DNA from: Desulfatitalea alkaliphila
GTDB lineage: Bacteria; Desulfobacterota; Desulfobacteria; Desulfobacterales; Desulfosarcinaceae
Length of the DNA: 64,000 bases
Direction: 5' to 3'
Assembly (NCBI RefSeq): GCF_022968795.1
Contig: NZ_JALJRB010000003.1
Span: 248,001-312,000 of the forward strand
Numbering within the stretch: the first letter of the stretch is position 1; each line of letters starts with the position of its first letter. The notes beneath the pieces were generated by a model. That model had not been told where the DNA came from. It ran no database searches and worked only from the letters and a program-made list of their open reading frames with translations. Shown piece after piece: positions 1 to 64,000 of this stretch. Position numbers and translations under genes: made by a program.

Positions 1-2
1 CC

Positions 3-326
3 GCGTTGGGCGCCCTTGCACGCCGCAAAGCGGGTCAACCCGAGCTGGCCGAACGGTTTGAACTGTACATCGGTGGATTGGAGTTGTGCAACGCCTTCAG
101 CGAGCTGACCGATCCCCGGGAGCAGCGGCAACGGTTCGAGACGGCCGTCGCCGAACGGCGGCGAGCCGGCAAGGCGACACTGCCCATGCCGGAACCCTTT
201 CTGCGGGATCTGCGACACATGCCCCCGGCGACGGGCAATGCCATGGGACTCGACCGGCTCGTGATGCTCTTCTGCGATGCCGATGCCATCGACCAGGTGG
301 TGGCCTTTACGCCCGAAAAGCTGTGA
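3..326 (+). CDS. epmA: EF-P beta-lysine ligase EpmA, C-terminal part (5' end outside window)
   Basis: This is the last 107 codons of a lysyl-tRNA synthetase-like protein of the EpmA/PoxA/GenX family, which attaches beta-lysine to a conserved lysine of elongation factor P and helps ribosomes pass polyproline stretches. The visible part has the class II aminoacyl-tRNA synthetase end: 'ELYIGGLELCNAFSELTDP' (motif with the substrate-binding region) and motif 3 as 'GNAMGLDRLVML'. The stop at 324-326 comes about 20 residues after motif 3, as is usual for EpmA, and no anticodon-binding domain can be judged because the start lies upstream of the window. The frame is open from base 3, so the gene is cut by the window edge and not broken. 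A lysyl-tRNA synthetase C-terminus is the main alternative, but the short tail and sequence style favour EpmA. Confidence 0.85.
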   Translation, partial: ALGALARRKAGQPELAERFELYIGGLELCNAFSELTDPREQRQRFETAVAERRRAGKATLPMPEPFLRDLRHMPPATGNAMGLDRLVMLFCDADAIDQVVAFTPEKL

Positions 327-449
327 TAACGGGCCGCTGCAACGGCACCGGCATAAATATTCAAGCTTTGCGGCCCCAAAACCGATATAAGAAGATGTAA
401 GATCGCCGGAAGCCCCGGATTCTCAAAAGGTTATGAGCAAAGGCACTGG

Positions 450-2048
450 ATGGCCATGGACAAGGACCGCAGCAACGCCGCAGACCGCCCCCGACACGCT
501 CCCGAACAGCTCGCCGGTGACAAGCCCCCTGCCCCATCACCATCCGCCACATGCGAAACGGATATCCGCAGCGACCCGCAGTGTGCCATGCTGTTCGAAC
601 ATACAGGCACGGCCGGCCTGATCGTCGAAGCCGACGGCACCATCTCCATGATCAACACCATGGTCGAAACCCAGTTCGGCTTTACCGCGGCCGATTTGTG
701 CCGCCCGGACCTCTCCTTCGCCCAGTTCATCACCGCACCCTATCGCGAAATGGCGTTGGTCTACCACGAATTGCTCAAATCCGGTGAAATCGCTGCACCC
801 CAGCCTTTCGGGTGCCAAGTGGTGGACAGGAGCGGCAACATACGGGAAGTGCTGGCCCACATCGGGTGGATGGCCGCCAGCCTCCAAGCGATCATCTCCC
901 TGGTGGACATCACCGCAGCCAAGGCGGCGGAGCGTGAACGCCGCTATCTCGAGGCCGTTGTGGCCCAATCCCTGGACGGTATCGTCCTGACCGATGCCCA
1001 CGGCAACATCGTCTATGTGAACGCGGCCTTTGAACACTTGAGCGGCTATGATCGGGAGACAATGATCGGCGCCACCTTCGAACACCCCTTTTTCAACGAA
1101 CAGGATCGGCTGATCTTCCGCCGCATGCGTTTCAGCGTCACCCCCTCCGAGGCCGGCGAACATCGCAGTCCCAATCAACGCCAGGACGGCACCATGGTGA
1201 CCACGGTCACCCGTATCGCGCCCGTGTACAATCCCAAGGGACGGGTGACCCACCTCTCCTGTCAGAAGAAGAACATCCAGCGCGAAACGGAGCTCGAGCA
1301 GCAGCTTTTCCAATCCCAAAAGATGGAGGCCATCGGCACCCTGGCCAGCGGCATCGCCCATGATTTCAACAACATCGTTGCGGGCATCACCGGATTCGCC
1401 GAACTGGCGCAAAGGGCCGCTCCCGAACACGACCGCATCCAACGCTTCATGACCAATATCCTCCAGGCCTGCGAACGCGCCGGCGCCTTGTGCCGCCAGG
1501 TGCTCTCTTTCTCCAAAAAGGAGCAGGCGCCCCTGCAACCGATCCGGATATCCAAATTGGTGGAAGAAGCGCTGATCCTGGTGCAGGCCGCCATTCCCAG
1601 ATCGATCGAACTGCGCCACCACCTCGATCCCGATGTACCCCCCTTGCTGGGCGATCCGGTGCGCATCCATCAGATCATCATGAATCTTTGCGCCAATGCC
1701 GCCCAGGCCATGCCGCGGGGCGGCACATTGTCGCTGACGCTGGAAACCGGTGATCCCCTGGACGAACCGGCCGGCGCGCCGGAGTGCGTGATTTCCGCAG
1801 GCCGACCCTATGCCCGCCTGACCATCAGCGATACGGGGGAAGGCATCGATCCGGAAACCCGCCGACACATCTTCGAACCCTATTTCACGACCAAAGCCGG
1901 CGAAGGCGGTACGGGGCTGGGCCTCTCCCTGGTCAAGCAAATCGTCGACAAGATGGGCGGCAACATTCAGGTGGACGGGGCGCCGGGCACGGGGGCCGTC
2001 TTCAGGATCTGCCTGCCCTGCATGCATCCGCCTACTTCACCTGAGTAG
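450..2048 (+). CDS. Soluble PAS-PAS sensor histidine kinase
   Basis: A 532-residue orphan sensor kinase that should autophosphorylate and pass phosphate to a response regulator not encoded nearby. In order: a polar N-terminal stretch (1-45), a first PAS domain (about 47-150), a second PAS domain (about 165-280, with 'GIVLTDAHGNIVYVNAAF'), then the H box 'LASGIAHDFNNIVAGITGF' with phospho-acceptor His304, and a GHKL ATPase with N box 'QIIMNLCANAAQAM', G1 'ISDTGEGIDPE' and G2 'GEGGTGLGLSLV'. There is no membrane segment or signal peptide, so the signal must be cytosolic (redox, ligand or gas via PAS; no haem or flavin residues can be assigned). No receiver domain follows the ATPase, unlike many HDFNN-type hybrid kinases. 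The start was taken at ATG 450. Its last 17 bases overlap the convergent trmO end. Confidence 0.9.
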   Translation: MAMDKDRSNAADRPRHAPEQLAGDKPPAPSPSATCETDIRSDPQCAMLFEHTGTAGLIVEADGTISMINTMVETQFGFTAADLCRPDLSFAQFITAPYREMALVYHELLKSGEIAAPQPFGCQVVDRSGNIREVLAHIGWMAASLQAIISLVDITAAKAAERERRYLEAVVAQSLDGIVLTDAHGNIVYVNAAFEHLSGYDRETMIGATFEHPFFNEQDRLIFRRMRFSVTPSEAGEHRSPNQRQDGTMVTTVTRIAPVYNPKGRVTHLSCQKKNIQRETELEQQLFQSQKMEAIGTLASGIAHDFNNIVAGITGFAELAQRAAPEHDRIQRFMTNILQACERAGALCRQVLSFSKKEQAPLQPIRISKLVEEALILVQAAIPRSIELRHHLDPDVPPLLGDPVRIHQIIMNLCANAAQAMPRGGTLSLTLETGDPLDEPAGAPECVISAGRPYARLTISDTGEGIDPETRRHIFEPYFTTKAGEGGTGLGLSLVKQIVDKMGGNIQVDGAPGTGAVFRICLPCMHPPTSPE

Positions 2049-2535
2049 TGTCCTCCCGGAAACGGCTGTCCGCCTTGACGCGCTCGCTGTGGCCGGCCTT
2101 GCCGGTCAACCAGCCCACGGCGCTTGCCGTCGGTGCATCGAAGGCCGGCACAAAGGGCTTTATGTCCAGCAAGGGCGTGCCGTTGAGCACATCGATGCCG
2201 CGCACGTGCAGCACATTGCCTTGCCGGCTTTCAAGGGCCACCACCGACAGGCCGATGGGATTGGGACGCCGGGGGGCGCGGGTGGCGAACAAGCCGCGGG
2301 GCCGGTCGTCCAGAAAGGGCGTGACCGTCAAATGGTAACCCCGGCTGTGGTGGAACAAGTAGATCAAAATCAGGTGGGAAAATCCGTCGACATCCGCGAG
2401 GCCTTCGGCATAGGTCTCCTCCACCTCCACCCGCCCCTTCACCTCGGCGGCGCCGGCGGGTTGGATGGGCATGCCTTCCAGGGTGTCGAAGGGCGTGTGA
2501 ATCACGCCGATGGGTTGCAGGGTGATAGTTTGCAT
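2032..2535 (-). CDS. trmO: tRNA (adenine(37)-N6)-methyltransferase TrmO
   Basis: A 167-residue TrmO/TsaA (VirR/YaeB) family protein, which uses SAM to methylate the t6A37 base of some tRNAs. The family signature is clear: 'IGVIHTPF' near residue 9, 'RPNPIGLSVV' at about 90-99, and 'DIKPFVPAFDAP' at about 124-135. The start was placed at ATG 2535 because the family begins at this beta-strand ('MQTITLQPIGVI') and an AAGGAGGCG Shine-Dalgarno lies just upstream; the same frame stays open far into the neighbouring gene but that part is not TrmO. It lies 65 bases after the MFS gene on the same strand and may be its last cotranscribed member. The 3' end overlaps the histidine kinase tail-to-tail. 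Confidence 0.9.
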   Translation of the reverse strand: MQTITLQPIGVIHTPFDTLEGMPIQPAGAAEVKGRVEVEETYAEGLADVDGFSHLILIYLFHHSRGYHLTVTPFLDDRPRGLFATRAPRRPNPIGLSVVALESRQGNVLHVRGIDVLNGTPLLDIKPFVPAFDAPTASAVGWLTGKAGHSERVKADSRFREDTTQVK

Positions 2536-2600
2536 GAACGCCTCCTTCCCCTTTGTTCGTGGGGGGCATTGAAATCGGAAAAAAAAACAGCGGTGCCGGA

Positions 2601-3800
2601 TCAAACCACCGGATCGAGATAGCGTTGCTCCGCGGGGTCCGTTCCATCCCCTCCGCGGGTGCAGAGCGCGAAAACCACGACCCCGAGCAACATCAGCAGG
2701 GCGCCCAGAAAAAATGCCACCCGCAGATCGAACCAATCCATCATCACCCCCGCCCCCAATGCGCCGACCAGCATGCCCAGGCTGTGGGCCATGGTCAACA
2801 AGGCGATCACCGACCCCATCGAAGCAGTGGACTGCCCCTTGCTCACCGCCATGGCCATCAGGGCCGGCATGGCGATGCCGCCTCCCAGGCCGAACAGCGA
2901 GCTGACCAGGACCAGGTAGTGGAAACTGAAGGCCCGCTGATAGGCCATCATGGCCGCAACGACCAACACTCCACCGGTGATCACCATGACCCGGCGATTG
3001 AAATGATCCGCCAGCTTGCCCATGGGCAGATGGACCAGGCCGGAAATGAATACGCCCAGCATCACTAAAAAGCCGGTGCGCGCACTGCTGAGCTGCAACT
3101 CCACATCGGCCAGCACGGGTAAAAAGCTCCAAATCACCCCGATGCCGGCGGTGTAGGCGAAACGAAAGGCGAACAGCCCGCCGATGGCCCGATCGGTCAG
3201 CAGTACGCGCCACAGCAGGGGCGGCCGCGGGCGGCGCAGCACCATCTCTTCATGGGTGGGGGGCAGCAGCCAGACAGCGAGCACCAAACCCACCAGGGAG
3301 AGCACCCCCATGCAGCCGAAGGTGGCCTGCAGGCTCCAGTAGTCATTGATCAATCCGCCGGCCATCGGACCCGCGCTCAGGCCCAGGAACATGGACATGT
3401 TGAACACCCCCATGATGGTGCCTTCGCGGCCCGGCGGAGTGATATCACCCACATAGGCCTGCACCACGGGCATGATCATGGCCGAGGCGATGCCTTGCAG
3501 GAAACGCACGACGATCAGGTGGTTGACGCTGGTGGAGAACATGAAGGCCACGGAGGCCAGGGTGTACGCAATCAGTCCGATCACGATGAAAGGACGGCGC
3601 CCCTTGCGGTCGGACATCCGACCGAAATAGGGTAGAAAAAAGGTGCGTGAGATGGAAAAGGCGCCGAAGATCAGGCCGATGTAAATGCCTGTGGCGCCCA
3701 GATTGTGAGCATACACCGGCAGCAGGGGAACGACGATCCCCACGCCGGTGATGGTGGCGAACATGGAGAAAAAGAGGGTGACGAATACTTTTCGGTTCAT
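2601..3800 (-). CDS. Major facilitator superfamily transporter
   Basis: A 399-residue integral membrane protein with about 12 hydrophobic helices, typical of MFS drug:proton antiporters. The loop 2-3 motif is plain: 'GRMSDRKGRRPFIV' near residue 65-78, and a related degenerate copy, 'LADHFNRRVMVI', occurs in the second half, as expected from the 6+6 helix duplication. The substrate cannot be read from the sequence; the closest general match is multidrug or sugar efflux permeases. The start is ATG 3800 ('MNRKVFVTLFFSMF'), placing the first helix at the N-terminus. It lies 112 bases downstream of the phosphomannomutase gene and 65 bases upstream of trmO, all on the minus strand. Confidence 0.88.
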   Translation of the reverse strand: MNRKVFVTLFFSMFATITGVGIVVPLLPVYAHNLGATGIYIGLIFGAFSISRTFFLPYFGRMSDRKGRRPFIVIGLIAYTLASVAFMFSTSVNHLIVVRFLQGIASAMIMPVVQAYVGDITPPGREGTIMGVFNMSMFLGLSAGPMAGGLINDYWSLQATFGCMGVLSLVGLVLAVWLLPPTHEEMVLRRPRPPLLWRVLLTDRAIGGLFAFRFAYTAGIGVIWSFLPVLADVELQLSSARTGFLVMLGVFISGLVHLPMGKLADHFNRRVMVITGGVLVVAAMMAYQRAFSFHYLVLVSSLFGLGGGIAMPALMAMAVSKGQSTASMGSVIALLTMAHSLGMLVGALGAGVMMDWFDLRVAFFLGALLMLLGVVVFALCTRGGDGTDPAEQRYLDPVV

Positions 3801-3912
3801 AAGGGGCGCGCCATGGTTTCGCCCCCTCTGCCCGGCATCCCGTCGCAATCGGGAAGCCGGCCATCGAGGCCGCGGTCGTTAGGGATTCGGGTATGCGTGC
3901 CGCGCACCCGTG

Positions 3913-5268
3913 TCAAAAGGATTGCTTTATGTCGGCCAACACCGTTTCCACGGTGTCGCGGATCTCGGCGAGCCGCTCGGGACGCAGCGCTTCGAAACGC
4001 AGCACCAGCGCCGGCTGCGTGTTGGAGGCGCGCACGAGGCCCCACCCGCCGTCGAACAGCACCCGCACACCGTCGATGTCGATCACCTTCTCGCGGCGTC
4101 GGAAATGTTCGGTCACCCGGTTCACCACATCGAACTTGATCGCATCCGGACAGTCGATCCGGATTTCGGGGGTGTTGTGGGTTTCGGGCACATCGGCCAG
4201 CAGTCGGCCCACGGTTCGGCCGGTGGCGGCCAGGATCTCCAGCAGGCGGCAGGCGGCATAGACGGCGTCGTCGTAGCCGAAGTAGCGATCGGCGAAGAAG
4301 ATGTGGCCGCTCATCTCCCCGGCCAGTTCGGCACGGACCTCTTTCATCTTCTGCTTGATCATGGAGTGACCGGTCTTCCACATGATGGCGTTGCCGCCGT
4401 GAAGGGCGATATCGTCGTACATCACCTGGGAGCACTTCACTTCCGAAATGAAGGTGGCGCCCGGCTTGCGGGAGAGGATTTCACGGCTGAACAGAATCAT
4501 CAATTCGTCGCCGTAGACCAGGCGACCGTCGGCGTCCACCACCCCGATGCGATCAGCGTCGCCGTCGAAACCGAAGCCCACGTCCAGCCCCTTGTCACGC
4601 ACCAGGGCCACCAGGTCGGCCATGTTGGCCGGCACGGTGGGATCGGCCTCGTGGTTGGGAAAGTCACCGTCCGGGTCCGTGTAAAGCCCGTACAGTTCGC
4701 AGCCGAGGGCCTGCAGGATGGGCACGGCGGTCAGGCCGGCGGTGCCGTTGCCGGCGTCCAGGCCCACGCGCAGCGGGCGCACCAACTGAATATTGTCCAG
4801 TATATAGGCGATGTAGTCGGGCAGGATGGCATGTCGCCCGACCTCGGCCGTGCCTTCGGTAAAGGCCTGATCGTCGATGATGCGCCGGATCTGCTGAATC
4901 TGATCGCCGAACACCGAATCCACACCGCTGCAGATTTTGAAACCGTTGTACTCGGGTGGGTTGTGGCTGGCGGTCACCATCACGCCGCCTTCGGTCTTCA
5001 AATGCCGAATGGCGAAATAGAGCACCGGTGTCGGGCACATACCGATGTCCACCACCCGGCAACCGGTGACGCGCAGGCCTTCCACCAAGCGGCGGGTGTA
5101 CGCGTCGGCGGTTCGACGGCAATCACGGCCCACGGCCACATACCGCTTGCCCTGTTGCTTCAGGAAGGTCCCGATGCCCTGCCCCAGCAGCACCACATCC
5201 TCCTCGGTCATATCCTGGCCGGCAATGCCGCGAATATCGTATTGGCGGAAGATTTCCGGATTGAGCAT
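3913..5268 (-). CDS. Phosphomannomutase/phosphoglucomutase (AlgC/ManB type)
   Basis: A 451-residue alpha-D-phosphohexomutase that interconverts hexose 1- and 6-phosphates for nucleotide-sugar and polysaccharide synthesis. All four active-site elements are present: phosphoserine loop 'TASHNPPEYNGFK' (Ser101), metal loop 'DGDADR' at 235-240, sugar-binding loop 'GEMSGHIFF', and the phosphate-binding loop 'RASNTQPALVLRFEA' near the C-terminus. Length and order match AlgC-type bifunctional PMM/PGM. The start is ATG 5268, which has the strong Shine-Dalgarno AGGAGAG; an upstream in-frame ATG at 5289 would add seven residues and bypass that site. It is the first gene of the PMM-MFS-trmO run. Confidence 0.93.
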   Translation of the reverse strand: MLNPEIFRQYDIRGIAGQDMTEEDVVLLGQGIGTFLKQQGKRYVAVGRDCRRTADAYTRRLVEGLRVTGCRVVDIGMCPTPVLYFAIRHLKTEGGVMVTASHNPPEYNGFKICSGVDSVFGDQIQQIRRIIDDQAFTEGTAEVGRHAILPDYIAYILDNIQLVRPLRVGLDAGNGTAGLTAVPILQALGCELYGLYTDPDGDFPNHEADPTVPANMADLVALVRDKGLDVGFGFDGDADRIGVVDADGRLVYGDELMILFSREILSRKPGATFISEVKCSQVMYDDIALHGGNAIMWKTGHSMIKQKMKEVRAELAGEMSGHIFFADRYFGYDDAVYAACRLLEILAATGRTVGRLLADVPETHNTPEIRIDCPDAIKFDVVNRVTEHFRRREKVIDIDGVRVLFDGGWGLVRASNTQPALVLRFEALRPERLAEIRDTVETVLADIKQSF

Positions 5269-5388
5269 CCTCTCTCCTTTTATGTACATGGGTGTTGCAC
5301 AAGGCTTTCAGCAACCCTCGCAAAGCCGGCGGAAAGCGTTATGGTGATCCGTTGCCGGACGGTTGGCGATATCTTGGTCCAGCCGCTG

Positions 5389-5418
5389 CGGATCCAGCCA
5401 CGACGGATCCAGCCACTG
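5389..5418. repeat. Short tandem direct repeat (2 x 15 bp)
   Basis: Two adjacent 15-base copies of CGGATCCAGCCACGA / CGGATCCAGCCACTG lie in the 190-base gap between the phosphomannomutase start and the rtcB stop. Nothing else in the gap looks like a gene. A third, partial unit (GGTCCAGCCGCTG) precedes them. A local slippage duplication is the simplest reading. Confidence 0.6.
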
Positions 5419-5460
5419 CCCATTTACCAGATACCTCCGAGGGGGGCAACACCTCCGCTT

Positions 5461-6894
5461 TCACCCTTTGACCACCAGCAACGGCCGCAGGCGGGCCACC
5501 TTGCGGGCGATGCCGGCGGCATGGACCACCTCCACCACCATGGAGACATCTTTGTAAGCTTCGGGCATCTCCTCGGCCAGGGTGCCCCGGCCGGTCCAGC
5601 GCACCAGCACCCCCTTGTCCTCCAACTCGCGGTGGATGGCGCGCCCCTTGGCGCGCTTGAGGGCCGCCTTGCGGCTGAGCACGCGGCCGGCGCCGTGGCA
5701 GGTGGAACCGAACGTCTCTTCCATGGCCCGCTGGGTGCCCACCAACACATAGGAGGCCGTGCCCATGTCGCCGGGGATCAAAATCGGCTGTCCCACCTCG
5801 CGGTAATCCTCGGGGACGGCGGGTTGACCGGGGCCGAAGGCCCGCGTGGCCCCCTTGCGATGCACGCACAGCCACTGCTGCCGGCCTTGCACCAAGTGCT
5901 GCTCCTTTTTGGCGATGTTGTGGCACACATCGTACACCAGGCGCATGTCCAGGGCCCGCGGGCTGATGCGCAGGGTTTGCTCGAACACCTCCCGGCTGCG
6001 GTGCAGCAGGATCTGCCGGTTGGCGTAGGCGTAATTGGCCGCGCAGGCCATGGCCGCCAGATAGCGCTGCCCCGCTTCCGACTGGATGTAGGCACAGGCC
6101 AACTGCCGGTCGGGCAGTTGGATGCCCAGGGTCTGGACATGTTTGCGCATCACGGCCAGAAAGTCGTCGCACACCTGGTAGCCCAAACCCCGTGAGCCGC
6201 TGTGCAGCAGCACGGTCACCTGTCCTTCGTGCAGACCGAAAGCATCGGCCGCCGCGGGCTGGTAGATCTCTTCCACCAGCCCCACCTCCAGGAAATGGTT
6301 GCCGCTGCCCAGGGTGCCCAGTTGCCTGCTGCCCCGCTCCAGCGCCCGCGCACTGATCAACTCCGGGTCGGCCCCCGGCAGGCAGCCGCCATCCTCGGTG
6401 TGCCGCAGGTCGTCATCTGTGCCGAACCCCTGCTGCACGGCCCAGCGGCTGCCCCGGGCCAGCACCTTCTTCTCTTCCTTGGGTCCGAGTTTGACCGATC
6501 CCGTGGAACCCACCCCCGAGGGCACATGCCGGAAGAGCGCCTCCACCAGCTCCCGGCCTCGGTCGCGGATGTCGTCGTACACCAGGCCGGTGGTCGCCAG
6601 TCGCACGCCGCAATTGATGTCGTAGCCCACCCCGCCGGGCGAGACCACGCCGTTTTGCCAGTCAAAGGCCGCCACCCCGCCGATGGGAAAACCGTATCCC
6701 CAGTGGATGTCGGGCATGGCCAGGGACGCTTCCACGATACCCGGCAGGGTCGCCACGTTGGCCACCTGCTGCAGCGCTTCCTCCTGCTGCAACTGGTCCA
6801 GCATCGCGGCCGTGGCATATACGATGCCGGGCACCCGCATCTGCCCGGACCGTTCGATCCGCCAGCGATGATCGTCGATCCTCTGAATCTTCAT
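5461..6894 (-). CDS. rtcB: tRNA-splicing/RNA-repair ligase RtcB
   Basis: A 477-residue RtcB ligase, which joins RNA ends bearing 2',3'-cyclic phosphate (or 3'-phosphate) and 5'-OH using GTP and Mn2+. Key elements: metal-binding 'GGVGYDINCGVRL' (Cys95), 'GSGNHFLEV', 'LLHSGSRGLGYQV', and 'CHGAGRVLSRKAA' with His400 as the likely guanylylated histidine. No intein interrupts it. It lies 36 bases downstream of the archease gene, its known activating partner, so the two form a repair operon. No rtcA cyclase or sigma-54 RtcR regulator is visible nearby. The ATG at 6894 begins the conserved N-terminus directly. Confidence 0.95.
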   Translation of the reverse strand: MKIQRIDDHRWRIERSGQMRVPGIVYATAAMLDQLQQEEALQQVANVATLPGIVEASLAMPDIHWGYGFPIGGVAAFDWQNGVVSPGGVGYDINCGVRLATTGLVYDDIRDRGRELVEALFRHVPSGVGSTGSVKLGPKEEKKVLARGSRWAVQQGFGTDDDLRHTEDGGCLPGADPELISARALERGSRQLGTLGSGNHFLEVGLVEEIYQPAAADAFGLHEGQVTVLLHSGSRGLGYQVCDDFLAVMRKHVQTLGIQLPDRQLACAYIQSEAGQRYLAAMACAANYAYANRQILLHRSREVFEQTLRISPRALDMRLVYDVCHNIAKKEQHLVQGRQQWLCVHRKGATRAFGPGQPAVPEDYREVGQPILIPGDMGTASYVLVGTQRAMEETFGSTCHGAGRVLSRKAALKRAKGRAIHRELEDKGVLVRWTGRGTLAEEMPEAYKDVSMVVEVVHAAGIARKVARLRPLLVVKG

Positions 6895-6930
6895 AAGCCC
6901 CCCTCTTCCGCCCGCGGACCGATCGGGTGC

Positions 6931-7365
6931 TCACACATCGAAAACCACCAACGCCCGCCACCCGTCGCCCTCCGGCGCCACCTGAATCCGGTGATAAGTG
7001 ACCGCCTTGATCTCCTGGACCACGCTGTGTCGCTCCGGCAAAAAATCACCGGTCTCGACTTCGGCCCGCAACTCGGTCTCCGTCAATTCGCGAATCTCCA
7101 GGCGACAGAGCACTTGGCCCTCACCGTTGAACAGATAAAGTAGCTCCCGCAACCAGTTGACCATCAAATCGGCCGGATCGGCGCCCTCCACTTCGATGTG
7201 GTGCACATGGCGCCGGGGCACGCTGCCGAGGCCCGGCAACAACTCCGCGAACAAGGCCCGGGCGGCATTGGCAAAGAGGTCGGTGGGATTGTCACCGAAG
7301 ATCTCCATGCCCAAGTCGGCGGTGTGATCGGTCAAACGGTAGAACGGTCGCTCTTCGAACGCCAT
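6931..7365 (-). CDS. Archease, RtcB activator
   Basis: A 144-residue archease. This small protein speeds RtcB guanylylation and allows multiple turnover. Diagnostic features are the N-terminal 'DHTADLGMEIFG' containing the conserved acidic metal-binding residues, 'VNWLRELLYLFNGEG' in the middle, and the C-terminal 'ALVVFDV' ending, which is characteristic of the family. The neighbour immediately downstream is rtcB, which confirms the assignment. The start at ATG 7365 gives the full conserved length. Confidence 0.93.
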   Translation of the reverse strand: MAFEERPFYRLTDHTADLGMEIFGDNPTDLFANAARALFAELLPGLGSVPRRHVHHIEVEGADPADLMVNWLRELLYLFNGEGQVLCRLEIRELTETELRAEVETGDFLPERHSVVQEIKAVTYHRIQVAPEGDGWRALVVFDV

Positions 7366-7425
7366 GGCCCTGCTCTCCCATCCATTTGGGAAATCATTAA
7401 TGCGTGAACCCTAAGCGTCTGCCCC

Positions 7426-7467
7426 CATTGCATCACTCGCCCCCCGGCCCACCCGCCTCCGTGCGAG
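7426..7467. repeat. Partial copy of the GC-rich inverted-repeat element
   Basis: About 42 bases sharing the core CCCCGGCCCACCCGCCTCCG, plus the flanking CATTGCA and GAG, with 36615-36659, the outer part of the right arm of the long inverted repeat near 36.5 kb. Here the second arm is absent. It sits between moeA and archease and is followed about 65 bases later by the AAAACTT element, the same pairing as at the 36-37 kb locus. Confidence 0.65.
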
Positions 7468-7532
7468 CACCGGGCGATGCCGCTTTTACGGTGGAAAACC
7501 CCTCTCCCAATACCCATGACAAAATAAAATTC

Positions 7533-7576
7533 ATAGAATTCATTAACTTAAAACTTAACACGTAAAACTTAAAACT
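7533..7576. repeat. AAAACTT heptamer element, copy 1
   Basis: An A+T-rich 44-base block in otherwise G+C-rich DNA: TAGAATTCATTAACTT followed by about four imperfect heptamers (AAAACTT, AACACGT, AAAACTT, AAAACT). Nearly the same sequence is present at 37099-37142 and 45542-45583. It lies in the gap between moeA-PBP (stop at 7629) and archease. Confidence 0.85.
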
Positions 7577-7628
7577 ATCCATGCCACATGAATATCAAGC
7601 GCCAAGTAAAGCGCCCCAAACGCATCGA

Positions 7629-9557
7629 TCACAACAAAAGCTCGCCGGTACGTTCGGTGTGATACCCGCCCAGGGAAGCGACCCGTTGCTTGAACCGCGA
7701 GCTGTTGATCACCGCCAGTAGGGACTGTACGGCCGGGGTATCGAAATGGGCTTGGGTGACCAACAGATCGTACTGCTCGGTGACCACCGGAATGAAATCC
7801 AATCCCAGGGCCCGGGCCGCGGCATGAATACCCAGCCCCACATCGGCGGCGCCGCTGAGGACCGCGGCCGCCACGGCCATGTGCGTAAACTCCTCGGTGG
7901 CGTAACCGGCGATGGTCGCGGGGTCCATGTCGAGTTGCTTCAGGCGGTAATCGAGCAGGATACGGGTCCCCGAACCGCCCTGGCGGTTGATGAACCGCAC
8001 CTCCTCGCGGGCCAGGTCCTCGATGCCCTTGATCCCCTTGGGATTGCCGGCCGGCACGATCAACCCCTGGTCGCGCATCACCAGGTGGACCAAGCGCACC
8101 GGCACATCGGGTAAATAGCGCTGAATATAGCTCAGGTTGTAGCTGCCGGTGGCCTCGTCCAGCAGGTGGGTGCCGGCCATGTGGCACACGCCCCGCTTGA
8201 CGGCCATCAATCCGCCCATGCTGCCCACGTGGCTGGACGAAAGGCTCAAATGGGCGCTTTGGGCGCGCAACTCGTCGGCCAGCAGGTCGAGGGTGTTGTC
8301 GTGGCTGCCCACCACCACGATGGTGTTGCTGATGGCCGCCGCCGGCTTGAGCAGTTCGGCGGTCACTGCGCCATCGGGGCCCACCCCCTCTGAATTGGCA
8401 GGAATGCGGATGATGCCGTCGGCCTCGGTGATGCTGGTGATCTGACCGGCGCCCCGCGGCAGGGCCGTGGCCACGCGCCGCTCGCCCACCTGCCCGATCT
8501 TGACGCGCACGAACTCCTCGACCCCCAGCTTGGAGGCCATTTTGCGGGTGGGCACCACCTGCATGGTGGGCCGCTGCTCGGGCAACTGGCCCAGCATGCG
8601 CGTCATCAGCGGCTGCACCAACTGCTCGAAGGCCATGATGGTGGAAACCGGGTAGCCGGGCATGCCGAACACCGGCGTGCCCGCCAGGGAGGCGGCGATG
8701 GTGGGCTTGCCGGGCATCATGGTCACCCCGTGGACCAGGATTTCGCCACGGGCTTCCAGGGTGGCGCGGGCAAAATCTTCGGAGCCGGCCGACGATCCGC
8801 CCACCAGCAGCACCATATGGGCGCCTTCGGCCACGGCCACGGCCACGGCATCGCCGATTCGCTGCACATCGTCGCCCACTGGATCGTGGCGTTGAAAAGT
8901 GCCGCCGGCAGCCTGAACAAGGGCCCCCAACAGATAGCTGTTGGATTCGATGATGCACCCCGGCGCCGGCGCCTCCGTCGGCCCCAGTCGCTGCCAGTCC
9001 ACCAGCTCGGCGCCGGTGGGAATCACCGCCACCCGCGGGCGGGCCAGCACCGGCACCTCGAAAAGCCCGGCGGCCAGCAGCGCCCCGACACAATAGGGGG
9101 TGATCGGTTGCAGGCGGGCGAAAAGCATTTCCGTGGCCACGATGTCTTCGCCCATTTTGCGCACATGCTGCCAGGGATAGGCGGGCGCCTCGATCTGTAT
9201 GTGTTCGGCGTCGACGGTCTGGACGTGTTCGATCATGATCACCGCATCGGTGCCGGGCGGCAGCAGGTGGCCGGTGTTGACCGGGAAGGCCTCCCTGCCG
9301 ACGGCCAGCTGTTTGGGCCGGTCCGGATGGGCGCCGAAGGTGTGCTTGGCATTGACGGCGATCCCGTCCATGGCGGCGGCGTGATAGCCGGGGGAGGAAA
9401 ACCTGGCGGTCACCGGCGCGGCCAATACCCGCCCCACCGCATCGGCCGTGGCCACCGTTTCGGTGCCCAAAGGGTTGTCGCCGAAGGCATCCAGCACGAT
9501 CCGCCGCGCTTCCGCCAAAGACTTCATTTGCAGATATATATTGCGTTTGGGGGACAC
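7629..9557 (-). CDS. MoeA molybdopterin molybdenumtransferase fused to a C-terminal periplasmic-binding-protein-like domain
   Basis: A 642-residue fusion. Residues 1 to about 400 are MoeA, which inserts molybdate or tungstate into adenylylated molybdopterin: 'AAMDGIAVNA', 'MLLVGGSSAGSEDFA' and 'MPGKPTIAASLAGTPVFGMPG' mark its domains. From about residue 407 ('ISNTIVVVGSHDNTLDLLADE') to the end is a PBP-like domain of the LysR-effector/ModA type, which probably senses or binds an oxyanion or cofactor in the cytosol (no signal peptide). This domain order is known in a MoeA subgroup of anaerobes and archaea. The start is set at GTG 9557, with TAAGGAG six bases upstream; an ATG at 9602 would add 15 residues without a good ribosome site. 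It follows the second moeA by 201 bases on the same strand. Confidence 0.88.
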   Translation of the reverse strand: MSPKRNIYLQMKSLAEARRIVLDAFGDNPLGTETVATADAVGRVLAAPVTARFSSPGYHAAAMDGIAVNAKHTFGAHPDRPKQLAVGREAFPVNTGHLLPPGTDAVIMIEHVQTVDAEHIQIEAPAYPWQHVRKMGEDIVATEMLFARLQPITPYCVGALLAAGLFEVPVLARPRVAVIPTGAELVDWQRLGPTEAPAPGCIIESNSYLLGALVQAAGGTFQRHDPVGDDVQRIGDAVAVAVAEGAHMVLLVGGSSAGSEDFARATLEARGEILVHGVTMMPGKPTIAASLAGTPVFGMPGYPVSTIMAFEQLVQPLMTRMLGQLPEQRPTMQVVPTRKMASKLGVEEFVRVKIGQVGERRVATALPRGAGQITSITEADGIIRIPANSEGVGPDGAVTAELLKPAAAISNTIVVVGSHDNTLDLLADELRAQSAHLSLSSSHVGSMGGLMAVKRGVCHMAGTHLLDEATGSYNLSYIQRYLPDVPVRLVHLVMRDQGLIVPAGNPKGIKGIEDLAREEVRFINRQGGSGTRILLDYRLKQLDMDPATIAGYATEEFTHMAVAAAVLSGAADVGLGIHAAARALGLDFIPVVTEQYDLLVTQAHFDTPAVQSLLAVINSSRFKQRVASLGGYHTERTGELLL

Positions 9558-9758
9558 ATCAAACTCCTTACACATCGCAAGGGACGTTGAAACATTAGCC
9601 ATCGGCGCCCGGAAAATTTAGGCCTACCGTTCTATTGTTCTATCTTTCTTCTGTTATACCACTCTACCCTTCGACCATCCTCCTGTCTCAACGGCCGCCC
9701 ACTCCTGTTTGCAACCACCACCGGCTGGTTCGATACCAGCGGGCAGTTACGCAGCGGT

Positions 9759-10988
9759 TCACGAAAGCATCATCAACACATCCACCTCGGCGCCTTTTTC
9801 CAGGCCCTCATCGTTGAGGTCCACCGCCACCAGGCCGTCGGCGGCCACCATGGTGCGGATCAGGCCCGAGGCGCCCAGCACCGGTTCGGCCCAAAGCGTG
9901 TCATCGCGCCGCACGAGCCGCACCCGCACGAAATCGACCCGCCCCTGGGCCGATGCCACGTTGCGCGTCAGTCGCGCCCTGACCCGCACATCGTCGTCGC
10001 TCCGACAACCGCCGATGCGCGCTAAGAACGGACGCACCAGGACAGTAAACACCACCATGGCCGAAGTCACGTGGCCCGGCAAACCCCAGAACGCTTTTTC
10101 GCCGCATTGGGCCAAAATGGTCGGCTTACCCGGGCTGATGGACACGCCGTGCACCAGAATGGCCGAGCGGGGCAGTGCCGCCAATACCTGCACGGTCAAA
10201 TCGCGGGTGCCCACCGAACTGCCGCCCGAGACCAGCACCATGTCGGTTTCCGCCAATGCCCGGCGACAGGTGTCCAACAATCGGTCGTACTGATCCGGCA
10301 CAATGCCGTAGCGTTGCGGCCGCCCCCCGGCTTGGCGCACCATCCCGGCCAGGGTGAGGCTGTTCACATCGCGTACCTGTCCCGGCAGAGGTTCCCGATC
10401 CACCGGCACCACCTCGTCGCCGCTGGAAATGATGCCCACCCGCGGCATGGCATGCACCCGCACCGATCCCACCCCGCAAGCGGCCAGCAGGCCGATCTCC
10501 TGGGGCCGCAAGCGACGACCCGCCGACAGCAGTACTTGGCCTGCGGCGGCATCCTCGTTCCGCGCCACCACGTGCTGGCCCGGCGCCACGCTGCGGTACA
10601 CTTCAATGGTGCCCTCGTCCAACACCCCCACATGCTCCACCATCATCACACTGTCGGCCCCCTCGGGGAGCATGCCGCCGGTGGCAATGCGGGAGGCTTC
10701 ACCCGGCCCCACCCGGTGATCCGGCACTTGCCCCATGGCCACCGAACCGACCACATTGAGATAGGCCGGGCTGCCTTCACCGGCACCGTAGGTGCCGTCG
10801 GCCCGCACGGCATAGCCATCCATGGTCGAGCGGTCGAAACCGGGAATGTCGCCGGGGGCCCTGAAATCCTCGGCCAACACCCGCAGCAGGGCATCCTCCA
10901 GATCCACCATCTCGGTTGCCACCGGCGCAAATCTCTCCCGCAGCGCCATCACCGAAGGAATATCCGTCACTTCAAAAAAGTGTTCCAT
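9759..10988 (-). CDS. moeA: Molybdopterin molybdenumtransferase MoeA
   Basis: A 409-residue stand-alone MoeA, which catalyses the last step of molybdenum (or tungsten) cofactor assembly. Signatures: 'STMDGYAVRADGTYG' in domain III, 'VLVSGGSSVGTRDLTVQV' of the MPT-binding domain, and 'SPGKPTILAQCGEKAFWGLPGH'-like substrate loop (split here by window of the family), then a beta-barrel domain IV to the end. It is paralogous to the downstream MoeA-PBP fusion. The start was taken at ATG 10988; an in-frame TTG at 10994 sits at better spacing (5 bases) from GGAG and could be used instead, adding two residues. The pairing of two MoeA proteins is commonly seen in organisms that use both Mo and W enzymes. 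Confidence 0.92.
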   Translation of the reverse strand: MEHFFEVTDIPSVMALRERFAPVATEMVDLEDALLRVLAEDFRAPGDIPGFDRSTMDGYAVRADGTYGAGEGSPAYLNVVGSVAMGQVPDHRVGPGEASRIATGGMLPEGADSVMMVEHVGVLDEGTIEVYRSVAPGQHVVARNEDAAAGQVLLSAGRRLRPQEIGLLAACGVGSVRVHAMPRVGIISSGDEVVPVDREPLPGQVRDVNSLTLAGMVRQAGGRPQRYGIVPDQYDRLLDTCRRALAETDMVLVSGGSSVGTRDLTVQVLAALPRSAILVHGVSISPGKPTILAQCGEKAFWGLPGHVTSAMVVFTVLVRPFLARIGGCRSDDDVRVRARLTRNVASAQGRVDFVRVRLVRRDDTLWAEPVLGASGLIRTMVAADGLVAVDLNDEGLEKGAEVDVLMMLS

Positions 10989-11200
10989 CAACAATCCATC
11001 TCCACCATCAGGGTGCCAACCGCAGCGCCCCGATCATTGATTCATAAGGTCTCCATCCCAAACACGCGAAGGCGGCCTCATATGTATTGGAATTCGCAGC
11101 ATCCTTCAAGGGAGGGACGACAATAATCCATTGACAATCAGCGCCACCCATGACCAATCAAGACACATAACCGAATGCGGTTACGCACAAAACCCCGCTC

Positions 11201-11263
11201 AACCCAACAAACTCAGCAAACCCAACAAACTCAACAAACTCAATCAACTCAACAAACACAACA
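11201..11263. repeat. Low-complexity CAACAAACT tandem repeats upstream of 11275 gene
   Basis: About 60 bases made of imperfect nine-base units (CAACAAACT, CAACTCAAC) with almost no G on this strand. They lie immediately before the Shine-Dalgarno of the gene at 11275, so they probably form an unstructured 5' leader. In-frame translation of the block gives only Asn/Lys/Leu repeats and is not believed to be protein. Confidence 0.7.
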
Positions 11264-11274
11264 GGAAGATCCAT

Positions 11275-11811
11275 ATGACCATTGAAGATGAAGAACTGAC
11301 GACCTTCTTACTTGAACTGCACCGCGCCACGGGCGGCGACCCGGGGGCCCAAGCTTCCATGCACGCAGTGGGCGGTGTCATCGGCATGGACAAACAGCAC
11401 GCGGGCAAGGTGGCCGAAGAGCTGATCGGCAAGGGCTGGGCCGAGGTCAGGACGTTATCCGGCGGCATCGGCATCACCGCCGAAGGCCTGGAAGCGGCCC
11501 GGGCAGCGGGCGGCGCTGCACCGGCGGCGGGCGGCGCGGTGCTGGGCAAGGGCCCGGTGTTGGACACCGCGGACCGTGAAACGGTGGCGGCTTTACTGGA
11601 CCAGGTCCGCGCCACGGTGGCCGCGCTGAAACCGGGCTACACCACCCTGGAGGAGATGGTGCTGGACATCAAGACTTTGGAGGTTCAGCTGCTATCCCCC
11701 AAACCCAAGACCGCGGTGGTCAAAGCGGTCCTGGCATCGTTGCGGGCCGCCTTGCAAACCAACGGCGGGCGCGAGGCAGCACAGCGCATCGGCGAAACGA
11801 CGGGCGAATAG
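11275..11811 (+). CDS. Conserved small protein of unknown function, winged-helix-like N-terminus
   Basis: A 178-residue cytosolic protein that I do not recognise. The first 75 residues look like a winged-helix fold ('MDKQHAGKVAEELIGKGWAEV' style helix followed by a short wing 'GGIGITAEGLEAARAA'), typical of DNA-binding or scaffold modules. An Ala/Gly-rich linker follows (about 75-100), then a helical tail (about 105-178) with 'LLDQVRATVAALKPGYTTLEEM' type amphipathic pattern. The start is ATG 11275 with AGGAAGAT upstream; the reading frame extends further back only through the repeat block. It precedes a DUF3786-type gene on the same strand by 114 bases. The winged-helix proposal is inference from pattern alone. 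Confidence 0.65.
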   Translation: MTIEDEELTTFLLELHRATGGDPGAQASMHAVGGVIGMDKQHAGKVAEELIGKGWAEVRTLSGGIGITAEGLEAARAAGGAAPAAGGAVLGKGPVLDTADRETVAALLDQVRATVAALKPGYTTLEEMVLDIKTLEVQLLSPKPKTAVVKAVLASLRAALQTNGGREAAQRIGETTGE

Positions 11812-11925
11812 GACGCACGCTACCGCAATTGCGCATCCGAGGCGCCCGGATGCGCAATGGAGCCGTTTAATCGATGCCCGGCATCATCACTGCGTCAATT
11901 TGCGATGAAGAGGAGCATGCGAAGC

Positions 11926-12528
11926 ATGGCAGGCAATTACGCGACAATCGTACAAAACAATCTGGCGCGGTTCTTCGCCGGCGATTTGGACGAACGGGCG
12001 GCGGCGCTGCCGGCCCGCCGGGACAAGGACGCCCTTGTTTTCAGCGCCTTCGGGGCGGAGTGCCGTATGGCGGCGGAAGGCATCTTTTTGGACGGCACAT
12101 TGGAATCGGGGCCGCGCGGCATCATCATCTCCCTTTACGGACTGCACGCCGTCGCCGATCCCTGCCGTACCGAACCGTGGCGCTCCTTCAAGGAGATGCC
12201 CGACAGCGCGCCCTATGCCGGCGCCTTCGTCAATCGCACCCAGCAGCCCCTGGTCCCTGCCGTGCCCCGCCTGGTGGACCGGCGCGATGCCGTCTACCGT
12301 CGTCTGGACGGCGGCGATGCGCCCGCCCAGGTGGGCGGCGACATCGCTTTCGTCGTCCGGCCGTTGCCCAAAATCGCCCTCTGTTACGTCTGCTACTTGC
12401 CGGATGAGGAATTTCCGGCCGGCGTGACCTGCCTCTACGCCAACAACGCCGACCGCTTTCTGCCCACGGACGCCCTGGCCGACGTGGGCGAATACACCAC
12501 CCAGGCGATCCTGGACCTGCTGCAATAG
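11926..12528 (+). CDS. DUF3786-like putative metal/corrinoid-associated protein
   Basis: A 200-residue soluble protein resembling the DUF3786 family, which is found mainly in anaerobic bacteria and archaea and sometimes near corrinoid or one-carbon genes; no activity is established. Visible landmarks are 'GIIISLYGLHAVADP', 'PWRSFKEMPDSAPYAGAFVN', 'PKIALCYVCYLPDEEFPAGVTCLY' style core strands with Cys pairs, and a C-terminal 'DVGEYTTQAILDLL'. The start is placed at ATG 11926, where AGAGGAG sits ten bases upstream; an ATG at 11917 is too close to that site, and the longer reading frame from 11857 lacks one. No signal peptide. The family assignment is from memory of its style and is moderately secure. 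Confidence 0.65.
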   Translation: MAGNYATIVQNNLARFFAGDLDERAAALPARRDKDALVFSAFGAECRMAAEGIFLDGTLESGPRGIIISLYGLHAVADPCRTEPWRSFKEMPDSAPYAGAFVNRTQQPLVPAVPRLVDRRDAVYRRLDGGDAPAQVGGDIAFVVRPLPKIALCYVCYLPDEEFPAGVTCLYANNADRFLPTDALADVGEYTTQAILDLLQ

Positions 12529-12530
12529 AA

Positions 12531-12568
12531 AAGCCGGGGCGGCTCGAAACCTTCGGCCACCCCGGCTT
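12531..12568. terminator. Hairpin between DUF3786-like gene and transketolase, bidirectional terminator
   Basis: AAGCCGGGGCGGC pairs with GCCACCCCGGCTT around a 12-base loop (13 pairs, one G-U type mismatch). It begins two bases after the plus-strand stop at 12528 and lies beyond the minus-strand transketolase stop at 12620. On the minus strand it is followed by TTTTCTATT, so it best serves transketolase. Confidence 0.6.
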
Positions 12569-12619
12569 GTCATCATCCAAGCGGGTCGCACAATTTCACT
12601 TGCAACCGCATACCGGAAC

Positions 12620-14638
12620 CTATCCGTTGAGCAGCTGCTCCGCCTGCGCCACCACATTCGCGACGGTGAAACCGTATTTTTCCAGCACCGTGGCACCGGG
12701 CGCCGAGGCACCGAAGGTGTTGATGCCGATCACCTTGCCGGCAACGCCCACGTAACGCTGCCAGCCCATCTCGATGCCGGCCTCGATGGCCAGCCGGGCG
12801 GTCACGGCGGGCGGCAGCACCTCGTTTTTGTAGGTGTCGCTGTTTTTCTCGAACAACTCCCAACTGGGCATGTTGATCACCCGGGCGGCGATCTTCTTTT
12901 GCGCCAGCTCCGTCTGGGCCGCCAGCGCCAGGTGCACTTCGGCGCCGGTGGCGATGAGCAGGATGTCCGGTGCCCCCTGACAATCGGAGAGCACATAGCC
13001 GCCGCGGACCAACTGCCCATTGGTCTGTGAACGCTCCAGCACGGGCAGGTTCTGGCGGCTGAGGGCCACCACCACGGGGCTGTTGGTGCTGCGGATGGCC
13101 TGAATCCAGGCATCCACGGTTTCGTTGGCGTCACAGGGGCGCAGCACGGTCAGGTTGGGAATGGCCCGCAGGGAGGCCAGATGTTCCACGGGCTGGTGCG
13201 TCGGGCCGTCTTCGCCCACGGCGACGGAATCGTGGGTGAAGACGTAGATCAGAGGCAACCCCATCAGGGCCGCTACGCGGATGGCGGGCCGCACATAGTC
13301 GGCGAACACTAGAAAAGTGCCGCCGTAGGGCCGGATACCGCCGTGCAGGAACAGGCCGGACATAATGGCGCCCATGGCATGTTCGCGCACGCCGAAGCGA
13401 ATGTTGCGCCCGTGGTAACTGCCCTTCTGGAACTCCGGCAAGCCCTTGAGAAAGGTGTTGTTGGAAGGCGCCAGGTCGGCCGAGCCGCCCATCAATGTCG
13501 GAATGCGTTCGGCCAGGGCGTTGAGCGCCTTGCCCGATGCGGCCCGGGTGGCGACGGCGCCGTCGGAGGGAGCGAAGGCGACCAGGTCTTTTTCCCAATC
13601 GCGGGGCAAAAAGTGGGTGACCGCATTGACCCATTGGTCGGCCAATTCGGGATGGGCCTTGGCATAGGCGGCGTGCAATGTGCGCCACTGTTCCTCGGCC
13701 GCCTGGCCGCGCTCGGCGGTTTGGCGGCAATGGGCCAGGGCATCCGCGGGCACGCAAAAGTGCTGGTCCTTATCGCACCCCAGAAAATCCTTGGCCAGGC
13801 AAACCTCCTCCACACCCAGGGGTGCGCCGTGGGCGTCGGCCGAACCTTGCTTGTTGGGACTGCCGTAGGCAATCTGGGTGCGCAGCACGATCATGGAGGG
13901 CCGTTCGGTCTCGGCACGGGCCGCCTGCAGGGCCTCCTCGATAGCCGCCAGGTCGTTGCCGTCGCTCACGGTCAGCACGTGCCAGTTGTAAGCGCTGAAG
14001 CGTTGCGCCACATCCTCGGTGAAGGCGATGTCGGTGCTGCCCTCGATGGAGATGTCGTTGTCGTCGTAGATGCAGATCAGGCGCCCCAACCCCAGGTGGC
14101 CGGCCAGGGAGGCGGCTTCCGCGGCCACGCCTTCCATCAAATCGCCGTCACCGCACATCACATAGGTGTAGTGGTCGACGACGGGATGATCGGGCTGGTT
14201 GAAGCGCGCGGCCATGTGACGTTCGGCCATGGCCATGCCCACGGCGTTGGCGAAGCCTTGCCCCAACGGACCGGTGGTGGTTTCCACACCGGGGGTGTGG
14301 GCATATTCCGGATGACCGGGGGTCCGGCTGCCCCACTGGCGGAACTGTTTGATATCGTCCAGGGAAAGATCGTAGCCGGTCAGGTAGAGCAGGCTGTACA
14401 GCAACATGGAGGCATGGCCGCCGGACAGTACGAAACGGTCCCGATCGGGCCAGTCGGGATTGCGCGGATTGTGCTTCATGACACGGGTCCAGAGCACGTA
14501 GCCGGCCGGCGCCAAGCCCATGGGCGCGCCGGGATGGCCGGAATTGGCTTTCTGGACGGCGTCCATGGACAAGGTGCGAATGACATTGACGCAACACTGG
14601 TCGATATTGGCTTCCGAGTCGGGTGTACGAGGGGCCAT
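12620..14638 (-). CDS. tkt: Transketolase
   Basis: A full-length 672-residue transketolase, a thiamine-diphosphate enzyme moving two-carbon units between sugar phosphates in the non-oxidative pentose phosphate pathway. Seen: '[16 protein letters not shown]' near the N-terminus, '[20 protein letters not shown]', the ThDP motif starting '[13 protein letters not shown]' and closing 'IYDDN' , and '[19 protein letters not shown]' of the pyrimidine-binding domain. All three domains (PP, Pyr, C-terminal) are present without gap. It starts at ATG 14638, preceded by AAGGAGAAGGA. Upstream is a 186-base gap containing a GGCGGCCCATGGGCCG palindrome but no gene. Confidence 0.96.
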
Positions 14639-14824
14639 GGTGTTCCTTCTCCTTGAATCGAATTGGGGTCATGGGCGGCCCATGGGCCGACCCGCCACCG
14701 GATCACATCGAACGGGCAGCTTGATACAATGGATCGTCCTCGGATGCAAGGGGCGGAGCGAATCCCGGCAACCGTCCTTGTTCCATGGAGGGCCTACAAA
14801 CCGCCATGATAGCGCGACCGGCCG

Positions 14825-15694
14825 TTACAACCCCCTCTGCCACTCGGACCGCAACCGCACCTTGCCGGCCAGCGCCTGGTCGATGAGGCCCAGCACCGCT
14901 TCCCGATCCTTGGGCAGGCGCGCCCGGATGGGCAGGTAGTTGGAAGCGTGGTTGGCGTGGAACAGCCCCTTGGAAAGGTGGGTGTGGGCGAACAGGGTGC
15001 GCAGTTCGGCCAGCATCTCCTCGGGTCCGATCAACGGGAACCGTCCGGCACGATAGTCCTCGTAAAGCGGCGTGTTGGGCACCAGCATCAGACTCAGGGC
15101 GCCCACGTAGTCCGGATCCATGGCCGACAGCACCTTGCCGGTGGCCTCGGCGTGCTCCCGGGAGCGCTCGCGGCCGGCGATGCCCAGAATCACCGTCACG
15201 GACAACTTGATACCGGCGGCCTTGGCTTTGCGGCCCATGGCGATCATCTGCTCGGCCGTGGCGCCCTTGTTGATGGCCTTGAGGGTGGTGTCGTCGCCGC
15301 TTTCCAGCCCCATATAGAGGATGCCCAGACCGTTGGCCCGCAGCTGCGCCAACTCCTCGGCGCTCTTCATATCGATGCTCTTGGCGTTGCCGTAGGCGCC
15401 CACCCGCGTCACCCACGGCAACTGTTCGCCAATGGCCTGCAAGATGGCCAGCAGTCGTTTCTGGGGAATGATCAGCGCATCACCGTCGCATAAAAAGAGA
15501 CGCCTTTGCCGCCGGCAGTAGCGGGCCGCAAAGGCGATGTCCTGCATGATGATGTCGTCTTTCTTGATTTTGAACCGTTCGCCCCGGTAAGTGCCGCAGA
15601 AGGTGCACTTGTTGCGCGAGCACCCCACGGTCACTTGCAACAGAATGGAATTGGCCTCGCTGGGCGGGCGGATGATGGTGCCTTCGTAATGCAT
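14825..15694 (-). CDS. Radical SAM protein with CX4CX2C cluster motif
   Basis: A 289-residue radical SAM enzyme of unknown substrate. The cluster ligands appear as 'GCSRNKCTFCG', a CX4CX2C spacing in place of the usual CX3CX2C; this variant occurs in a known subgroup of B12-less Elp3/MiaB-like 'Fe-S oxidoreductases'. Other barrel features: 'LFLCDGDALIIP' after strand 2, 'GILYMGLESGDDTTLKAINKG' SAM-binding region and 'LSVTVILGIAGRERS'. There is no B12 domain or SPASM extension. The start is ATG 15694 ('MHYEGTIIRPPSEA'), where homologues of this type begin; an upstream ATG at 15742 would add 16 residues. It stands alone between transketolase and uspA. Confidence 0.82.
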   Translation of the reverse strand: MHYEGTIIRPPSEANSILLQVTVGCSRNKCTFCGTYRGERFKIKKDDIIMQDIAFAARYCRRQRRLFLCDGDALIIPQKRLLAILQAIGEQLPWVTRVGAYGNAKSIDMKSAEELAQLRANGLGILYMGLESGDDTTLKAINKGATAEQMIAMGRKAKAAGIKLSVTVILGIAGRERSREHAEATGKVLSAMDPDYVGALSLMLVPNTPLYEDYRAGRFPLIGPEEMLAELRTLFAHTHLSKGLFHANHASNYLPIRARLPKDREAVLGLIDQALAGKVRLRSEWQRGL

Positions 15695-15798
15695 GCGTGC
15701 GTCGAACCTCCCTGTCGTTTTTTTGGCTGCAATGTAGCGCATGGCGACGTCCGCCGCAAGTTGATCGCCTTTTTCCTTTCACTCTGCGTCAGGAGCGA

Positions 15799-15804
15799 TA
15801 TAAT
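15799..15804 (+). promoter_or_regulatory. Putative -10 element for uspA
   Basis: A perfect TATAAT at 15799-15804 in the divergent gap between the radical SAM gene and uspA. The -35 position 17 bases upstream (CTTTCA) matches the consensus at only three of six bases. Transcription would start near 15811 and leave a leader of about 110 bases. Confidence 0.4.
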
Positions 15805-15923
15805 GGAGTTGCGTCGATCCTTGCAAGACCGCCGGCGCATTTGTACGCACATGGCATTTTGCCCGGGGCGGCACGGCCTCTCGTCGCGCGCAACCCGGCA
15901 CCCACAACGAAAGGAGAAAGAAG

Positions 15924-16376
15924 ATGAAACCCATTGAACGCATTCTTTTCCCTGTGGACCTGACAGAAAATTCTGAAAAGTTGACCCCCTATGTGGCCAC
16001 CATGGCCGAAAAATTCGACGCCGAGGTGCACGTTCTTTTCGTTGTGCGTATTTTTCAGTATTTCACCGATATTTACGTCGCCCCGCCATCGATCACGGTT
16101 TTCGAAACCGAGTTGGTGGAGGGTGCCCGACGAAAGATGGACGAGTTCGTGGAAAAACATTTCAGTGGATTGCCGCGCACCCAACGGGAGGTGGTGCTGG
16201 GCGATCCGCCCGACGCCATCCTCAGCTACATTCAGGAGCACCGGATCAACATGGTGATCATGGGCACCCATGGCCGCAAGGGTCTCGACCGGGTGCTGTT
16301 CGGTTCCGTGGCCGATCGGGTCATCAAAACAGCGGGGGTGCCGGTGCTGGTGATCAACCCCTTCTCGGCCGACTGA
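15924..16376 (+). CDS. Universal stress protein, UspA family
   Basis: A single-domain 150-residue Usp protein. The ATP-binding signature G-2X-G-9X-G(S/T) is visible as 'GTHGRKGLDRVLFGSVADRV' at about residues 114-133, and the N-terminal strand 'RILFPVDLTENSEKL' is typical. ATP-binding Usp proteins dimerise and modulate stress survival; the target is unknown. AAAGGAGAAAGAAG precedes ATG 15924. It is monocistronic, with a hairpin shortly after the stop. Confidence 0.93.
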   Translation: MKPIERILFPVDLTENSEKLTPYVATMAEKFDAEVHVLFVVRIFQYFTDIYVAPPSITVFETELVEGARRKMDEFVEKHFSGLPRTQREVVLGDPPDAILSYIQEHRINMVIMGTHGRKGLDRVLFGSVADRVIKTAGVPVLVINPFSAD

Positions 16377-16401
16377 CCGGACCCGGCCCAACGTTGCCGA
16401 C

Positions 16402-16425
16402 AAGGGCTCGCGCGGGCGAGCCCTT
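16402..16425. terminator. Hairpin between convergent uspA and cyclase-like gene
   Basis: AAGGGCTCGC and GCGAGCCCTT pair perfectly over ten bases with a four-base loop, between the two convergent stops (16376 and 16430). Neither side has a long U tract, so termination efficiency is uncertain. Confidence 0.5.
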
Positions 16426-16429
16426 CGCG

Positions 16430-18823
16430 TCAGGTCGCCGCCTGGCGCACCCATTTGTACAGTCCGGGATGGGTACAGACCTCATAGTATTTGCGCGAGG
16501 TGATCCGCACGATTTGCATGGTGGCCGGGTCCACGACGGGGATCTGCGATTCACGAACGATCAGGCGCTGATAGCGCCCGCTTTTGGTGGGAAATTTGCC
16601 CGCATAGAGGCTGGATTTGTGATCCGGCATTTCGCCGAAGCCCGCCGGCAACAGCTTCAAGTCGATCTCCCGGCCCAACTTTTCAAATCCGGCCGCACTC
16701 AATTCAATACCGTTGACGTTGTAGCGCACGAACAGGTCGTCGGTGGTGGCCGCCATCTCCTCATCGGACAAGGTCTGGAACACCCGCAGGCGGAAGGGGC
16801 TCTTCTTGTCGGTGAACATCCGCCGCCCCATCTTGGAGCAACTCGAGAGGCGATCGGCTTGGTTGATGGCCGGCGAAATCATGATACGGTGGCTTCCGTC
16901 GAACAGAAAGGTGGGGGTCTTGTCCAGATAGCTGATACCCACCCCCAGCTCCAGGACGGGCAGTTGGTTTTTGCGGTTTTTTTCGTTGTATCGCTGGATG
17001 ATGATCAGCATATTGATGGCGATACCACAGGCGCGGGCCACCGCGTACCAGTCGCTGGGGGCGTTTTCGCGCTCGAAGATGGAGAGGATGACCGCATCCC
17101 CTTCGATGAACACCTTGGTCGCATCGTATTCCGAGAGAATCTCGGAGATGGGATCGAAAAAATTCAGGGCGAAATGGGAGGCCGGGTTCAAGCCCCGCTC
17201 GTTCATGTGGGAAGTGATATCGGTTGAGCCGCGTACATCGGCCTTGATCACCACGTGATTGATGATCGGCGCCTTGGTGGCCGCCTGCTCATGGGGAAGC
17301 AAAAACTCATAGAGGGTGTTGTTCTCCCGCGAAAGGGTGACCACCTTTTCATCGGCGGCGATGTGAACCCGCTCCATCGCCTCCTTGATGATGTCGCAAT
17401 TGCTGGCGTCCCGGTGATAACGGGTAAAGGCGTTCAAAAAACGCACCAAGTGCCTTTTGCGTTTGGCGGTGGTGATATACTCCATGGACTTGAGTTTTCT
17501 GTCCAGCGGCGCCAGCGGGAAGGTGCGTCCGTAGATATTGACCATGCGTTTGAGCCGACTTTTGACTTGACGCCGGGCGCGGGGTGAAATCAGGTACTGG
17601 ATGACCTGCTGAGGAGACAGCGGCGGGCAGTAGGTCAGATACTCCGGCTGCATCTCGTAAGAAGCGGCAATTCGATTGATCAGCCCCTTGCTCCGAAAGG
17701 CGCCGTAGAAAAAAGCCAGCGCTTGTTGCTGGCGCTGCATCATCCGCTTGGCACGGTCGATGGCTTCGGCCGACGCCTTCTGCTTTCTCAATGCCTGGTA
17801 TTCGGACCGGGTCCGCTCCCGGTTGAGCAGCAAATCCACGTTGCCCAGATGGCACAACCAGCCATCGATCCGGCGCATGTAGGCCTTTTGGCGTTCGATC
17901 TCCGGCCCGGAAGGGTCTGCAGGGGTATTGGCCGCGCGCTGTTCGACCACAGGGCCGTCATCTGCCCGCCCCTGCCGGTCGAGCTGGGAGAACAGGTGGC
18001 GAATGAAAAAAAGCAGCGTCTCGTAACGATCGGGATCCTCGATGCGGCGCCCCAGGGCCAGATCGTACTCCGCCAGGGTGAAGAAGTCGTTGTCGGGGTT
18101 CAAGGCATGCAGGATGGCGGTGCCGATCACATCGGCAAAAAAGGGGGCGCGCCGGCCGAAGATGGCCTCGCGCATGGTCTGCAAGGCATTTCGTTCCACC
18201 TCGGCCCAGAATCCGCAAATTTCCAATCCGACCCGCTGAATGATGATCTCGCGATCCTGGAGCAGCAACTGCAGCCTGTGCTTCTGCTTGGGGGATTCGG
18301 ACCAGTCGTTATGGGTGACCAGATCGGATTGGCGGGAGGACTTTTTAAGCATCCCCACAAGGTGATCGAACTGAAAACGGATCTCCCCCAGCAGCATCTT
18401 GACCACCGCCGCCTGTGCCAGGCATTCGATCTGGGGATCGCGCCGCGCTTTGGCCTTGTTGAGCGCATCGCCCATCACTTCCCGGAACAGTTGTTTGTAT
18501 CCGTCGACCTCCTTGATCCAATTGCTTTGGGGCGACTCTGGACCTCGCTTTTCGATGCCGGCATGGCGCGCCACCAGTTGAGCCGCGATTTTACGGGTGG
18601 CATTGGTGAAGATTGGGCTGATCAGCACATCGTGGCGGATATTGTCCACCCCCGGCATCAGGCGGTCCAGGGAGAATGCGACCGTATAACTTTTCAGAGG
18701 AAAGTCGTCGAGGGGTGGCGGCGTATGTTGCTGAGCGAATCGGCCGAACATCGATGGGGTCACACTCCTATATTGGTCCACGGTATTGCATATTGCCCTT
18801 CGCGTATGATCGAAAAATAGCAT
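16430..18823 (-). CDS. Large helical protein with C-terminal class III nucleotidyl cyclase-like domain
   Basis: About 797 residues. The first two thirds are rich in charged helices with no recognisable catalytic motif and no membrane helix. From about residue 515 to 700 lies a class III adenylate/guanylate cyclase-like fold: 'VVIKADVRGSTDITSHM' supplies the first metal Asp, 'ATKVFIEGDAVILSIFE' the Lys and second Asp, and 'LELGVGISYLDKTPTFLF' plus 'SPAINQADRLSSCSKMG' the later strands. A tail of about 100 residues follows. If active it would make cAMP or another cyclic nucleotide; the purine-selecting residues cannot be assigned confidently. The start is uncertain: ATG 18823 is used, ATG 18751 (AGGAG 13 bases upstream) is possible, and the frame further upstream only reads through a hexamer repeat. 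Convergent with uspA. Confidence 0.7.
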   Translation of the reverse strand: MLFFDHTRRAICNTVDQYRSVTPSMFGRFAQQHTPPPLDDFPLKSYTVAFSLDRLMPGVDNIRHDVLISPIFTNATRKIAAQLVARHAGIEKRGPESPQSNWIKEVDGYKQLFREVMGDALNKAKARRDPQIECLAQAAVVKMLLGEIRFQFDHLVGMLKKSSRQSDLVTHNDWSESPKQKHRLQLLLQDREIIIQRVGLEICGFWAEVERNALQTMREAIFGRRAPFFADVIGTAILHALNPDNDFFTLAEYDLALGRRIEDPDRYETLLFFIRHLFSQLDRQGRADDGPVVEQRAANTPADPSGPEIERQKAYMRRIDGWLCHLGNVDLLLNRERTRSEYQALRKQKASAEAIDRAKRMMQRQQQALAFFYGAFRSKGLINRIAASYEMQPEYLTYCPPLSPQQVIQYLISPRARRQVKSRLKRMVNIYGRTFPLAPLDRKLKSMEYITTAKRKRHLVRFLNAFTRYHRDASNCDIIKEAMERVHIAADEKVVTLSRENNTLYEFLLPHEQAATKAPIINHVVIKADVRGSTDITSHMNERGLNPASHFALNFFDPISEILSEYDATKVFIEGDAVILSIFERENAPSDWYAVARACGIAINMLIIIQRYNEKNRKNQLPVLELGVGISYLDKTPTFLFDGSHRIMISPAINQADRLSSCSKMGRRMFTDKKSPFRLRVFQTLSDEEMAATTDDLFVRYNVNGIELSAAGFEKLGREIDLKLLPAGFGEMPDHKSSLYAGKFPTKSGRYQRLIVRESQIPVVDPATMQIVRITSRKYYEVCTHPGLYKWVRQAAT

Positions 18824-19350
18824 ACAGCCCCGTTTCTGTCCATCCGACCTTGGTTTGCTAAACGATTCGGACGGAAAACACCGCGCTGTCAATAGACTGC
18901 ACAAACCGATCCCAATCCCAATCGAAATCGAAATCGGGATCGGCATCGACAATCAAGAACCCACCAACGCCTACCTTCCTATAAATAAGAAGAAATCGAT
19001 TTCGATGCCTATCATGAGACTCCTCCCTGACCGTACCTTGCCGGTCCACACCCATCCTGTTTTACAGGCTGTAAAATATCCGGACAACAGTCGATGGATG
19101 CTAAGCCCCATCCATTCTCTTGCCGCCTCCCCTGCAACCACGACCGTGGCTCTCCTGGGACGGTCGCTGAGCGCCACCCATGCGCAACAAAGCGGTGGCA
19201 CAAGGATTGCTCATATACCTTGTTGAAATTCGGACCAGCGCCGACCGCGCAATCCCGGCGAAGCGTTACCGGCGAAAGCAGAAACGTATTGTCCTCTGGA
19301 ATCGGTGAAGCGATTGCTGAGACCACCCCAAAATAAAGGAGAGCACGGGC
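18824..19350. other. 527-base intergenic region with hexamer repeats
   Basis: Divergent gap between the cyclase-like gene and the receiver-like gene. It contains the ATCGAA/ATCGGG hexamer block (18906-18950) and a GAAATCGATTTC palindrome near 18991. Reading frames through it show low-complexity Pro-Ile/Glu-Ile repeats and no protein-like sequence, and no RNA gene is recognised. The promoters of both flanking genes presumably lie here. Confidence 0.6.
18906..18950. repeat. ATCGGG/ATCGAA hexamer repeat, copy A
   Basis: About seven consecutive six-base units of the form nATCGn / ATCCCA (reverse complement TGGGAT) in tandem. Related blocks are at 19957-19983 and 63215-63257. Confidence 0.7.
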
Positions 19351-19833
19351 GTGATCCCTTCGACCACCAGCGTCGTTGCCGACCGCAATTCATATGTGCG
19401 CCGGTTGCTGCAGCGCGAAATGACCCGGGCGGGTTATATCGTGCTACCGGCGGACAGCGTACGGCAGGTACTGTTCTGGATCGAACGCCAAGCCAACCTG
19501 GCCCTGCTTGTGATCGATCCGGATTTTCCAGACACCAACCCAGACACTTTGTTGATCCGTATCCGTCGGCAATGTCCGGCGCTGCCGGTCATCGTCCACA
19601 CCCATTTGGAAGAAAGAACGCTGCCGATCATGCGTCAGGGGTTGGCGAAACCCATCTTTATCGCCAAGGGGGGCAACAGCGTCGAGCCTCTACTAAGCGC
19701 AGTGGCGGCGGTTCTTCGTCCGACCGGTTACGAAGTTGCGTCCTCGCGCAACCGCTCGACACCGCTTCGATCCACTTTGCCGCCCAAGGTGCCTGCGGAC
19801 AAACATCGGCGATGGGACAAGGAAAAAAATTAG
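19351..19833 (+). CDS. Receiver-like (CheY-fold) protein without output domain
   Basis: A 160-residue protein whose first 120 residues follow the response-regulator fold: 'SVVADRNSYVRRLLQREMTRAGY' opens with an acidic position, 'LALLVIDPDFPDTNPDTLL' carries the phospho-acceptor-like Asp, 'LPVIVHTHLEE' places Thr/His at the switch position, and 'PIFIAKGGNSVEPLLSAV' holds the conserved Lys. The second acidic residue of the pocket is replaced by Ala-Asp-Arg spacing, so phosphorylation is plausible but unproven. A basic 40-residue tail follows. It starts at GTG 19351 with AAAGGAGAG upstream. The next genes on the same strand are the flavoprotein and cytochrome, but a 186-base gap with repeats separates them. 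Confidence 0.6.
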   Translation: MIPSTTSVVADRNSYVRRLLQREMTRAGYIVLPADSVRQVLFWIERQANLALLVIDPDFPDTNPDTLLIRIRRQCPALPVIVHTHLEERTLPIMRQGLAKPIFIAKGGNSVEPLLSAVAAVLRPTGYEVASSRNRSTPLRSTLPPKVPADKHRRWDKEKN

Positions 19834-19956
19834 CCATGACCGGCACCAACGCCGTTACGCCATCTCGCTCAGGCGCGGATGGCGACAAAACCATACCGAC
19901 GCATCAAAACGCAAGGCGGTTTTCTACAAAACCCAGGCAGGGGGATTGGCCCATTG

Positions 19957-19983
19957 GAAATCGGGATCTGTATCGGTATCACG
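19957..19983. repeat. ATCGGG-type hexamer repeat, copy B
   Basis: Four to five diverged units (AATCGGG, ATCTGT, ATCGGT, ATCACG) starting at GGAAATCGGG, immediately upstream of the flavoprotein leader. The GGAAATCG start is also seen in copy C at 63215. Confidence 0.5.
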
Positions 19984-20019
19984 TCGAACCGAGGCGTAAA
20001 ACGAAAAGGAGGTAATGGC

Positions 20020-21597
20020 ATGGCAGAGCAAAAAGAACCCCAAGAGAAGAGCATCGGCACCATCACCCGTCGATCCATGCTCAAGGGCACGGTCGCCCTT
20101 GGTGCGGCAGCCATGACCGGTTCATGGGCGCTGAACATGGCGGCACCGGGCCGGGCGGAAGCCGCCCCGAAAAAGCTACCCGATTCATGGGATGAGACCT
20201 GGGATGTGGTGATCGTGGGTTCCGGCTTCGCCGGCATGGCGGCAGCGGCCGAAGCAGCCGGCGCAGGGGCCAAAACGGTGATCCTGGAGAAAATGCCCAC
20301 TTACGGGGGCAACTCCATCATCAACGGTGGGGTCTATGCCGCTTGGGACAGTCAGTTTCATTACCGCCAGAATCTGAACTTGGGGGACGACAGCCCCGAA
20401 CTGCACGCCGAAGACACCATCAAAGGGGGCGATTACTATAACCTGCCGGACCTTGTGCAGGTCGTCGCCAAAGGCGCGGCCCCTGCCCTGGATTGGATGA
20501 TCAGCGAAGGGGGCGCCCGTGTCAGGCCCACCGTCACGCGCGCCGGCGGTCACAGCGCCTATCGCACCCACACGGGCGTGGCCGGTGTGGGGCGCGAATT
20601 CACGGATGCCCTGCGGCGCATCGCCGAAAAGCGGGGTGCCGCCATTGCCCTGAACTCGGAGGTAACTTGGATTTGGCGTCGCGACGCCTACCCCCAAAGC
20701 CCTGTATTGGGCCTGGAAGTCAAGCGGGGTCGCCGAACGTTGAACATCCGTGCCGATCGCGCCGTCATCCTCGCCTCGGGCGGATTCAGCTGGGATATCA
20801 AGATGCGCCTGGCCCACAACCCGCGCATGGTGGAATCCTTCAACTGCACCAACCAGCCCGGGGCGACAGGCGAAATGATCCGTTTTGCCCAGGCGGTGGG
20901 CGCCGACACCTTGCATATGAACTTCATTCAGCTCTATCCCTTCGCCGAACCGAAAACGGGCATTCTGGACACCCCGGCGGTTTATCCTTTCAACGGCCCG
21001 GGCTACGGCATTATTTACGTCAGCAAAGCGGGCAAACGGTTCGTCAATGAGTTGGAACGCCGGGATGTTTGCGCCTTTGCCCAGATCCATTTGGGACCGG
21101 ATGCCAAACCCACCTGGTCCATTTTCAATGAGGCCATGGTGCTGAAAATGGGTGGCTCCAATGAAGAGGTGGCGGCCGGCATTGAAAAGGGACGCTTCAT
21201 CAAAGCCGACACCATCGCCGAGCTGGCCGGCAAGCTCAATATCCCCGCCGCAGCGCTACAGGAGACCGTTGCCAAACACAACCAGTACATCGACGGCGGC
21301 AAGGACGCCGATTTCAACAAACCCATGACCAAGGCGATGATCCCATTGGCCGAGGGCCCCTTCTACGGCCTTGCCCAGTGGCCGGCGGTGCACCACACCA
21401 TGGGCGGCATCCGCATCGATGACCGGGCCCGGGTCATCGATATTTTCGGCAACCCCATCCCGTCGCTCTTCGCGGCGGGCGAGGTGACCGGCGGGGTTCA
21501 TGGGTCCAACCGCCTGGGCAGCAACGCCATTCCGGACGCCGTCTCTTTCGGGCGGGTGGCGGGCACCAACGGCGCCAAGGCCAAAACCGAAGCGTAG
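20020..21597 (+). CDS. Tat-exported flavocytochrome c-type FAD reductase (fumarate reductase-like)
   Basis: A 525-residue flavoprotein of the fumarate reductase/urocanate reductase/3-oxosteroid dehydrogenase superfamily. The N-terminus has a twin-arginine signal ('TITRRSMLKG', about residues 14-23, with hydrophobic stretch and AEA cleavage near 50), so it works in the periplasm. FAD-binding begins 'DVVIVGSGFAGMAAAAEAAG'; 'MPTYGGNSIINGGVYAAW' and the C-terminal 'GGVHGSNRLGSNAIPDA' complete the flavin site, and 'GKRFVNELERRD' lies in the capping domain. It lacks the haem domain of Shewanella-type enzymes; a separate heptahaem cytochrome 98 bases downstream presumably delivers electrons. ATG 20020 has an ideal AAGGAGG seven bases upstream. 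The organic acceptor cannot be stated. Confidence 0.88.
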   Translation: MAEQKEPQEKSIGTITRRSMLKGTVALGAAAMTGSWALNMAAPGRAEAAPKKLPDSWDETWDVVIVGSGFAGMAAAAEAAGAGAKTVILEKMPTYGGNSIINGGVYAAWDSQFHYRQNLNLGDDSPELHAEDTIKGGDYYNLPDLVQVVAKGAAPALDWMISEGGARVRPTVTRAGGHSAYRTHTGVAGVGREFTDALRRIAEKRGAAIALNSEVTWIWRRDAYPQSPVLGLEVKRGRRTLNIRADRAVILASGGFSWDIKMRLAHNPRMVESFNCTNQPGATGEMIRFAQAVGADTLHMNFIQLYPFAEPKTGILDTPAVYPFNGPGYGIIYVSKAGKRFVNELERRDVCAFAQIHLGPDAKPTWSIFNEAMVLKMGGSNEEVAAGIEKGRFIKADTIAELAGKLNIPAAALQETVAKHNQYIDGGKDADFNKPMTKAMIPLAEGPFYGLAQWPAVHHTMGGIRIDDRARVIDIFGNPIPSLFAAGEVTGGVHGSNRLGSNAIPDAVSFGRVAGTNGAKAKTEA

Positions 21598-21695
21598 ACG
21601 CAAGATATCCCGGCAGTTGTTTGCCGGTCACCAATGGCTGCGCAGGGTGCCGTCGCGAGGGACGGTGCCCTGTACCGACGAAAGGAAGGGCTGCC

Positions 21696-22442
21696 ATGTC
21701 TAGCGGTTCTCGCTTCGGTGATTGGGCAACGGCAGGGGTGCTGGCGTTGATGGCTTTTGCCGCCGCAGGGGTAATGAACAGCGCCGGGGAACAAAGCGAA
21801 CCGCGGCACGCGACGGCAACGCCGGCGCCCATGACCTGCGGCAGTTGCCACACCGATTATGATGGATTGCTCGCCGAGGACCACCCGAAGATCTCTGGGG
21901 ATACGGTCGGCGCCTGCCTGGACTGTCATCCCACGGACCGAGCATCGCGCAGCGCGCGCAACTTGCTCTCCGCCCGCCTTCACCCGGCCCACCTGCCGCC
22001 CAAAGGCGATTTGGATTGCGAGCACTGCCACACGTGGCGCGCCGCCGAGCATTTCGGCCTGGCCGGCGTGACCGATGACAACCGGGGCGCCCCCACCGCC
22101 GAAGACATGCAATGGATGCGTGCCGGCATGCTCACATGGGTGGGGTCGGGCTTCCTGGATCATCTGCACGCCCGCGCGGGAATCGGTTGCGCCGATTGCC
22201 ATGGCCGGCGCTTGCCGCCCGCCGAAACGACCCTGACCAACGAGCAATGCCTGGCGTGCCACGGGCCGCTGGAAAAGCTGGTCGAGCGGAGCACCCCCTC
22301 CGATTTCGCCGATCGCAACCCGCACCAATCCCATTTGGGAGAGATCGCCTGCACGGTGTGCCACAAGGCCCACATGGCATCCAGCGTGTACTGCCTCGGA
22401 TGCCATCGCAATTTTGAAATGACCATACCCGGCGGTCAATAG
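21696..22442 (+). CDS. Seven-haem periplasmic cytochrome c, electron donor to the flavoprotein
   Basis: A 248-residue exported multihaem cytochrome. Seven CXXCH sites are visible: CGSCH, CLDCH, CEHCH, CADCH, CLACH, CTVCH and CLGCH, with extra His residues (for example 'HPAHLPPKG', 'NPHQSHLGE') that could be distal ligands. An uncleaved signal anchor or signal peptide occupies about residues 12-30 ('ATAGVLALMAFAAAGVM'). The later part resembles the tetrahaem flavocytochrome c/NapC-NrfH-linked cytochromes used with fumarate-reductase-like flavoproteins. The start is ATG 21696 with AAAGGAAGG upstream. It should carry electrons from the quinol pool or another cytochrome to the flavoprotein encoded just before it. 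It ends eight bases from the convergent hisD stop. Confidence 0.9.
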   Translation: MSSGSRFGDWATAGVLALMAFAAAGVMNSAGEQSEPRHATATPAPMTCGSCHTDYDGLLAEDHPKISGDTVGACLDCHPTDRASRSARNLLSARLHPAHLPPKGDLDCEHCHTWRAAEHFGLAGVTDDNRGAPTAEDMQWMRAGMLTWVGSGFLDHLHARAGIGCADCHGRRLPPAETTLTNEQCLACHGPLEKLVERSTPSDFADRNPHQSHLGEIACTVCHKAHMASSVYCLGCHRNFEMTIPGGQ

Positions 22443-22450
22443 GCGCGGCC

Positions 22451-23761
22451 CTATTTGCGGGTTCGGCCCAAACGCACCTCCACCGAGCGGGCATGGCCCT
22501 CCAGGCCTTCGATACGCGCCAGGTGAATGATGTCGGCGGCTTCCCTGCGGAAGGCTTCGGCCGTGTAGTGAAGCAAACTGGTCTGTTTCAGGAAATGGTT
22601 GACCGACAGGGCCGACGAGAAACGCGCCGTGCCGGCCGTGGGCAGCACATGGTTGGGGCCGGCCACGTAGTCACCCACCGCCTCGGGGGTGTGGGTGCCC
22701 ATGAACACCGCGCCGGCATGGCGAATATCGCCGACCAGGGCGAAGGGATCCCGCACCTGCAATTCGAGGTGCTCGGGAGCGATGCGGTTGGCCAGTGCGA
22801 CGGCGGTCGACAAGTCTTCGACCACCACCAGGGCGCCGAAGGCTTTCAAGGATTGTTCGGCGATCTCGCGCCGCGCCAGTTGCACCACCTGACGGACCAA
22901 TGCGTCGCGCACGGCTTCGGCCATGGGCGCGTCATCGGTGATCAACACGGCCGATGCCAGGGGATCGTGCTCGGCCTGGGAGAGCAGGTCGGCGGCCACA
23001 TGCTCCGGATCGGCGTGGGCATCGGCGATCACCAGCACTTCGCTGGGACCGGCGATGATATCGATCTGCACGGTCCCGGTTACCAACTTTTTGGCCAAAG
23101 TCACGTAAATGTTGCCGGGCCCCACGATCACATCCACCTTGCCGATGGTCTCCGTGCCGTAGGCCAGTGCCGCGATGGCCCAGGCGCTGCCGGCCTTGTA
23201 AACCGTATCCACGCCCGCCTTGGCGGCGGCCGCCAGCAGATAGGGGCTGACACCACCGTCCCGGTTGGGCGGGGTTACCATGACCACCCGCTCCACGCCG
23301 GCGATGCGGGCGGGAATGGCGCCCATCAGCACCGAGGTCACCAAGGGCGTTTCGCCGCCCCGCCCGCCGGGCACGTAGACGCCGGCGGCATCCACCGGAT
23401 GCACCATCTGACCCAGGAAAGTACCCGGCCGCGGGGTGTCGAACCAGGAGCGGGGCAACTGCTTGCGGTGGAAAGCGGCGATCTGATCGGCGGCCCGATT
23501 CAAGGCGCGCATGAACTTGCGATCCACGCGGCTTCGGGCGGCCGCCATCTCCTCCGGGGTGACCACCATCCGCTCCGGGGTCATCGCCGGGGCGTCAAAT
23601 TGGCGGGTGTAGGTCATCAGGGCCTGGTCCCCGTTCTTGCGGACATCCGCCAGGATTTTTTGCACGGCATTCAACTGTTTGCGATCATGACCCAATTTGC
23701 GGTCGATAATCCGCTGCAACCGTTTTTCCGCAGTCTGCGAGGGATACGGATATATTTTCAT
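22451..23761 (-). CDS. hisD: Histidinol dehydrogenase HisD
   Basis: A 436-residue HisD, the zinc- and NAD-dependent enzyme oxidising L-histidinol to L-histidine in two steps. Family markers: 'PVDAAGVYVPGGRGGETPL', 'VIAGPSEVLVIADAHADPEHVAADL', 'LLSQAEHDPLASAVLITDD' with zinc-ligand Gln/His, and 'GPNHVLPTAGTARFSSAL' near the C-terminus. The start is ATG 23761 with AAAGGA nearby; an upstream in-frame ATG at 23797 would add 12 unrelated residues. No other histidine biosynthesis gene is adjacent, so hisD is isolated here. Confidence 0.95.
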   Translation of the reverse strand: MKIYPYPSQTAEKRLQRIIDRKLGHDRKQLNAVQKILADVRKNGDQALMTYTRQFDAPAMTPERMVVTPEEMAAARSRVDRKFMRALNRAADQIAAFHRKQLPRSWFDTPRPGTFLGQMVHPVDAAGVYVPGGRGGETPLVTSVLMGAIPARIAGVERVVMVTPPNRDGGVSPYLLAAAAKAGVDTVYKAGSAWAIAALAYGTETIGKVDVIVGPGNIYVTLAKKLVTGTVQIDIIAGPSEVLVIADAHADPEHVAADLLSQAEHDPLASAVLITDDAPMAEAVRDALVRQVVQLARREIAEQSLKAFGALVVVEDLSTAVALANRIAPEHLELQVRDPFALVGDIRHAGAVFMGTHTPEAVGDYVAGPNHVLPTAGTARFSSALSVNHFLKQTSLLHYTAEAFRREAADIIHLARIEGLEGHARSVEVRLGRTRK

Positions 23762-23899
23762 GGCGCCATCCTTTAAGTAGATATTGACTTCGCGCACACA
23801 TTTTACGATAAATAGCGTTTTGTCAATCCCGAACGCATGTACATTTAGTTCGCTGAGCCATCAGCCCCAATCATCATTTCAAGGGAGGAACAACCCATC

Positions 23900-24988
23900 A
23901 TGGCCCCTAAACGCATCTTCAACTTCAACGCCGGACCGGCCGCCTTGCCCCAAACCGTGCTGGAAGAGATTCAACAGGAGTTCCTGGACTTCAAGGGATC
24001 CGGCATGTCCATCACCGAAATCAGCCACCGTTCCAAGTGGTTCGACGATGTGATCAACGACGCGGTGGCGCGCACCAAGCGACTGTTCCACCTGGACGAC
24101 CGCTACAAGGTGCTCTTTCTGCAGGGCGGCGCCAGCATGCAGTTTTGCATGATCCCGATGAATTTTCTGGCCGAAGGCCGCACCGCCGATTACGTCAACA
24201 CCGGCACATGGTCCACCAAGGCGATCAAAGAGGCACAAATCCTGGGCAAGCCGATCAAGGTGGCTGCATCCTCCGAGGATCGCAACTTCGCCTATATTCC
24301 CAAGGACATCGCCTTCACCCCCGGCGCCACCTATGTCCACATCACCTCCAACAACACCATCAAGGGCACCCAATGGGCCCGATTTCCGGATACCGGCGGT
24401 GTTCCCTTGATCGCCGACATGTCTTCGGACATCTTCTCCCGGCCCTTCGATGCCGGCCGCTTCGGCCTCTTTTACGCCGGCGCGCAGAAGAATATGGGAC
24501 CGGCCGGGGTTTGCCTGGTGGCGGTGCGCGACGACATGCTGGCCTTGACGCCCGCCACCCTGCCCACCATGCTCAAGTACACCACCCATGCCGACAAGAA
24601 CTCCATGTTCAACACACCCCCCTGTTTCGCCATCTACACGGTGCAACTGGTGCTCAAATGGTTGGAAGAAACGGTGGGCGGCCTGGACAAAATGGCCCAA
24701 CGCAACCAGCAGAAAGCCGACCTGCTGTACAACCTGATGGACGAAAGCGATTTTTACAACGGCACCGCCGACAAGGACAGCCGCTCGATGATGAATGTCA
24801 CCTTCCGGCTACCGGACGAAGCACTGGAAAAGAAGTTCGTGGCCGAAGCCACCGAAGCCGGTTTCGGCGGGCTCAAAGGCCACCGCTCGGTGGGCGGCTG
24901 CCGGGCCTCCATCTACAACGCCACATCCGTTGAAGCGGTGCAAGCCTTGGTCGATTTCATGAAGACATTCCAAAGCCGCAACGGGTAG
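23900..24988 (+). CDS. serC: Phosphoserine aminotransferase SerC
   Basis: A 362-residue class V aminotransferase making 3-phosphoserine from 3-phosphohydroxypyruvate and glutamate. It begins 'RIFNFNAGPAALP', a SerC hallmark; 'EISHRSKWFDDV' follows, the PLP-binding lysine lies in 'FYAGAQKNMGPAGVCL', and the substrate Arg/His region is 'GGLKGHRSVGGCRASIYNA' near the end. Length is normal. CAAGGGAGGAACAACCC precedes ATG 23900. It is divergent from hisD and followed by a strong terminator, so it is monocistronic. Confidence 0.96.
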   Translation: MAPKRIFNFNAGPAALPQTVLEEIQQEFLDFKGSGMSITEISHRSKWFDDVINDAVARTKRLFHLDDRYKVLFLQGGASMQFCMIPMNFLAEGRTADYVNTGTWSTKAIKEAQILGKPIKVAASSEDRNFAYIPKDIAFTPGATYVHITSNNTIKGTQWARFPDTGGVPLIADMSSDIFSRPFDAGRFGLFYAGAQKNMGPAGVCLVAVRDDMLALTPATLPTMLKYTTHADKNSMFNTPPCFAIYTVQLVLKWLEETVGGLDKMAQRNQQKADLLYNLMDESDFYNGTADKDSRSMMNVTFRLPDEALEKKFVAEATEAGFGGLKGHRSVGGCRASIYNATSVEAVQALVDFMKTFQSRNG

Positions 24989-25029
24989 ACCTGCATTTCC
25001 ACACGGCCACAGGCCGGCCGCAATCGAAT

Positions 25030-25066
25030 AAACCCCCGCTCCCATTTGGGCAGCGGGGGTTTCTTT
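25030..25066 (+). terminator. Rho-independent terminator after serC
   Basis: AAACCCCCGCT pairs with AGCGGGGGTTT around a 13-base loop that can itself pair (CCCATTTGGG), followed by TTCTTTT. It lies about 40 bases after the serC stop. Confidence 0.88.
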
Positions 25067-25187
25067 TGGTTAGGGCAATACCAACCTTCGATCCATTCTA
25101 ACCATTGCCGAACCTTCCATACCCTCAAGACCCATCGAGCTGCCGAACCAAGGTGCCGCGACGGCCATTGTCGGAATTTGGTTTTCC

Positions 25188-25216
25188 TTGACAACACCAC
25201 GGATTACGCATAGTTA
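25188..25216 (+). promoter_or_regulatory. Possible promoter of the aldehyde:ferredoxin oxidoreductase gene
   Basis: TTGACA at 25188-25193 is a perfect -35 box; 17 bases later TAGTTA is a poor -10, and TATAGT lies ten bases further at an unusual distance. The gene starts at 25331. The -35 box is clear but the pair is weak. Confidence 0.3.
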
Positions 25217-25330
25217 CTAGTATAGTTGTCTTTTTCCGTGAAGCTGCAATACCGACCCGCATGAAACCACATTTTCCCGTCTTGGAGCGAACACCATAAA
25301 CCGATTGCAAATCAACAGTGGGAGGCCGGC

Positions 25331-27073
25331 ATGGACAAAATTCTTCGCATCAACATGAGTGGCGCCAACGGACCCGAGCTCAAGACCGAATCGCTGGGGG
25401 CATATGCCGGGCTGGGAGGCCGGGCCATGACCTCCACCGTCGTGGCACAGGAGGTGCCCCCCACCTGCCATGCGCTGAGTGCCGAAAACAAATTGGTCAT
25501 CGCACCGGGCCTGCTGAGCGGCTCGGCCGCCGCCATGTCGGGACGGATATCGGTGGGGTGCAAAAGCCCGCTGACCGGCGGCATCAAGGAGGCCAACTCG
25601 GGCGGGCAACCCTCCCAACTGCTGGCCCGCTTAGGGTATGCGGCCATCATCCTGGAGGGGTGCCCCAAGGATGACACCCTTTACAAAGTGATCATCAACA
25701 AGGACGGCGTGTCCATCGACAAGGCCGACGATCTCAAGATGTTGGGCAATTACGACACCGTCGAGAAGCTGAGGGGGACCTACGGCGACAAGTTCGGCTG
25801 CATCTCCATCGGCCAGGCCGGTGAGATGAAACTGGGCGCCGCCACGGTGGCCTTCACCGACATGGAAGGGCTGCCGACACGGCATGCCGGACGCGGCGGC
25901 GTGGGGGCGGTGATGGGCGCCAAGGGGATCAAGGCCATCATCATCGACGACGCGGGCACCAAGATGCGCGAGCCCAAGGATCCGGAAAAGTTCAAGGCGG
26001 CCAACAAAGCTTTCGTGGCCGGTTTGCGCCAGCATCCGGTGACCGGACAGGGCCTGCCGGCCTACGGCACCAATGTGTTGACCAACGTGATCAACGAAGC
26101 CGGCGGCTACCCCACCTTCAACTTCAAGCAGGGCCAATTCGACGGGGCGGCCAAAATTTCCGGCGAAGCCCTGGCTGAAATGGAAAACAGCCGCGGCGGC
26201 GACGGCTCCGCCACCCACGGCTGCCACCGCGGCTGTGTGATTCGCTGTTCCGGTACCTTCTACGACAAGAACGGCCGCTTCGTGACCAAACAGCCGGAGT
26301 ATGAAACCGTTTGGGCCCATGGGGGCAACTGCGGCATCGACGACCTGGATGCCATTGCCGAATTGGACCGCCTGGACGACGACTTCGGCCTGGACACCAT
26401 CGAGATGGGGGCCACCATCGCCGTGGCCATGGACGCCGGCCTGGCACAATTCGGCGATGCCACGGCGGCCATCCGCTTGATCAAAGAGGTGGGCCAGGGC
26501 ACCCCCCTGGGGCGCATCCTGGGCAGCGGCGCGGCGGTCACCGGCAGGGTGTTCGGTGTCGAACGGGTGCCGGTGGTCAAGGGGCAATCCATGCCCGCAT
26601 ATGACCCCAGGGCCGTGCAGGGTATCGGCGTCACCTACGCCACCTCCACCATGGGGGCCGACCACACCGCCGGCTACGCCGTGACCGCCAACGTGTTGGG
26701 GGTGGGCGGCAGCGTCGATCCGCTCAAACCCCAGGGGCAGGTGGAGTTGTCGCGCAACCTGCAGATCGCCACCACGGCCATCGATGCCACCGGGATGTGC
26801 CTGTTCATCGCCTTCGCCATCCTGGATCAGCCGGAGACATTCCAGGCGCTGATCGATCTGATCAACGGGTTCACCGGGTTGGACATGACCGGCGACGATG
26901 TGTCCGACTTGGGTAAGAAGATCCTCACCCAGGAGCGCACCTTCAATGCCCGGGCCGGCCTGACCGCCGCCCATGATCGTCTGCCCGACTATTTCAAGAA
27001 CGAGCCCCTCACACCCCACAAAGTCACCTTCGGTGTGACGGACGAAGAGTTGGATCAGGTGTTCAACTTCTAA
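25331..27073 (+). CDS. aor: Aldehyde:ferredoxin oxidoreductase (tungsten/molybdenum bis-MPT enzyme)
   Basis: A 580-residue AOR-family enzyme, which oxidises aldehydes to acids and reduces ferredoxin, or runs in reverse. The [4Fe-4S] ligands are Cys298, Cys302 and Cys306 ('HGCHRGCVIRC') and a fourth Cys near residue 490 ('DATGMCLFIAF'). Metal-pterin loops include 'YAGLGGRAMTSTVV' and 'RHAGRGGVGAVMGAKGIKA', typical of domain 1, and 'DDDFGLDTIEMG' matches the DxxGLD pterin motif. It is somewhat shorter than archaeal AOR (about 605) and like bacterial forms. ATG 25331 has GGGAGG upstream. The two MoeA proteins near 7.6-11 kb could supply its cofactor. A terminator and then a ubiquitin-fold gene follow. 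Confidence 0.92.
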   Translation: MDKILRINMSGANGPELKTESLGAYAGLGGRAMTSTVVAQEVPPTCHALSAENKLVIAPGLLSGSAAAMSGRISVGCKSPLTGGIKEANSGGQPSQLLARLGYAAIILEGCPKDDTLYKVIINKDGVSIDKADDLKMLGNYDTVEKLRGTYGDKFGCISIGQAGEMKLGAATVAFTDMEGLPTRHAGRGGVGAVMGAKGIKAIIIDDAGTKMREPKDPEKFKAANKAFVAGLRQHPVTGQGLPAYGTNVLTNVINEAGGYPTFNFKQGQFDGAAKISGEALAEMENSRGGDGSATHGCHRGCVIRCSGTFYDKNGRFVTKQPEYETVWAHGGNCGIDDLDAIAELDRLDDDFGLDTIEMGATIAVAMDAGLAQFGDATAAIRLIKEVGQGTPLGRILGSGAAVTGRVFGVERVPVVKGQSMPAYDPRAVQGIGVTYATSTMGADHTAGYAVTANVLGVGGSVDPLKPQGQVELSRNLQIATTAIDATGMCLFIAFAILDQPETFQALIDLINGFTGLDMTGDDVSDLGKKILTQERTFNARAGLTAAHDRLPDYFKNEPLTPHKVTFGVTDEELDQVFNF

Positions 27074-27098
27074 GCGCCGACCTTATAGACGCTAACCG

Positions 27099-27130
27099 AG
27101 GGGGCGCCGGCCGACGGCGCCCCCTTTTTT
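27099..27130 (+). terminator. Rho-independent terminator between aor and the ubiquitin-fold gene
   Basis: AGGGGGCGCCG pairs with CGGCGCCCCCT around a short GCCGA loop and runs into TTTTTT. It is 26 bases after the aor stop and 23 bases before the next start on the same strand, so downstream expression needs read-through or depends on RNA folding. Confidence 0.88.
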
Positions 27131-27152
27131 CTTCGTTCCGCAAGGAGTTGCC

Positions 27153-27755
27153 ATGGAACCCGCCGCGACCCTCGACCTCCGATTGCCTGCCGAAACCGCC
27201 GCCCGCTTCACCCCGCTCTTCAGCGCAGGGGTGGGGATCGCCACCCGCACCGGCATCCCCCTGGTCAAATTGCTGTGCGACCAACTGGGCATCGACGAGA
27301 AATACCTCGATCAACGCGTGCAAACCATTTTCGTCAATGCCCGCGCCGTGGACGACGTGACACGTTTGACCGTGGACGACGGGGATGTGATCGCCCTGTC
27401 GGCGGCCATGCCCGGCCTGGTCGGGGCGACATTGCGCAAGGGGGGGGTGCTGGCAAGTTTCCGTGCGGCCATTTCCTACAGCAGCGGCGGCGGCCAAGGC
27501 GGCGGCGCCGGTTTCACGGTCGTCACCTTGAAGCTGTTCAATCTGGTGGCCCGCGAACTGGCGGCCGCGATCCTACGCGGTGGTATTTGGATCAAAGGAG
27601 GACGCCTGGCCGCTTTTCTGGAACAGACCACCCCACCACCCGATGACACAATGTCAGTCCGCTGGAACGGCAAGCCCGTTCAAAGTGACCGCTGGACCGC
27701 CCTGCCCTGGCCCGAGGGATGGGTCGAACTGCGGGTCGAAACACTCACGGTATAA
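27153..27755 (+). CDS. AOR-associated protein with ThiS/MoaD-like ubiquitin fold
   Basis: A 200-residue protein I cannot name. Residues about 35-95 resemble a MoaD/ThiS ubiquitin-like fold ('QTIFVNARAVDDVTRLTVDDGDVIALSAAMPGLVG' pattern, cut here: strand 'QTIFVNARAV', then 'DGDVIALSAAMPGL'), but the usual C-terminal Gly-Gly is absent; instead a Gly-rich 'SSGGGQGGGAG' stretch sits in the middle and a second half (about 115-200) follows with 'LFNLVARELAAAILRGGIWI'. It directly follows aor, so a role in cofactor delivery or AOR assembly is likely, by inference. AAGGAG lies five bases before ATG 27153. Convergent with the lipoprotein gene, whose stop overlaps by 11 bases. Confidence 0.6.
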   Translation: MEPAATLDLRLPAETAARFTPLFSAGVGIATRTGIPLVKLLCDQLGIDEKYLDQRVQTIFVNARAVDDVTRLTVDDGDVIALSAAMPGLVGATLRKGGVLASFRAAISYSSGGGQGGGAGFTVVTLKLFNLVARELAAAILRGGIWIKGGRLAAFLEQTTPPPDDTMSVRWNGKPVQSDRWTALPWPEGWVELRVETLTV

Positions 27756-28152
27756 GCCGCGGCAAGTCGGTTTGCAGCAACCATACCTTGTGAACCTCGT
27801 CATAGTGCCAGGTCTGTTGATAATCGACCGTGTGCAGCCGATTGGTGTCGAGCATGAAATACTTGAGGGCCACCTGCTGCACGATGGTGTTCATGTCCTC
27901 GGTCACATCCACATGGGTGGGCTTGTAGTCCACGATTTTAAGCAGCTTGGTCTTTTCCGGATCAAGGGGCTCGGCGGCCACCTGCGGATCCAGCAAGCGG
28001 CGCGCACCGGCGAAATCGCCATCGAGCAACGCCCTTCGGTAGAGGCGCTCCATATCATCGAAGCGGTCCAGGCGTTGCCGTTTGGCGATCCCGGCACAGG
28101 CCGTGAGGAGCAGAACAACCACCAGGGGCCACAACCAAAACGTTTTTCGCAT
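27745..28152 (-). CDS. Small lipoprotein of unknown function
   Basis: A 135-residue exported protein with a lipoprotein signal peptide: 'MRKTFWLWPLVVVLLLTAC', the Cys of the lipobox (LTAC) at residue 19. The mature part has a helical region ('RFDDMERLYRRALLDGDF') followed by alternating strands ('HVDVTEDMNTIVQQVALKYFML', split by family-like spacing; 'TWHYDEVHKVWLLQTDLP'), which looks like an NTF2/DUF4440-type small domain, but this is a guess. ATG 28152 has AAGGAG five bases upstream, ruling out the longer frame from 28227. It is transcribed away from the thiolase terminator. Confidence 0.7.
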   Translation of the reverse strand: MRKTFWLWPLVVVLLLTACAGIAKRQRLDRFDDMERLYRRALLDGDFAGARRLLDPQVAAEPLDPEKTKLLKIVDYKPTHVDVTEDMNTIVQQVALKYFMLDTNRLHTVDYQQTWHYDEVHKVWLLQTDLPRLIP

Positions 28153-28228
28153 ACACGCTCCTTTCAAGCGCCTCGGCAAGGATTGTCGCGGGTCTGTATC
28201 CATCGCCAATTTAGCACCATTGACCATA

Positions 28229-28263
28229 AAAAAGCAAAGCCGCCTTACGGCGGCTTTGCTTTA
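28229..28263 (-). terminator. Terminator of the fadN-fadA operon
   Basis: AAAGCAAAGCCGCC and GGCGGCTTTGCTTT form a 14-pair stem with a four-base loop. On the minus strand the hairpin ends in CTTTTTTATGG, right for a Rho-independent terminator after the thiolase stop at 28309. On the plus strand the tract is short. Confidence 0.88.
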
Positions 28264-28308
28264 TAACGCTTTCATTCAATGTGGGCCGGCATCAGCGCCG
28301 GTCAGGGA

Positions 28309-29493
28309 TCAATCACACAACTCGAACAGGGCCGCGGCCCCCATGCCGCCGCCGATGCACATGGACTCCACACCGTACTTCACGCCCTTGGCCTGCATGT
28401 TGGCCATCAGGGTGGCGCACAGCTTGGCGCCGGTGCAACCCAGGGGATGACCCAGGGCGATGGCGCCGCCGTGGATGTTGATGCGGTCCATGTATTTTTC
28501 CAGGCCGATTTCCCGGATGCTGTAAAGCGCCTGGGAAGCGAAGGCTTCATTGATCTCCCAAAGACCGATGTCATCGATGGTCATGCCGGCCATGTCCAGC
28601 AACTTGGGGATGGCGTAACGCGGTCCCACGCCCATCTCGTCGGCGCGGCAGCCCACGGTGGTGTACATCTTGAGCTTGGCAATGGGTTTGACACCCAGCT
28701 CTTTGACCATCTCACCGCTCATGAGCACCGTGGCAGCGGCGCCGTCGGTGGTCTGGGAAGAGTTGCCGGCCGTCACCGAACCGGTCAGGGAGAAAGCCGG
28801 GCGCAGCTTGGCCAACCCTTCGACGGTGGTTTCGGCCCGCACGCCGTCATCGAAATCCTGCAAGAAGGTCTCTTTCTTGTAGGTGCCGTCGGCCTGGAGC
28901 ACGAACTTGGTGGCCGGCGTGGGCACGATTTCGGTGAACAGGCCGTTCTTTTGGGCATGGGCCGCCTTCATCTGGGACTGGTAGGCGAACTCGTCCTGCT
29001 GCTCGCGGGTCACGTTGTAACGATTGGCCACATTCTCTGCCGTGGTGCCCATGGAGATGAACAATTTGATCTCATCCTCGTTCGCCTGGGGATAAGGCCG
29101 GGGCAGGTTGCCGCCCATGGGCACATAGGTCATGGATTCGATGCCGCCGCCGACGATCACATCGGCCCATCCGGCCTGGATGCGCATGGCGCTCAGGGCG
29201 ATGGCCTCCAGACCCGAGGCGCAGAACCGGTTGACCGTGGCACCGGACACCTTGTCGGGGAAACCGGCCAGCCTGGCGGCATTGCGGCCGATGTTCAGGC
29301 CCTGCTCCGCCTCGGGGAAAGCACAGCCGATCATGACATCATCGATCTGCTGGGGATCGAGCTGGGGAATCTTCTCCACCGATGCTTTCAGGATGAAGGA
29401 GAGCAGATCCAATGGCAAGGTATCTTTAAGGGCCCCTTTGGCCCGCTTGCAACCGGGCGTCCGGACCGAACTGACGATATAAGCTTCTTTCAT
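28309..29493 (-). CDS. fadA: Acetyl-CoA C-acyltransferase (3-ketoacyl-CoA thiolase)
   Basis: A 394-residue thiolase that cleaves 3-ketoacyl-CoA with CoA in the final step of fatty acid beta-oxidation. Catalytic residues: Cys in 'VNRFCASGLEAIAL', the 'NEAFA' oxyanion Asn, His in 'NIHGGAIALGHPLGCTGA' and Cys in 'SMCIGGGMGAA'. ATG 29493 is preceded by GGAGGGACACT; a longer frame upstream lacks conserved sequence. It follows the fadN-like gene by 66 bases and both are covered by the FadR-type palindrome upstream of fadN. Confidence 0.94.
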   Translation of the reverse strand: MKEAYIVSSVRTPGCKRAKGALKDTLPLDLLSFILKASVEKIPQLDPQQIDDVMIGCAFPEAEQGLNIGRNAARLAGFPDKVSGATVNRFCASGLEAIALSAMRIQAGWADVIVGGGIESMTYVPMGGNLPRPYPQANEDEIKLFISMGTTAENVANRYNVTREQQDEFAYQSQMKAAHAQKNGLFTEIVPTPATKFVLQADGTYKKETFLQDFDDGVRAETTVEGLAKLRPAFSLTGSVTAGNSSQTTDGAAATVLMSGEMVKELGVKPIAKLKMYTTVGCRADEMGVGPRYAIPKLLDMAGMTIDDIGLWEINEAFASQALYSIREIGLEKYMDRINIHGGAIALGHPLGCTGAKLCATLMANMQAKGVKYGVESMCIGGGMGAAALFELCD

Positions 29494-29559
29494 AGTGTCC
29501 CTCCAAAAGAGATGTTGGGTTGTTGACGACGCTTTTCGGCTTCGCTGCAATCGATACGG

Positions 29560-31965
29560 TTAGTTGCGCAGCGGCTTGCCGGTTTTGAGCATATGGTCGA
29601 TCCGGGCCAGGGTCTTCTCCTGCCGCAACAGATCCACGAAGGTCGCGCGCTCGATGGCCAGCAGGGCATCCTCGCTCATGTAGGCGCCGGTGCGTGCCTG
29701 GCCACCGCTGATGACCGTGGCGATGCGCTTGACCAGGTAGGCATCGTATTCACTGACATAACCGGCCGCCTGCATGTTGAGCAATTCCGCCCGGACCATG
29801 CCCTGGGCCGCTTCACCGAACACCCGCAAGGGGCGTTTGAACGGCGGCGTGTAGCCGTCGTCGGCCATGCGCAGCACTTCCTTCTTGGCTTCGCCGATCA
29901 GGTGGTCGCGGTTGAAGATGATCCGGTCCTTGGGACCGAGAAAGCCGGTGGCGCGGGCTTCGGCTGCCGACATGGACACCTTGGCCATGGCGATGGCCTG
30001 GAACACGGGCAGGAAGAACTTGGTCAGCTCCACTTCGCCCACCGACTCGGGAACGTTCTCCAGCACCTTGCGCCACAGGGCGGAGCAGCCGGTGCCGCCG
30101 GGCAGCAGACCGACGCCGATCTCCACCAAGCCGATGAAAAGGTCGGCGTGGGCCACAATCCGGTCGGCGCCCAGGCAAATCTCGGCACCACCACCCAAGG
30201 CCAGGCCGAAAGGCGCCGCCACCACCGGGTAGTGGCTGTAACGGCTGAGCTGGATGGCCTCCTGGAGCCGCTTGACGGCCGCCTCAATGTCGGCGAAGGC
30301 GCCGGCCTGGGCCCCTTCGTACACCTGCCGCAAGTCCGCGCCGGCGGAAAATGCGCCGGGCATGCCGCCGGCCTGGTTGCCGATGACCAGGCCGACACCA
30401 TTGGCGTCCACATAGTCATGGGCCTTTTCCAGAAATTCGACGATCTCGTCGTTGAGGGAATTCATTTTGGTGTGGAACTCGGCGCAGAAAACCCCGTCGC
30501 CCAGGTCCACCAGAGTGGCGGACGAATTCCCGAGGACCGTTTTGTTGTCCGCCTTGAGCACGTCCAGGGAGATCATGGTGGGGCTGGTCTCGATGGGCTT
30601 GTAGCTTGCGGATGCGAAATCGAAGAAGAAACGCTTGCCGCCTTCCACCTTGTAAAAGGATTGGTTGCCCCCGGCCAGCATCTTCTTGATCTTTTCCGGC
30701 ACCGGCAGGCCGTCTTTTTCCATGCGGTCCACAACCTTCTGCACGCCCATCAGGTCCCACCCCTCGAAGGGACCGCGTTCCTGGCCGAAACCCCAGCGCA
30801 TGGCGTTGTCCACTTCCACGATGGTGTCGGCGATCTCGGGAATGCGATTGGCTGCATAAATCAGGTTCTCGGCCACGGCGCGCCAGACAAATTGCGACCC
30901 CTTGTCGTCACCGAAGACCATGGCCTGGATCTTCTCTTCGGGCGTCTTGGCCTTGGCGGCGGCTTCCAGGCAGGGAAAGGAGGGTTTGTCGTAGGTGTTG
31001 TACTCCAGGGAGTTCAGGTCGATGACCTTGCGGATCTTCTTCCATTCGGGGGTCAGATCGGTTTTGTAAAAGCCGCCCTTGGTCTTGTTGCCCAGCATCT
31101 TCTTTTCCAGCATCTTGTCGATGAAATCGGGCAGCACAAAGCTCTCGCGGGCCTCGTCATCCTGGACCAGATCGTAGGTGTTCTTGGCCACGTGGGACAT
31201 GATGTCCAGACCCACCAGGTCGATGGTCTTGAACATGCCGGTCTTGGGCCGGCCCATGGCGGGGCCGAAAAGCGCATCCACCTCGGGCACCGTCATGCCC
31301 ATCTCCACCACCAATTGCATGGTGCGGGCCGACGACTGGGCGCCGATGCGGTTGCCGACGAAATTTGGGGTATCCTTGGCCCAGACGATACCCTTGCCCA
31401 GTTTGCGCTCGCCGAATTCGGCCATGAACTGCAGCACCTCGGGCAGGGTCTCCTCGCCGGGGATGATTTCCAGCAACTTCATGTAGCGCACCGGGTTGAA
31501 AAAGTGGGTACCCAGAAAATGCTGCTTGAATTCCTTGCTCAACCCCTCGCTCATGGCCTTGAGGGGAATACCGGAGGTGTTGGACGAAATCACGGCATCG
31601 GCCTTGCGCACCTTTTCCAGCCGTTTGAGCAGGTCTTGCTTGATCTTGAGGTTTTCCACCACCACCTCGACGATCCAGTCGCAACCCGCCAGCTTGTCGA
31701 AATCGTCCTCCATGTTGCCGATGCTGATCAGATCGATATCCTTGCGCTGCATCAGCGCCGCCGGTTTGGCCTTGCGGATGTTTTCCAAACCCGCCATGAC
31801 GATACGGTTGCGCGCCTTGGGATCTTTTTTCTCCTCGTCCTTCAGGTCCGGTGGAACAATGTCCAGCAAAAGTGTTTTGATGCCGGCACTGGCCAACAGA
31901 GCGGCAATGCCGCCACCCATGACACCGGATCCTATGACCGCTGCCTGTCTGATTTTTCTAACCAT
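29560..31965 (-). CDS. fadN: FadN-like 3-hydroxyacyl-CoA dehydrogenase/enoyl-CoA hydratase
   Basis: An 801-residue bifunctional beta-oxidation enzyme. The N-terminal NAD-binding domain opens 'AAVIGSGVMGGGIAALLASAG'; 'SSNTSGIPLKAMSEGL' and 'GTHFFNPVRYMKLLEIIPG' carry the 3-hydroxyacyl-CoA dehydrogenase active site, with His in HFFNP. Two C-terminal dehydrogenase domains follow, and the last third (about 480-800) is a crotonase fold with 'LGGGAEICLGADRIVAH' and 'GLVEIGVGLLPGGTGCSAL' containing an acidic catalytic residue. This order (dehydrogenase first) is FadN/YusL type, opposite to E. coli FadB. ATG 31965 has GGAGGG five bases upstream. Confidence 0.93.
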   Translation of the reverse strand: MVRKIRQAAVIGSGVMGGGIAALLASAGIKTLLLDIVPPDLKDEEKKDPKARNRIVMAGLENIRKAKPAALMQRKDIDLISIGNMEDDFDKLAGCDWIVEVVVENLKIKQDLLKRLEKVRKADAVISSNTSGIPLKAMSEGLSKEFKQHFLGTHFFNPVRYMKLLEIIPGEETLPEVLQFMAEFGERKLGKGIVWAKDTPNFVGNRIGAQSSARTMQLVVEMGMTVPEVDALFGPAMGRPKTGMFKTIDLVGLDIMSHVAKNTYDLVQDDEARESFVLPDFIDKMLEKKMLGNKTKGGFYKTDLTPEWKKIRKVIDLNSLEYNTYDKPSFPCLEAAAKAKTPEEKIQAMVFGDDKGSQFVWRAVAENLIYAANRIPEIADTIVEVDNAMRWGFGQERGPFEGWDLMGVQKVVDRMEKDGLPVPEKIKKMLAGGNQSFYKVEGGKRFFFDFASASYKPIETSPTMISLDVLKADNKTVLGNSSATLVDLGDGVFCAEFHTKMNSLNDEIVEFLEKAHDYVDANGVGLVIGNQAGGMPGAFSAGADLRQVYEGAQAGAFADIEAAVKRLQEAIQLSRYSHYPVVAAPFGLALGGGAEICLGADRIVAHADLFIGLVEIGVGLLPGGTGCSALWRKVLENVPESVGEVELTKFFLPVFQAIAMAKVSMSAAEARATGFLGPKDRIIFNRDHLIGEAKKEVLRMADDGYTPPFKRPLRVFGEAAQGMVRAELLNMQAAGYVSEYDAYLVKRIATVISGGQARTGAYMSEDALLAIERATFVDLLRQEKTLARIDHMLKTGKPLRN

Positions 31966-32051
31966 GAGCCCTCCTAATACCAATTTGCTGTGAATTCACC
32001 GGAACTTTGAGGATCACCAAGCGATCCGGCCACCCCAAGGGTGCTTAAAAG

Positions 32052-32081
32052 GATAAATGAATGAGCGTTCATTCATTTATC
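32052..32081. promoter_or_regulatory. FadR-type (TetR family) palindromic operator upstream of fadN-fadA
   Basis: A 30-base palindrome made of the half-sites GATAAATGAATGA and TCATTCATTTATC (13 of 13 bases paired) around a four-base centre GCGT. The inner ATGAATGAnnnnTCATTCAT matches the operator of TetR-family fatty-acid repressors such as Bacillus subtilis FadR and PsrA-like proteins, which release DNA on long-chain acyl-CoA. It lies 87 bases before the fadN start. No tetR gene is in this window, so the repressor is encoded elsewhere. Confidence 0.8.
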
Positions 32082-32456
32082 AGAAGGAACGAAACCGTGT
32101 CAAGGGGAAAAGCGTGTTCGCGCAAAGGGCACGGATCCGGATACGAACAGTGTTGCACGCCGGTCCAGAATCACGGTTGCAAGGTTCGGCGACCAGCGGA
32201 TCGGGAGTTGAGCGACGAGGGGCACACGCAAGCACGGGCCCTTGCAGGCGGATTACGTGTTATTGCGCTGCATAGGCGGCTTTAAGCTTTTCGAAGATGG
32301 GACGGATCTTGTGTTCCACCTGCCGAGAGTCCCGGTCCACGCAGTCATGACGCACTCCCTTGCGGTCGCTTTTACGGTTTTACAAATCCAGTCGATTATG
32401 CCATCATGCGCTCTATTCAGCAAGCACTGCATGAGACGCCAAGAGGTCCCCAAGCA
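32082..32456. other. 375-base intergenic region
   Basis: Between the FadR-type operator and the gene at 32457. No convincing gene or RNA. A minus-strand frame at 32260-32355 ends in a protein-like, charged C-terminus ('QVEHKIRPIFEKLKAAYAAQ') but is only 31 codons long and has no separated ribosome site; it may be a gene remnant. Confidence 0.5.
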
Positions 32457-32810
32457 ATGACCGACATTAACGATATCGTACTGATATATTTAGATGAGAA
32501 ACCACTTTCCTTCGCACGGGTGGAGGCGATCGAACCTGATATCAAGCGGGACTGGTATCACGTCAAACTGTTGTTGCTGCAGGTGCCCCTGCAGGTGGTG
32601 ACTTGGATCCTGCGCGATGTCTACATCAATGGTGAAACGTTCACCATGGACGGTAAACCGCTGCGCCTGGAACGGGTGGTCAGCCCGGAACCCACTGCCA
32701 GCGAGAAGCCGGCGATACCGCCATCCACGGATGCGGACAACGCCCCTCCGCAGAACGGCAGCCCCCGGAGCAATGTGATCGCACTGCACGATTTAAAAAA
32801 GAAATCCTGA
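32457..32810 (+). CDS. Small conserved cytosolic protein, unknown function
   Basis: A 117-residue protein I do not recognise. The first 75 residues are predicted mainly beta-strand ('IVLIYLDEKPLSFARVEAI', 'WYHVKLLLLQVPLQVVTWIL', 'GKPLRLERV') and resemble small OB/SH3-like folds; a Pro/Ser-rich tail ends in 'NVIALHDLKKKS'. There is no signal peptide. ATG 32457 was chosen because a GAGG lies ten bases upstream and the residues before it (from 32406) do not look conserved. It stands 16 bases upstream of the DUF1848 gene and is likely cotranscribed with it and the Dus gene. Confidence 0.6.
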   Translation: MTDINDIVLIYLDEKPLSFARVEAIEPDIKRDWYHVKLLLLQVPLQVVTWILRDVYINGETFTMDGKPLRLERVVSPEPTASEKPAIPPSTDADNAPPQNGSPRSNVIALHDLKKKS

Positions 32811-32826
32811 GCCGCCCCCTCCCGCG

Positions 32827-33717
32827 ATGCAACGCATTGTGCTCTCGGCTTCACGCCGCACCGATATCCCGGCCTTCTACATGCCCTGGTTCATGGCGCA
32901 GATCGAACGCGGCATGTTTCAAGTGCCCCACCCTTACGGCGGCTCTACCGCTTCGGTACCGGCCACGGTCGAGCGGGTGCACACCATTGTGTTCTGGTCC
33001 AAAAACTTCGCCCTGTTTTTGGATGAAGGCCACGGCGACGCCTTGGCGCGCCGGGGTTACCATCTCTTTTTCAATTTCACCATCAATTCGCCCCACCCTT
33101 TGTTGGAACCTTCGGTGCCGCCCCTGGCACAACGCCTGGAACAGTTGGCGCGGTTGTGCGACACCTTCGGTCCGGACCATGTCCAGTGGCGCTTCGACCC
33201 CATCTGTTTTTTCCGAAAAGCGGACGGCAAGCGGCGCGACAACGGCGATGCCTTTGAAACCATCGCCCGCAGTGCCGCCGCGCTGGGCGTCCGCACCTGC
33301 ATCACCAGTTTCGTGGATCTCTACCGCAAAGTTGAACGCCGCATGGCCAAAACCGCCCTATCCTTGTACGATCCGCCCTTGACCGTCAAACGGGATCGCA
33401 TATTGGCCATGGCCGGCGTCCTGGAGCCGTTGTCCATGGCCCTTTGTTTGTGCTGCGAGAACGCGGTGCTGGCGGCCTTGCCCGAAGGCACGCCGGTTCG
33501 CCGGGCGGCGTGCATACCCAACGCCGACCTGGCCCGCCTGAACGGTGCGGACATCAGCCTGGCGCGCGATACCGGCCAACGGGTGAAGGCCGGTTGCGGT
33601 TGCGGCCGTGCCAGGGACATCGGCAGCTACGCCCAACACCCGTGCCGGCACAACTGCCTGTTTTGCTACGCCAACCCCGCCATGGACCGGGTGCGTCCGA
33701 AGGAGTGTCCGTCATGA
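32827..33717 (+). CDS. DUF1848 putative iron-sulfur protein
   Basis: A 296-residue DUF1848 protein. The family is radical-SAM-like: the start 'IVLSASRRTDIPAFY' and the C-terminal cysteine cluster 'GCGCGRARDIG' then 'HPCRHNCLFCYAN' are its markers, suggesting an Fe-S cluster bound near the C-terminus (CX3CX2C within CRHNCLFC). 'VFWSKNFALFL' and 'QWRFDPICFF' are further conserved positions. The reaction is not known. The ATG at 32827 begins the conserved N-terminus. Its TGA overlaps the ATG of the next gene (ATGA), implying translational coupling with the tRNA dihydrouridine synthase. Confidence 0.8.
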   Translation: MQRIVLSASRRTDIPAFYMPWFMAQIERGMFQVPHPYGGSTASVPATVERVHTIVFWSKNFALFLDEGHGDALARRGYHLFFNFTINSPHPLLEPSVPPLAQRLEQLARLCDTFGPDHVQWRFDPICFFRKADGKRRDNGDAFETIARSAAALGVRTCITSFVDLYRKVERRMAKTALSLYDPPLTVKRDRILAMAGVLEPLSMALCLCCENAVLAALPEGTPVRRAACIPNADLARLNGADISLARDTGQRVKAGCGCGRARDIGSYAQHPCRHNCLFCYANPAMDRVRPKECPS

Positions 33718-34688
33718 GGATCGGCCCGATTCAACTGGCCAACCCAACGATCTTCGCCCCCCTGGCCGGCATCAGTGATCTGCCCATGCGGCTGCTGGCC
33801 AAGGCGGCCGGCTGCGCCCTGGTCTATTCCGAAATGGTCAGTGCCAACGGGCTGGTGCACGGCGGGGCCAAGACCTGGCAACTGTTGACCACTGTGCCCG
33901 CGGAACAGCCTATGAGCGTTCAACTGTTCGGCGGCGATCCGGCCATGGTGGCCGAAGCGGCGCGGCGGGTCGCCGCCGCCGGTGCCGAGATTGTGGACAT
34001 CAATTGTGGCTGTGCCGTCAAAAAGATCCTCAAAAGCGGTTCCGGAGTGGCCTTGATGAGGGACCTGCCACGGGCCACGGCCATGCTAAAGGCGGTACGC
34101 AAAGCGATCAACGTGCCATTGACAATCAAAATGCGCACCGGCTGGGACCCCTCCGGCACGGATGCCCTGGCCTTGGCCCGCATTGCACAGGATTGCGGTG
34201 TGGATGCACTGGCGCTGCACCCGCGTACCGCACGCCAGGGATTCGGGGGGCGCGCCGACTGGACCTTGATCGAGCGGGTCAAGGCGGCCGTCGATATACC
34301 GGTCATCGGCAACGGCGACGTGCAAACGGCCGACGATGCGGTGCGGATGCTGTCCCGGACAGGATGCGACGCCGTGATGGTGGGCAGGGCGGCCATCGGC
34401 CACCCCTTCATTTTCAATCAGATCATCGAACGTTTGGCGGGACGCGAAATCGGCCCCGTTCCTGTTGCGGCCCGCTTCGATGCGATCCGGCGCTATGTGG
34501 ATGCGGCCATGACCTATTCCGGCGAGCCCCGGGCCTGCCTGGTGTTACGCAGTCGATTGGCCTGGTTTGTCAAAGGCATGCCCCGGGCGAGTTGGTTTCG
34601 CCAAGCCATTCGGCACATCGCCTCCCGCGACGAGGTACAGCGCCACATCGACGATTATGAAGCGCTGGTGGCGGCGCAGCAGGCGTAG
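33714..34688 (+). CDS. dus: tRNA-dihydrouridine synthase (DusB-like)
   Basis: A 324-residue FMN enzyme that reduces uridine to dihydrouridine in tRNA. Seen: 'FAPLAGISDLPMRLLA' at the N-terminus, 'LFGGDPAMVAEAAR', the catalytic-Cys region 'DINCGCAVKKILKSGSG', 'TIKMRTGWDP', 'LALHPRTARQGFGG' with phosphate/FMN contacts, and 'VIGNGDVQTADDAV' plus 'GCDAVMVGRAAIG'. In most DusB the active site reads GCP; here it is GCA, a conservative loss of the proline with the cysteine kept. The start is ATG 33714, coupled (ATGA) to the DUF1848 gene. The frame is open further upstream only through that gene. Confidence 0.93.
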   Translation: MRIGPIQLANPTIFAPLAGISDLPMRLLAKAAGCALVYSEMVSANGLVHGGAKTWQLLTTVPAEQPMSVQLFGGDPAMVAEAARRVAAAGAEIVDINCGCAVKKILKSGSGVALMRDLPRATAMLKAVRKAINVPLTIKMRTGWDPSGTDALALARIAQDCGVDALALHPRTARQGFGGRADWTLIERVKAAVDIPVIGNGDVQTADDAVRMLSRTGCDAVMVGRAAIGHPFIFNQIIERLAGREIGPVPVAARFDAIRRYVDAAMTYSGEPRACLVLRSRLAWFVKGMPRASWFRQAIRHIASRDEVQRHIDDYEALVAAQQA

Positions 34689-34691
34689 GAA

Positions 34692-34705
34692 CACGGCATG
34701 CCGTG
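34692..34705. repeat. REP-like palindrome CACGGCATGCCGTG
   Basis: A perfect 14-base palindrome just after the dus stop, followed by CCCTTG. It is a variant of the GGCACGGC-GT-GCCGTGCC palindromes at 36967 and 37010. Confidence 0.55.
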
Positions 34706-34782
34706 CCCTTGCAGCGACGTCGCGGATTTCAAAATTGCATGAACGCAGAGGTGGACCGCAAGACACCGTTTCCCGATGGGCA

Positions 34783-35703
34783 CTACTTAAGGGGAACGGC
34801 GAAGTCCCCCACCTGAATGGCTGCATCATCGAGTAACCGCGCCCGCGTTTGCGCCTCGTCGACCGCCACCACCTCGACCGTCCCCAGTCGATAACCGGGG
34901 ACAATGAAACGTGCCCCGTCGGCACCCGTCACGATGCGGCGCCCTTCGAAGACGGCCCAACGATCACCCGGCCGCACACCGACCGTCCGGCCGACGGCAA
35001 AGGTGACCATGCCGTCATCGATGCCGATGACAGCGGCCTTCCAATGGGTGTCGCGGATGGTGTCGATGGCCTCACGGGCAAGCCGGCGGCCGATCCCTCG
35101 AACGCTCTTTTCCATCGCCCCGAAGAGGCTTTGTGACCCGCTGCGAAAGGCTTCGTAGCTGTTTACATCGATCCGGATGGTCTCTTCCACCACCCGGCTG
35201 AGCACCTTCGCCGCCGTGAAGGTATCGATCACATCCAACGAAAAGGCCACGGTCATGTAGTAGCGCGGTTTGCGAAACCACCAGATGCCCTTCTGTTGCT
35301 CGAAAACCCGCGCGTCCATCACCTGGGACTGCATCAAGTGCTGGTAGCCGGCCAGTCGGGCGGTGGTGGCCAGATCGAAACGCTGGGGCGCCGCCAGCAG
35401 CTCCGGGCGGACCATCAGTGCGGTGAAATCGTCTTCCCGCGCCGTGAGCAATCGAATGCCTTTTCCCCGGGATTGAAAGGTGGCCATGATCTGATCGGCC
35501 AGCAGATCGCTCGTCTGGCGCAAGAAGGATCCCGGTGGCGCCGTCGGTGCGGCCATGGCCACTTGGCGCAGGGAACCGCCATCGCGCACCTTGACCTCAC
35601 CCAGGCTGGGCCGTTCTTCCTCCAATACATATTGCGGCTTGGCACAGGCGACCAACAGCAGAACCGCCAGCCACACAATGCCCATCTGCGCGAATCGATG
35701 CAT
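34783..35703 (-). CDS. FlgT/CsgG-like outer-membrane-type lipoprotein
   Basis: A 306-residue lipoprotein with signal 'MHRFAQMGIVWLAVLLLVAC' (Cys20 in lipobox LVAC). The mature protein has a CsgG/FlgT-like middle domain ('GKGIRLLTAREDDFTALM' to 'MTVAFSLDVIDTFTAAKVLS') and a C-terminal part with strands like the FlgT SH3 domain ('FAVGRTVGVRPGDRWAVFEG', 'LGTVEVVAVDEAQTRARLLD'). A role in the cell envelope (secretion or flagellar base) is inferred; no flagellar gene is near. ATG 35703 has CGGAG ten bases upstream; ATG 35730, overlapping the queF stop as ATGA, is an alternative adding nine residues. Confidence 0.65.
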   Translation of the reverse strand: MHRFAQMGIVWLAVLLLVACAKPQYVLEEERPSLGEVKVRDGGSLRQVAMAAPTAPPGSFLRQTSDLLADQIMATFQSRGKGIRLLTAREDDFTALMVRPELLAAPQRFDLATTARLAGYQHLMQSQVMDARVFEQQKGIWWFRKPRYYMTVAFSLDVIDTFTAAKVLSRVVEETIRIDVNSYEAFRSGSQSLFGAMEKSVRGIGRRLAREAIDTIRDTHWKAAVIGIDDGMVTFAVGRTVGVRPGDRWAVFEGRRIVTGADGARFIVPGYRLGTVEVVAVDEAQTRARLLDDAAIQVGDFAVPLK

Positions 35704-35726
35704 GCCCCGTTCACTCCGGTTGTTTG

Positions 35727-36137
35727 TCATTCGGAAACACCCGCATACTGGGCGACCACCTCGGTGGTGATCCCGCCCCGGGCGGTGAAGGTGCCTTGCA
35801 CCTCCATCCATTGCGGCGCCAGCACCGCCGCCAGATCGTCGAGAATACGGTTGACCACATGCTCGTAAAAGATCCCCACATTGCGGTATTGCAACAGATA
35901 GTACTTGAGGGATTTGAGCTCGACGATGGTTCGGTCGGGTCGGTACCGGATGGTGATGGTGCCGTAATCGGGCAAACCGGTCATGGGGCAGACCGAAGTG
36001 AATTCCGGCTGCCGGATGGTGATATTGATCTCGCGGCGATCCTTGTAGGCATAATCGATGGGGCTCAACAATTCGCGTCGCACCCCATCGGACGTTTTGA
36101 TGTCGTAGGGAACGGGGGGTCGGGATGCATCGGCCAT
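35727..36137 (-). CDS. queF: NADPH-dependent 7-cyano-7-deazaguanine reductase QueF (type I)
   Basis: A 136-residue unimodular QueF of the YkvM type, which reduces preQ0 to preQ1 in queuosine synthesis. Catalytic Cys and Asp are in 'EFTSVCPMTGLPDYGTI', the QueF motif 'ELKSLKYYLLQYRN' follows, and 'GIFYEHVVNRILDDL' completes the tunnel-fold dimer. No other queuosine gene (queC/D/E) is near. Its stop overlaps a possible start of the lipoprotein gene, so the two are probably cotranscribed. ATG 36137 is used. Confidence 0.95.
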   Translation of the reverse strand: MADASRPPVPYDIKTSDGVRRELLSPIDYAYKDRREINITIRQPEFTSVCPMTGLPDYGTITIRYRPDRTIVELKSLKYYLLQYRNVGIFYEHVVNRILDDLAAVLAPQWMEVQGTFTARGGITTEVVAQYAGVSE

Positions 36138-36459
36138 GCGGCTACGGAACCTCCTGTGGGGCGTTGATGGGGCAAAAGGGAGCGTTTCACGACTCCTTGC
36201 CAGTGTATCAGGCGCCCTGGAACATAGAGAATTTAGGGCAGTGTGTCAATTGCGGATCCATCGCCACGGCGCCGGTACGCTGACGGAACGCGGTGCATTT
36301 ATCGGTTCATCTCTGAAGGTTGTGCCTTTCAACCACCGGATGCGTTGATTGCCGCTTTGCAGGGCGCGTTGTTCGAATTCCGAAGTGGGCTGTATGCAGC
36401 GTTGTATGCTCCGTTGTTCGAAAACCCATGGCGGCTGTTTGGCGCGTTGAACGACCGCC

Positions 36460-36649
36460 GGCGGGTGGGCCGGGGAGGCCGGGTGCTGCGCGTTTTGGCG
36501 CCAAGGGGCCGTAATGGGGTGGGCTCCGGGCGGCCCGCACAACTCGCTGCGCTCAAACAGGTGCGGGCCGAACGCCCTGCGCCCCACCCCATAACGGCCC
36601 CTATGCGCCTGCACGCATTGCAGCACCCGGCCCCCCCGGCCCACCCGCC
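36460..36649. repeat. Long imperfect inverted repeat (about 81 + 89 bp arms, 20 bp loop)
   Basis: Left arm 36460-36540 and right arm 36561-36649 are reverse complements across blocks GGCGGGTGGGCCGGGG, GGCCGGGTGCTGC, GGGGCCGTAATGGGGTGGG (with A/T change) and CGGCCCGCAC, with small insertions in the right arm. The loop is AACTCGCTGCGCTCAAACAG. The outer part of the right arm recurs at 7426-7467. It would fold to a very stable hairpin in RNA or extrude as a cruciform; a non-autonomous mobile element or a structural RNA is possible. Confidence 0.8.
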
Positions 36650-36671
36650 TCCGTGGGAGAACTGACGGGTG

Positions 36672-36695
36672 GCACTGGCAACTGGTTGCCAGTGC
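36672..36695. repeat. GCACTGGCAACTGGTTGCCAGTGC hairpin, half of an inverted pair
   Basis: A stem of 11 pairs with a two-base mismatch centre; GGTGGCAC precedes it. The related hairpin at 36908-36929 lies in opposite orientation, so the two bracket about 210 bases of intergenic DNA. (Given as the 24-base span; core is GGCAACTGGTTGCC.). Confidence 0.55.
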
Positions 36696-36907
36696 TGCGT
36701 AGCAACAAGAGCTCATGCGCCTCACTCCCGCCACCGGCAAGGCGGATTGCGTTCACGCCACATGCACAAACAATCCGGTTACCGCTGGTTCGGTTACCAG
36801 GGCACAAGACCGCCCTGGCAGTTCAGCTCTGCCGCCCGGTATCTGTTAAACAGGGCGATGGGTGTACGGTTGACGTCGATTTTGGGAAAAACCTCCTGGC
36901 CTTCGGC

Positions 36908-36929
36908 CACCGGCAACCAGTTGCCGGTG
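36908..36929. repeat. CACCGGCAACCAGTTGCCGGTG hairpin, other half of the inverted pair
   Basis: Core GGCAACCAGTTGCC is the reverse complement of the core at 36672-36695, and flanking GGTGCCACC mirrors GGTGGCAC there. Confidence 0.55.
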
Positions 36930-36966
36930 CCACCCCCGACGGGTGGGTGCGGATCGGGCCTTATCG

Positions 36967-36984
36967 GGCACGGCGTGCCGTGCC
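36967..36984. repeat. REP-like palindrome GGCACGGCGTGCCGTGCC, copy 1
   Basis: Eight-base arms GGCACGGC and GCCGTGCC around GT, followed by CCTATGGGTGG. The second copy is 43 bases further on in the same orientation. Confidence 0.65.
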
Positions 36985-37009
36985 CCTATGGGTGGATGGG
37001 ATCCTATTG

Positions 37010-37027
37010 GGCACGGCGTGCCGTGCC
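37010..37027. repeat. REP-like palindrome GGCACGGCGTGCCGTGCC, copy 2
   Basis: Identical 18 bases to copy 1, followed by CCTACGGGTTGG, which resembles the flank of copy 1. Confidence 0.65.
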
Positions 37028-37098
37028 CCTACGGGTTGGTGGAAGGCACGATGCATGGTAGAACCCATCCGCTCGTTTACCTCCAACCCATAAAATCG

Positions 37099-37142
37099 AT
37101 AGAATTCATTAACTTAAAACTTAACACTTAAAACTTAAAACT
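37099..37142. repeat. AAAACTT heptamer element, copy 2
   Basis: ATAGAATTCATTAACTT followed by AAAACTT, AACACTT, AAAACTT, AAAACT, differing from copy 1 (7533-7576) by one or two bases. A GGCCCGTCAGGGCC hairpin follows at once. Confidence 0.85.
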
Positions 37143-37252
37143 GGCCCGTCAGGGCCCTAAAACTGCCCACCAGGATGGCGGCTGTCGCTTGACAGCACCC
37201 ATGGCAACTGATAACAATCCATAATCATTGCACATTCACCGGAGAAAAGACC

Positions 37253-37438
37253 ATGGCCAAAGACAGCATGCAAGAACAGGTCCTGCGAGCCAGCAAGGAG
37301 ATCGCCGTCAAGTTCATCGAGGTGGGCCGTTTGTGGCCCACCAATTTCGCCGAAACCTTTAAAAACATCTACACCGCCATCGACAGCACCGTAAGGGCTT
37401 CCGCCGAAAGCGACCGGGAGGAAAAGGGCGGCAAATAG
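37253..37438 (+). CDS. Small helical protein of unknown function (61 aa)
   Basis: A 61-residue cytosolic protein with an amphipathic helix ('EQVLRASKEIAVKFIEVG'), a short turn 'RLWPTNFAETFKNIY' and a charged tail ending 'DREEKGGK'. CCGGAGAAAAGACC precedes ATG 37253, a reasonable ribosome site, and codon use matches neighbours, so I consider it real. Similar short proteins beginning with 'MAKDS' or 'MSKD' occur in related anaerobes, from memory. It ends three bases before the convergent sppA stop. No function can be stated. Confidence 0.65.
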   Translation: MAKDSMQEQVLRASKEIAVKFIEVGRLWPTNFAETFKNIYTAIDSTVRASAESDREEKGGK

Positions 37439-37441
37439 CCC

Positions 37442-38434
37442 CTAGCGCCCCGCGGCGGCGGGCCAGATGTAATGAAAATCGGCGGTTGCGGTATCGGACA
37501 GGGGTGCCATGAAAGGCAGCAGGGACGACAGATCCCCCCCTTGATAGCGTATGGCGGGGTGGTAGAGGGTGTCGTCCTCGATTTTGGAGCGGCGATAGGC
37601 CACCACCCGCGCATCGGTGCTCAAGCCGGCCATCTGTTTGGCCTTGGCGACGGCATCGTCAAGATACCCGATCTCATCCACCAGCCCCAGCGCCTCGGCC
37701 TGATCCGCCAGATACACCCCGGCCCGGGCGACCTGCTCCATTTGGGCCGCTGTCAAGTGGCGATGGCGCGCCACCAGGTCCAAAAACCGTTGCGCCAGTT
37801 TATCGGTCAACTCCTGAAACAGGGCGGCATCGGTTTCCGTTTCCGGTCGGAAGGGCGATCCCATGTCCTTCTGATCCCCCGATTTGCTCACCGCCACCGA
37901 CAAGCCGGTTTTTTCCATCAGCCCGCTGACCCCGGGACGCATGAAGATCACGCCGATGGAGCCGGTGATGGTGGTCGGGTGGGCCATGATGTGGTCGGCC
38001 GGCAGGGCGATGTAATAGCCGCCGGAGGCGGTCACGTTCATCATGGCCACGACGACCTTCACACCCGTGCGTTGCTTGTAGGCATCGATCTCGTGGTAGA
38101 GAATGTCGCTCGCGGTCACCGTGCCGCCCGGCGAGTTGATCTTGAGCAGCAGCGCCTTGATTTCCGGGTCCCTCTGGGCGTGACGCAGATAGGCGACCAC
38201 CTGCTGCACCGTGCTGGGGCGACTGCGCATCAGGCGCTCTTGGGAGCGGTCGGAGAGGGTGCCGTCGATGGAGAGCAGCAGCACCTTGCCCTTGTCCGTT
38301 CCCTCCAACACGTACTCCTTCAGCGGTTCGTCCCGATCACCGAATAGGGTCACCCGCGGCAACGCGCATCCGCCGAGGAACATCACCGCAGCCACCAACA
38401 GGACGCCGAGCGTCCACCATCGTATGGGTTTCAT
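37442..38434 (-). CDS. sppA: Signal peptide peptidase SppA, lipoprotein-type
   Basis: A 330-residue S49 serine protease that degrades leftover signal peptides. The catalytic Ser lies in 'NVTASGGYYIALPADHIMA' and the general-base Lys in 'VSKSGDQKDMGSPF'; 'LLLKINSPGGTVTASDIL' is the oxyanion region. The N-terminus 'RWWTLGVLLVAAVMFLGGC' looks like a lipoprotein signal with the lipobox Cys at about 23, where most SppA have a simple membrane anchor. It is the short single-repeat form. ATG 38434 has AAAGGG nine bases upstream. It follows polA by 54 bases on the same strand. Confidence 0.9.
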   Translation of the reverse strand: MKPIRWWTLGVLLVAAVMFLGGCALPRVTLFGDRDEPLKEYVLEGTDKGKVLLLSIDGTLSDRSQERLMRSRPSTVQQVVAYLRHAQRDPEIKALLLKINSPGGTVTASDILYHEIDAYKQRTGVKVVVAMMNVTASGGYYIALPADHIMAHPTTITGSIGVIFMRPGVSGLMEKTGLSVAVSKSGDQKDMGSPFRPETETDAALFQELTDKLAQRFLDLVARHRHLTAAQMEQVARAGVYLADQAEALGLVDEIGYLDDAVAKAKQMAGLSTDARVVAYRRSKIEDDTLYHPAIRYQGGDLSSLLPFMAPLSDTATADFHYIWPAAAGR

Positions 38435-38488
38435 ATGTACAGCCCTTTCGTTTTGGTTACGTGACATGAGCGATGGGTCAAGCGCTGC

Positions 38489-41182
38489 TCAATGGGCCTC
38501 CGCCCAGTTGTGGCCCCAGGCCACGTTGACTTTGAGCGGCACTTTCAAGTCCCAAACATGCTCCATGATATCGGTAACCATCTCCCGCACCGATTGCAAC
38601 TCTTCCGACGGTACCTCGAACACGATTTCATCGTGCACAGAAAGCAGCATGCGGCTTTTCAGCTGTTGTCGCGCCAGGGATTCGGCCACCCGGATCATGG
38701 CCACCTTGATCAGATCAGCGGCCGTGCCCTGAATGGGCGTGTTGATGGCGGTGCGCTCGGCGAACTGACGGATGGTCGGGTTGGCGCTGTTGATGTCGGG
38801 CAGCAGGCGCAGGCGCCCCAGCAGGGTTTCGATACGCTGGGTTTCTCTTGCCCGGGCCACCGTTTGCGCCATGTATGTTTTGACGCCGCTGTAACGCGCG
38901 AAGTATTGGTCGATGTAGGCCTGGGCCATTTTGCTGCTGATGCCCAACTCTTTTGAAAGACCGTAGGCGCTCATGCCGTATATGATGCCGAAGTTGATCA
39001 CCTTGGCCTGGCGCCGCAAATCGGCCGAGACCTGGTCCAGGGCCACGTGAAACACCTCGCCGGCGGTGCGGGCGTGGATATCCTCGTTTTCGGTAAAGGA
39101 CTGGATCAAGATGGGGTCATCGGCATAGTGTGCCAGAATGCGCAGCTCGATCTGGGAGTAGTCGGCCGCCAGCAAATAGTGGCCCGGCGCGGCCGTGAAG
39201 GCGGCGCGGATCATGCGCCCTTCCTCGGTGCGGATGGGAATGTTCTGCAAATTGGGATCGGAGCTGCTCAACCGCCCGGTGGCGGCCACGGTCTGGTTGA
39301 AAGAGGTGTGAATACGGCCGGTGGCGGGGTCCACCTGCTCCAGCAGGGCATCCACGTAGGTGGACTTGAGCTTGGCCACGGAGCGGTGGCGCAGCAACAG
39401 GGCCGGCAATTCATGCTGCTCGGCCAGCCGTGTCAACACCTCCACATCGGTGGAGTAACCGGTTTTTTTCTTGGTCTTTTTGAAGGTCGGCAGTTGCAGT
39501 TTTTCGAACAAAATGCGCCCCAGTTGCTGGGAAGACTGGATGTTGAAGCGCTCGCCGGCCAATGCATATATCTCATCTTCCAACAACTGCAACTGGTGGG
39601 TGAAAGATTTGGACAGCTCGCGCAGCTTTTCGCGATCCAGCCGCACGCCGGCCATTTCCATATCCATCAAAACAGGCACCAGGGGCATTTCCACCTGTTC
39701 GAGCAGGGGCATGAGCCCCAATGCTTCCAACCGGGGGCGCAAGACCTCATAGGCCCGCAGGGTGATATCGGCATCCTCGCAGGCATAGGGCACGGCCCGC
39801 TCCAGGGTGACCTGATCGAAAGTCACGGCCCCCTTGCCCTTGCCGGCCACCTCCGCGTAGGTGATGGTTTTGTGACCGAGGAAATCGAGGGCGATCTGGT
39901 CCAGGTTGTGGGCCCGCTTGGAAGGATCGAGCAAATAGGAGCCCAGCATGGTGTCGAAGCGCACGCCGGCCAGGGTGAACCCGTGACGTCGCAGCACCGT
40001 CCAGTCATACTTGATGTTTTGCCCCACCTTGCCGATGGTCTCGTCCGCCAGTAAGGGTTGCAGGTGCTTGCGGATCGTGTGCAGGGGCAGTTGGGCGGGT
40101 GCCCCCATATAGCGATGGCCGCAGGGGATGTACACGGCGTGGTGGGGTTCCGGCGCGATGGAGATCCCCACCAGGTCGGCGGCCATGGGGTCCTGGGAGG
40201 TGGTCTCGGTGTCGATGGCGAAACAGTCGCAACGGCCCAGCCGCTCCACCAACGATGCCAGGTCCGCCTCGGTCAAGATGCCCCGATAGTCGGTCTCGGC
40301 CTTGCTCCGGCTGTTTTGAAAGCTGTGTTGCAACTGGCGGAACTCCAACTCCTGAAAAAGCCCGCTCAAGCGGGTTTCATCGGGGGGCCGCGCTATCAAT
40401 CGGTCCGGTTCCAAAGCGATCGGTGCGTGGGTGTCGATGGTCACCAGGCGCCGGCTTAAAAAGGCCTGCTCTTTGTGCTGCAACAATTTTTCCCGCTGTT
40501 TGGCCGACTTCAAATCGTCCAGCCCTTCATACAGCGCCTGCATGCTGCCGAAACGCTGAATCAGGGTGAGGGCCGTTTTGGGCCCGATGCCCGGCACTCC
40601 GGGGACATTGTCGCTGCTGTCGCCGGAAAGCCCCATCACATCCACCAGTTGTTCGGGTTGCAATTGGTGGGTGCGCAGGATGGTCGACTTGTCGATCACC
40701 TCGTCCTTCATGGGATCCCAGATGGTCACCTGGTCGCTGACCAGTTGCATGAAATCCTTGTCGCCGGTCACCATGACCACGGGCATCCCGGCCGCTGCGG
40801 CCAGGCGGACGCATGTGCCGATCAGGTCGTCGGCCTCGTAGCCTTCCAACTCGATGGTTTGGATATTGAACCCTTCGGTCACCTGCTTGATATAGGGCAG
40901 CTGCATGACCAACTCTTGCGGCATGGATGGACGGTTGGCCTTGTATGCGTCGTACATCGCATGGCGGAAGGTGGGCCCCTTGGCGTCGAAAAAGATCGCC
41001 ACGTAACGCGGCGATCGCTCCTGCATCAATTTAATGAGCATGCGGGTATACCCGAAAACGGCATTGGTGGGCAGGCCCTTGCTGTTGGTGAGGCCCCGCA
41101 CGGCATGAAAAGCACGATGGATGTAGGCGCTGCCGTCGATCAGGTACAGGGGGGATCGGTCCGGGTCGTTGTTGCTGGTCAT
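38489..41182 (-). CDS. polA: DNA polymerase I
   Basis: An 897-residue Pol I with all three modules. The 5' nuclease begins 'LYLIDGSAYIHRAFHAV' and includes 'MGLSGDSSDNVPGVPGIGPK' with its acidic residues and helix-hairpin-helix. The 3'-5' exonuclease retains 'CFAIDTETTSQDPM' (catalytic Asp-Glu) and 'YDWTVLRRHG', so proofreading should work. The polymerase has 'LLAADYSQIELRILAHY' (motif A), 'RRQAKVINFGIIYGMSAYGL' (O helix) and 'MLLSVHDEIVFEV' (motif C). The start is ATG 41182; the upstream frame to 41356 is not conserved. sppA lies 54 bases downstream. Confidence 0.96.
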   Translation of the reverse strand: MTSNNDPDRSPLYLIDGSAYIHRAFHAVRGLTNSKGLPTNAVFGYTRMLIKLMQERSPRYVAIFFDAKGPTFRHAMYDAYKANRPSMPQELVMQLPYIKQVTEGFNIQTIELEGYEADDLIGTCVRLAAAAGMPVVMVTGDKDFMQLVSDQVTIWDPMKDEVIDKSTILRTHQLQPEQLVDVMGLSGDSSDNVPGVPGIGPKTALTLIQRFGSMQALYEGLDDLKSAKQREKLLQHKEQAFLSRRLVTIDTHAPIALEPDRLIARPPDETRLSGLFQELEFRQLQHSFQNSRSKAETDYRGILTEADLASLVERLGRCDCFAIDTETTSQDPMAADLVGISIAPEPHHAVYIPCGHRYMGAPAQLPLHTIRKHLQPLLADETIGKVGQNIKYDWTVLRRHGFTLAGVRFDTMLGSYLLDPSKRAHNLDQIALDFLGHKTITYAEVAGKGKGAVTFDQVTLERAVPYACEDADITLRAYEVLRPRLEALGLMPLLEQVEMPLVPVLMDMEMAGVRLDREKLRELSKSFTHQLQLLEDEIYALAGERFNIQSSQQLGRILFEKLQLPTFKKTKKKTGYSTDVEVLTRLAEQHELPALLLRHRSVAKLKSTYVDALLEQVDPATGRIHTSFNQTVAATGRLSSSDPNLQNIPIRTEEGRMIRAAFTAAPGHYLLAADYSQIELRILAHYADDPILIQSFTENEDIHARTAGEVFHVALDQVSADLRRQAKVINFGIIYGMSAYGLSKELGISSKMAQAYIDQYFARYSGVKTYMAQTVARARETQRIETLLGRLRLLPDINSANPTIRQFAERTAINTPIQGTAADLIKVAMIRVAESLARQQLKSRMLLSVHDEIVFEVPSEELQSVREMVTDIMEHVWDLKVPLKVNVAWGHNWAEAH

Positions 41183-41337
41183 TATGGACTCGCTTTGGTG
41201 TGTGCGGTAAGGTCCGGGCGGCGGCGGGTGTTGACACCCCACCGGGCTTGTTCTAAATTCGGTCGCTTGACCCGGTTCATCCATGGAAAAGCATATCATT
41301 ACTAACATAGATGGCATTGAACGACAATAAAGAGACC

Positions 41338-41559
41338 ATGTCCGATACCCGAGCAAACCGGCGCAAACGCCGTTGGCGTCGCCCCTCCATTCAACAGTGC
41401 CACTGCTGCGGTCAACAAAAGCCCTTCTGCTGGCGTTGCCGCTGCGGATTCGAAATCTGCCAAAGCTGCATGCAGGAGAATGTCTGGGGCATGTCCTGCA
41501 ACCACATCACCTGGCAATGCCCCGACTGTGGACAGCTCAACGGTTTCGGGAATCAATAA
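41338..41559 (+). CDS. Small double zinc-ribbon protein
   Basis: A 73-residue Cys-rich protein. Metal-binding knuckles: 'CHCCGQQKPFCWRCRCGFEIC', then 'CQSC' after it and 'MSCNHITWQCPDCG', giving CXXC pairs for two zinc (or Fe-S) sites. The N-terminus is strongly basic ('ANRRKRRWRRP'), suggesting nucleic acid contact. ATG 41338 is preferred because the family-like sequence starts there; ATG 41311 would add nine residues, and neither has a good Shine-Dalgarno. It is divergent from polA. Function unknown. Confidence 0.6.
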   Translation: MSDTRANRRKRRWRRPSIQQCHCCGQQKPFCWRCRCGFEICQSCMQENVWGMSCNHITWQCPDCGQLNGFGNQ

Positions 41560-41589
41560 GAGCGATCACCGAAAGAGCGATCACCGAAA
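41560..41589. repeat. Tandem duplication of GAGCGATCACCGAAA
   Basis: Two perfect 15-base copies directly after the zinc-ribbon gene stop. Probably local slippage. Confidence 0.75.
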
Positions 41590-41760
41590 CCGCTGCGCAT
41601 CCAATGCACCGAATTCCAAAAGGATCGGCCCAAGGCCCGTAAAAAACCTGGACGCTCGGACGACTTTGCCGTAGTATTAGGGAGTTGTCGACGAACCAGA
41701 TGGTTCAATCGCCCCTCTGCACACATATCGCCGGACCTTTGGTCCGCACAGGACGGAAAC

Positions 41761-42681
41761 GTGGCTTCCATTCGCACCATGAATTTCGACCATTTGATCG
41801 GTCGGACGGTCGGCACCTCGCGGTTGTTGAAAAAACTGGACAGCGGTTCCATGTCGGTGGTGTTCGTGGCATACCAAACCACGCTCAGACGGCAGATCGC
41901 GGTCAAGATTCTGCCCAAGGCCCTGATGACCCCCCGGGTGGCCGCCCTGTTTCAGCAGGAAGCGGAGGCTGCCGCCTTTCTGTCGCACCCGTGCATCATT
42001 CCGGTCTACGAAATCGGCGAAACCGACGAGTTTCTTTTCTTCACCATGCAGTTGATCAAAGGATACGCCCTGGCCCATTACATCCGCAAGGCGCGTCGCC
42101 ACGTGATCCCCTCCAAGCGCATGCTGCCGGTGGAGACCACCATCAAAATCATCCTCAAGGTGCTCGACGCCCTGGATTACGCCAATGGGCTGGGCATCGT
42201 GCACCGGGACATCAAGCCGCGCAACGTCCTCATCGAGAGCCACTCCCAACGCCCGATCATCACCGATTTCGGGGTGGCCCGCTCCTACGGCGGTTCCGAC
42301 AGCGACAACCGCATCCTGGTCGGCACCCCCACCTACATGGCCCCGGAACAGATCATCGGCGGCATGGTGGACGGAAGGGCCGATGTGTACGCCACGGGGG
42401 TCATGATGCTGGAAATGCTCTGCGGCGGTCTGCCCTACCCGCCCTACGATTCGGCGGTCAAGTTGCTGAAGATCAAGCTGCGTTTGCAAGACCGGTTGTT
42501 CAGCAAAAAGCCGTCCCAAATCAACCCGCGGGTGGATGACGATCTGGACGCCATCGTGCTCAAGGCGGTGGCCTATGACAAGGAACGACGGTACGCCACC
42601 TGCCGCCTGTTCGCCGATGCCCTGGAAACCTACCTGCGCCGGTCGGCCGCCAACGGTAACCAAGAAGAAAAGGCGATCTGA
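41761..42681 (+). CDS. Ser/Thr protein kinase (Hanks type), soluble
   Basis: A 306-residue kinase with little beyond the catalytic domain. Motifs: a degenerate Gly loop 'LDSGSMSVVFVAYQ', VAIK Lys in 'RQIAVKILPKAL', catalytic loop 'VHRDIKPRNVLI', DFG in 'ITDFGVARSYGG', activation end 'GTPTYMAPEQIIGG' and 'GRADVYATGVMMLEML'. HRD and DFG residues are intact so it should be active. There is no membrane helix or sensor domain. The start is GTG 41761 with AGGACGG upstream; ATG 41779 is the alternative. Its stop overlaps the next ATG (TGATG), so the kinase and the broken-GGDEF protein are translationally coupled and likely kinase and substrate or partner. Confidence 0.9.
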   Translation: MASIRTMNFDHLIGRTVGTSRLLKKLDSGSMSVVFVAYQTTLRRQIAVKILPKALMTPRVAALFQQEAEAAAFLSHPCIIPVYEIGETDEFLFFTMQLIKGYALAHYIRKARRHVIPSKRMLPVETTIKIILKVLDALDYANGLGIVHRDIKPRNVLIESHSQRPIITDFGVARSYGGSDSDNRILVGTPTYMAPEQIIGGMVDGRADVYATGVMMLEMLCGGLPYPPYDSAVKLLKIKLRLQDRLFSKKPSQINPRVDDDLDAIVLKAVAYDKERRYATCRLFADALETYLRRSAANGNQEEKAI

Positions 42682-45470
42682 TGGAAAAACGAGTGCTCAA
42701 AGACTTGTCGGCCCTGTTCGGTCGCGTCTTCTCCCTATTGCTCAACCGCAGCTTGATGTATCAACCCGGCCACCCCGTGATCAAGCAGTCGGTGACGGAT
42801 GTGCACAAAGCAGCCGTGCGTCTTTTGGACGAAGTCTCACCACTGGTGTACATCCTCGACCGGGGCAATTTTTTCATCGACGAGGAACCCCTCGATCCGC
42901 GGATCAACGTCCATCGGGTGGCCGCCCTTTTCAAACGCTGCGGCCTGCAGTCGGTCTCCTTCGAAAAGGGCCTCACCGAAAGCGAATTGAACATCTTCGC
43001 GGAGCTTTTCTCTTCCCTGGCCTCCATCGCCAATGTGGAGGAGGTGAAGACCAGCCTCTATCAAAAGGGGGTGTTCAACATCAAGGTCAACCACGTGATC
43101 TTTCGCAAGGTGACCGAAGACGATCAGGTGGTGTCCCGCGAAGCACTGAAAAAAGTGACGCCCATGGTGGACGCCGATGACCAGGAAACCCGCAAACGGT
43201 TCATGGAGACCTTGCTGGAAAGCGTGCTGTCCGAAGAGTTCGCCAAAACCTTGAACATCACCAACCTGATGGCCAATCCGGGGGCCTTTTCCAAACGGCT
43301 GATCGAAGTCGACCTGGCGGCGGTCGCGCAGCAAAACCAGCAGGATCTCGGATGGGACCCGCCGGGATACGGCACCGAGGTCTCCCCCGATCTGGACGGC
43401 GCGACCGATGGCGCGCCGGAGATCGGCACGGCGCCCTCCGGACGCGGCCCTGCCGGCGGTACTACTGGTGCAAGCGGCGGTGGTGGCGGCGAAGGGGCGC
43501 TCGGAGATGGCGGCGACGGAACAGGCGGTGGCGGAGGGCCAGGCGGCGGCGAAGGAACATCCGCAGCAACCGGCATCGGCGCCGGCGGCGGCAGCGGAAT
43601 GGCGGGGCAACCGGGCACGGGCGGCATCGCACCGGACGGGCCGTACGCCGGCGGGCACGGCACACCGGACGCTTCGGCGAGCGGCGAACCTGCCGCTGCA
43701 ACGCCTTCAGGCCGGGGCGACGGCGGTGCGGGCGCGCAATCAGCGACCGGCAGCCCACTTCCCGAGCAAGACCCGGACGGCACCATGCCTTCCATTGCTG
43801 CAGCGGCCCGTGGCCGGGGAGCACCCGCCGCATCAGAATCGGCGGCACCCCCAAAAGGCCCCGCGGCCGGCGGCGCGACCGCGCGCACCGGCAATGACGC
43901 CCCCAAGTCGCGTACCGCTGCCGATGGGGCGGCCGAGACCGCGTCGGGCCCCGGACCGATGTTGCTGCATCAACTGCAGATGATGCAGCAAGAGGTGCAA
44001 AAGCATTTGCAGGGCGAGGGCGAAACCAACATCGCCGACCTGGCCCAGGCGATCTTCGAGATGAAAAAGCAGCTGCTGGAGGGCATTCAGGCCCAAAAGG
44101 CGCTGGGGATCGCCTATGCCAACGAAACCGCCATCACCCAAACCGCCAACCAACTGGCCGACCAGGTGATGATGGAGTTGGTCAAGGATGAGTACCAGGC
44201 CGGCAAGGTGACCACCCAGCGGCTGGCCCACCTGATTCGCCGCATCATCCCCGAAGCGGCGGAGCTCAAGCGCCTGCTGCCCCAGATCAAGCGCACGTTG
44301 CTGGCCGAGGGTATGCCCATGGCCGAATATTTGAACCTGATCGGCGAGTTGCGCAGCGAGCTGCAAAGTGAAGAACTCACGCGCATCCTGGAGGAGAGTT
44401 CCGACAGCATCGGGCTGGACGGCAAGGACCTGGTGGAGGAGATCAAACGCAATCCGGGTCAGGCCGCGGAACTGATCTATCTGGCATCGCAAATCCGCCA
44501 AGGCGGTGGCGACGAGGCGGCGCTCTCGGACATTCTGGTGGAATACGTGGAGCACTTGGGAAACCAAATGGCCAAGGATGCGCCGGAAGACGACCCGGAC
44601 CGCGAGGGCCACCTCAAGCGGGTCATGGGCGACATCGAGTCCACCCTCCTGCAGAAGCTGAGCACGATGAATGTCAACGCCGACGCACTGACCCGCATGG
44701 AGCAACGGATCAACGAACGCATGGAATCGATCCTGGACAACATGCGCGTACAGTGGCTGCAGTCCCAATCGGGCCAATCCACTTCGGCCGAAGCCAAACC
44801 GCGCATGCTGACGGTTCTCCAGACCCTGGAGCATCATGTGGGAGAAGACGAAGAGCTGGCGGGCATCTTGAAAACCATTCGCGCCAAAGTGGCCGCCGGG
44901 GAAATTGAAGAAAACAATTTCAGCCAGATTAATGAGGAGATCTCCCGCCAGAAGCAGTTGCTGCGCGAACAGGCCGGAAAGACTTCCATGGCCGAAGGCA
45001 TTCTCTCCTCCGACGAGGTGATGTTCATCATGGAGAAGGAGATCGCCCGCGCCAAACGCTACGGCGCCTGGTTTTCGGCGGTCTCCCTGGCCTTTGTGTC
45101 GGCCAAGCCCGCCATGAAGCTGCTGGACGGTGTGCTGACCAACGAAATGATCATGGAAGCCGCCCTCGAGCTGTTGAGCACCACCTTTCGCGAGGTGGAC
45201 TACATCGGCCGCATCGGCAAAAACAGAATCATGGCCCTGCTGCCCACCATCGACCAGCCCCACGCCAAAAAGGCGCTGGATCGGGTGTTGCGCCTGCTGC
45301 ATGCCAAACCGCTGGATGTCGACGGCATACCGGTAGAGCTGCGCGTGGCCGGTGTCGCGGCCGCCTTCGACGAAGACCAGACCCCTGACGCCCAACGTTT
45401 TGCCAAGCATATCAGCCGTCAATTGAACGACATGGTGGCCCGCCTGAAAAACATCCAGGTCCTCTTCTGA
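42681..45470 (+). CDS. 929-residue protein with Gly/Ala/Pro-rich linker and degenerate GGDEF domain
   Basis: Three parts. Residues 1 to about 225 form a helical/strand N-domain ('VSPLVYILDRGNFFIDEEPL'). About 225-425 is a low-complexity Gly/Ala/Pro linker with many Gly runs. About 425-770 is helical ('LLHQLQMMQQEVQKHLQG' and coiled-coil-like repeats of Gln/Glu/Leu). The C-terminus (about 777-929) has the GGDEF fold outline ('FIMEKEIARAKRYGAWFSAVS', 'VDYIGRIGKNRIMALLPT'), but the GGDEF signature itself reads GKNRI, so it cannot make c-di-GMP. It may act as a phosphorylated scaffold or readout of the coupled kinase. ATG 42681 overlaps the kinase stop. No membrane helix. Confidence 0.8.
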   Translation: MEKRVLKDLSALFGRVFSLLLNRSLMYQPGHPVIKQSVTDVHKAAVRLLDEVSPLVYILDRGNFFIDEEPLDPRINVHRVAALFKRCGLQSVSFEKGLTESELNIFAELFSSLASIANVEEVKTSLYQKGVFNIKVNHVIFRKVTEDDQVVSREALKKVTPMVDADDQETRKRFMETLLESVLSEEFAKTLNITNLMANPGAFSKRLIEVDLAAVAQQNQQDLGWDPPGYGTEVSPDLDGATDGAPEIGTAPSGRGPAGGTTGASGGGGGEGALGDGGDGTGGGGGPGGGEGTSAATGIGAGGGSGMAGQPGTGGIAPDGPYAGGHGTPDASASGEPAAATPSGRGDGGAGAQSATGSPLPEQDPDGTMPSIAAAARGRGAPAASESAAPPKGPAAGGATARTGNDAPKSRTAADGAAETASGPGPMLLHQLQMMQQEVQKHLQGEGETNIADLAQAIFEMKKQLLEGIQAQKALGIAYANETAITQTANQLADQVMMELVKDEYQAGKVTTQRLAHLIRRIIPEAAELKRLLPQIKRTLLAEGMPMAEYLNLIGELRSELQSEELTRILEESSDSIGLDGKDLVEEIKRNPGQAAELIYLASQIRQGGGDEAALSDILVEYVEHLGNQMAKDAPEDDPDREGHLKRVMGDIESTLLQKLSTMNVNADALTRMEQRINERMESILDNMRVQWLQSQSGQSTSAEAKPRMLTVLQTLEHHVGEDEELAGILKTIRAKVAAGEIEENNFSQINEEISRQKQLLREQAGKTSMAEGILSSDEVMFIMEKEIARAKRYGAWFSAVSLAFVSAKPAMKLLDGVLTNEMIMEAALELLSTTFREVDYIGRIGKNRIMALLPTIDQPHAKKALDRVLRLLHAKPLDVDGIPVELRVAGVAAAFDEDQTPDAQRFAKHISRQLNDMVARLKNIQVLF

Positions 45471-45541
45471 TCCGGCCTTTGCGGCTATCCACAAAGCCCG
45501 AGCTGGGGATTGCCCTGGCCCCCCACACACATCTAACCGAC

Positions 45542-45583
45542 AGAATTCATTAGCTTAAAATTTAACACTTAAAACTTAAAACT
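45542..45583. repeat. AAAACTT heptamer element, copy 3
   Basis: AGAATTCATTAGCTT followed by AAAATTT, AACACTT, AAAACTT, AAAACT, then a GCCCGCAGGGC hairpin. Its end supplies the stop codon (TAA) of the minus-strand radical SAM gene. Confidence 0.85.
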
Positions 45584-46925
45584 GCCCGCAGGGCACCGCG
45601 AGCCGTTTCAATCGCGTCAACGTCTCCCAGGAGAATCCCTGCCGGCTGCAGGGGGCGATGGCGTTGTTGGTCAGCAGGGGATCGGCGGCCAGGTCGTAGG
45701 GCGAAGCGGCCACGGCAGCCGGCCACAGGGAGGTGTGGGGAATGGGGGTGTAGTGGGCCGGAACCGGGACGACCCCCGCGGCCTTGACCACCGCCATGGC
45801 CTGTTCCACCGCGGCCTGCGTCTGGCCGGGCAGTCCCACCAGCAGATAAGCGCCGATATGGCCCGGCCGGAAACCGGCTCGTTTCAGGTGGGCCACCGCT
45901 TGCAGGAACTCCTGTTCCGTCACTTTCGCATCCAGGTCCGCGCGATCATGGAAGGCCGTCGTTTCCAATCCCAGGCGAATGGAATGGAAACCGGCCCGGA
46001 ACATCAAGGCCGCCGTCTCGGCGTCGATGGCCCGGATGTGCAATGCGTTGGGCGTATGGAAGCGAAGGGAAAGGGCCGAGCGAACGATGGCTTCCAGCAA
46101 CGGTAAGGCGTGGTGCGCGGCATCCACCAGCAGGGCATCGTCGTAAAAGGCGAAATCGACCACACCGTACTGCCGGTGCCACTGCTCTATCTGTGCGACC
46201 ACCTTGCGGTAGGGTTGTCGTTGCATCCGCGGTTCGAGAAAGCCGGAGGCACAATAGGCGCAGCGAAACGGGCAGCCCCGTGTGGTCAGCAAAGGGATGT
46301 AGGTCACCCGGCGTTGCAGATCGAAGGCCGGCGGCGGTGCCGCCAGCCAATCGTCGGGGGCGTACCGGGGCGTGACATCCCAGCCGGTGTATTCCCGCAC
46401 AAGCGTCCACAGCGTGCGGCCCGTATCGGTCACCACCGCATCGGCACCGCTGAAGGCCCGGGCATGGTCTGCGCACAAGCGGGCGTAGATGCCGCCGAGC
46501 ACCAGGGGCACGCCGGGCAAGCAGCGGCGCAGCATGGCAATGGTTTCGAACACACCGGGATACCAATAGGTCATCATGGAGGTGACCAGAATCAGGTCGG
46601 GCGGCGGCTCCAAGGCGGCCAGGTCGGCCTGCAACCACTCGGGCCGAATGCCGTAACGGCTGTAGGTGCGCGGAATGTGGGCCAGCAACGCTGGTTTGGC
46701 AATGGGGGTCTTGAGATAGGGACCGCGGCCGTGCCGGGAGCGCGGATCGCCCCCCTTGGCGGCGGGATGCCGGCGGTCCAGGCAATCCACGAAGAAGACT
46801 CGCACCCCGTGATCCCGCAGCACGGCTCCCAGGCTCAGCAACCCGTAGGGCCTGGCCCAGAAGTCATAGGCGGCGAAATCGTGAATCCACGGATTGACCA
46901 ACAACACGTGGGGGGCGTTGTTCAC
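45576..46925 (-). CDS. B12-binding-type radical SAM protein
   Basis: A 449-residue radical SAM protein with an N-terminal Rossmann-like domain of the cobalamin-binding class ('VLLVNPWIHDFAAYDFW', 'YGLLSLGAVLRDHGVRVFFVDC' pattern, 'DLILVTSMMTYWYPGV', 'PGVPLVLGGIYARL'). A typical DXHXXG B12 lower-ligand motif is not seen, so cobalamin binding is uncertain. The cluster is canonical: 'TTRGCPFRCAYCASGFL' (CX3CX2C), and 'SIRLGLETTAFHDRA' is in the SAM region. It starts 14 bases after the ahbB stop, last in a seven-gene minus-strand run. The substrate is unknown. The end of the gene runs into the AAAACTT element, which provides the stop. Confidence 0.83.
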   Translation of the reverse strand: MNNAPHVLLVNPWIHDFAAYDFWARPYGLLSLGAVLRDHGVRVFFVDCLDRRHPAAKGGDPRSRHGRGPYLKTPIAKPALLAHIPRTYSRYGIRPEWLQADLAALEPPPDLILVTSMMTYWYPGVFETIAMLRRCLPGVPLVLGGIYARLCADHARAFSGADAVVTDTGRTLWTLVREYTGWDVTPRYAPDDWLAAPPPAFDLQRRVTYIPLLTTRGCPFRCAYCASGFLEPRMQRQPYRKVVAQIEQWHRQYGVVDFAFYDDALLVDAAHHALPLLEAIVRSALSLRFHTPNALHIRAIDAETAALMFRAGFHSIRLGLETTAFHDRADLDAKVTEQEFLQAVAHLKRAGFRPGHIGAYLLVGLPGQTQAAVEQAMAVVKAAGVVPVPAHYTPIPHTSLWPAAVAASPYDLAADPLLTNNAIAPCSRQGFSWETLTRLKRLAVPCGQF

Positions 46926-46939
46926 TGCGACCGAGCACC

Positions 46940-47416
46940 TTATTTGAAGTACTGCATGGAGGTCTTCTTCAGTTCCCGCCGGCTGAACAGAAGTTCGAAG
47001 TCGTGGACATCAGCCTTGGCGGCCATTTTTCGGGCGGTCTGACGACAGGCGGCCTCGTCTTTACCGTGTACCATGGTGTAGAGGTTGTAGGGCCATTGAT
47101 CGGTGGGGTCCCGACGATAACAGTGAGAGACGGCCCGGAAGCCGGCCATGATGCGGCCCACTTCGTCGATGTGGGCCTCGTCCACGCGCCAGGCCACCAT
47201 GGCGTTGGCCCGAAAGCCGGACTTCTGATGGCGCAAGGTGGCGCCGAAGCGTCGAATCACGCCGCGGCGCACCAGATCCCGCAAGACCGCCAGCAAACGC
47301 TCTTCGTCCACTCCGAGGCCTTGGGCGATCACTTCATAGGGCCTGGCCGTCACCGCCATGTCCCCTTGGATCGCCGCAATCACCTGTTTTTCGAAATCGC
47401 TCAATGAGATTGTCAT
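46940..47416 (-). CDS. ahbB: Siroheme decarboxylase subunit AhbB
   Basis: A 158-residue Lrp/AsnC-fold protein of the alternative haem pathway. AhbA/AhbB decarboxylate sirohaem to didecarboxysirohaem in sulfate reducers and methanogens. Beyond the helix-turn-helix-like N-terminus ('YEVIAQGLGVDEERLLAVL'), the AhbB hallmarks are 'RRFGATLRHQKSGFRANAMV', 'SHCYRRDPTDQWPYNLYTMVHG' (seen in part as 'WPYNLYTMVHG') and the C-terminal 'LLFSRRELKKTSMQYF'. The AhbA partner is not in the window. ATG 47416 is used. It lies 29 bases after mtnA, an unusual neighbour for haem genes. Confidence 0.9.
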   Translation of the reverse strand: MTISLSDFEKQVIAAIQGDMAVTARPYEVIAQGLGVDEERLLAVLRDLVRRGVIRRFGATLRHQKSGFRANAMVAWRVDEAHIDEVGRIMAGFRAVSHCYRRDPTDQWPYNLYTMVHGKDEAACRQTARKMAAKADVHDFELLFSRRELKKTSMQYFK

Positions 47417-47445
47417 GCCCTGCCCTTCCCTTTCCTCTGCCGCTG

Positions 47446-48549
47446 TCAATCGTTTTGCACCTTCTCGGGAAAAAGGGCCGCGATATCCGCCCGGTCGGGC
47501 TTGCACACCCCCCGTTCGGTAATGAAGGCGGTGACCAGCCGGGCCGGCGTCACGTCGAAGGCCGGATTGGCGGCCGGGCTGTCGGCCGGCGTGATCCGCA
47601 CCCGTGCCGGTCCATCCCGTGTCGCTCCCTGCACCCAGTGTACTTCATCGGCATGGCGCGCCTCGATGGGGATATCCGCAAGCCCGTCCTGCAACTGCCA
47701 ATCGAAGGTGGAAGACGGCAGGGCCACGTAAAAGGGCACGCCGTTGTCCCGGGCGGCCAGTGCCTTGAGGTAGGTCCCGATTTTGTTGGCCACATCTCCG
47801 GTAAAAGTGGTGCGGTCGGTGCCCACCACCACCAGATCCACCATGCCGCGCTGCATCAGATGACCACCGGCATTGTCGGTGATCACGGTATGGGGCACGC
47901 CGGCCCGACCCAGTTCCCAGGCGGTCAGGCGGGCCCCCTGATTGAGGGGGCGGGTTTCGTCGACCCAGACATGCACATCGATTCCCATCTCCCGGGCCAC
48001 ATAGACCGGCGCCGTGGCGGTACCCCACTCCACACAAGCGAGCCAGCCGGCGTTGCAGTGGGTCAGCAGGTGCACCGTTTGCCCTCCCTTGGCGCGGCTG
48101 ATATCGGCGATGATCCGTGCGCCGTGCTCACCGATGCGTCGACAATTGTCCACCTCCTCCTCGGCGATCCGGCCTGCTTCCTGCAGCACGGCAGCCTGCC
48201 GGGCCGTGCCGGCCGGCGCGGCCATGGCGCAGGCCACCACCCGGTCCACCGCCCAGGCCAGATTGACCGCCGTGGGGCGGGCCGCCTTGATTTGCGCACA
48301 GGCCTCCAGAAAGGCCGCTTCGTCGTCGGTGGTCCGCAGGGCCACCAGCACGCCGTATGCACCGGTAACGCCGATCAACGGCGCACCGCGCACCACCATC
48401 TGCTGAATCGCTTCGATGACCTGTGCGACCGTGTCCAGGGACAACATTTCCAGCCGGTGGGGCAACTGCCGCTGGTCGATGACCTCGACGGTGCGACCAT
48501 CCTGCGCAAGCCGGATGGGCCGCATCGGTTTGGTTTCCATGGGTGCCAT
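47446..48549 (-). CDS. mtnA: Methylthioribose-1-phosphate isomerase MtnA
   Basis: A 367-residue MtnA (eIF2B-like fold), converting 5-methylthioribose 1-phosphate to methylthioribulose 1-phosphate in methionine or MTA salvage. The catalytic Cys is in 'LLTHCNAGWLACVEWGTA' and the Asp in 'VVGTDRTTFTGDVANKIG'; 'GAPLIGVTGAYGVLVAL' is the substrate loop. Length is normal. It stands in the same run as mtaD, phosphorylase and adenine deaminase genes, completing the phosphorylase to isomerase step. ATG 48549 begins with an AAAGGA 12 bases upstream; ATG 48540 is an alternative. No mtnB-mtnK or aldolase is visible, so later steps are elsewhere. Confidence 0.94.
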   Translation of the reverse strand: MAPMETKPMRPIRLAQDGRTVEVIDQRQLPHRLEMLSLDTVAQVIEAIQQMVVRGAPLIGVTGAYGVLVALRTTDDEAAFLEACAQIKAARPTAVNLAWAVDRVVACAMAAPAGTARQAAVLQEAGRIAEEEVDNCRRIGEHGARIIADISRAKGGQTVHLLTHCNAGWLACVEWGTATAPVYVAREMGIDVHVWVDETRPLNQGARLTAWELGRAGVPHTVITDNAGGHLMQRGMVDLVVVGTDRTTFTGDVANKIGTYLKALAARDNGVPFYVALPSSTFDWQLQDGLADIPIEARHADEVHWVQGATRDGPARVRITPADSPAANPAFDVTPARLVTAFITERGVCKPDRADIAALFPEKVQND

Positions 48550-48581
48550 GAAGAAGGAATCCTTTTATAATTTGTGTGCAC

Positions 48582-50309
48582 CTACTCCGGAAAAAGCGGT
48601 ACGCGTTTGAAGGCTGTCACATCCACCAGCCCGTGATCGGTGATTTTCAGCGCCGGTATCACCGGCAAGGCCATGAAACTGAGGGTCATGAAGGGATCGG
48701 GCAGTCGGGCGCCCAACCGGCGGGCGGCGGCCAGCAATTCCTCCAGACCGTAGCAGACATGGTCGATGGGTTGGTCGGACATCAGCCCGGCGATGGGCAA
48801 CGCCAGGCGCGCCAGGCATCGTTCTTCGTCGACCACCACCAGGCCGCCACCCATGTCGGCCAAGACGCCCACGGCCGCAAGCATGGACTTGTCGTCGGCG
48901 CCGACCACCACGATGTTGTGGGCGTCGTGAGCCACGGTGGAGGCCAAGGCCCCCCGTTTGAGGCCGAAGCCGCTGATAAAACCGACCCCCGTGCGGCCGG
49001 TGCCCCGGTGGCGCTCGACCACGGCGATTTTCAACACATCGCGCCCGGTGTCGGCCACCACGCGGCCATCGCGGATCAGCGCCGCGGCTTCGGTGGCACC
49101 CGTCACAATCTGATCGGGCAGGGCCTCGATGACGCGGATGCGCTTGCCGTGGGCCGCCACACTGAAATCGAGCCGTTCCACCGCCACGCGCATGGGTGAG
49201 GGCGGCGCAGTCATGGTGCCGCCGGTTTCCGCATTGACCATGCGCCCCTCCTGGGCCGTCAAAACGCCGCCGCAATAGACCTGATGCACCTCCGGATCGT
49301 CCAGATCGTTCATAATCACAAGGTCGGCCCGCCGGCCCGGTCCCACGGCGCCGACGCTGCCGAGCCCGAAATACTCGGCCGGGTTGAGGGTGGCCATCCG
49401 GATGGCGATGACGGGGTCCAGGCCGGCGCGCACCGCCCGGCGCACCATGCTGTCGATGCCGCCCTGGCGGGTCAGGTCGTGGGCGTGGCGGTCGTCGGTG
49501 CACCACATCATGCGCCGCGCGTTGCCGGCGTCGATCACCGGCAGCAGGTCGTCCAGGTTGCGCGCCCCGGTGCCCTCGCGGATCATGATGTGCATGCCGG
49601 CCGCCAACTTTTCCCGCGCCTCATCGGCCGTGGTGCATTCGTGGTCGCTGGCGATGCCCGCAGCCAAATAGGCATGCAGCGCGTGGCCGCTCAGCCCCGG
49701 CGCGTGGCCGTCCAGCGGCTTGCCGAAGGCTTGCATGGCCTCGATCTTGGCCAGCACCTCGGGATCGGCATGGATCACCCCCGGAAAATTCATCATCTCG
49801 GCCAGGGCGACGACCCGTCGGTGGTCCATGAAAGGCTTGAGGGCCTCCACCCCCAAACGGGCACCGGCGGTCTCCATGGCCGTTGCCGGCACGCAGGAAG
49901 GCAGGGTGAACAGAAAGTTGAGGGGCTGGCTGGCGCTGGCCGCCAGCATGTAAGCAATCCCCTTGGCACCCAGCACATTGGCGATCTCGTGGGGATCGGC
50001 CACCACGGTGGTGGTGCCGTGGGGCAGCACGGCGCGGGCGAACTGGGTCGGCCCCACCATGGCGCTCTCGATATGCACATGGGCGTCGATGAAACCGGGC
50101 GCCACGAAACGCCCCTGCAGATCCACCTCGGTGCGGGCGACGTAGGGGCCGAACCCCACCACGAACCCATCGGCGACGGCGATATCCATGGGCGCCACCT
50201 TGCCGCTGAAGACATTGATCAACCGGGCATTGCGCAACAGCAAATCCACCGGCCGGTCCCCGCGGGCCGCTTCGAGCAGTTTCGGTAATGGCTTGTCCAG
50301 CGTGTGCAT
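48582..50309 (-). CDS. ade: Adenine deaminase Ade
   Basis: A 575-residue AdeC-type adenine deaminase (amidohydrolase superfamily), hydrolysing adenine to hypoxanthine and ammonia with Fe2+/Mn2+. 'VAPGFIDAHVHIESAMVGP' holds the first His pair, 'GTTTVVADPHEIANVLG' is characteristic, 'DGHAPGLSGHALHAY' and 'SDHECTTADEAREKL' follow, and 'CTDDRHAHDLTRQGGID' places the last acidic ligand. The C-terminal half is the usual AdeC extension. It lies 30 bases after the first mtaD gene and 32 bases before mtnA. Adenine salvage fits with the purine nucleoside phosphorylase at the operon start. Confidence 0.95.
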   Translation of the reverse strand: MHTLDKPLPKLLEAARGDRPVDLLLRNARLINVFSGKVAPMDIAVADGFVVGFGPYVARTEVDLQGRFVAPGFIDAHVHIESAMVGPTQFARAVLPHGTTTVVADPHEIANVLGAKGIAYMLAASASQPLNFLFTLPSCVPATAMETAGARLGVEALKPFMDHRRVVALAEMMNFPGVIHADPEVLAKIEAMQAFGKPLDGHAPGLSGHALHAYLAAGIASDHECTTADEAREKLAAGMHIMIREGTGARNLDDLLPVIDAGNARRMMWCTDDRHAHDLTRQGGIDSMVRRAVRAGLDPVIAIRMATLNPAEYFGLGSVGAVGPGRRADLVIMNDLDDPEVHQVYCGGVLTAQEGRMVNAETGGTMTAPPSPMRVAVERLDFSVAAHGKRIRVIEALPDQIVTGATEAAALIRDGRVVADTGRDVLKIAVVERHRGTGRTGVGFISGFGLKRGALASTVAHDAHNIVVVGADDKSMLAAVGVLADMGGGLVVVDEERCLARLALPIAGLMSDQPIDHVCYGLEELLAAARRLGARLPDPFMTLSFMALPVIPALKITDHGLVDVTAFKRVPLFPE

Positions 50310-50339
50310 CGCTTCCTCCCAAAGAGCCGCCGGTCGCGC

Positions 50340-51662
50340 TTATGTCGGCGCCGACACCGCAATCTTGCGGGCGAACCGGTTCGCGCGATCCATCAGGTCG
50401 TCCAGGTCAATGGTCAGCAGCCGCTGATCGCGCACGATCCAACGGCCGTCCACCATGACATGGTTCACATCCGCGGCCCGTGCGGCGTACACGAGATGGG
50501 ACGCCGGATGATAGAGGGGCGTCAAATGGGGCTGCGCCGTTTTCAGCACGATCAGGTCGGCTCGCTTGCCGGGGGTCAAAGAGCCGATCAGGTGGTCCAG
50601 TCCCAGGGCGCGGGCGCCCTGCACGGTGGCCATGCCCACCACCGTGGCGGCATCCATCACGGTGGGATCGCCCCGGTGCACCTTGTGCAGCTTGGCGGCG
50701 CTGTCCATCTCGCCCCACATGGAAAGGTCATTGTTGCTGGCGCAACCGTCGGTGCCCAAGGCCACGGTGACACCCGCCGCCAGGTAGTCGGGCACCGGCG
50801 CCACGCCGCCGGCCAGCTTCATGTTGCTTTGCGGGCAATGCACCACCCGGGCACCGGTGCGGGCGACAATGGCCACATCGGCCGCATCGGCCCACACCGC
50901 ATGCACCAGAAGGGTGCGCCCGTCGAGCACTCCGAGCCCATCCAGATAGGCGATGGGGCTTTGCCCATGCCGCCCCATCCAATCCTCCCGCTCCTGCCGC
51001 GTCTCGGCCACGTGAATCTGAAACAGCAGGCCCAATTCGTCCGCGGCCGCCTTGCCGGCCTGCAAAGTTGCGGCGGAGCAGGTGTAAGGCGCGTGGCAGA
51101 ATATGGCGGGCTGCACAAGGGGCGTTCCCGATTGCCAGCGGCCCACCACCTCCCGGGCCGCCGTTACGTTCAAAGTCGGATCGGGCACACCCGGTGCCGG
51201 GAAATCGATAACCCCCTGGCCGAGAATGGCCCGCATGCCGACACGGGCCACCGCTCCGGCGAAGTGATCCACCAGAAAATAGCCGTCACAGCAGGTGGTG
51301 ACACCCCCCAACACCATTTCGGCGCAGGAGAGTTCAGCCCCCAGGGCCACCGATTTCGGCGTGATATGGGCCTGCTCGGCCGGCAGAATGCGTTCCTGCA
51401 GCCACTGGTGCAAGGCCAGGTCATCGGCCATTCCCCGGAACAGGGACATGGGCAGATGAGTGTGGGCATTGACCAGTCCCGGCATCACCAGTGCGCCGCC
51501 GGCATCGATGGTCTCCCTGGCCTGGGGCAGGGTTTCTCCGGCAGCGGGCATCCACACATTGACAATGCCGCCGTCGCGGATGGCCAGCGCCCCGCGCGGC
51601 AATACCGAGAAAGCGTCGTCGACGGTGACAATCACGCCGTTATGAATCAGGGTTTCGAGCAT
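50340..51662 (-). CDS. mtaD: MTA/SAH deaminase MtaD, copy 1
   Basis: A 440-residue amidohydrolase of the 5'-methylthioadenosine/S-adenosylhomocysteine deaminase family. Zinc ligands: 'PGLVNAHTHLPMSLFRGMA', 'LFQIHVAETRQEREDW' His, 'LLVHAVWADAADVAIVA' His, and 'VALGTDGCASNNDLSMWGE' with the catalytic Asp. It should convert MTA to methylthioinosine, which the phosphorylase can then cleave. It lies 12 bases after the other mtaD gene; the two are about 45% similar by eye. ATG 51662 starts the conserved N-terminus ('MLETLIHNGVIVTVDD'). Confidence 0.93.
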   Translation of the reverse strand: MLETLIHNGVIVTVDDAFSVLPRGALAIRDGGIVNVWMPAAGETLPQARETIDAGGALVMPGLVNAHTHLPMSLFRGMADDLALHQWLQERILPAEQAHITPKSVALGAELSCAEMVLGGVTTCCDGYFLVDHFAGAVARVGMRAILGQGVIDFPAPGVPDPTLNVTAAREVVGRWQSGTPLVQPAIFCHAPYTCSAATLQAGKAAADELGLLFQIHVAETRQEREDWMGRHGQSPIAYLDGLGVLDGRTLLVHAVWADAADVAIVARTGARVVHCPQSNMKLAGGVAPVPDYLAAGVTVALGTDGCASNNDLSMWGEMDSAAKLHKVHRGDPTVMDAATVVGMATVQGARALGLDHLIGSLTPGKRADLIVLKTAQPHLTPLYHPASHLVYAARAADVNHVMVDGRWIVRDQRLLTIDLDDLMDRANRFARKIAVSAPT

Positions 51663-51674
51663 AAACAGGCAACA

Positions 51675-52976
51675 TCAGGCATTCTGTTTGAAAGCGGCCA
51701 CTTGTTCCAAGACCGCCTGCAGATCGATGGTCTGCAGCGTGCGGTTTTCCATGACCACTTGACCGTTGATCACACTGTGATGCACATCGCCGCCGTTGAC
51801 CGCGTAAACCAAGTGGGAAACCGGGTCGTACATGGGGGTCAAATGGGGTTTTGCGGTGTCAATGACAATCAGATCGGCCGCCTTGCCCGGTTCAAGGGAG
51901 CCGATATGCCGTTCCAGACCCAGAGTCCGGGCGGCATCGCAGGTGGCCATGCGCAGCACGGTGGCGGCATCCATGACCGTCGGGTCCAGGCGGTGCACCT
52001 TGTGCAGCTTGGCGGCCGTGTCCATCTCGCTGAACAGGTCCAAATCGTTGTTGCTGGCACAGCCGTCGGTGCCCAGGCCCACGCAGATGCCCGCCCGCAG
52101 CAGGTCCGGCACGGGGGCCACGCCCGAAGCCAATTTCATATTGCTTTCGGGGTTGTGGGCCACCTTGACGTCGTGCCGCCGCAGCAGGTCGATGTCATCT
52201 TCTGTGAGCACCACGGCGTGACAGGCCACCACATTGGGACCCAAAACGCCCAGGGCGGCCAAGTGCCCCACCGGCGTGGCGTTGTACCGCCCCTGGATGG
52301 TTTCCACCTCCGCCCGGGTCTCGGATACATGAATCACCAGCGGAGCATCGTGGTCGGCGGCCAGTCGCGCGGCCCGCTGCAACAGATCCGGCGCGCACAG
52401 GTAGGGCGAGTGGGGCTCGACGGCCACGCGAATCAAAGGATCGTCTTTCCAACGCGCCAGCATCTCCGCCACATAGGCGAACCCCCGTTCGAGGGGGCCG
52501 TAGTTGGGTGAATCGAAATCGTAGAGCACCTCACCGACCACCGCGCGCATGCCGCAGGCACCGGCGGCTTCGGCCACGGCCGATTCAAACAGGTACATGT
52601 CGCAGAAACAGGTGGTGCCCGCAAGAATCATTTCGGCACAGGCCAGGCGCGTGCCGAGCCCCACCATCGCGCCGTCGAGCTTGGCTTCGGCCGGAAAGAT
52701 GTGGTCATTGAGCCAGGTCATCAGGGGCAGATCGTCGGCCAACCCCCGGAACAGGGACATGGCGGCGTGGGTGTGGGTGTTGATCAACCCCGGCAGGATC
52801 AATCCGCCGCGGGCGTCGATTTCGCGGGCGGCGCGCCGGTCGGCCAGTTCGGCAACGGGGCCCAAGGCGGTGATGCGGCCGCCGTTCACCGCAACGTATC
52901 CGTCGGCAATACGCGTTCCCCGGTCATCCATGGTGATGACCGTGCCGTTGCGCACAATCAGGTCGGCTGGGCTCAT
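51675..52976 (-). CDS. mtaD: MTA/SAH deaminase MtaD, copy 2
   Basis: A 433-residue paralogue of the gene beside it, with the same metal sites: 'PGLINTHTHAAMSLFRGLA', 'PLVIHVSETRAEVETI', 'VVACHAVVLTEDDIDLL' and 'VGLGTDGCASNNDLDLFSE'. One copy may favour S-adenosylhomocysteine and the other methylthioadenosine, but the sequence does not tell which. The start is ATG 52976, whose bases overlap the stop of the phosphorylase gene (ATGA), so translation is coupled. A longer upstream frame reads through the phosphorylase gene and is not used. Confidence 0.93.
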   Translation of the reverse strand: MSPADLIVRNGTVITMDDRGTRIADGYVAVNGGRITALGPVAELADRRAAREIDARGGLILPGLINTHTHAAMSLFRGLADDLPLMTWLNDHIFPAEAKLDGAMVGLGTRLACAEMILAGTTCFCDMYLFESAVAEAAGACGMRAVVGEVLYDFDSPNYGPLERGFAYVAEMLARWKDDPLIRVAVEPHSPYLCAPDLLQRAARLAADHDAPLVIHVSETRAEVETIQGRYNATPVGHLAALGVLGPNVVACHAVVLTEDDIDLLRRHDVKVAHNPESNMKLASGVAPVPDLLRAGICVGLGTDGCASNNDLDLFSEMDTAAKLHKVHRLDPTVMDAATVLRMATCDAARTLGLERHIGSLEPGKAADLIVIDTAKPHLTPMYDPVSHLVYAVNGGDVHHSVINGQVVMENRTLQTIDLQAVLEQVAAFKQNA

Positions 52977-53857
52977 GGGGCCCCCTGCACATCTTCGGCC
53001 CCGCTCGCAAGGGCACCATCGGCAAGGCGCGTCAAAACCGCGCCGATCAGGCGGCCCAGAACCGGCGCCGTGGCGCGTGCCGCGTCGATGATGCTGTCCA
53101 CATCGGAGGGTGCCGGCTGATCGGGGGTGCACATATTGGTGATGGCGGAGAGGCCCATCACCTGCATGCCGCCGTGCACTGCGGCGATGACCTCGGTCAC
53201 TGTGGACAACCCCACCGCATCGGCGCCGATGGCCCGCAAAAAGCGCATTTCGGCCGGGGTTTCCAAGGAGGGTCCCTTGAGACCGACGTAAACGCCCTGT
53301 TGCAGGGCGATATCGGCCGCACGCGCCTCGGCCATGGCCATGGTCCGCAAATCCGGGGCATAGGCGGCGGTCATGTCGGGAAAACGTGGTCCCCAAAGAT
53401 CTTCGTTCGCCCCCACCAGGGGATTGGCGCCGGTCAAATTGATGTGGTCCCGAATGAGCATGATGTCGCCGGTGGCATAATAAGGATTGAGTCCTCCGGA
53501 CGCATTGGTGACGATCAAGGTCGACACCCCCAGGGCCTGCAGCACGCGCACGGGGAAGGCGACCGCCTTGGGTGTGTGCCCTTCGTAGATGTGAAAGCGG
53601 CCCTGGAGCACGGCCACCGGCAGACCGTTCAGATTACCGGCGACCCAGCGCCCGGCATGGGATTGAACGGTGGCGGCGGGGAAATGGGGAATCTGCCGAT
53701 AGTCGATCTGCGCCTGCACCTCCAATTGGTCGATCATATCCCCCAAACCGGTACCCGCGAGGATGGCCACCCGAGGCGCGCTACCGATTTGCTTTGCGAT
53801 GAAGTCGGCGGCGGCCAGGGCCTGCTGCCGGTTGTGGTCCGCATGGTTGTCGGTCAT
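52973..53857 (-). CDS. punA: Purine-nucleoside phosphorylase (PNP/MTI phosphorylase family)
   Basis: A 294-residue trimeric-type purine nucleoside phosphorylase. Phosphate and base sites: 'VAILAGTGLGDMIDQL', 'GRFHIYEGHTPKAVAFP', 'TLIVTNASGGLNPYYATGD', 'GPSLETPAEMRFLRAIGAD' and 'VGLSTVTEVIAAVHGGM' with the base-recognising Glu/Asn region ('SAITNMCTPD'). It may cleave inosine, guanosine or methylthioinosine; the adjacent mtaD genes favour methylthioinosine, as in the Pseudomonas route. It opens the seven-gene minus-strand run. ATG 53857 begins 'MTDNHADHNRQQAL'. Confidence 0.9.
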   Translation of the reverse strand: MTDNHADHNRQQALAAADFIAKQIGSAPRVAILAGTGLGDMIDQLEVQAQIDYRQIPHFPAATVQSHAGRWVAGNLNGLPVAVLQGRFHIYEGHTPKAVAFPVRVLQALGVSTLIVTNASGGLNPYYATGDIMLIRDHINLTGANPLVGANEDLWGPRFPDMTAAYAPDLRTMAMAEARAADIALQQGVYVGLKGPSLETPAEMRFLRAIGADAVGLSTVTEVIAAVHGGMQVMGLSAITNMCTPDQPAPSDVDSIIDAARATAPVLGRLIGAVLTRLADGALASGAEDVQGAP

Positions 53858-54194
53858 AGTGCAACACTTTCCGTTGATCGTTTGAGCGGTGAACGCAAGC
53901 GGCGCGCCACCTGCCGCAAGATCTCCGCCGTAGCAGGCAGCGGCGCCGCGGGCCGCCACTTAAGTGTCAAGGGTTATAATCCAGCCGGCGGACAGCGTCA
54001 AGACGACGATCCGACGGATGCAAGCGCACCATTTCACCTTTCGAATGGATACGATGTCAATTGACATTTTCACCCTATTATGACAAGTTCCCTCCTTGGC
54101 AAATTGCGCCCCCGCGGCGGCGCAGCGAATACTTTCACGACGCGAACGGTAATGGCGCCCGACACCTCGGGTCAAGACCGCAAGGAGCACCCGT
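53858..54194. other. 337-base divergent intergenic region
   Basis: Between the salvage operon (leaving left) and the NuoE-like gene (leaving right). It has a perfect palindrome ATGTCAATTGACAT at 54055-54068, a TTATAAT at 53974-53980 without a good -35 partner, and AAGGAG before the ATG at 54195. No gene or RNA is visible. Confidence 0.55.
54055..54068. promoter_or_regulatory. Palindrome ATGTCAATTGACAT, candidate operator
   Basis: A perfect 14-base palindrome in the divergent promoter region of the purine-salvage and transhydrogenase-like operons, containing overlapping TTGACA (-35-like) on each strand. It could bind a dimeric repressor or simply be a pair of -35 boxes. Confidence 0.4.
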
Positions 54195-54689
54195 ATGAGC
54201 ACCTTTGAACACCCGGAGCACCCCGATATCGACGAGGCCATGTGGTCGCGCATCAACCAGGTGATCGATACCAACCGATCCGTTTCAGGCGCCATCATCA
54301 CCGTGTTGCGCGAGTGCCAGGACGTGGTGGGCTACCTGCCCGTGCCGTTGCTCGACTACATCGGCCGGGGGATGAACCTGCCCCGCAGCGAAGTCTACGG
54401 CGTCGCCTCTTTCTACGCCCTGTTTTCCATGACCCCCAAAGGGCGCCACACCATCAAATTGTGCCTGGGCACGGCCTGCTATGTGAAAGGCATCAAGGAG
54501 GTCATGAGCCGCATTGAAAACAAGTACCATGTCAAAGACGGCGGCACGACCGAGGACCGGCGCTTTTCCGTGCAAGGCGTACGCTGTCTCGGTGCCTGCG
54601 GCTTGGCACCGGTGGTGGTGATCGGCCAGGACACCCACGGGGATGTAACCTCCGATAAAATCATCGATATTGTCGAGAGATATGAATAG
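54195..54689 (+). CDS. NuoE/HndA-like [2Fe-2S] thioredoxin-fold subunit
   Basis: A 164-residue NADH dehydrogenase 24 kDa-type subunit. Helical N-part 'GAIITVLRECQDVVGYLPV' and 'VASFYALFSMTPKGRHTI' are typical; the [2Fe-2S] ligands are the two Cys of 'LCLGTACYVKG' and the two of 'GVRCLGACGLAPVV'. As HndA/HydC/NuoE it passes electrons to or from the FMN subunit. AAGGAG lies seven bases before ATG 54195. It opens a run with a DRTGG gene, NuoF-like gene, RnfB-GltD and RseC. Confidence 0.93.
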   Translation: MSTFEHPEHPDIDEAMWSRINQVIDTNRSVSGAIITVLRECQDVVGYLPVPLLDYIGRGMNLPRSEVYGVASFYALFSMTPKGRHTIKLCLGTACYVKGIKEVMSRIENKYHVKDGGTTEDRRFSVQGVRCLGACGLAPVVVIGQDTHGDVTSDKIIDIVERYE

Positions 54690-54794
54690 GCCGGCGCCCC
54701 GCTTCCTACCACGGCGCGACAACCGAACAACCTCATAAATGGCAGCCCCTTTGGCAGTACAACGAACCCGATATCGGGCTTGCCGGACACAACC

Positions 54795-55148
54795 ATGAAA
54801 ATCGAAGAACTCAAAACCATTCTCAAAGCGACGGTCGTGGTGGGCGAAGACCAGCTCGACACCGTGATCACCGGAGGTGGCGCGGCGGAACTGATGGAGG
54901 ACGTGTTGTCCGCGGCCGCCAAGGGGTGCGCCTTGCTCACCGGCGCAACCACGGCCCGCGTCATGCAAACGGCCCGCGTGATGCAAGTGGGGGCCGTGGT
55001 GATCGTGCGTGGTAAACAGCCGACCGAAGAGGTGATCAAGCTGGCCCGCGATTTCAACATCGCTTTGCTGTCAACGGAATATTCCCTGTTCGTGGCCTGC
55101 GGCCGCCTCTACATGAACGGCATGAGGGGATTGGACGGGTCCTGGTAA
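54795..55148 (+). CDS. DRTGG-domain protein
   Basis: A 117-residue single DRTGG domain ('LKTILKATVVVGEDQLDTVI', 'GALLTGATTARVMQTARVMQ'-like core cut as 'LLTGATTARVMQT', 'VIVRGKQPTEEVIKLARDFN', 'LLSTEYSLFVACGRLY'). DRTGG domains bind ligands, possibly nucleotides, and accompany Hnd-type hydrogenase and transhydrogenase gene sets in anaerobes, presumably as regulators. ATG 54795 is chosen over an upstream TTG at 54780; neither has a strong ribosome site. It sits between the NuoE- and NuoF-like genes with gaps of 105 and 19 bases. Confidence 0.75.
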   Translation: MKIEELKTILKATVVVGEDQLDTVITGGGAAELMEDVLSAAAKGCALLTGATTARVMQTARVMQVGAVVIVRGKQPTEEVIKLARDFNIALLSTEYSLFVACGRLYMNGMRGLDGSW

Positions 55149-55167
55149 TGGTGTAGGAGCTAACAAG

Positions 55168-57015
55168 ATGCCCAAATTTACGGTTGAGGATCTGAAATCC
55201 ATCAAAGCCGGGCATGCGGACCGGCTGGCCTTCAAGGACAAAATCTACCTGCTGATCTGCGGCGGAACGGGCTGCCACGCCACCGGCAGCTTGAAGGTCA
55301 AGGATGCGCTGCTCAGCGAACTGGCCGCCAAGCAGCTTCAAGACAAGGTGACGGTGGTGGAGACCGGTTGCAACGGTTTTTGCGCCATGGGCCCCCTGAT
55401 GGTGGTGCACCCCGGGGATGTGTTCTATCAGAAGATCGCCCTTGACGACATTCCGCGCATCGTGCAGGAGCACCTGATCGACGGCAAGATCGTCGAAAAA
55501 CTGCTTTACAAGGATCCATCCACCAAAAAGCCCATCGCGGTGCAAACCGACATTCCTTTCTTTGCCCACCAGATGCCGCGGGCCTTGCGCAACAAGGGGC
55601 TCATCGACCCCGAATCCATCGAAGACTACATCGCCCGCGACGGCTATCTGGGTGCTGCGCGGGCCCTACTGGAAATGAACGCCGAACAGATCGTGCAGGA
55701 GATGATCAAATCGGGAATGCGCGGCCGGGGCGGCGCCGGTTTTCCCACGGGGGTCAAGTGGGATTTCGCCCGTAAAAGCGAAGGCGACATCAAGTACGTG
55801 CTGTGCAACGCCGACGAAGGCGACCCCGGTGCGTTCATGGACCGCAGCATTCTGGAAGCGGACCCCCACGCCGTGCTGGAAGGCATGATCATCGCGGCCA
55901 AGGCCATCGATGCCCGCAAAGGCTACATCTACGCCCGCACCGAATACCCGCTGGCCATCACCCGACTGCAGATCGCCATCGCCCGCGCCAAGGAGAACGG
56001 CCTGCTGGGCCAAGACATTCTGGGCTCGGGATTCGACTTCGACATCGAAATCTACCAAGGCGCAGGCGCCTTCGTCTGCGGTGAAGAGACCGCCTTGATG
56101 CGCTCCATCGAAGGCCGCCGCGGCATGCCGCGCCCCCGGCCGCCCTTTCCGGCCCACAAGGGGCTTTGGGAAAAGCCGACCATCCTGAACAATGTGGAAA
56201 CCTTGTGCAATGTGCCCCAGATCATGCTCCACGGCGGCGACTGGTACGCCTCGGTGGGCACCGCCACCAGCAAGGGCACCAAGGTGTTCGCCATGTCCGG
56301 GGATGTCAACAACATCGGCCTGGTGGAAGTCCCCATGGGCACGCCGTTGCGCACCTTGATCTACGATATCGGCGGCGGCATTCCCAAGAAACGCAAGTTC
56401 AAGGCGGTGCAACTGGGCGGGCCCTCGGGCGGCTGCATTCCCGAACAGCACCTCGACACGCCGGTGGATTACGAGGAGATCAGCAAGGTGGGCGCCATCA
56501 TGGGCTCGGGCGGCGTCATCGTCATGGACGAGAACACCTGCATGGTGGACATGGCGCGGTTTTTCATGGACTTCATCCAGGAGGAATCCTGCGGCAAGTG
56601 CACACCCTGCCGCGAGGGCACGCGACGCCTGCTGCAGTTGCTGGAGAAGATCAGCCAGGGACGCGGTGAGCCGGGCGACATCGAAACCATGGAAGCCCTC
56701 TCGCACACCATTCGCGAAACGGCCCTGTGCGGCCTGGGGCAGACCGGTCCCAACCCGGTGCTCTCCACCTTGCGCTATTTCCGCGACGAGTTCGAGGCCC
56801 ACATCTACGAAAAACGCTGCCCCGCCAAACGGTGTGTGGATCTGCTGGAGTTCGAAATCGATCCCGAACTGTGCACCAAGTGCGGGCTTTGCGCCAAAGC
56901 ATGTCCGGTGGATGCCATCGTCTGGCAGAAAAAAGAGGTGGCCCGCATCGAAAAAGACAAATGCATTAAATGCCTGACCTGTTACGATAAGTGTAAGTTC
57001 GGCGCCATCATGTAA
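55168..57015 (+). CDS. NuoF/HndC-like NADH:FMN subunit with N-terminal and C-terminal Fe-S domains
   Basis: A 615-residue HndC/HydB-type subunit. It begins with a thioredoxin-like [2Fe-2S] domain ('LICGGTGCHATGS', 'ETGCNGFCAMGP'), then the NuoF core: FMN/NADH loop 'GMRGRGGAGFPTGVKWDFAR', 'NADEGDPGAFMDRS', and N3 cluster 'ESCGKCTPCREGTRRLLQLL'. Two C-terminal [4Fe-4S] ferredoxin motifs end it: 'CTKCGLCAKACPVDAI' and 'CIKCLTCYDKCKFGAI'. This is the bifurcating-hydrogenase type, yet no HydA hydrogenase is present nearby. It is 19 bases after the DRTGG gene and 29 bases before the RnfB-GltD gene. Confidence 0.94.
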   Translation: MPKFTVEDLKSIKAGHADRLAFKDKIYLLICGGTGCHATGSLKVKDALLSELAAKQLQDKVTVVETGCNGFCAMGPLMVVHPGDVFYQKIALDDIPRIVQEHLIDGKIVEKLLYKDPSTKKPIAVQTDIPFFAHQMPRALRNKGLIDPESIEDYIARDGYLGAARALLEMNAEQIVQEMIKSGMRGRGGAGFPTGVKWDFARKSEGDIKYVLCNADEGDPGAFMDRSILEADPHAVLEGMIIAAKAIDARKGYIYARTEYPLAITRLQIAIARAKENGLLGQDILGSGFDFDIEIYQGAGAFVCGEETALMRSIEGRRGMPRPRPPFPAHKGLWEKPTILNNVETLCNVPQIMLHGGDWYASVGTATSKGTKVFAMSGDVNNIGLVEVPMGTPLRTLIYDIGGGIPKKRKFKAVQLGGPSGGCIPEQHLDTPVDYEEISKVGAIMGSGGVIVMDENTCMVDMARFFMDFIQEESCGKCTPCREGTRRLLQLLEKISQGRGEPGDIETMEALSHTIRETALCGLGQTGPNPVLSTLRYFRDEFEAHIYEKRCPAKRCVDLLEFEIDPELCTKCGLCAKACPVDAIVWQKKEVARIEKDKCIKCLTCYDKCKFGAIM

Positions 57016-57044
57016 GCGGCGCCGCTGAACCGGGAGAATTCAAT

Positions 57045-59105
57045 ATGGGTATTGCGATCCTGCTGATGGGTGGATTGGGGCTGGCGGTCGGCATCGGTCT
57101 GGCCATTGCCTCCAAGATTTTCTATGTTTATGTGGATCCCAAGATCCTGGCCGTCGAGGCGGCGCTGCCCGGCGCCAACTGCGGCGGCTGCGGCTATCCG
57201 GGATGCTCCTCAAACGCCGAGGCCGTGGTGGCCGGCAAAGCGGCGCCCAACTCATGCGTGGCGGCCGGCCCCGAAGTGGCGGAAGCCATCGCCGCCATCC
57301 TGGGGGTGAGCGTCGAAGCCAAGGAACCGGACATCGCCCGGCCCGGCTGTACCTACGGCGTGGCCGACGCCGATACCAAGTTTCTCTATGACGGCCTGAA
57401 CGACTGCCGGGCCGCCGCCCTGCTCAATGGCGGGATGAAGGTGTGCACCATCGGTTGCCTGGGACTGGGCACTTGCGCCCGCGCCTGTCCCTTCGACGCC
57501 ATCACCATGGGCCCCGAAGGGTTGCCGGTGGTCGATGAAGTGCGCTGCACCGGATGCGGCACCTGCGAACGGGTCTGCCCGAAAAACATCATCACCCTCT
57601 CGTCGGTCACCCGCCGGATTCTCAAGGAGTACACCACGGAAGAGTGCACCACCCCCTGCCAGCGGGCCTGCCCTGCCGGCATCAACATCTGTGGTTACAT
57701 CGGCGCCGTGGCCGAAGGCGACCATGACCGCGCCGTGCAGATCATCAAAGAGCGCAACCCGTTTCCCACCGTCATCGGCCGCATCTGCCCGCGTCCCTGT
57801 GAAAACGAGTGCCGCCGGCAATACGTGGACGAACCGGTGGCCATCAATTTCCTCAAGCGCTGCGCCGCCGACCATGAAATGGAAGGCGGGCGCCACATCC
57901 AACCCTACAAGGCGCCGGACACAGGCCGCCGGGTGGCCGTCATCGGCGGCGGCGTGCAAGGTATGTCGGCCGCTTTTTTCGCCGCCCGTTTGGGACACGA
58001 CACCACGGTCTATGAAGCCGGCGAACAACTGGGCGGCCTGCTTCGCAGCGCCATCGCTCGGCAACGCCTGCCCATGTCCGTTCTGGATTGGGATATCGAG
58101 GGCATTCTGGACATGGGGGTCAAGACCCACACCGGTCGGCAGCTCGGCGACGATCCGACCATCCCCGATCTTTTGGCCGAGGGATACCAGGCGGTCCTGC
58201 TTGCCGTGGGCGGTTGGGACAGTCGCCTGACCCGCACCCAAGGCCGGGGCGAGGCCAGCCCCGCGCCGGGATGCCGGCTGCTCATCGATGTGGCCAAGGC
58301 CGGTGACGGCGCCGGCTATCCCCCGATCCAATTGGACGGCCACATCGTCATCGTCGGCAACGCCCACTTGCAACCGGCGTTGATTGAGCGCTGCAAGGCC
58401 CTGGGGGCCTCCCGCATCACCTTGATCAGCCGCGAGGCTGATCTGTCTGCCATCGACCCGGAACAAGTCGACATTCGTATCAATGTGGGTCTCAGCAAGC
58501 TCACGGGAAGGGGCGACAACCTGGAGGCGGTGGAACTGACGGACCTGGACAGCGGCACGCGCGAAACCATCGATGCGCGCCACGTGGTGTTCGCCGCCGG
58601 ACGGATCCCCGAACTGATCTACACGCCGGTCCCCGACACGGCCGACGCAACCGCTTCAACGGAGCCGGTGGACGGTGGCGGCGCGATTGCCTGGGAAGCC
58701 TTTCCGCCCTACAAACAGCCGGCCTTTCACCATGAGATCGGTGTGATGGCGCCGGGCGATGCCCTCACCGACTTCTCGGCCGCAATCAAGGCCATCGCCG
58801 CCGGAAGAAGGGCGGCGGCATCGATTCACCGACGCCTCTATGACATGCCCCTGGACCTGCCCGAGCACGTAGTGGCCCCGGACACCCCGGTGCAGAATGT
58901 CCACTCCGTGGAACATGTGCCGGTCCGCCTGCGCCGGATCATGCCCCTGGCGGACGCGGACCAGATGGCACGAGGCGCCGAACTGGAACAGGGATACACA
59001 CCGGAAATGGCCAAGGCGGAGGCGGATCGTTGCCTGCAATGCGGCCTGATCTGTTACCTGCGGGAGAAGTCGCCGGCTCCCCAACAAATCGCCGCCGGCC
59101 AGTGA
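57045..59105 (+). CDS. RnfB-like ferredoxin domain fused to GltD-type FAD domain
   Basis: A 686-residue fusion. Residues 1-28 form a membrane helix ('IAILLMGGLGLAVGIGLAIA'). The RnfB-type cluster domain follows: Cys46, Cys49, Cys54 and Cys71 (CX2CX4C...C, 'ANCGGCGYPGC'). Then two ferredoxin motifs ('CLGLGTCARACPFDAI', 'CTGCGTCERVCPKNII'). From about 200 the protein is GltD-like: Cys-rich 'CTTPCQRACPAGINICGYIG', 'GRICPRPCENECRR', FAD loop 'VAVIGGGVQGMSAAFFAAR' near 299. The expected second nucleotide loop near 434 reads 'VIVGNAHLQPALIERC', lacking the GXGXXA pattern. The C-terminus has 'CLQCGLICY'. Together with the NADH subunits it resembles StnC/NfnB of electron-bifurcating transhydrogenases, here membrane-tethered. 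Name and partner inferred. Confidence 0.85.
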   Translation: MGIAILLMGGLGLAVGIGLAIASKIFYVYVDPKILAVEAALPGANCGGCGYPGCSSNAEAVVAGKAAPNSCVAAGPEVAEAIAAILGVSVEAKEPDIARPGCTYGVADADTKFLYDGLNDCRAAALLNGGMKVCTIGCLGLGTCARACPFDAITMGPEGLPVVDEVRCTGCGTCERVCPKNIITLSSVTRRILKEYTTEECTTPCQRACPAGINICGYIGAVAEGDHDRAVQIIKERNPFPTVIGRICPRPCENECRRQYVDEPVAINFLKRCAADHEMEGGRHIQPYKAPDTGRRVAVIGGGVQGMSAAFFAARLGHDTTVYEAGEQLGGLLRSAIARQRLPMSVLDWDIEGILDMGVKTHTGRQLGDDPTIPDLLAEGYQAVLLAVGGWDSRLTRTQGRGEASPAPGCRLLIDVAKAGDGAGYPPIQLDGHIVIVGNAHLQPALIERCKALGASRITLISREADLSAIDPEQVDIRINVGLSKLTGRGDNLEAVELTDLDSGTRETIDARHVVFAAGRIPELIYTPVPDTADATASTEPVDGGGAIAWEAFPPYKQPAFHHEIGVMAPGDALTDFSAAIKAIAAGRRAAASIHRRLYDMPLDLPEHVVAPDTPVQNVHSVEHVPVRLRRIMPLADADQMARGAELEQGYTPEMAKAEADRCLQCGLICYLREKSPAPQQIAAGQ

Positions 59106-59179
59106 GGTTGCCGCCCTTCACGCCAGGTGCCGCGGCCTGAGCGTCGGCGGATACCAACAGCGCCGCCGAGGAATGCCCC

Positions 59180-59698
59180 ATGGCCATCGAACAAGGCATC
59201 GTCATCCGACAGGGGGACCGCCCCACCACCGTCTGGGTGCAAACCGTGCGCTCCAGCGCCTGTGAATCGTGTGCCTCACGGGACAGTTGTCGCACCGCCG
59301 AAACCGGCGAAAACCAGGAGGTCGAAGTGTTCAACACCGCCGGCGCACGCGTCGGTGACCGCATCCAGCTGATGATCCGAACAGGGTCCTTGCTTAAAGC
59401 CACCTTTCTGCTGTATATTTTCCCCATCTTGGGCATGCTGGGCGGCGCGGTAGTCGCCCAAACGATCACCGATGGATTGCGGTTGTGCAATTCGTCGGTG
59501 GCCGCGGCCATCGGCGCTTTGGCGGGATTGGTCGCAGCGCTCGCGTACGTGCGTATACGCGGCCAACGCCTTGGCAACGAATCGGCCTACCGGCCCCATA
59601 TTGTTCGCATTCTCGGCCGTGCACCCCTCGATGCCCATGACGCCTCACCGACCGTTCATTGCCAGATCGGCAATGCCGGTCCATCACATGGGAAATGA
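59180..59698 (+). CDS. rseC: RseC/MucC family membrane protein
   Basis: A 172-residue RseC-type protein. Cytosolic N-terminus with four-Cys cluster 'SSACESCASRDSC' (CX2CX5C), then two membrane helices ('FLLYIFPILGMLGGAVVA', 'SSVAAAIGALAGLVAALAYV'). RseC in E. coli reduces SoxR together with Rnf, so finding it right after an RnfB-like gene supports a redox link. The tail (about 135-172) is unusual and polar. ATG 59180 is used. It follows the fusion gene by 74 bases and precedes the PilZ gene by four. Confidence 0.85.
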   Translation: MAIEQGIVIRQGDRPTTVWVQTVRSSACESCASRDSCRTAETGENQEVEVFNTAGARVGDRIQLMIRTGSLLKATFLLYIFPILGMLGGAVVAQTITDGLRLCNSSVAAAIGALAGLVAALAYVRIRGQRLGNESAYRPHIVRILGRAPLDAHDASPTVHCQIGNAGPSHGK

Positions 59699-59702
59699 TG
59701 GC

Positions 59703-60179
59703 ATGATCGAAAAAGTTTTCATCACCAGCAACAACACAGCCACGTTTGTGTGCCCCCAATGCGGCAACGTCACTACGGCCAACGTGGCCAAGTTCGCCGC
59801 CACCGACAAACGGATCACAGTCAAGGCCCGTTGCAGTTGCGGTCACCATTTCACCGTCTCCCTGGAGAAACGGCGTCAATATCGCAAATCCACCGACCTG
59901 CCCGGTAACTACTACCATCTGCGCGGCAACGGCGACGAAGACAAAGGCATCATGCGGGTGGTGGACATTTCCAGCACGGGTCTCAAACTCAAGCTCAACG
60001 TGGCACGGCCGTTCGACATCGGGGACCGATTGCGGGTCGAATTTCACCTGGACGACAAACGGCGTACCTTCCTCGAGAAAAAGGTCATCGTGCGCAATGT
60101 CAAGCAGAACCTGGTCGGCACCGCCTTCGCCCCCGGTGAGGCGGAGGATCCAAGCCTGGGGTTCTACCTGATGTCCTGA
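59703..60179 (+). CDS. PilZ domain protein with N-terminal zinc ribbon
   Basis: A 158-residue protein. A two-CXXC zinc ribbon opens it ('FVCPQCGNVTTANVA' and 'RCSCGHHFTVSL'), then a PilZ c-di-GMP domain: the RXXXR arm 'EKRRQYRKSTDLPG' and the DXSXXG motif as 'VVDISSTGLKLKL', then 'VEFHLDDKRRTFLEK'. It probably binds c-di-GMP and changes the activity of a partner. The start is ATG 59703, four bases after the rseC stop; the longer frame runs through rseC and is not used. The glycosyltransferase gene 26 bases downstream may be the target pathway. Confidence 0.85.
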   Translation: MIEKVFITSNNTATFVCPQCGNVTTANVAKFAATDKRITVKARCSCGHHFTVSLEKRRQYRKSTDLPGNYYHLRGNGDEDKGIMRVVDISSTGLKLKLNVARPFDIGDRLRVEFHLDDKRRTFLEKKVIVRNVKQNLVGTAFAPGEAEDPSLGFYLMS

Positions 60180-60205
60180 ACCGGCCGCCCACCGGACAAT
60201 TGAGA

Positions 60206-61498
60206 ATGACCTTCTGCAAACAATGCGAACGCGATCACCATGTGGGGGTGATTTCCACCCGGTTGGCCGGCACAGACGGCGTATCGCTGGAGGCCGAAAA
60301 ATGGGTACGCCACTTTGAATCGCACCAATTGCCCTGCTTCTATTTTGCAGGTGAACTGGATCGCGACCCCGGCCGCAGTTGGCAAGTCGATGAAGCCCAC
60401 TTCCAGCACCCGGACATCAAGGCCATCCACGGCGCATGCTTCGGCACCAATCAACGGTCACGGGAGATCACTCGCCGCATCCACAGCATCAAACGCCATC
60501 TGAAGGACCAGCTCTATCGCTTCATCGACCATTTCGCCATCGACGTGCTGGTGACGCAAAACTGCTTGACGATCCCCTTGAACCTTCCCCTGGGGATTGC
60601 CCTTGCCGAACTGATCGCCGAAACGGGCATCAAAACCATCGCCCATCACCACGACTTTCATTGGGAACGGCAACATTTCATGCGCAATGCGGTGGGGGAG
60701 TACCTCACCATGGCCTTCCCCCCCAACCTGCCGTCCATTCAACATGTGGTGATCAACTCGGTGGCGGCCACCCAATTGAGCCTACGGACCGGCATTTCAT
60801 CGGTCACCATCCCCAATGTGATGGATTTCGAACATCCACCGGCCCCCCCGGACGATTATGCCGCCGATGTGCCGCAAGCCCTGGGACTCAATCGACATGA
60901 ACTGTTGATCCTGCAGCCGACACGGGTTGTCAAACGCAAAGGCATCGAACACGCCATCGAGTTCGTGCGCCGCATGGGAACGAGTGCCAAGCTGGTCATC
61001 TCCCACGCTTCCGGGGATGAAGGTTTCGACTACGAACGCCGTGTCTGGGAGTATTCACGCATCATGGGGGTGGACACCCTCTTTGTCTCCGATATCATCA
61101 GCGACAAACGTGGCCGCACGCCGGATGGGCGCAAGATTTACACCCTGGACGACATCTATCCCCATGCCGATCTGGTCACCTACCCTTCCAACTTCGAAGG
61201 TTTCGGCAATGCCTTCCTGGAGGCCGTCTATTACAACAAGCCCATTCTGGTGAACAACTACTCCATCTACGCCACCGATATCCGCCCCAAGGGTTTTTCC
61301 GTCATCGAAATCGACGGCTATGTCAACCGGCCGGCGCTCCTGCTGGCCAAGAAAGTACTGCGCGAAGAAGCCTTCCGCGAAGAGATGACAATGCGTAACT
61401 ATGCTTTAGGCAAACGTTATTTTTCTTACAAAGTACTGCGCGGCAAGCTGGACACACTGCTCGGCGACTGCCTGCCCTGCCGGTTCGCCAACGGCTGA
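60206..61498 (+). CDS. GT4-type glycosyltransferase
   Basis: A 430-residue retaining glycosyltransferase with two Rossmann domains. N-domain: 'VGVISTRLAGTDGVSLEAEK' (donor loop) and 'KTIAHHHDFHWERQHFM'; C-domain: 'LLILQPTRVVKRKGIEHAIE' and the donor E-x7-E 'YPSNFEGFGNAFLEAVYYN'. The unusual Cys-rich start 'MTFCKQCERDHHVGVIS' may bind metal. Sugar and acceptor are unknown; mannose or glucosylglycerate-type chemistry is possible. ATG 60206 is used; a TTG at 60200 is also in frame. Adjacent to the PilZ gene. Confidence 0.85.
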   Translation: MTFCKQCERDHHVGVISTRLAGTDGVSLEAEKWVRHFESHQLPCFYFAGELDRDPGRSWQVDEAHFQHPDIKAIHGACFGTNQRSREITRRIHSIKRHLKDQLYRFIDHFAIDVLVTQNCLTIPLNLPLGIALAELIAETGIKTIAHHHDFHWERQHFMRNAVGEYLTMAFPPNLPSIQHVVINSVAATQLSLRTGISSVTIPNVMDFEHPPAPPDDYAADVPQALGLNRHELLILQPTRVVKRKGIEHAIEFVRRMGTSAKLVISHASGDEGFDYERRVWEYSRIMGVDTLFVSDIISDKRGRTPDGRKIYTLDDIYPHADLVTYPSNFEGFGNAFLEAVYYNKPILVNNYSIYATDIRPKGFSVIEIDGYVNRPALLLAKKVLREEAFREEMTMRNYALGKRYFSYKVLRGKLDTLLGDCLPCRFANG

Positions 61499-61519
61499 CC
61501 CCATGCCAAGGAGATGACC

Positions 61520-62164
61520 ATGGAACCTTCCTTTCAAGAGTGGCTCTGGTCCCAAAAGGGACACCGCTGCGTGGACAAATTGCAGAAAAACGGTTTTGAT
61601 GCCCACTGGGTGCCCGATCTGGAAGCCGCGCGGACCCTGATCCTGCCCTTGATCGCCGATTGCGCCAGTTTCGGTTTCGGCGGTTCGGAAACCGTGCGCC
61701 GCCTCGGCCTGGTGGAACAGCTCAAGGCCGAAGGCAAAACCGTTTTCGACCACTGGCAACAGGACCTTGCAGCCGAACAAAGCCTGGCCATTCGCCGATC
61801 CCAGCTGCATTGCGACTGCTTTTTCTGCAGCGCCAACGCCATCTCCCTCAGCGGGGAAATCGTCAACGTGGACGGCGTGGGCAACCGCACCAGTGCCATG
61901 GGATTCGGCCCCGGCAAGGTTGTCATCGTCGCCGGCATGAACAAGGTGACCGCCGACCTGGACAGCGCCCTGCGCAGGGTGCGCGAAGAGGCCGGCCCCA
62001 TGCGCGCCAAGAGCCTCAACATGCCCACACCCTGCGCGGAAACCGGCATCTGCACCGACTGCCACGTTCCCCAACGCATCTGTCGGATCACCACCATATT
62101 GCACCGGCAACCGATGCTCACCCCAACCACCGTCGTGTTGATCAACCAAGCACTGGGGTATTGA
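61520..62164 (+). CDS. LUD domain (YkgG/LutC-like) protein
   Basis: A 214-residue LUD-domain protein related to LutC/YkgG of lactate utilisation. It shows 'DCASFGFGGSETVRRLGLVE', 'DCFFCSANAISLSGEIVNVD' and 'GVGNRTSAMGFGPGKVVIVAG', with a Cys-rich C-terminal 'CAETGICTDCHVPQRICR' that could bind a cluster. No LutA/LutB or lactate dehydrogenase partner is nearby. ATG 61520 sits six bases after AAGGAG; an ATG at 61514 directly abuts that site and is less likely. It follows the glycosyltransferase by 21 bases. Confidence 0.82.
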   Translation: MEPSFQEWLWSQKGHRCVDKLQKNGFDAHWVPDLEAARTLILPLIADCASFGFGGSETVRRLGLVEQLKAEGKTVFDHWQQDLAAEQSLAIRRSQLHCDCFFCSANAISLSGEIVNVDGVGNRTSAMGFGPGKVVIVAGMNKVTADLDSALRRVREEAGPMRAKSLNMPTPCAETGICTDCHVPQRICRITTILHRQPMLTPTTVVLINQALGY

Positions 62165-62203
62165 TCCCGGTGCCACGGCCAATCACCAGGAGTTTGCCAA
62201 CCC

Positions 62204-63187
62204 ATGCCTTCTCATCCCAAATTGTACGCTCCCGCTGCCCTCTTTGCCCTGCTCCTGTTGTTGCACGGCTTCTTTCCGGCCACCGCGGCGTTGGCCCAAT
62301 CCGATAGCGCCGCACCCCTGGCAAAGGTCAATGAAGCGGTCGTCACGGAGCAAATGTTGACGCAGGAACTCCATCTGCTGCAACTGGAAATGGCTCAGCG
62401 CCAAGCATCATTGGGCACCGGCGCCCTCCGTGAACTGCGACGCACCGTGCTCCAAGACTTAATCGACCGGGAGTTGCTCCGACAAGAAGCACAAGCCCGC
62501 AACATCGTAGTTCGACAACAGTGGGTACAAGACGCATTGATGGAACTGCAGCAACGCATGGGCGGGCAGCAATCCTTTGCGAGTGCACTGGCGGCGGCCG
62601 ATATCACCCGCCGCCAAATGACGGAACGGCTGCAACAAGCGGTGGCCGTGCGACTACTGCTGCAACAGGAACCCCTGAAGGGGGTCCGGGTGAGTGAAAC
62701 CGAAATACGCGCCTACTATGACGACCACCAGGAGCGGTTCGGCGGTGCCGACACCTACCGTCTGCGGCATCTGATGGTGGCCCTTTCCGGTACGGCGGAT
62801 GATGCGCGCGATGCGGCCGCGTTGCAGCATATCGAACAGTTGGCGGCGCGGATCGACAGCGGCACACCGCTGGCCGTCCTGGCGCTCGACCATTCCGACT
62901 GCCCCAGCCGTGGGCGAGGCGGTGATCTGGGGTATCTGACAGCCGATCAAATGCCCACCGCCTTTGCCCGCGCCATTGCCGATTTGCCGCCGGGACAGAT
63001 CAGCGCACCGCTGCGCACCGACGAGGGATACCACCTCATCGAGTTGATCGACCGCCGCGTCGCCAGGCCCATCCCTTACCATCAGGTGCGGGCCAAAATA
63101 GAGCGGACGCTGCGGATAAAAAAAGAGCACGACGCCGTACAAGCCTACCTTACGCGCATCAAACAACAAGCCGAGGTGCTCCAATAG
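62204..63187 (+). CDS. SurA-like periplasmic peptidyl-prolyl isomerase
   Basis: A 327-residue exported chaperone/isomerase. Signal peptide 'ALFALLLLLHGFFPATAALA' (about 12-31). The N-domain of helices ('LTQELHLLQLEMAQRQ', 'LRRTVLQDLIDRELLRQEA') matches SurA N-terminus; one parvulin domain follows at about 170-285 ('TYRLRHLMVALSGTADD', 'GRGGDLGYLTADQMPTAFA', 'RTDEGYHLIELIDRRVA'). One parvulin domain, in place of SurA's two, is common in this phylum. ATG 62204 follows CAGGAG by 12 bases. It is the last gene of a plus-strand run that starts at the PilZ gene. Confidence 0.88.
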   Translation: MPSHPKLYAPAALFALLLLLHGFFPATAALAQSDSAAPLAKVNEAVVTEQMLTQELHLLQLEMAQRQASLGTGALRELRRTVLQDLIDRELLRQEAQARNIVVRQQWVQDALMELQQRMGGQQSFASALAAADITRRQMTERLQQAVAVRLLLQQEPLKGVRVSETEIRAYYDDHQERFGGADTYRLRHLMVALSGTADDARDAAALQHIEQLAARIDSGTPLAVLALDHSDCPSRGRGGDLGYLTADQMPTAFARAIADLPPGQISAPLRTDEGYHLIELIDRRVARPIPYHQVRAKIERTLRIKKEHDAVQAYLTRIKQQAEVLQ

Positions 63188-63214
63188 CAAGTACTTCCTG
63201 CTCACACCTCTTAT

Positions 63215-63257
63215 GGAAATCGAAATAAAAATCGGGATCGGGATCGAAATCGAAACC
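63215..63257. repeat. ATCGGG/ATCGAA hexamer repeat, copy C
   Basis: GGAAATCGAAAT followed by AAAATCGGGATCGGGATCGAAATCGAAA-type units (seven hexamers, two sequence classes), 27 bases after the ppiC stop. Same family as 18906-18950. Confidence 0.75.
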
Positions 63258-63290
63258 TGTTACGCCGTGTCAACAAGCCATTATTTTTAC

Positions 63291-63320
63291 TTGACCTGTT
63301 CGCGCACCTTCGCTTATGCT
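63291..63320 (+). promoter_or_regulatory. Promoter of the cold-shock gene
   Basis: TTGACC at 63291-63296 (five of six), an 18-base spacer, and TATGCT at 63315-63320. Transcription would begin near 63327 and produce a leader of about 125 bases before the TTG start at 63453, as is usual for cold-shock mRNAs. Confidence 0.5.
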
Positions 63321-63452
63321 GTTTTGTAGTCCAAAATTACGGGGATCGTTTTGTTTTGTTTAGAAAAAAACACAGCTGTTACATTTTGCATGCCATCGGG
63401 TGGAAGCATCGTCAACGCGAAAACGAACGTATCAGGACAGGAGGACAGCGCT

Positions 63453-63653
63453 TTGGCAAATGGTACCGTAAAATGGTTCAATAACAAGAAGGGGTACGGC
63501 TTCATCAACGAAGAGAACGGTCGCGACATCTTTGTCCATTTCTCATCCATCCAGATGGATGGATACAAAACCTTGAACGAAGGAGAACCGGTGGATTTTG
63601 AAGTGGAAGAAAGCGACCGGGGTCCCGAAGCCAAGAACGTCCGTCGCGGATAG
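63453..63653 (+). CDS. csp: Cold-shock protein, CspA family
   Basis: A 66-residue OB-fold RNA chaperone. It carries RNP1 as '[10 protein letters not shown]' and RNP2 as 'DIFVHFSSI', with '[15 protein letters not shown]' at the N-terminus and '[15 protein letters not shown]' at the end. The start is the rare TTG at 63453, chosen because AGGAGG lies eight bases upstream and this gives the usual family length; an in-frame ATG at 63351 would add 34 residues unlike any cold-shock protein. The long leader upstream (from about 63327) is likely where cold regulation acts. Confidence 0.9.
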
Positions 63654-63837
63654 GGCGCGCACAGGGGCATCACGACCCACAGCGGCCGGATGCCTTTTCC
63701 CGCCGTCCACCCGGCACCTTCAAGCCGCGGCCCCAAGCCGGGATGGGCCGCCCGGGCAACGCCATCCAGCGAACGGGCGTGCACATCGCACCGCCGCCCA
63801 GCGTAGATTCCGGATAGCATTACGAGGGGCAAGGCGG

Positions 63838-64000
63838 CTATGAAATGATTTGCGTCGAGACCGCCCCTCGGGCGATCGGCAGGCAGATGCATACACGGGT
63901 GCCCTGGCCGCACGCCGAATCCATCTCCATCCATCCCCCATGGTGCTTGACCACCCCCTGGGCGGCCGCCATTCCCAATCCGCGCCCCACCGCCTTGGTA
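63838..64000 (-). CDS. Histidine kinase C-terminus (5' part outside window)
   Basis: The minus strand ends the window inside a frame open for 54 codons to the edge. Its sequence 'GRGLGMAAAQGVVKHHGGWM' then 'SACGQGTRVCICLPI' is the G2 box and last strands of a GHKL histidine-kinase ATPase, ending at TAG 63838-63840. No start or other domain is visible. Confidence 0.75.
   Translation of the reverse strand, partial: TKAVGRGLGMAAAQGVVKHHGGWMEMDSACGQGTRVCICLPIARGAVSTQIIS

Follow-up and report, generated by a model that had tools for sequence, protein, structure and literature searches.

Which partner completes an NADH- and FMN-binding electron-bifurcating core whose gene cluster holds no hydrogenase, and what does a protein that joins an RnfB to a GltD-type flavin domain do beside it? 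This question is raised by five plus-strand open reading frames at positions 54195-59698 of a 64,000-nt stretch of the Desulfatitalea alkaliphila genome (the window). The intergenic gaps of 90, 19, 29 and 74 bp are spaced as in an operon. In the following, W denotes the RnfB-GltD fusion lineage and R its paralogue, the RnfB of cytochrome-type rnf operons. HndA, HndC, the fusion and RseC had been recognized in the original prediction, which described the locus as a membrane-tethered Stn/Hnd-like transhydrogenase candidate; the DRTGG gene between HndA and HndC had been overlooked.

54195-54689, plus strand: HndA (BfuC; NuoE-like subunit with the [2Fe-2S] cluster C1), 164 aa; PF01257, 153.6 bits
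54780-55148, plus strand: DRTGG-domain protein, 122 aa; PF07085, 31.7 bits (cut-off 25.2), and synteny
55168-57015, plus strand: HndC (BfuB; NADH-/FMN-binding bifurcating subunit), 615 aa; Complex1_51K, NADH_4Fe-4S, Fer4 and thioredoxin-like [2Fe-2S] domains
57045-59105, plus strand: W, RnfB-GltD fusion, 686 aa; PF04060 FeS, Fer4 matches, PF14691 Fer4_20, PF07992 Pyr_redox_2
59180-59698, plus strand: RseC/MucC-type membrane protein, 172 aa; PF04246 (RseC_MucC), 114.5 bits

A BfuBC core without hydrogenase

The closest solved structure to HndA is subunit C of a bifurcating NiFe hydrogenase (7t2r_C, E 1.8e-41), and Cys90, 95, 131 and 135, which mark a BfuC with the [2Fe-2S] cluster C1, are all present. 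HndC aligns with 7t2r_B over residues 26-614 (E 4.4e-253) and carries the BfuB ligands of clusters B1-B5, including the B2 His545, together with Cys458/551/556; this His is, according to the available text of PMC9304861, not found in non-bifurcating homologues. Among 33 BfuB sequences, His545 and the B1/B2 cysteines are present in every one, the B1/B2 columns being invariant except for position 496 (Cys in 26, Ser in 3, Thr in 3, Ala in 1; Ser in this HndC). The B3/B4 cysteines occur in 31-33 of the 33, and the B5 cysteines in all 21 sequences with letters at those columns, the 12 others being gapped. Of the residues named in PMC9304861, A and M could be placed on HndC by offset, but F182 could not. 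Judged by these residues, the BfuBC core retains its bifurcation ligands, in keeping with the Stn/Hyd-like core that had been predicted.

That no hydrogenase gene accompanies this core had also been claimed, and the claim extends to the whole genome as far as the [FeFe]-hydrogenase domain PF02906 can tell, which gave 0 matches there (of 14 controls, only Thermotoga maritima gives a match). The domain was likewise found in none of 25 of the 29 relatives that have HndC beside W. The other four comprise G029 (E 3.9e-92) and G032, G047 and G057, whose matches, in frames roughly 450 aa long, reach only E 1e-21 to 1e-23. A HydA acting in trans to complete the complex was rejected on these counts. 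Nor does Pfam detect a BfuA-type gene in this cluster; elsewhere in the genome there is a single further full-length BfuB match, next to its own BfuA-HdrA gene in a second Bfu complex. This arrangement resembles the Type 4 Bfu enzymes (Schut et al. 2022, PMC9304861), which, as far as the accessible text describes them, share the BfuB and BfuC ligands, the missing BfuA and an unrelated third partner. The example described there pairs with rubrerythrin, whereas here the partner would be W.

W belongs to the RnfB lineage

W is encoded in a single frame, and its fusion is not an assembly artefact, because full-length orthologues recur across the order. Residues 5-192 match the RnfB structure 9eri_B (E 1.7e-52) and residues 192-672 match 9bov_A (E 2e-61). 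The features of an RnfB are all found in W: a transmembrane helix, an FdI domain, ferredoxin clusters and a score of 86.3 bits against TIGR01944 (rnfB; cut-off 68.7). Its parts are arranged as follows.

57048-57119, plus strand: N-terminal transmembrane helix, residues 2-25; hydropathy and model
57165-57260, plus strand: RnfB FdI-type [4Fe-4S] domain, residues 41-72; PF04060, 47.7 bits
57435-57614, plus strand: two [4Fe-4S] ferredoxin motifs, residues 131-190; Fer4 matches
57627-57914, plus strand: GltD-type Fe-S domain, residues 195-290; PF14691, 70.1 bits
57915-58244, plus strand: FAD Rossmann domain, residues 291-400, retained; GxGxxG
58317-58664, plus strand: NADP-type Rossmann domain, residues 425-540, decayed; motif loss and low identity

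The membrane helix that had been proposed for the fusion is borne out by hydropathy (Kyte-Doolittle maximum 2.45 at residue 3) and by a helix at residues 2-25 of the structure model. This model has a mean pLDDT of 72.6 and is poor at residues 89-140 and 179-201; every match that Foldseek lists for it has the GltD fold, and it informs little outside the GltD part, since query-normalised TM-scores reach 0.38 at best. In a set of 77 sequences (64 W-type and 13 R), the FdI ligands Cys46, 49, 54 and 71 are kept in 64/64 and 13/13, respectively, and the eight cysteines of the ferredoxin motifs are invariant. All 64 W-type sequences furthermore retain Cys201, 205, 209, 248, 252 and 256 of the GltD-type domain and Gly301/303/306 of the GxGxxG motif, the FAD domain having a mean identity of 66% in eight matched genomes.

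In nine other W genes, the first cysteine of the FdI cluster (Cys46) is encoded by TGA, which is followed downstream by a conserved hairpin and probably specifies selenocysteine. HndC lies beside W in all nine cases.

In a quick tree, a branch with an SH-aLRT of 100 sets the R sequences apart from the rest, and W groups with RnfB-GltD proteins from rnf operons, which places the fusion in an RnfB-type lineage. Early-branching W-like genes lie inside rnf operons with a convergent RseC behind them (L105, L109, L110); the W studied here is encoded outside. W-like stand-alone RnfBs at cyt-rnf operons (L127, L129) share 57% and 56% identity with the RnfB part of W versus 47% with that of R. Five genomes (G006, G008, G010, G013, G033) have a cyt-rnf operon without R after rnfA and no R found elsewhere, and all five possess W. 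In G010, which is 95% complete, the N-terminal RnfB model matches W alone; a small RnfB is also present in G006, G013 and G033. As W stands without HndA/HndC alongside in all five, these genomes back the identity of W as an RnfB and not the idea that W and BfuBC together feed Rnf. By sequence, then, W belongs among the RnfBs, and its paralogue is the large RnfB found in cytochrome-type Rnf complexes.

A large RnfB is already in print. The Tol2-type Rnf of Desulfobacula toluolica includes one of about 700 aa with 'NAD-binding sites', and shares, in the description available from PMC5109826, a nucleotide-binding part on RnfB, an RnfC without NADH site and a cluster that also encodes a cytochrome. 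Going by this description, the Tol2 protein corresponds to the R paralogue. W differs from the Tol2 protein in that it lies outside the rnf operon, is linked to BfuBC and RseC, and carries a decayed nucleotide domain.

W was also considered as the missing RnfB of a second Rnf-like operon of this genome. This was rejected, as that operon, judging by its sequence and gene order, appears to be an Nqr operon that includes an NqrF; outside the C3 operon, the genome's TIGR01945 matches fall on ferredoxin-type, NuoF or Nqr parts.

The NADP motif of W is lost

In a transhydrogenase, a membrane-tethered relative of Stn/Nfn, the fusion's GltD domain would be the site where NADP+ is coupled to NADH and ferredoxin. 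Such a role is suggested by StnC, in which a GltD-like domain sits on a core of this type, and by the GltD part of W, for which Nfn-Bfu A subunits, StnC and NfnL are among the best sequence and fold matches. StnABC and Nfn-Bfu, as presented in the accessible text of PMC7483475 and PMC10482914, indeed share the BfuBC core and the GltD-fold subunit; in W, however, GltD is joined to RnfB instead of NuoG, is tethered to the membrane and has no NADP motif. The motif GxGNxAxD occurs in 0/64 W-type sequences versus 13/13 R, and RR in 4/64 W-type sequences, there alone, while 12/13 R have both. Mean identity of the NADP-type domain is 34% in W versus 73% in R across the same eight genomes, and three other GltD proteins in related genomes (L070, L076, L077) retain the motif. 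Pfam finds no NuoG-like part in the 686-aa W. We therefore rejected the predicted transhydrogenase, which the decayed domain and lost motif make highly improbable; because the NADP-binding part has decayed, W more likely feeds a membrane pump than swaps NADH for NADPH. A mere Stn subunit with an added anchor does not describe W either, as it groups with RnfB-GltD proteins of rnf operons, has no NuoG part and often occurs without NADH genes.

HndC and W recur as neighbours

Class-wide, at least 63 of 128 HndC genomes carry HndC directly on the 5' side of W, with both genes on one strand and 18-555 bp between them. The gene order thus recurs in relatives, a point that the original prediction had proposed to check. 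In 27 of the 128, a listed W lies elsewhere, in some solely through contig breaks. Conversely, of the 150 W genomes listed for the class, 60 show no HndC match at E <= 1e-280; this figure is too high, since a contig end truncates HndC in at least G001, G024 and G324. In the 46 W genomes among 60 relatives where this could be determined, HndC lies beside W in 29 and not in 17 (genomes paired by hand; G026 and G048 rechecked, both without HndC beside W); relatives of the fusion thus do not all lack NADH-subunit neighbours, the case that had been named as speaking against the prediction. G026 contains a short HndA remnant and a W broken into overlapping frames. On the tree, at least nine changes are required to explain where HndA/HndC accompany W.

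Other genes accompany W as well. The DRTGG gene stays with it in many genomes where HndA/HndC are absent, and RseC is near it in 48 of 66 loci. The RseC of this locus has two hydrophobic stretches (hydropathy peaks near residues 74 and 106), and a functional RNF requires RseC in Clostridium ljungdahlii, according to the available text of PMC9124969. Away from HndC, W stands near a selenocysteine formate dehydrogenase or alone. This enzyme, FdhA, is near W in 10 of 66 loci, where its usual NuoF-type partner is mostly missing; a second donor of this kind counts for W as an electron-input adaptor. BfuB-GltD fusions were considered as a substitute for HndC where W lacks it, and a clear pattern was absent.

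W might be an RnfB while BfuBC works apart from it as a soluble enzyme, completed in trans by a subunit of, for example, HdrA or FdhA type; the shared operon would then reflect co-regulation only. HndC and W are frequently apart, HndC then having neighbours such as FdhA (L184) or a sensory-type hydrogenase-like protein (L087), and the genome encodes another Bfu complex, in which BfuA is fused to HdrA. We nevertheless regard this as unlikely in view of the tight, conserved adjacency of HndC and W, the lack of any BfuA-type gene next to these BfuBC genes in the window, and the association of W with FdhA, mostly without its usual partner.

A possible electron input for Rnf

We propose that a 'Type 4' BfuBC core has taken an alternative RnfB, W, as its third partner and loads Rnf by confurcation of NADH and ferredoxin, a reading that we hold tentatively, with the case for and against it nearly in balance. 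BfuBC would merge electrons from NADH and reduced ferredoxin, or work in reverse. Mid-potential electrons could then pass from BfuBC through the GltD and RnfB clusters of W to the FdI cluster and on to an RnfA/E-G-D core supplied from elsewhere in the genome (cyt-rnfCDGEA), with RseC assisting Rnf. If electrons take this path, NADH/ferredoxin input would drive, or be driven by, the ion pump. We infer the BfuBC-W complex, its docking on Rnf, the direction of flow and the ion coupling; the more general idea of an Rnf-like membrane link, contained in the original prediction, is supported.

Alternatively, BfuBC and W could form a membrane-anchored complex independent of the Rnf core that reduces menaquinone, RseC or another membrane acceptor, which would suit the encoding of W, BfuBC and RseC outside the rnf operon and the close position of W 3' of HndC. 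The RnfB helix and cluster motifs kept in W, the lack of quinone-binding subunits seen in the unit and the existence of rnf operons without R in W genomes make this improbable.

For our preferred reading of W as an input to Rnf, Na+-NQR offers a precedent: in the available text of PMC12174285, NqrF takes the place of RnfB, so that the electron-input module on an Rnf-type core is exchanged, although NqrF is not a relative of RnfB and uses an FAD of its own to oxidise NADH. Somewhat more doubtful, yet possible, is a wider scheme in which one Rnf core is served by several RnfB-GltD adaptors, with R linked to NADPH, W loaded by BfuBC and another by formate dehydrogenase, the gate cluster of the adaptor being selenocysteine-ligated in some lineages. 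In the literature searched, with subscription papers mostly outside it, a pairing of W with BfuBC or FdhA was not found. In PMC9304861, 'Rnf' appears only in the reference list, and PMC4215793 mentions neither RnfB, GltD, the fusion nor RseC.

Were the wider scheme true, the Bfu core of this locus would be the first to drive an Rnf pump or to be driven by one. With W, orphan 'Type 4' BfuBC cores would gain a candidate third partner, and the puzzling large RnfB of sulfate reducers a possible role, while confurcation with ferredoxin would provide a concrete route for the entry of NADH into the Rnf pump. Should BfuBC and formate dehydrogenase dock on the same adaptor, Rnf would act as an ion pump of general use whose inputs can be exchanged, something that Nqr already hints at.

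Gene unit and NADH-oxidizing core

The unit comprises five genes with intergenic gaps of 19 to 90 bp, delimited by ORF calls and domain searches; its 686-residue RnfB-GltD fusion, an RnfB paralogue, is referred to as W.

54195-59698, + strand: HndA/BfuC, DRTGG protein, HndC/BfuB, W and RseC
54780-55148, + strand: DRTGG protein, part of the unit
57045-59105, + strand: W

The original prediction had correctly named HndA, HndC, RnfB-GltD and RseC, and overlooked the DRTGG gene. The absence of a hydrogenase gene was borne out, as a domain search of the whole genome (5.07 Mb, 99.68% complete) found no [FeFe]-hydrogenase domain. Adjoining the unit are divergent genes (48582-53959, - strand) of the nucleoside phosphorylase, amidohydrolase and adenine-deaminase-like kinds, and in many relatives such genes hold this position by the HndA-W unit, by HndA/HndC alone or by W alone.

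The top solved relatives of HndC and HndA are, respectively, subunit B (7t2r_B; E 4.4e-253, residues 26-614) and subunit C of a bifurcating NiFe hydrogenase. In A. mobile, the reported B2 ligands are C438, H525, C531 and C536, with C476 being variable (PMC9304861); these four correspond to Cys458, His545, Cys551 and Cys556 in the window HndC, and C476 to Ser496. Among 33 BfuB sequences above 850 bits, including the BfuB-GltD fusion of locus L077 (871 bits), neither His545 nor any B1/B2 cysteine varies, position 496 is Cys in 26, Ser in 3, Thr in 3 and Ala in 1, the B3/B4 cysteines are kept in 31 to 33, and the four N-terminal B5 columns hold Cys in 21 sequences, the other 12 being truncated loci with gaps there. 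Judged from their sequences by published criteria, HndA and HndC of the window are a bifurcating core (BfuBC). No BfuA lies within the HndA-RseC cluster, and this BfuBC therefore fits 'Type 4' Bfu.

A second Bfu complex of the same genome (L065 943-6810, C35) consists of BfuC, BfuB and a 1113-residue protein, in which a BfuA-like N-terminus is joined to an HdrA-like flavoprotein; Fe-S proteins are encoded next. In L087 (3831-10043), HndA/HndC occur without W beside DRTGG, PHP and a sensory-type [FeFe]-hydrogenase-like protein, an arrangement which suggests that window-type BfuBC and DRTGG derive from a hydrogenase cluster.

W has lost its NADP motif

W is encoded in one frame, and its membrane helix (residues 2-25) is followed by RnfB FeS, two ferredoxin motifs, GltD Fe-S, an FAD Rossmann and a second Rossmann domain. 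Among named records, the nearest found is from Desulfatitalea sp. SH-MAG143, 82% identical over W. The genome carries a second RnfB-GltD fusion, 41% identical to W, as the final gene of a cytochrome-rnfCDGEA operon (L026). This paralogue is termed R. In a quick tree of the 77 fusions compared below, with the NADP columns left out, R sequences form one group (100 SH-aLRT) opposite W and W-like proteins.

We compared 77 full-length fusions passing script filters (64 W-type, 13 R); some loci whose genes are cut or split, e.g. L035, L080, L107, L121 and L124, lie outside this set. The motif GxGNxAxD is present in 13/13 R vs 0/64 W-type proteins, RR in 12/13 vs 4/64, and both together in 12/13 vs 0/64. 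In eight genomes with both paralogues, the second Rossmann domain averages 34% pairwise identity among W proteins vs 73% among R proteins, and the remaining domains 54-86% and 59-84%, respectively. Across the 64 W-type sequences, every RnfB or GltD cluster cysteine examined is conserved without exception, and three other GltD proteins (L070, L076, L077) retain the NADP motif. The loss of this motif and the divergence of the second Rossmann domain make NADP+ an unlikely substrate of W, and the predicted transhydrogenase using NADP+ at the GltD part was not upheld.

A large RnfB (~700 aa, NAD-binding sites) was already known from an Rnf in which RnfC has no NADH site and the cluster includes a cytochrome gene (PMC5109826). 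Likened from this description, it is R by these features; no mention of a second, W-like copy was found in the accessible text of that paper.

Association of W with Rnf

A W-like gene is the final gene of the rnf operon in L105 and L110 and follows rnfA in L109, with RseC convergent behind it in all three; L104 and L111 fall on the same side of the tree, on contigs too short to show an operon. Stand-alone W-like RnfBs adjoin cytochrome-type rnf operons in L127 and L129. Five genomes (G006, G008, G010, G013, G033) have such an operon without R after rnfA, and no R was found elsewhere in them, a count that leaves out G004, G007 and G040, where the presence of R is not judgeable. All five carry W, and in G010 (95% complete) and G008 (64%) the N-terminal RnfB model is matched by W alone; G006, G013 and G033 additionally have a small RnfB. 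R-less genomes make up 5 of the 17 whose W lacks HndC vs 0/27 with the HndC-W pair (Fisher p 0.006, a hint only, with G040 counted as not R-less and kinship ignored). For Desulfotignum phosphitoxidans, the accessible text describes an rnf cluster made up of a cytochrome gene and rnfCDGEA and names no rnfB (PMC4046663). On this genomic evidence, W belongs with Rnf.

Recurrence of the HndC-W pair

Recurrence of the gene order in relatives was a check proposed with the original prediction, and it is found: of 60 relatives, 48 contain W, with HndC adjacent in 29, not beside it in 17 and not determinable in 2 (G027, G031; coordinates matched by hand, G026 and G048 checked). HndC orthologues (E <= 1e-280) occur in 128/389 genomes of the class sample, and W adjoins HndC on the same strand (gap 18-555 bp) in at least 63 of these 128, lies elsewhere in the genome in 27 (contig breaks account for some of these) and is missing among the 150 matches listed in 38, of which no fewer than four (G003, G025, G036, G047) have the pair. 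Conversely, 60 of the 150 W genomes listed have no HndC match at this threshold, at least three of them (G001, G024, G324) carrying a contig-cut HndC. Presence of HndA/HndC beside W requires at least 9 changes on the tree (25 with, 36 without). Across 66 W loci (score >=600, manually cleared of duplicates), HndC is near W in 29 (one a remnant, L017), formate dehydrogenase (Fdh) in 10, rnfA in 3 and none of the three in 24; RseC lies close to W in 48. By these counts of adjacency and separation, the pair recurs without being obligate. The NADH genes have left traces of their loss ahead of W: a 98-residue C-terminal HndC remnant in G023 (L017 1191-1484) and, in G026, a short remnant of HndA (L196 5196-5414).

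A probable selenocysteine ligand in relatives of W

An in-frame TGA was recorded in eleven W genes, all of which were read. In nine (L185-L191, L193 and L195, the latter being the same place as L035), TGA replaces the codon of Cys46 (window 57180-57182), the first FdI-cluster cysteine, and the frame runs on to its usual end, or in L193 to the contig end; L192 and L194 were rejected, their TGA being the terminal stop only. Stem-loop DNA starting ~10 nt after the TGA, GGGCTGCCGGG[TG]TGCAGC, is present in 9/9 TGA genes vs 0/81 Cys genes (W, R and other RnfB together), among them 0/18 encoding the identical peptide. Hairpin stability alone does not separate the two (-9.4 to -10.8 kcal/mol in TGA genes; 5/18 same-peptide Cys genes reach -9.2). 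HndC lies beside W in all nine, cut by the contig end in L188. Selenocysteine is thus a probable [4Fe-4S] ligand at this position of RnfB-type W relatives; the window W has Cys at position 46, not TGA. The five Sec genes listed for D. multivorans in the accessible text of PMC5109826 do not include RnfB.

W as a proposed input adaptor and partner of a candidate Type 4 Bfu

The formate dehydrogenase FdhA lies within a few kb of W in ten loci (L076, L078, L079, L099, L103, L108, L114, L117, L123, L125), for example:

L079 1068-6118, one direction: W and FdhA
L117 3027-8052, divergent: W and FdhA

This FdhA has a NuoG-like N-terminus and is split into two abutting frames, the in-frame TGA having been read in L117 only. 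The genes run in the same direction as W also in L114 and L076, and divergently in L078 and others; a NuoF/GltD-type subunit lies between them in L076, and two genes of no assigned identity in L099. The NuoF-type partner of FdhA is mostly missing from these stretches. W reads as an input adaptor, mainly because two unrelated donors, mostly without their usual partners, sit near it.

At its FMN and clusters, BfuBC combines electrons from NADH and ferredoxin (PMC9304861), and RnfB accepts ferredoxin electrons, which its mobile FdI cluster passes to the RnfA/E cluster (PMC9588780, PMC12174285). Electrons would accordingly pass from BfuB to the GltD/RnfB clusters of W, and from W to RnfA/E. C. ljungdahlii needs RseC for a working RNF (PMC9124969), which fits the position of RseC behind W.

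Unlike Stn, W lacks the NADP site. BfuB-GltD fusions that keep the NADP motif (L070 8078-11275; L077 6374-9481) are flanked on one side by a BfuC-like gene and on the other by a gene whose N-terminus resembles FdhA/NuoG, and these loci are likelier than the window to encode a Stn-like transhydrogenase; frames of comparable length (1034-1085 aa) occur in 10/60 relatives, of which only these two were read. The window unit shows the BfuBC features, and W the RnfB sequence features without the RnfB operon feature. This combination identifies the unit as a candidate Type 4 Bfu, a newly described variant whose predicted partner is an RnfB paralogue.
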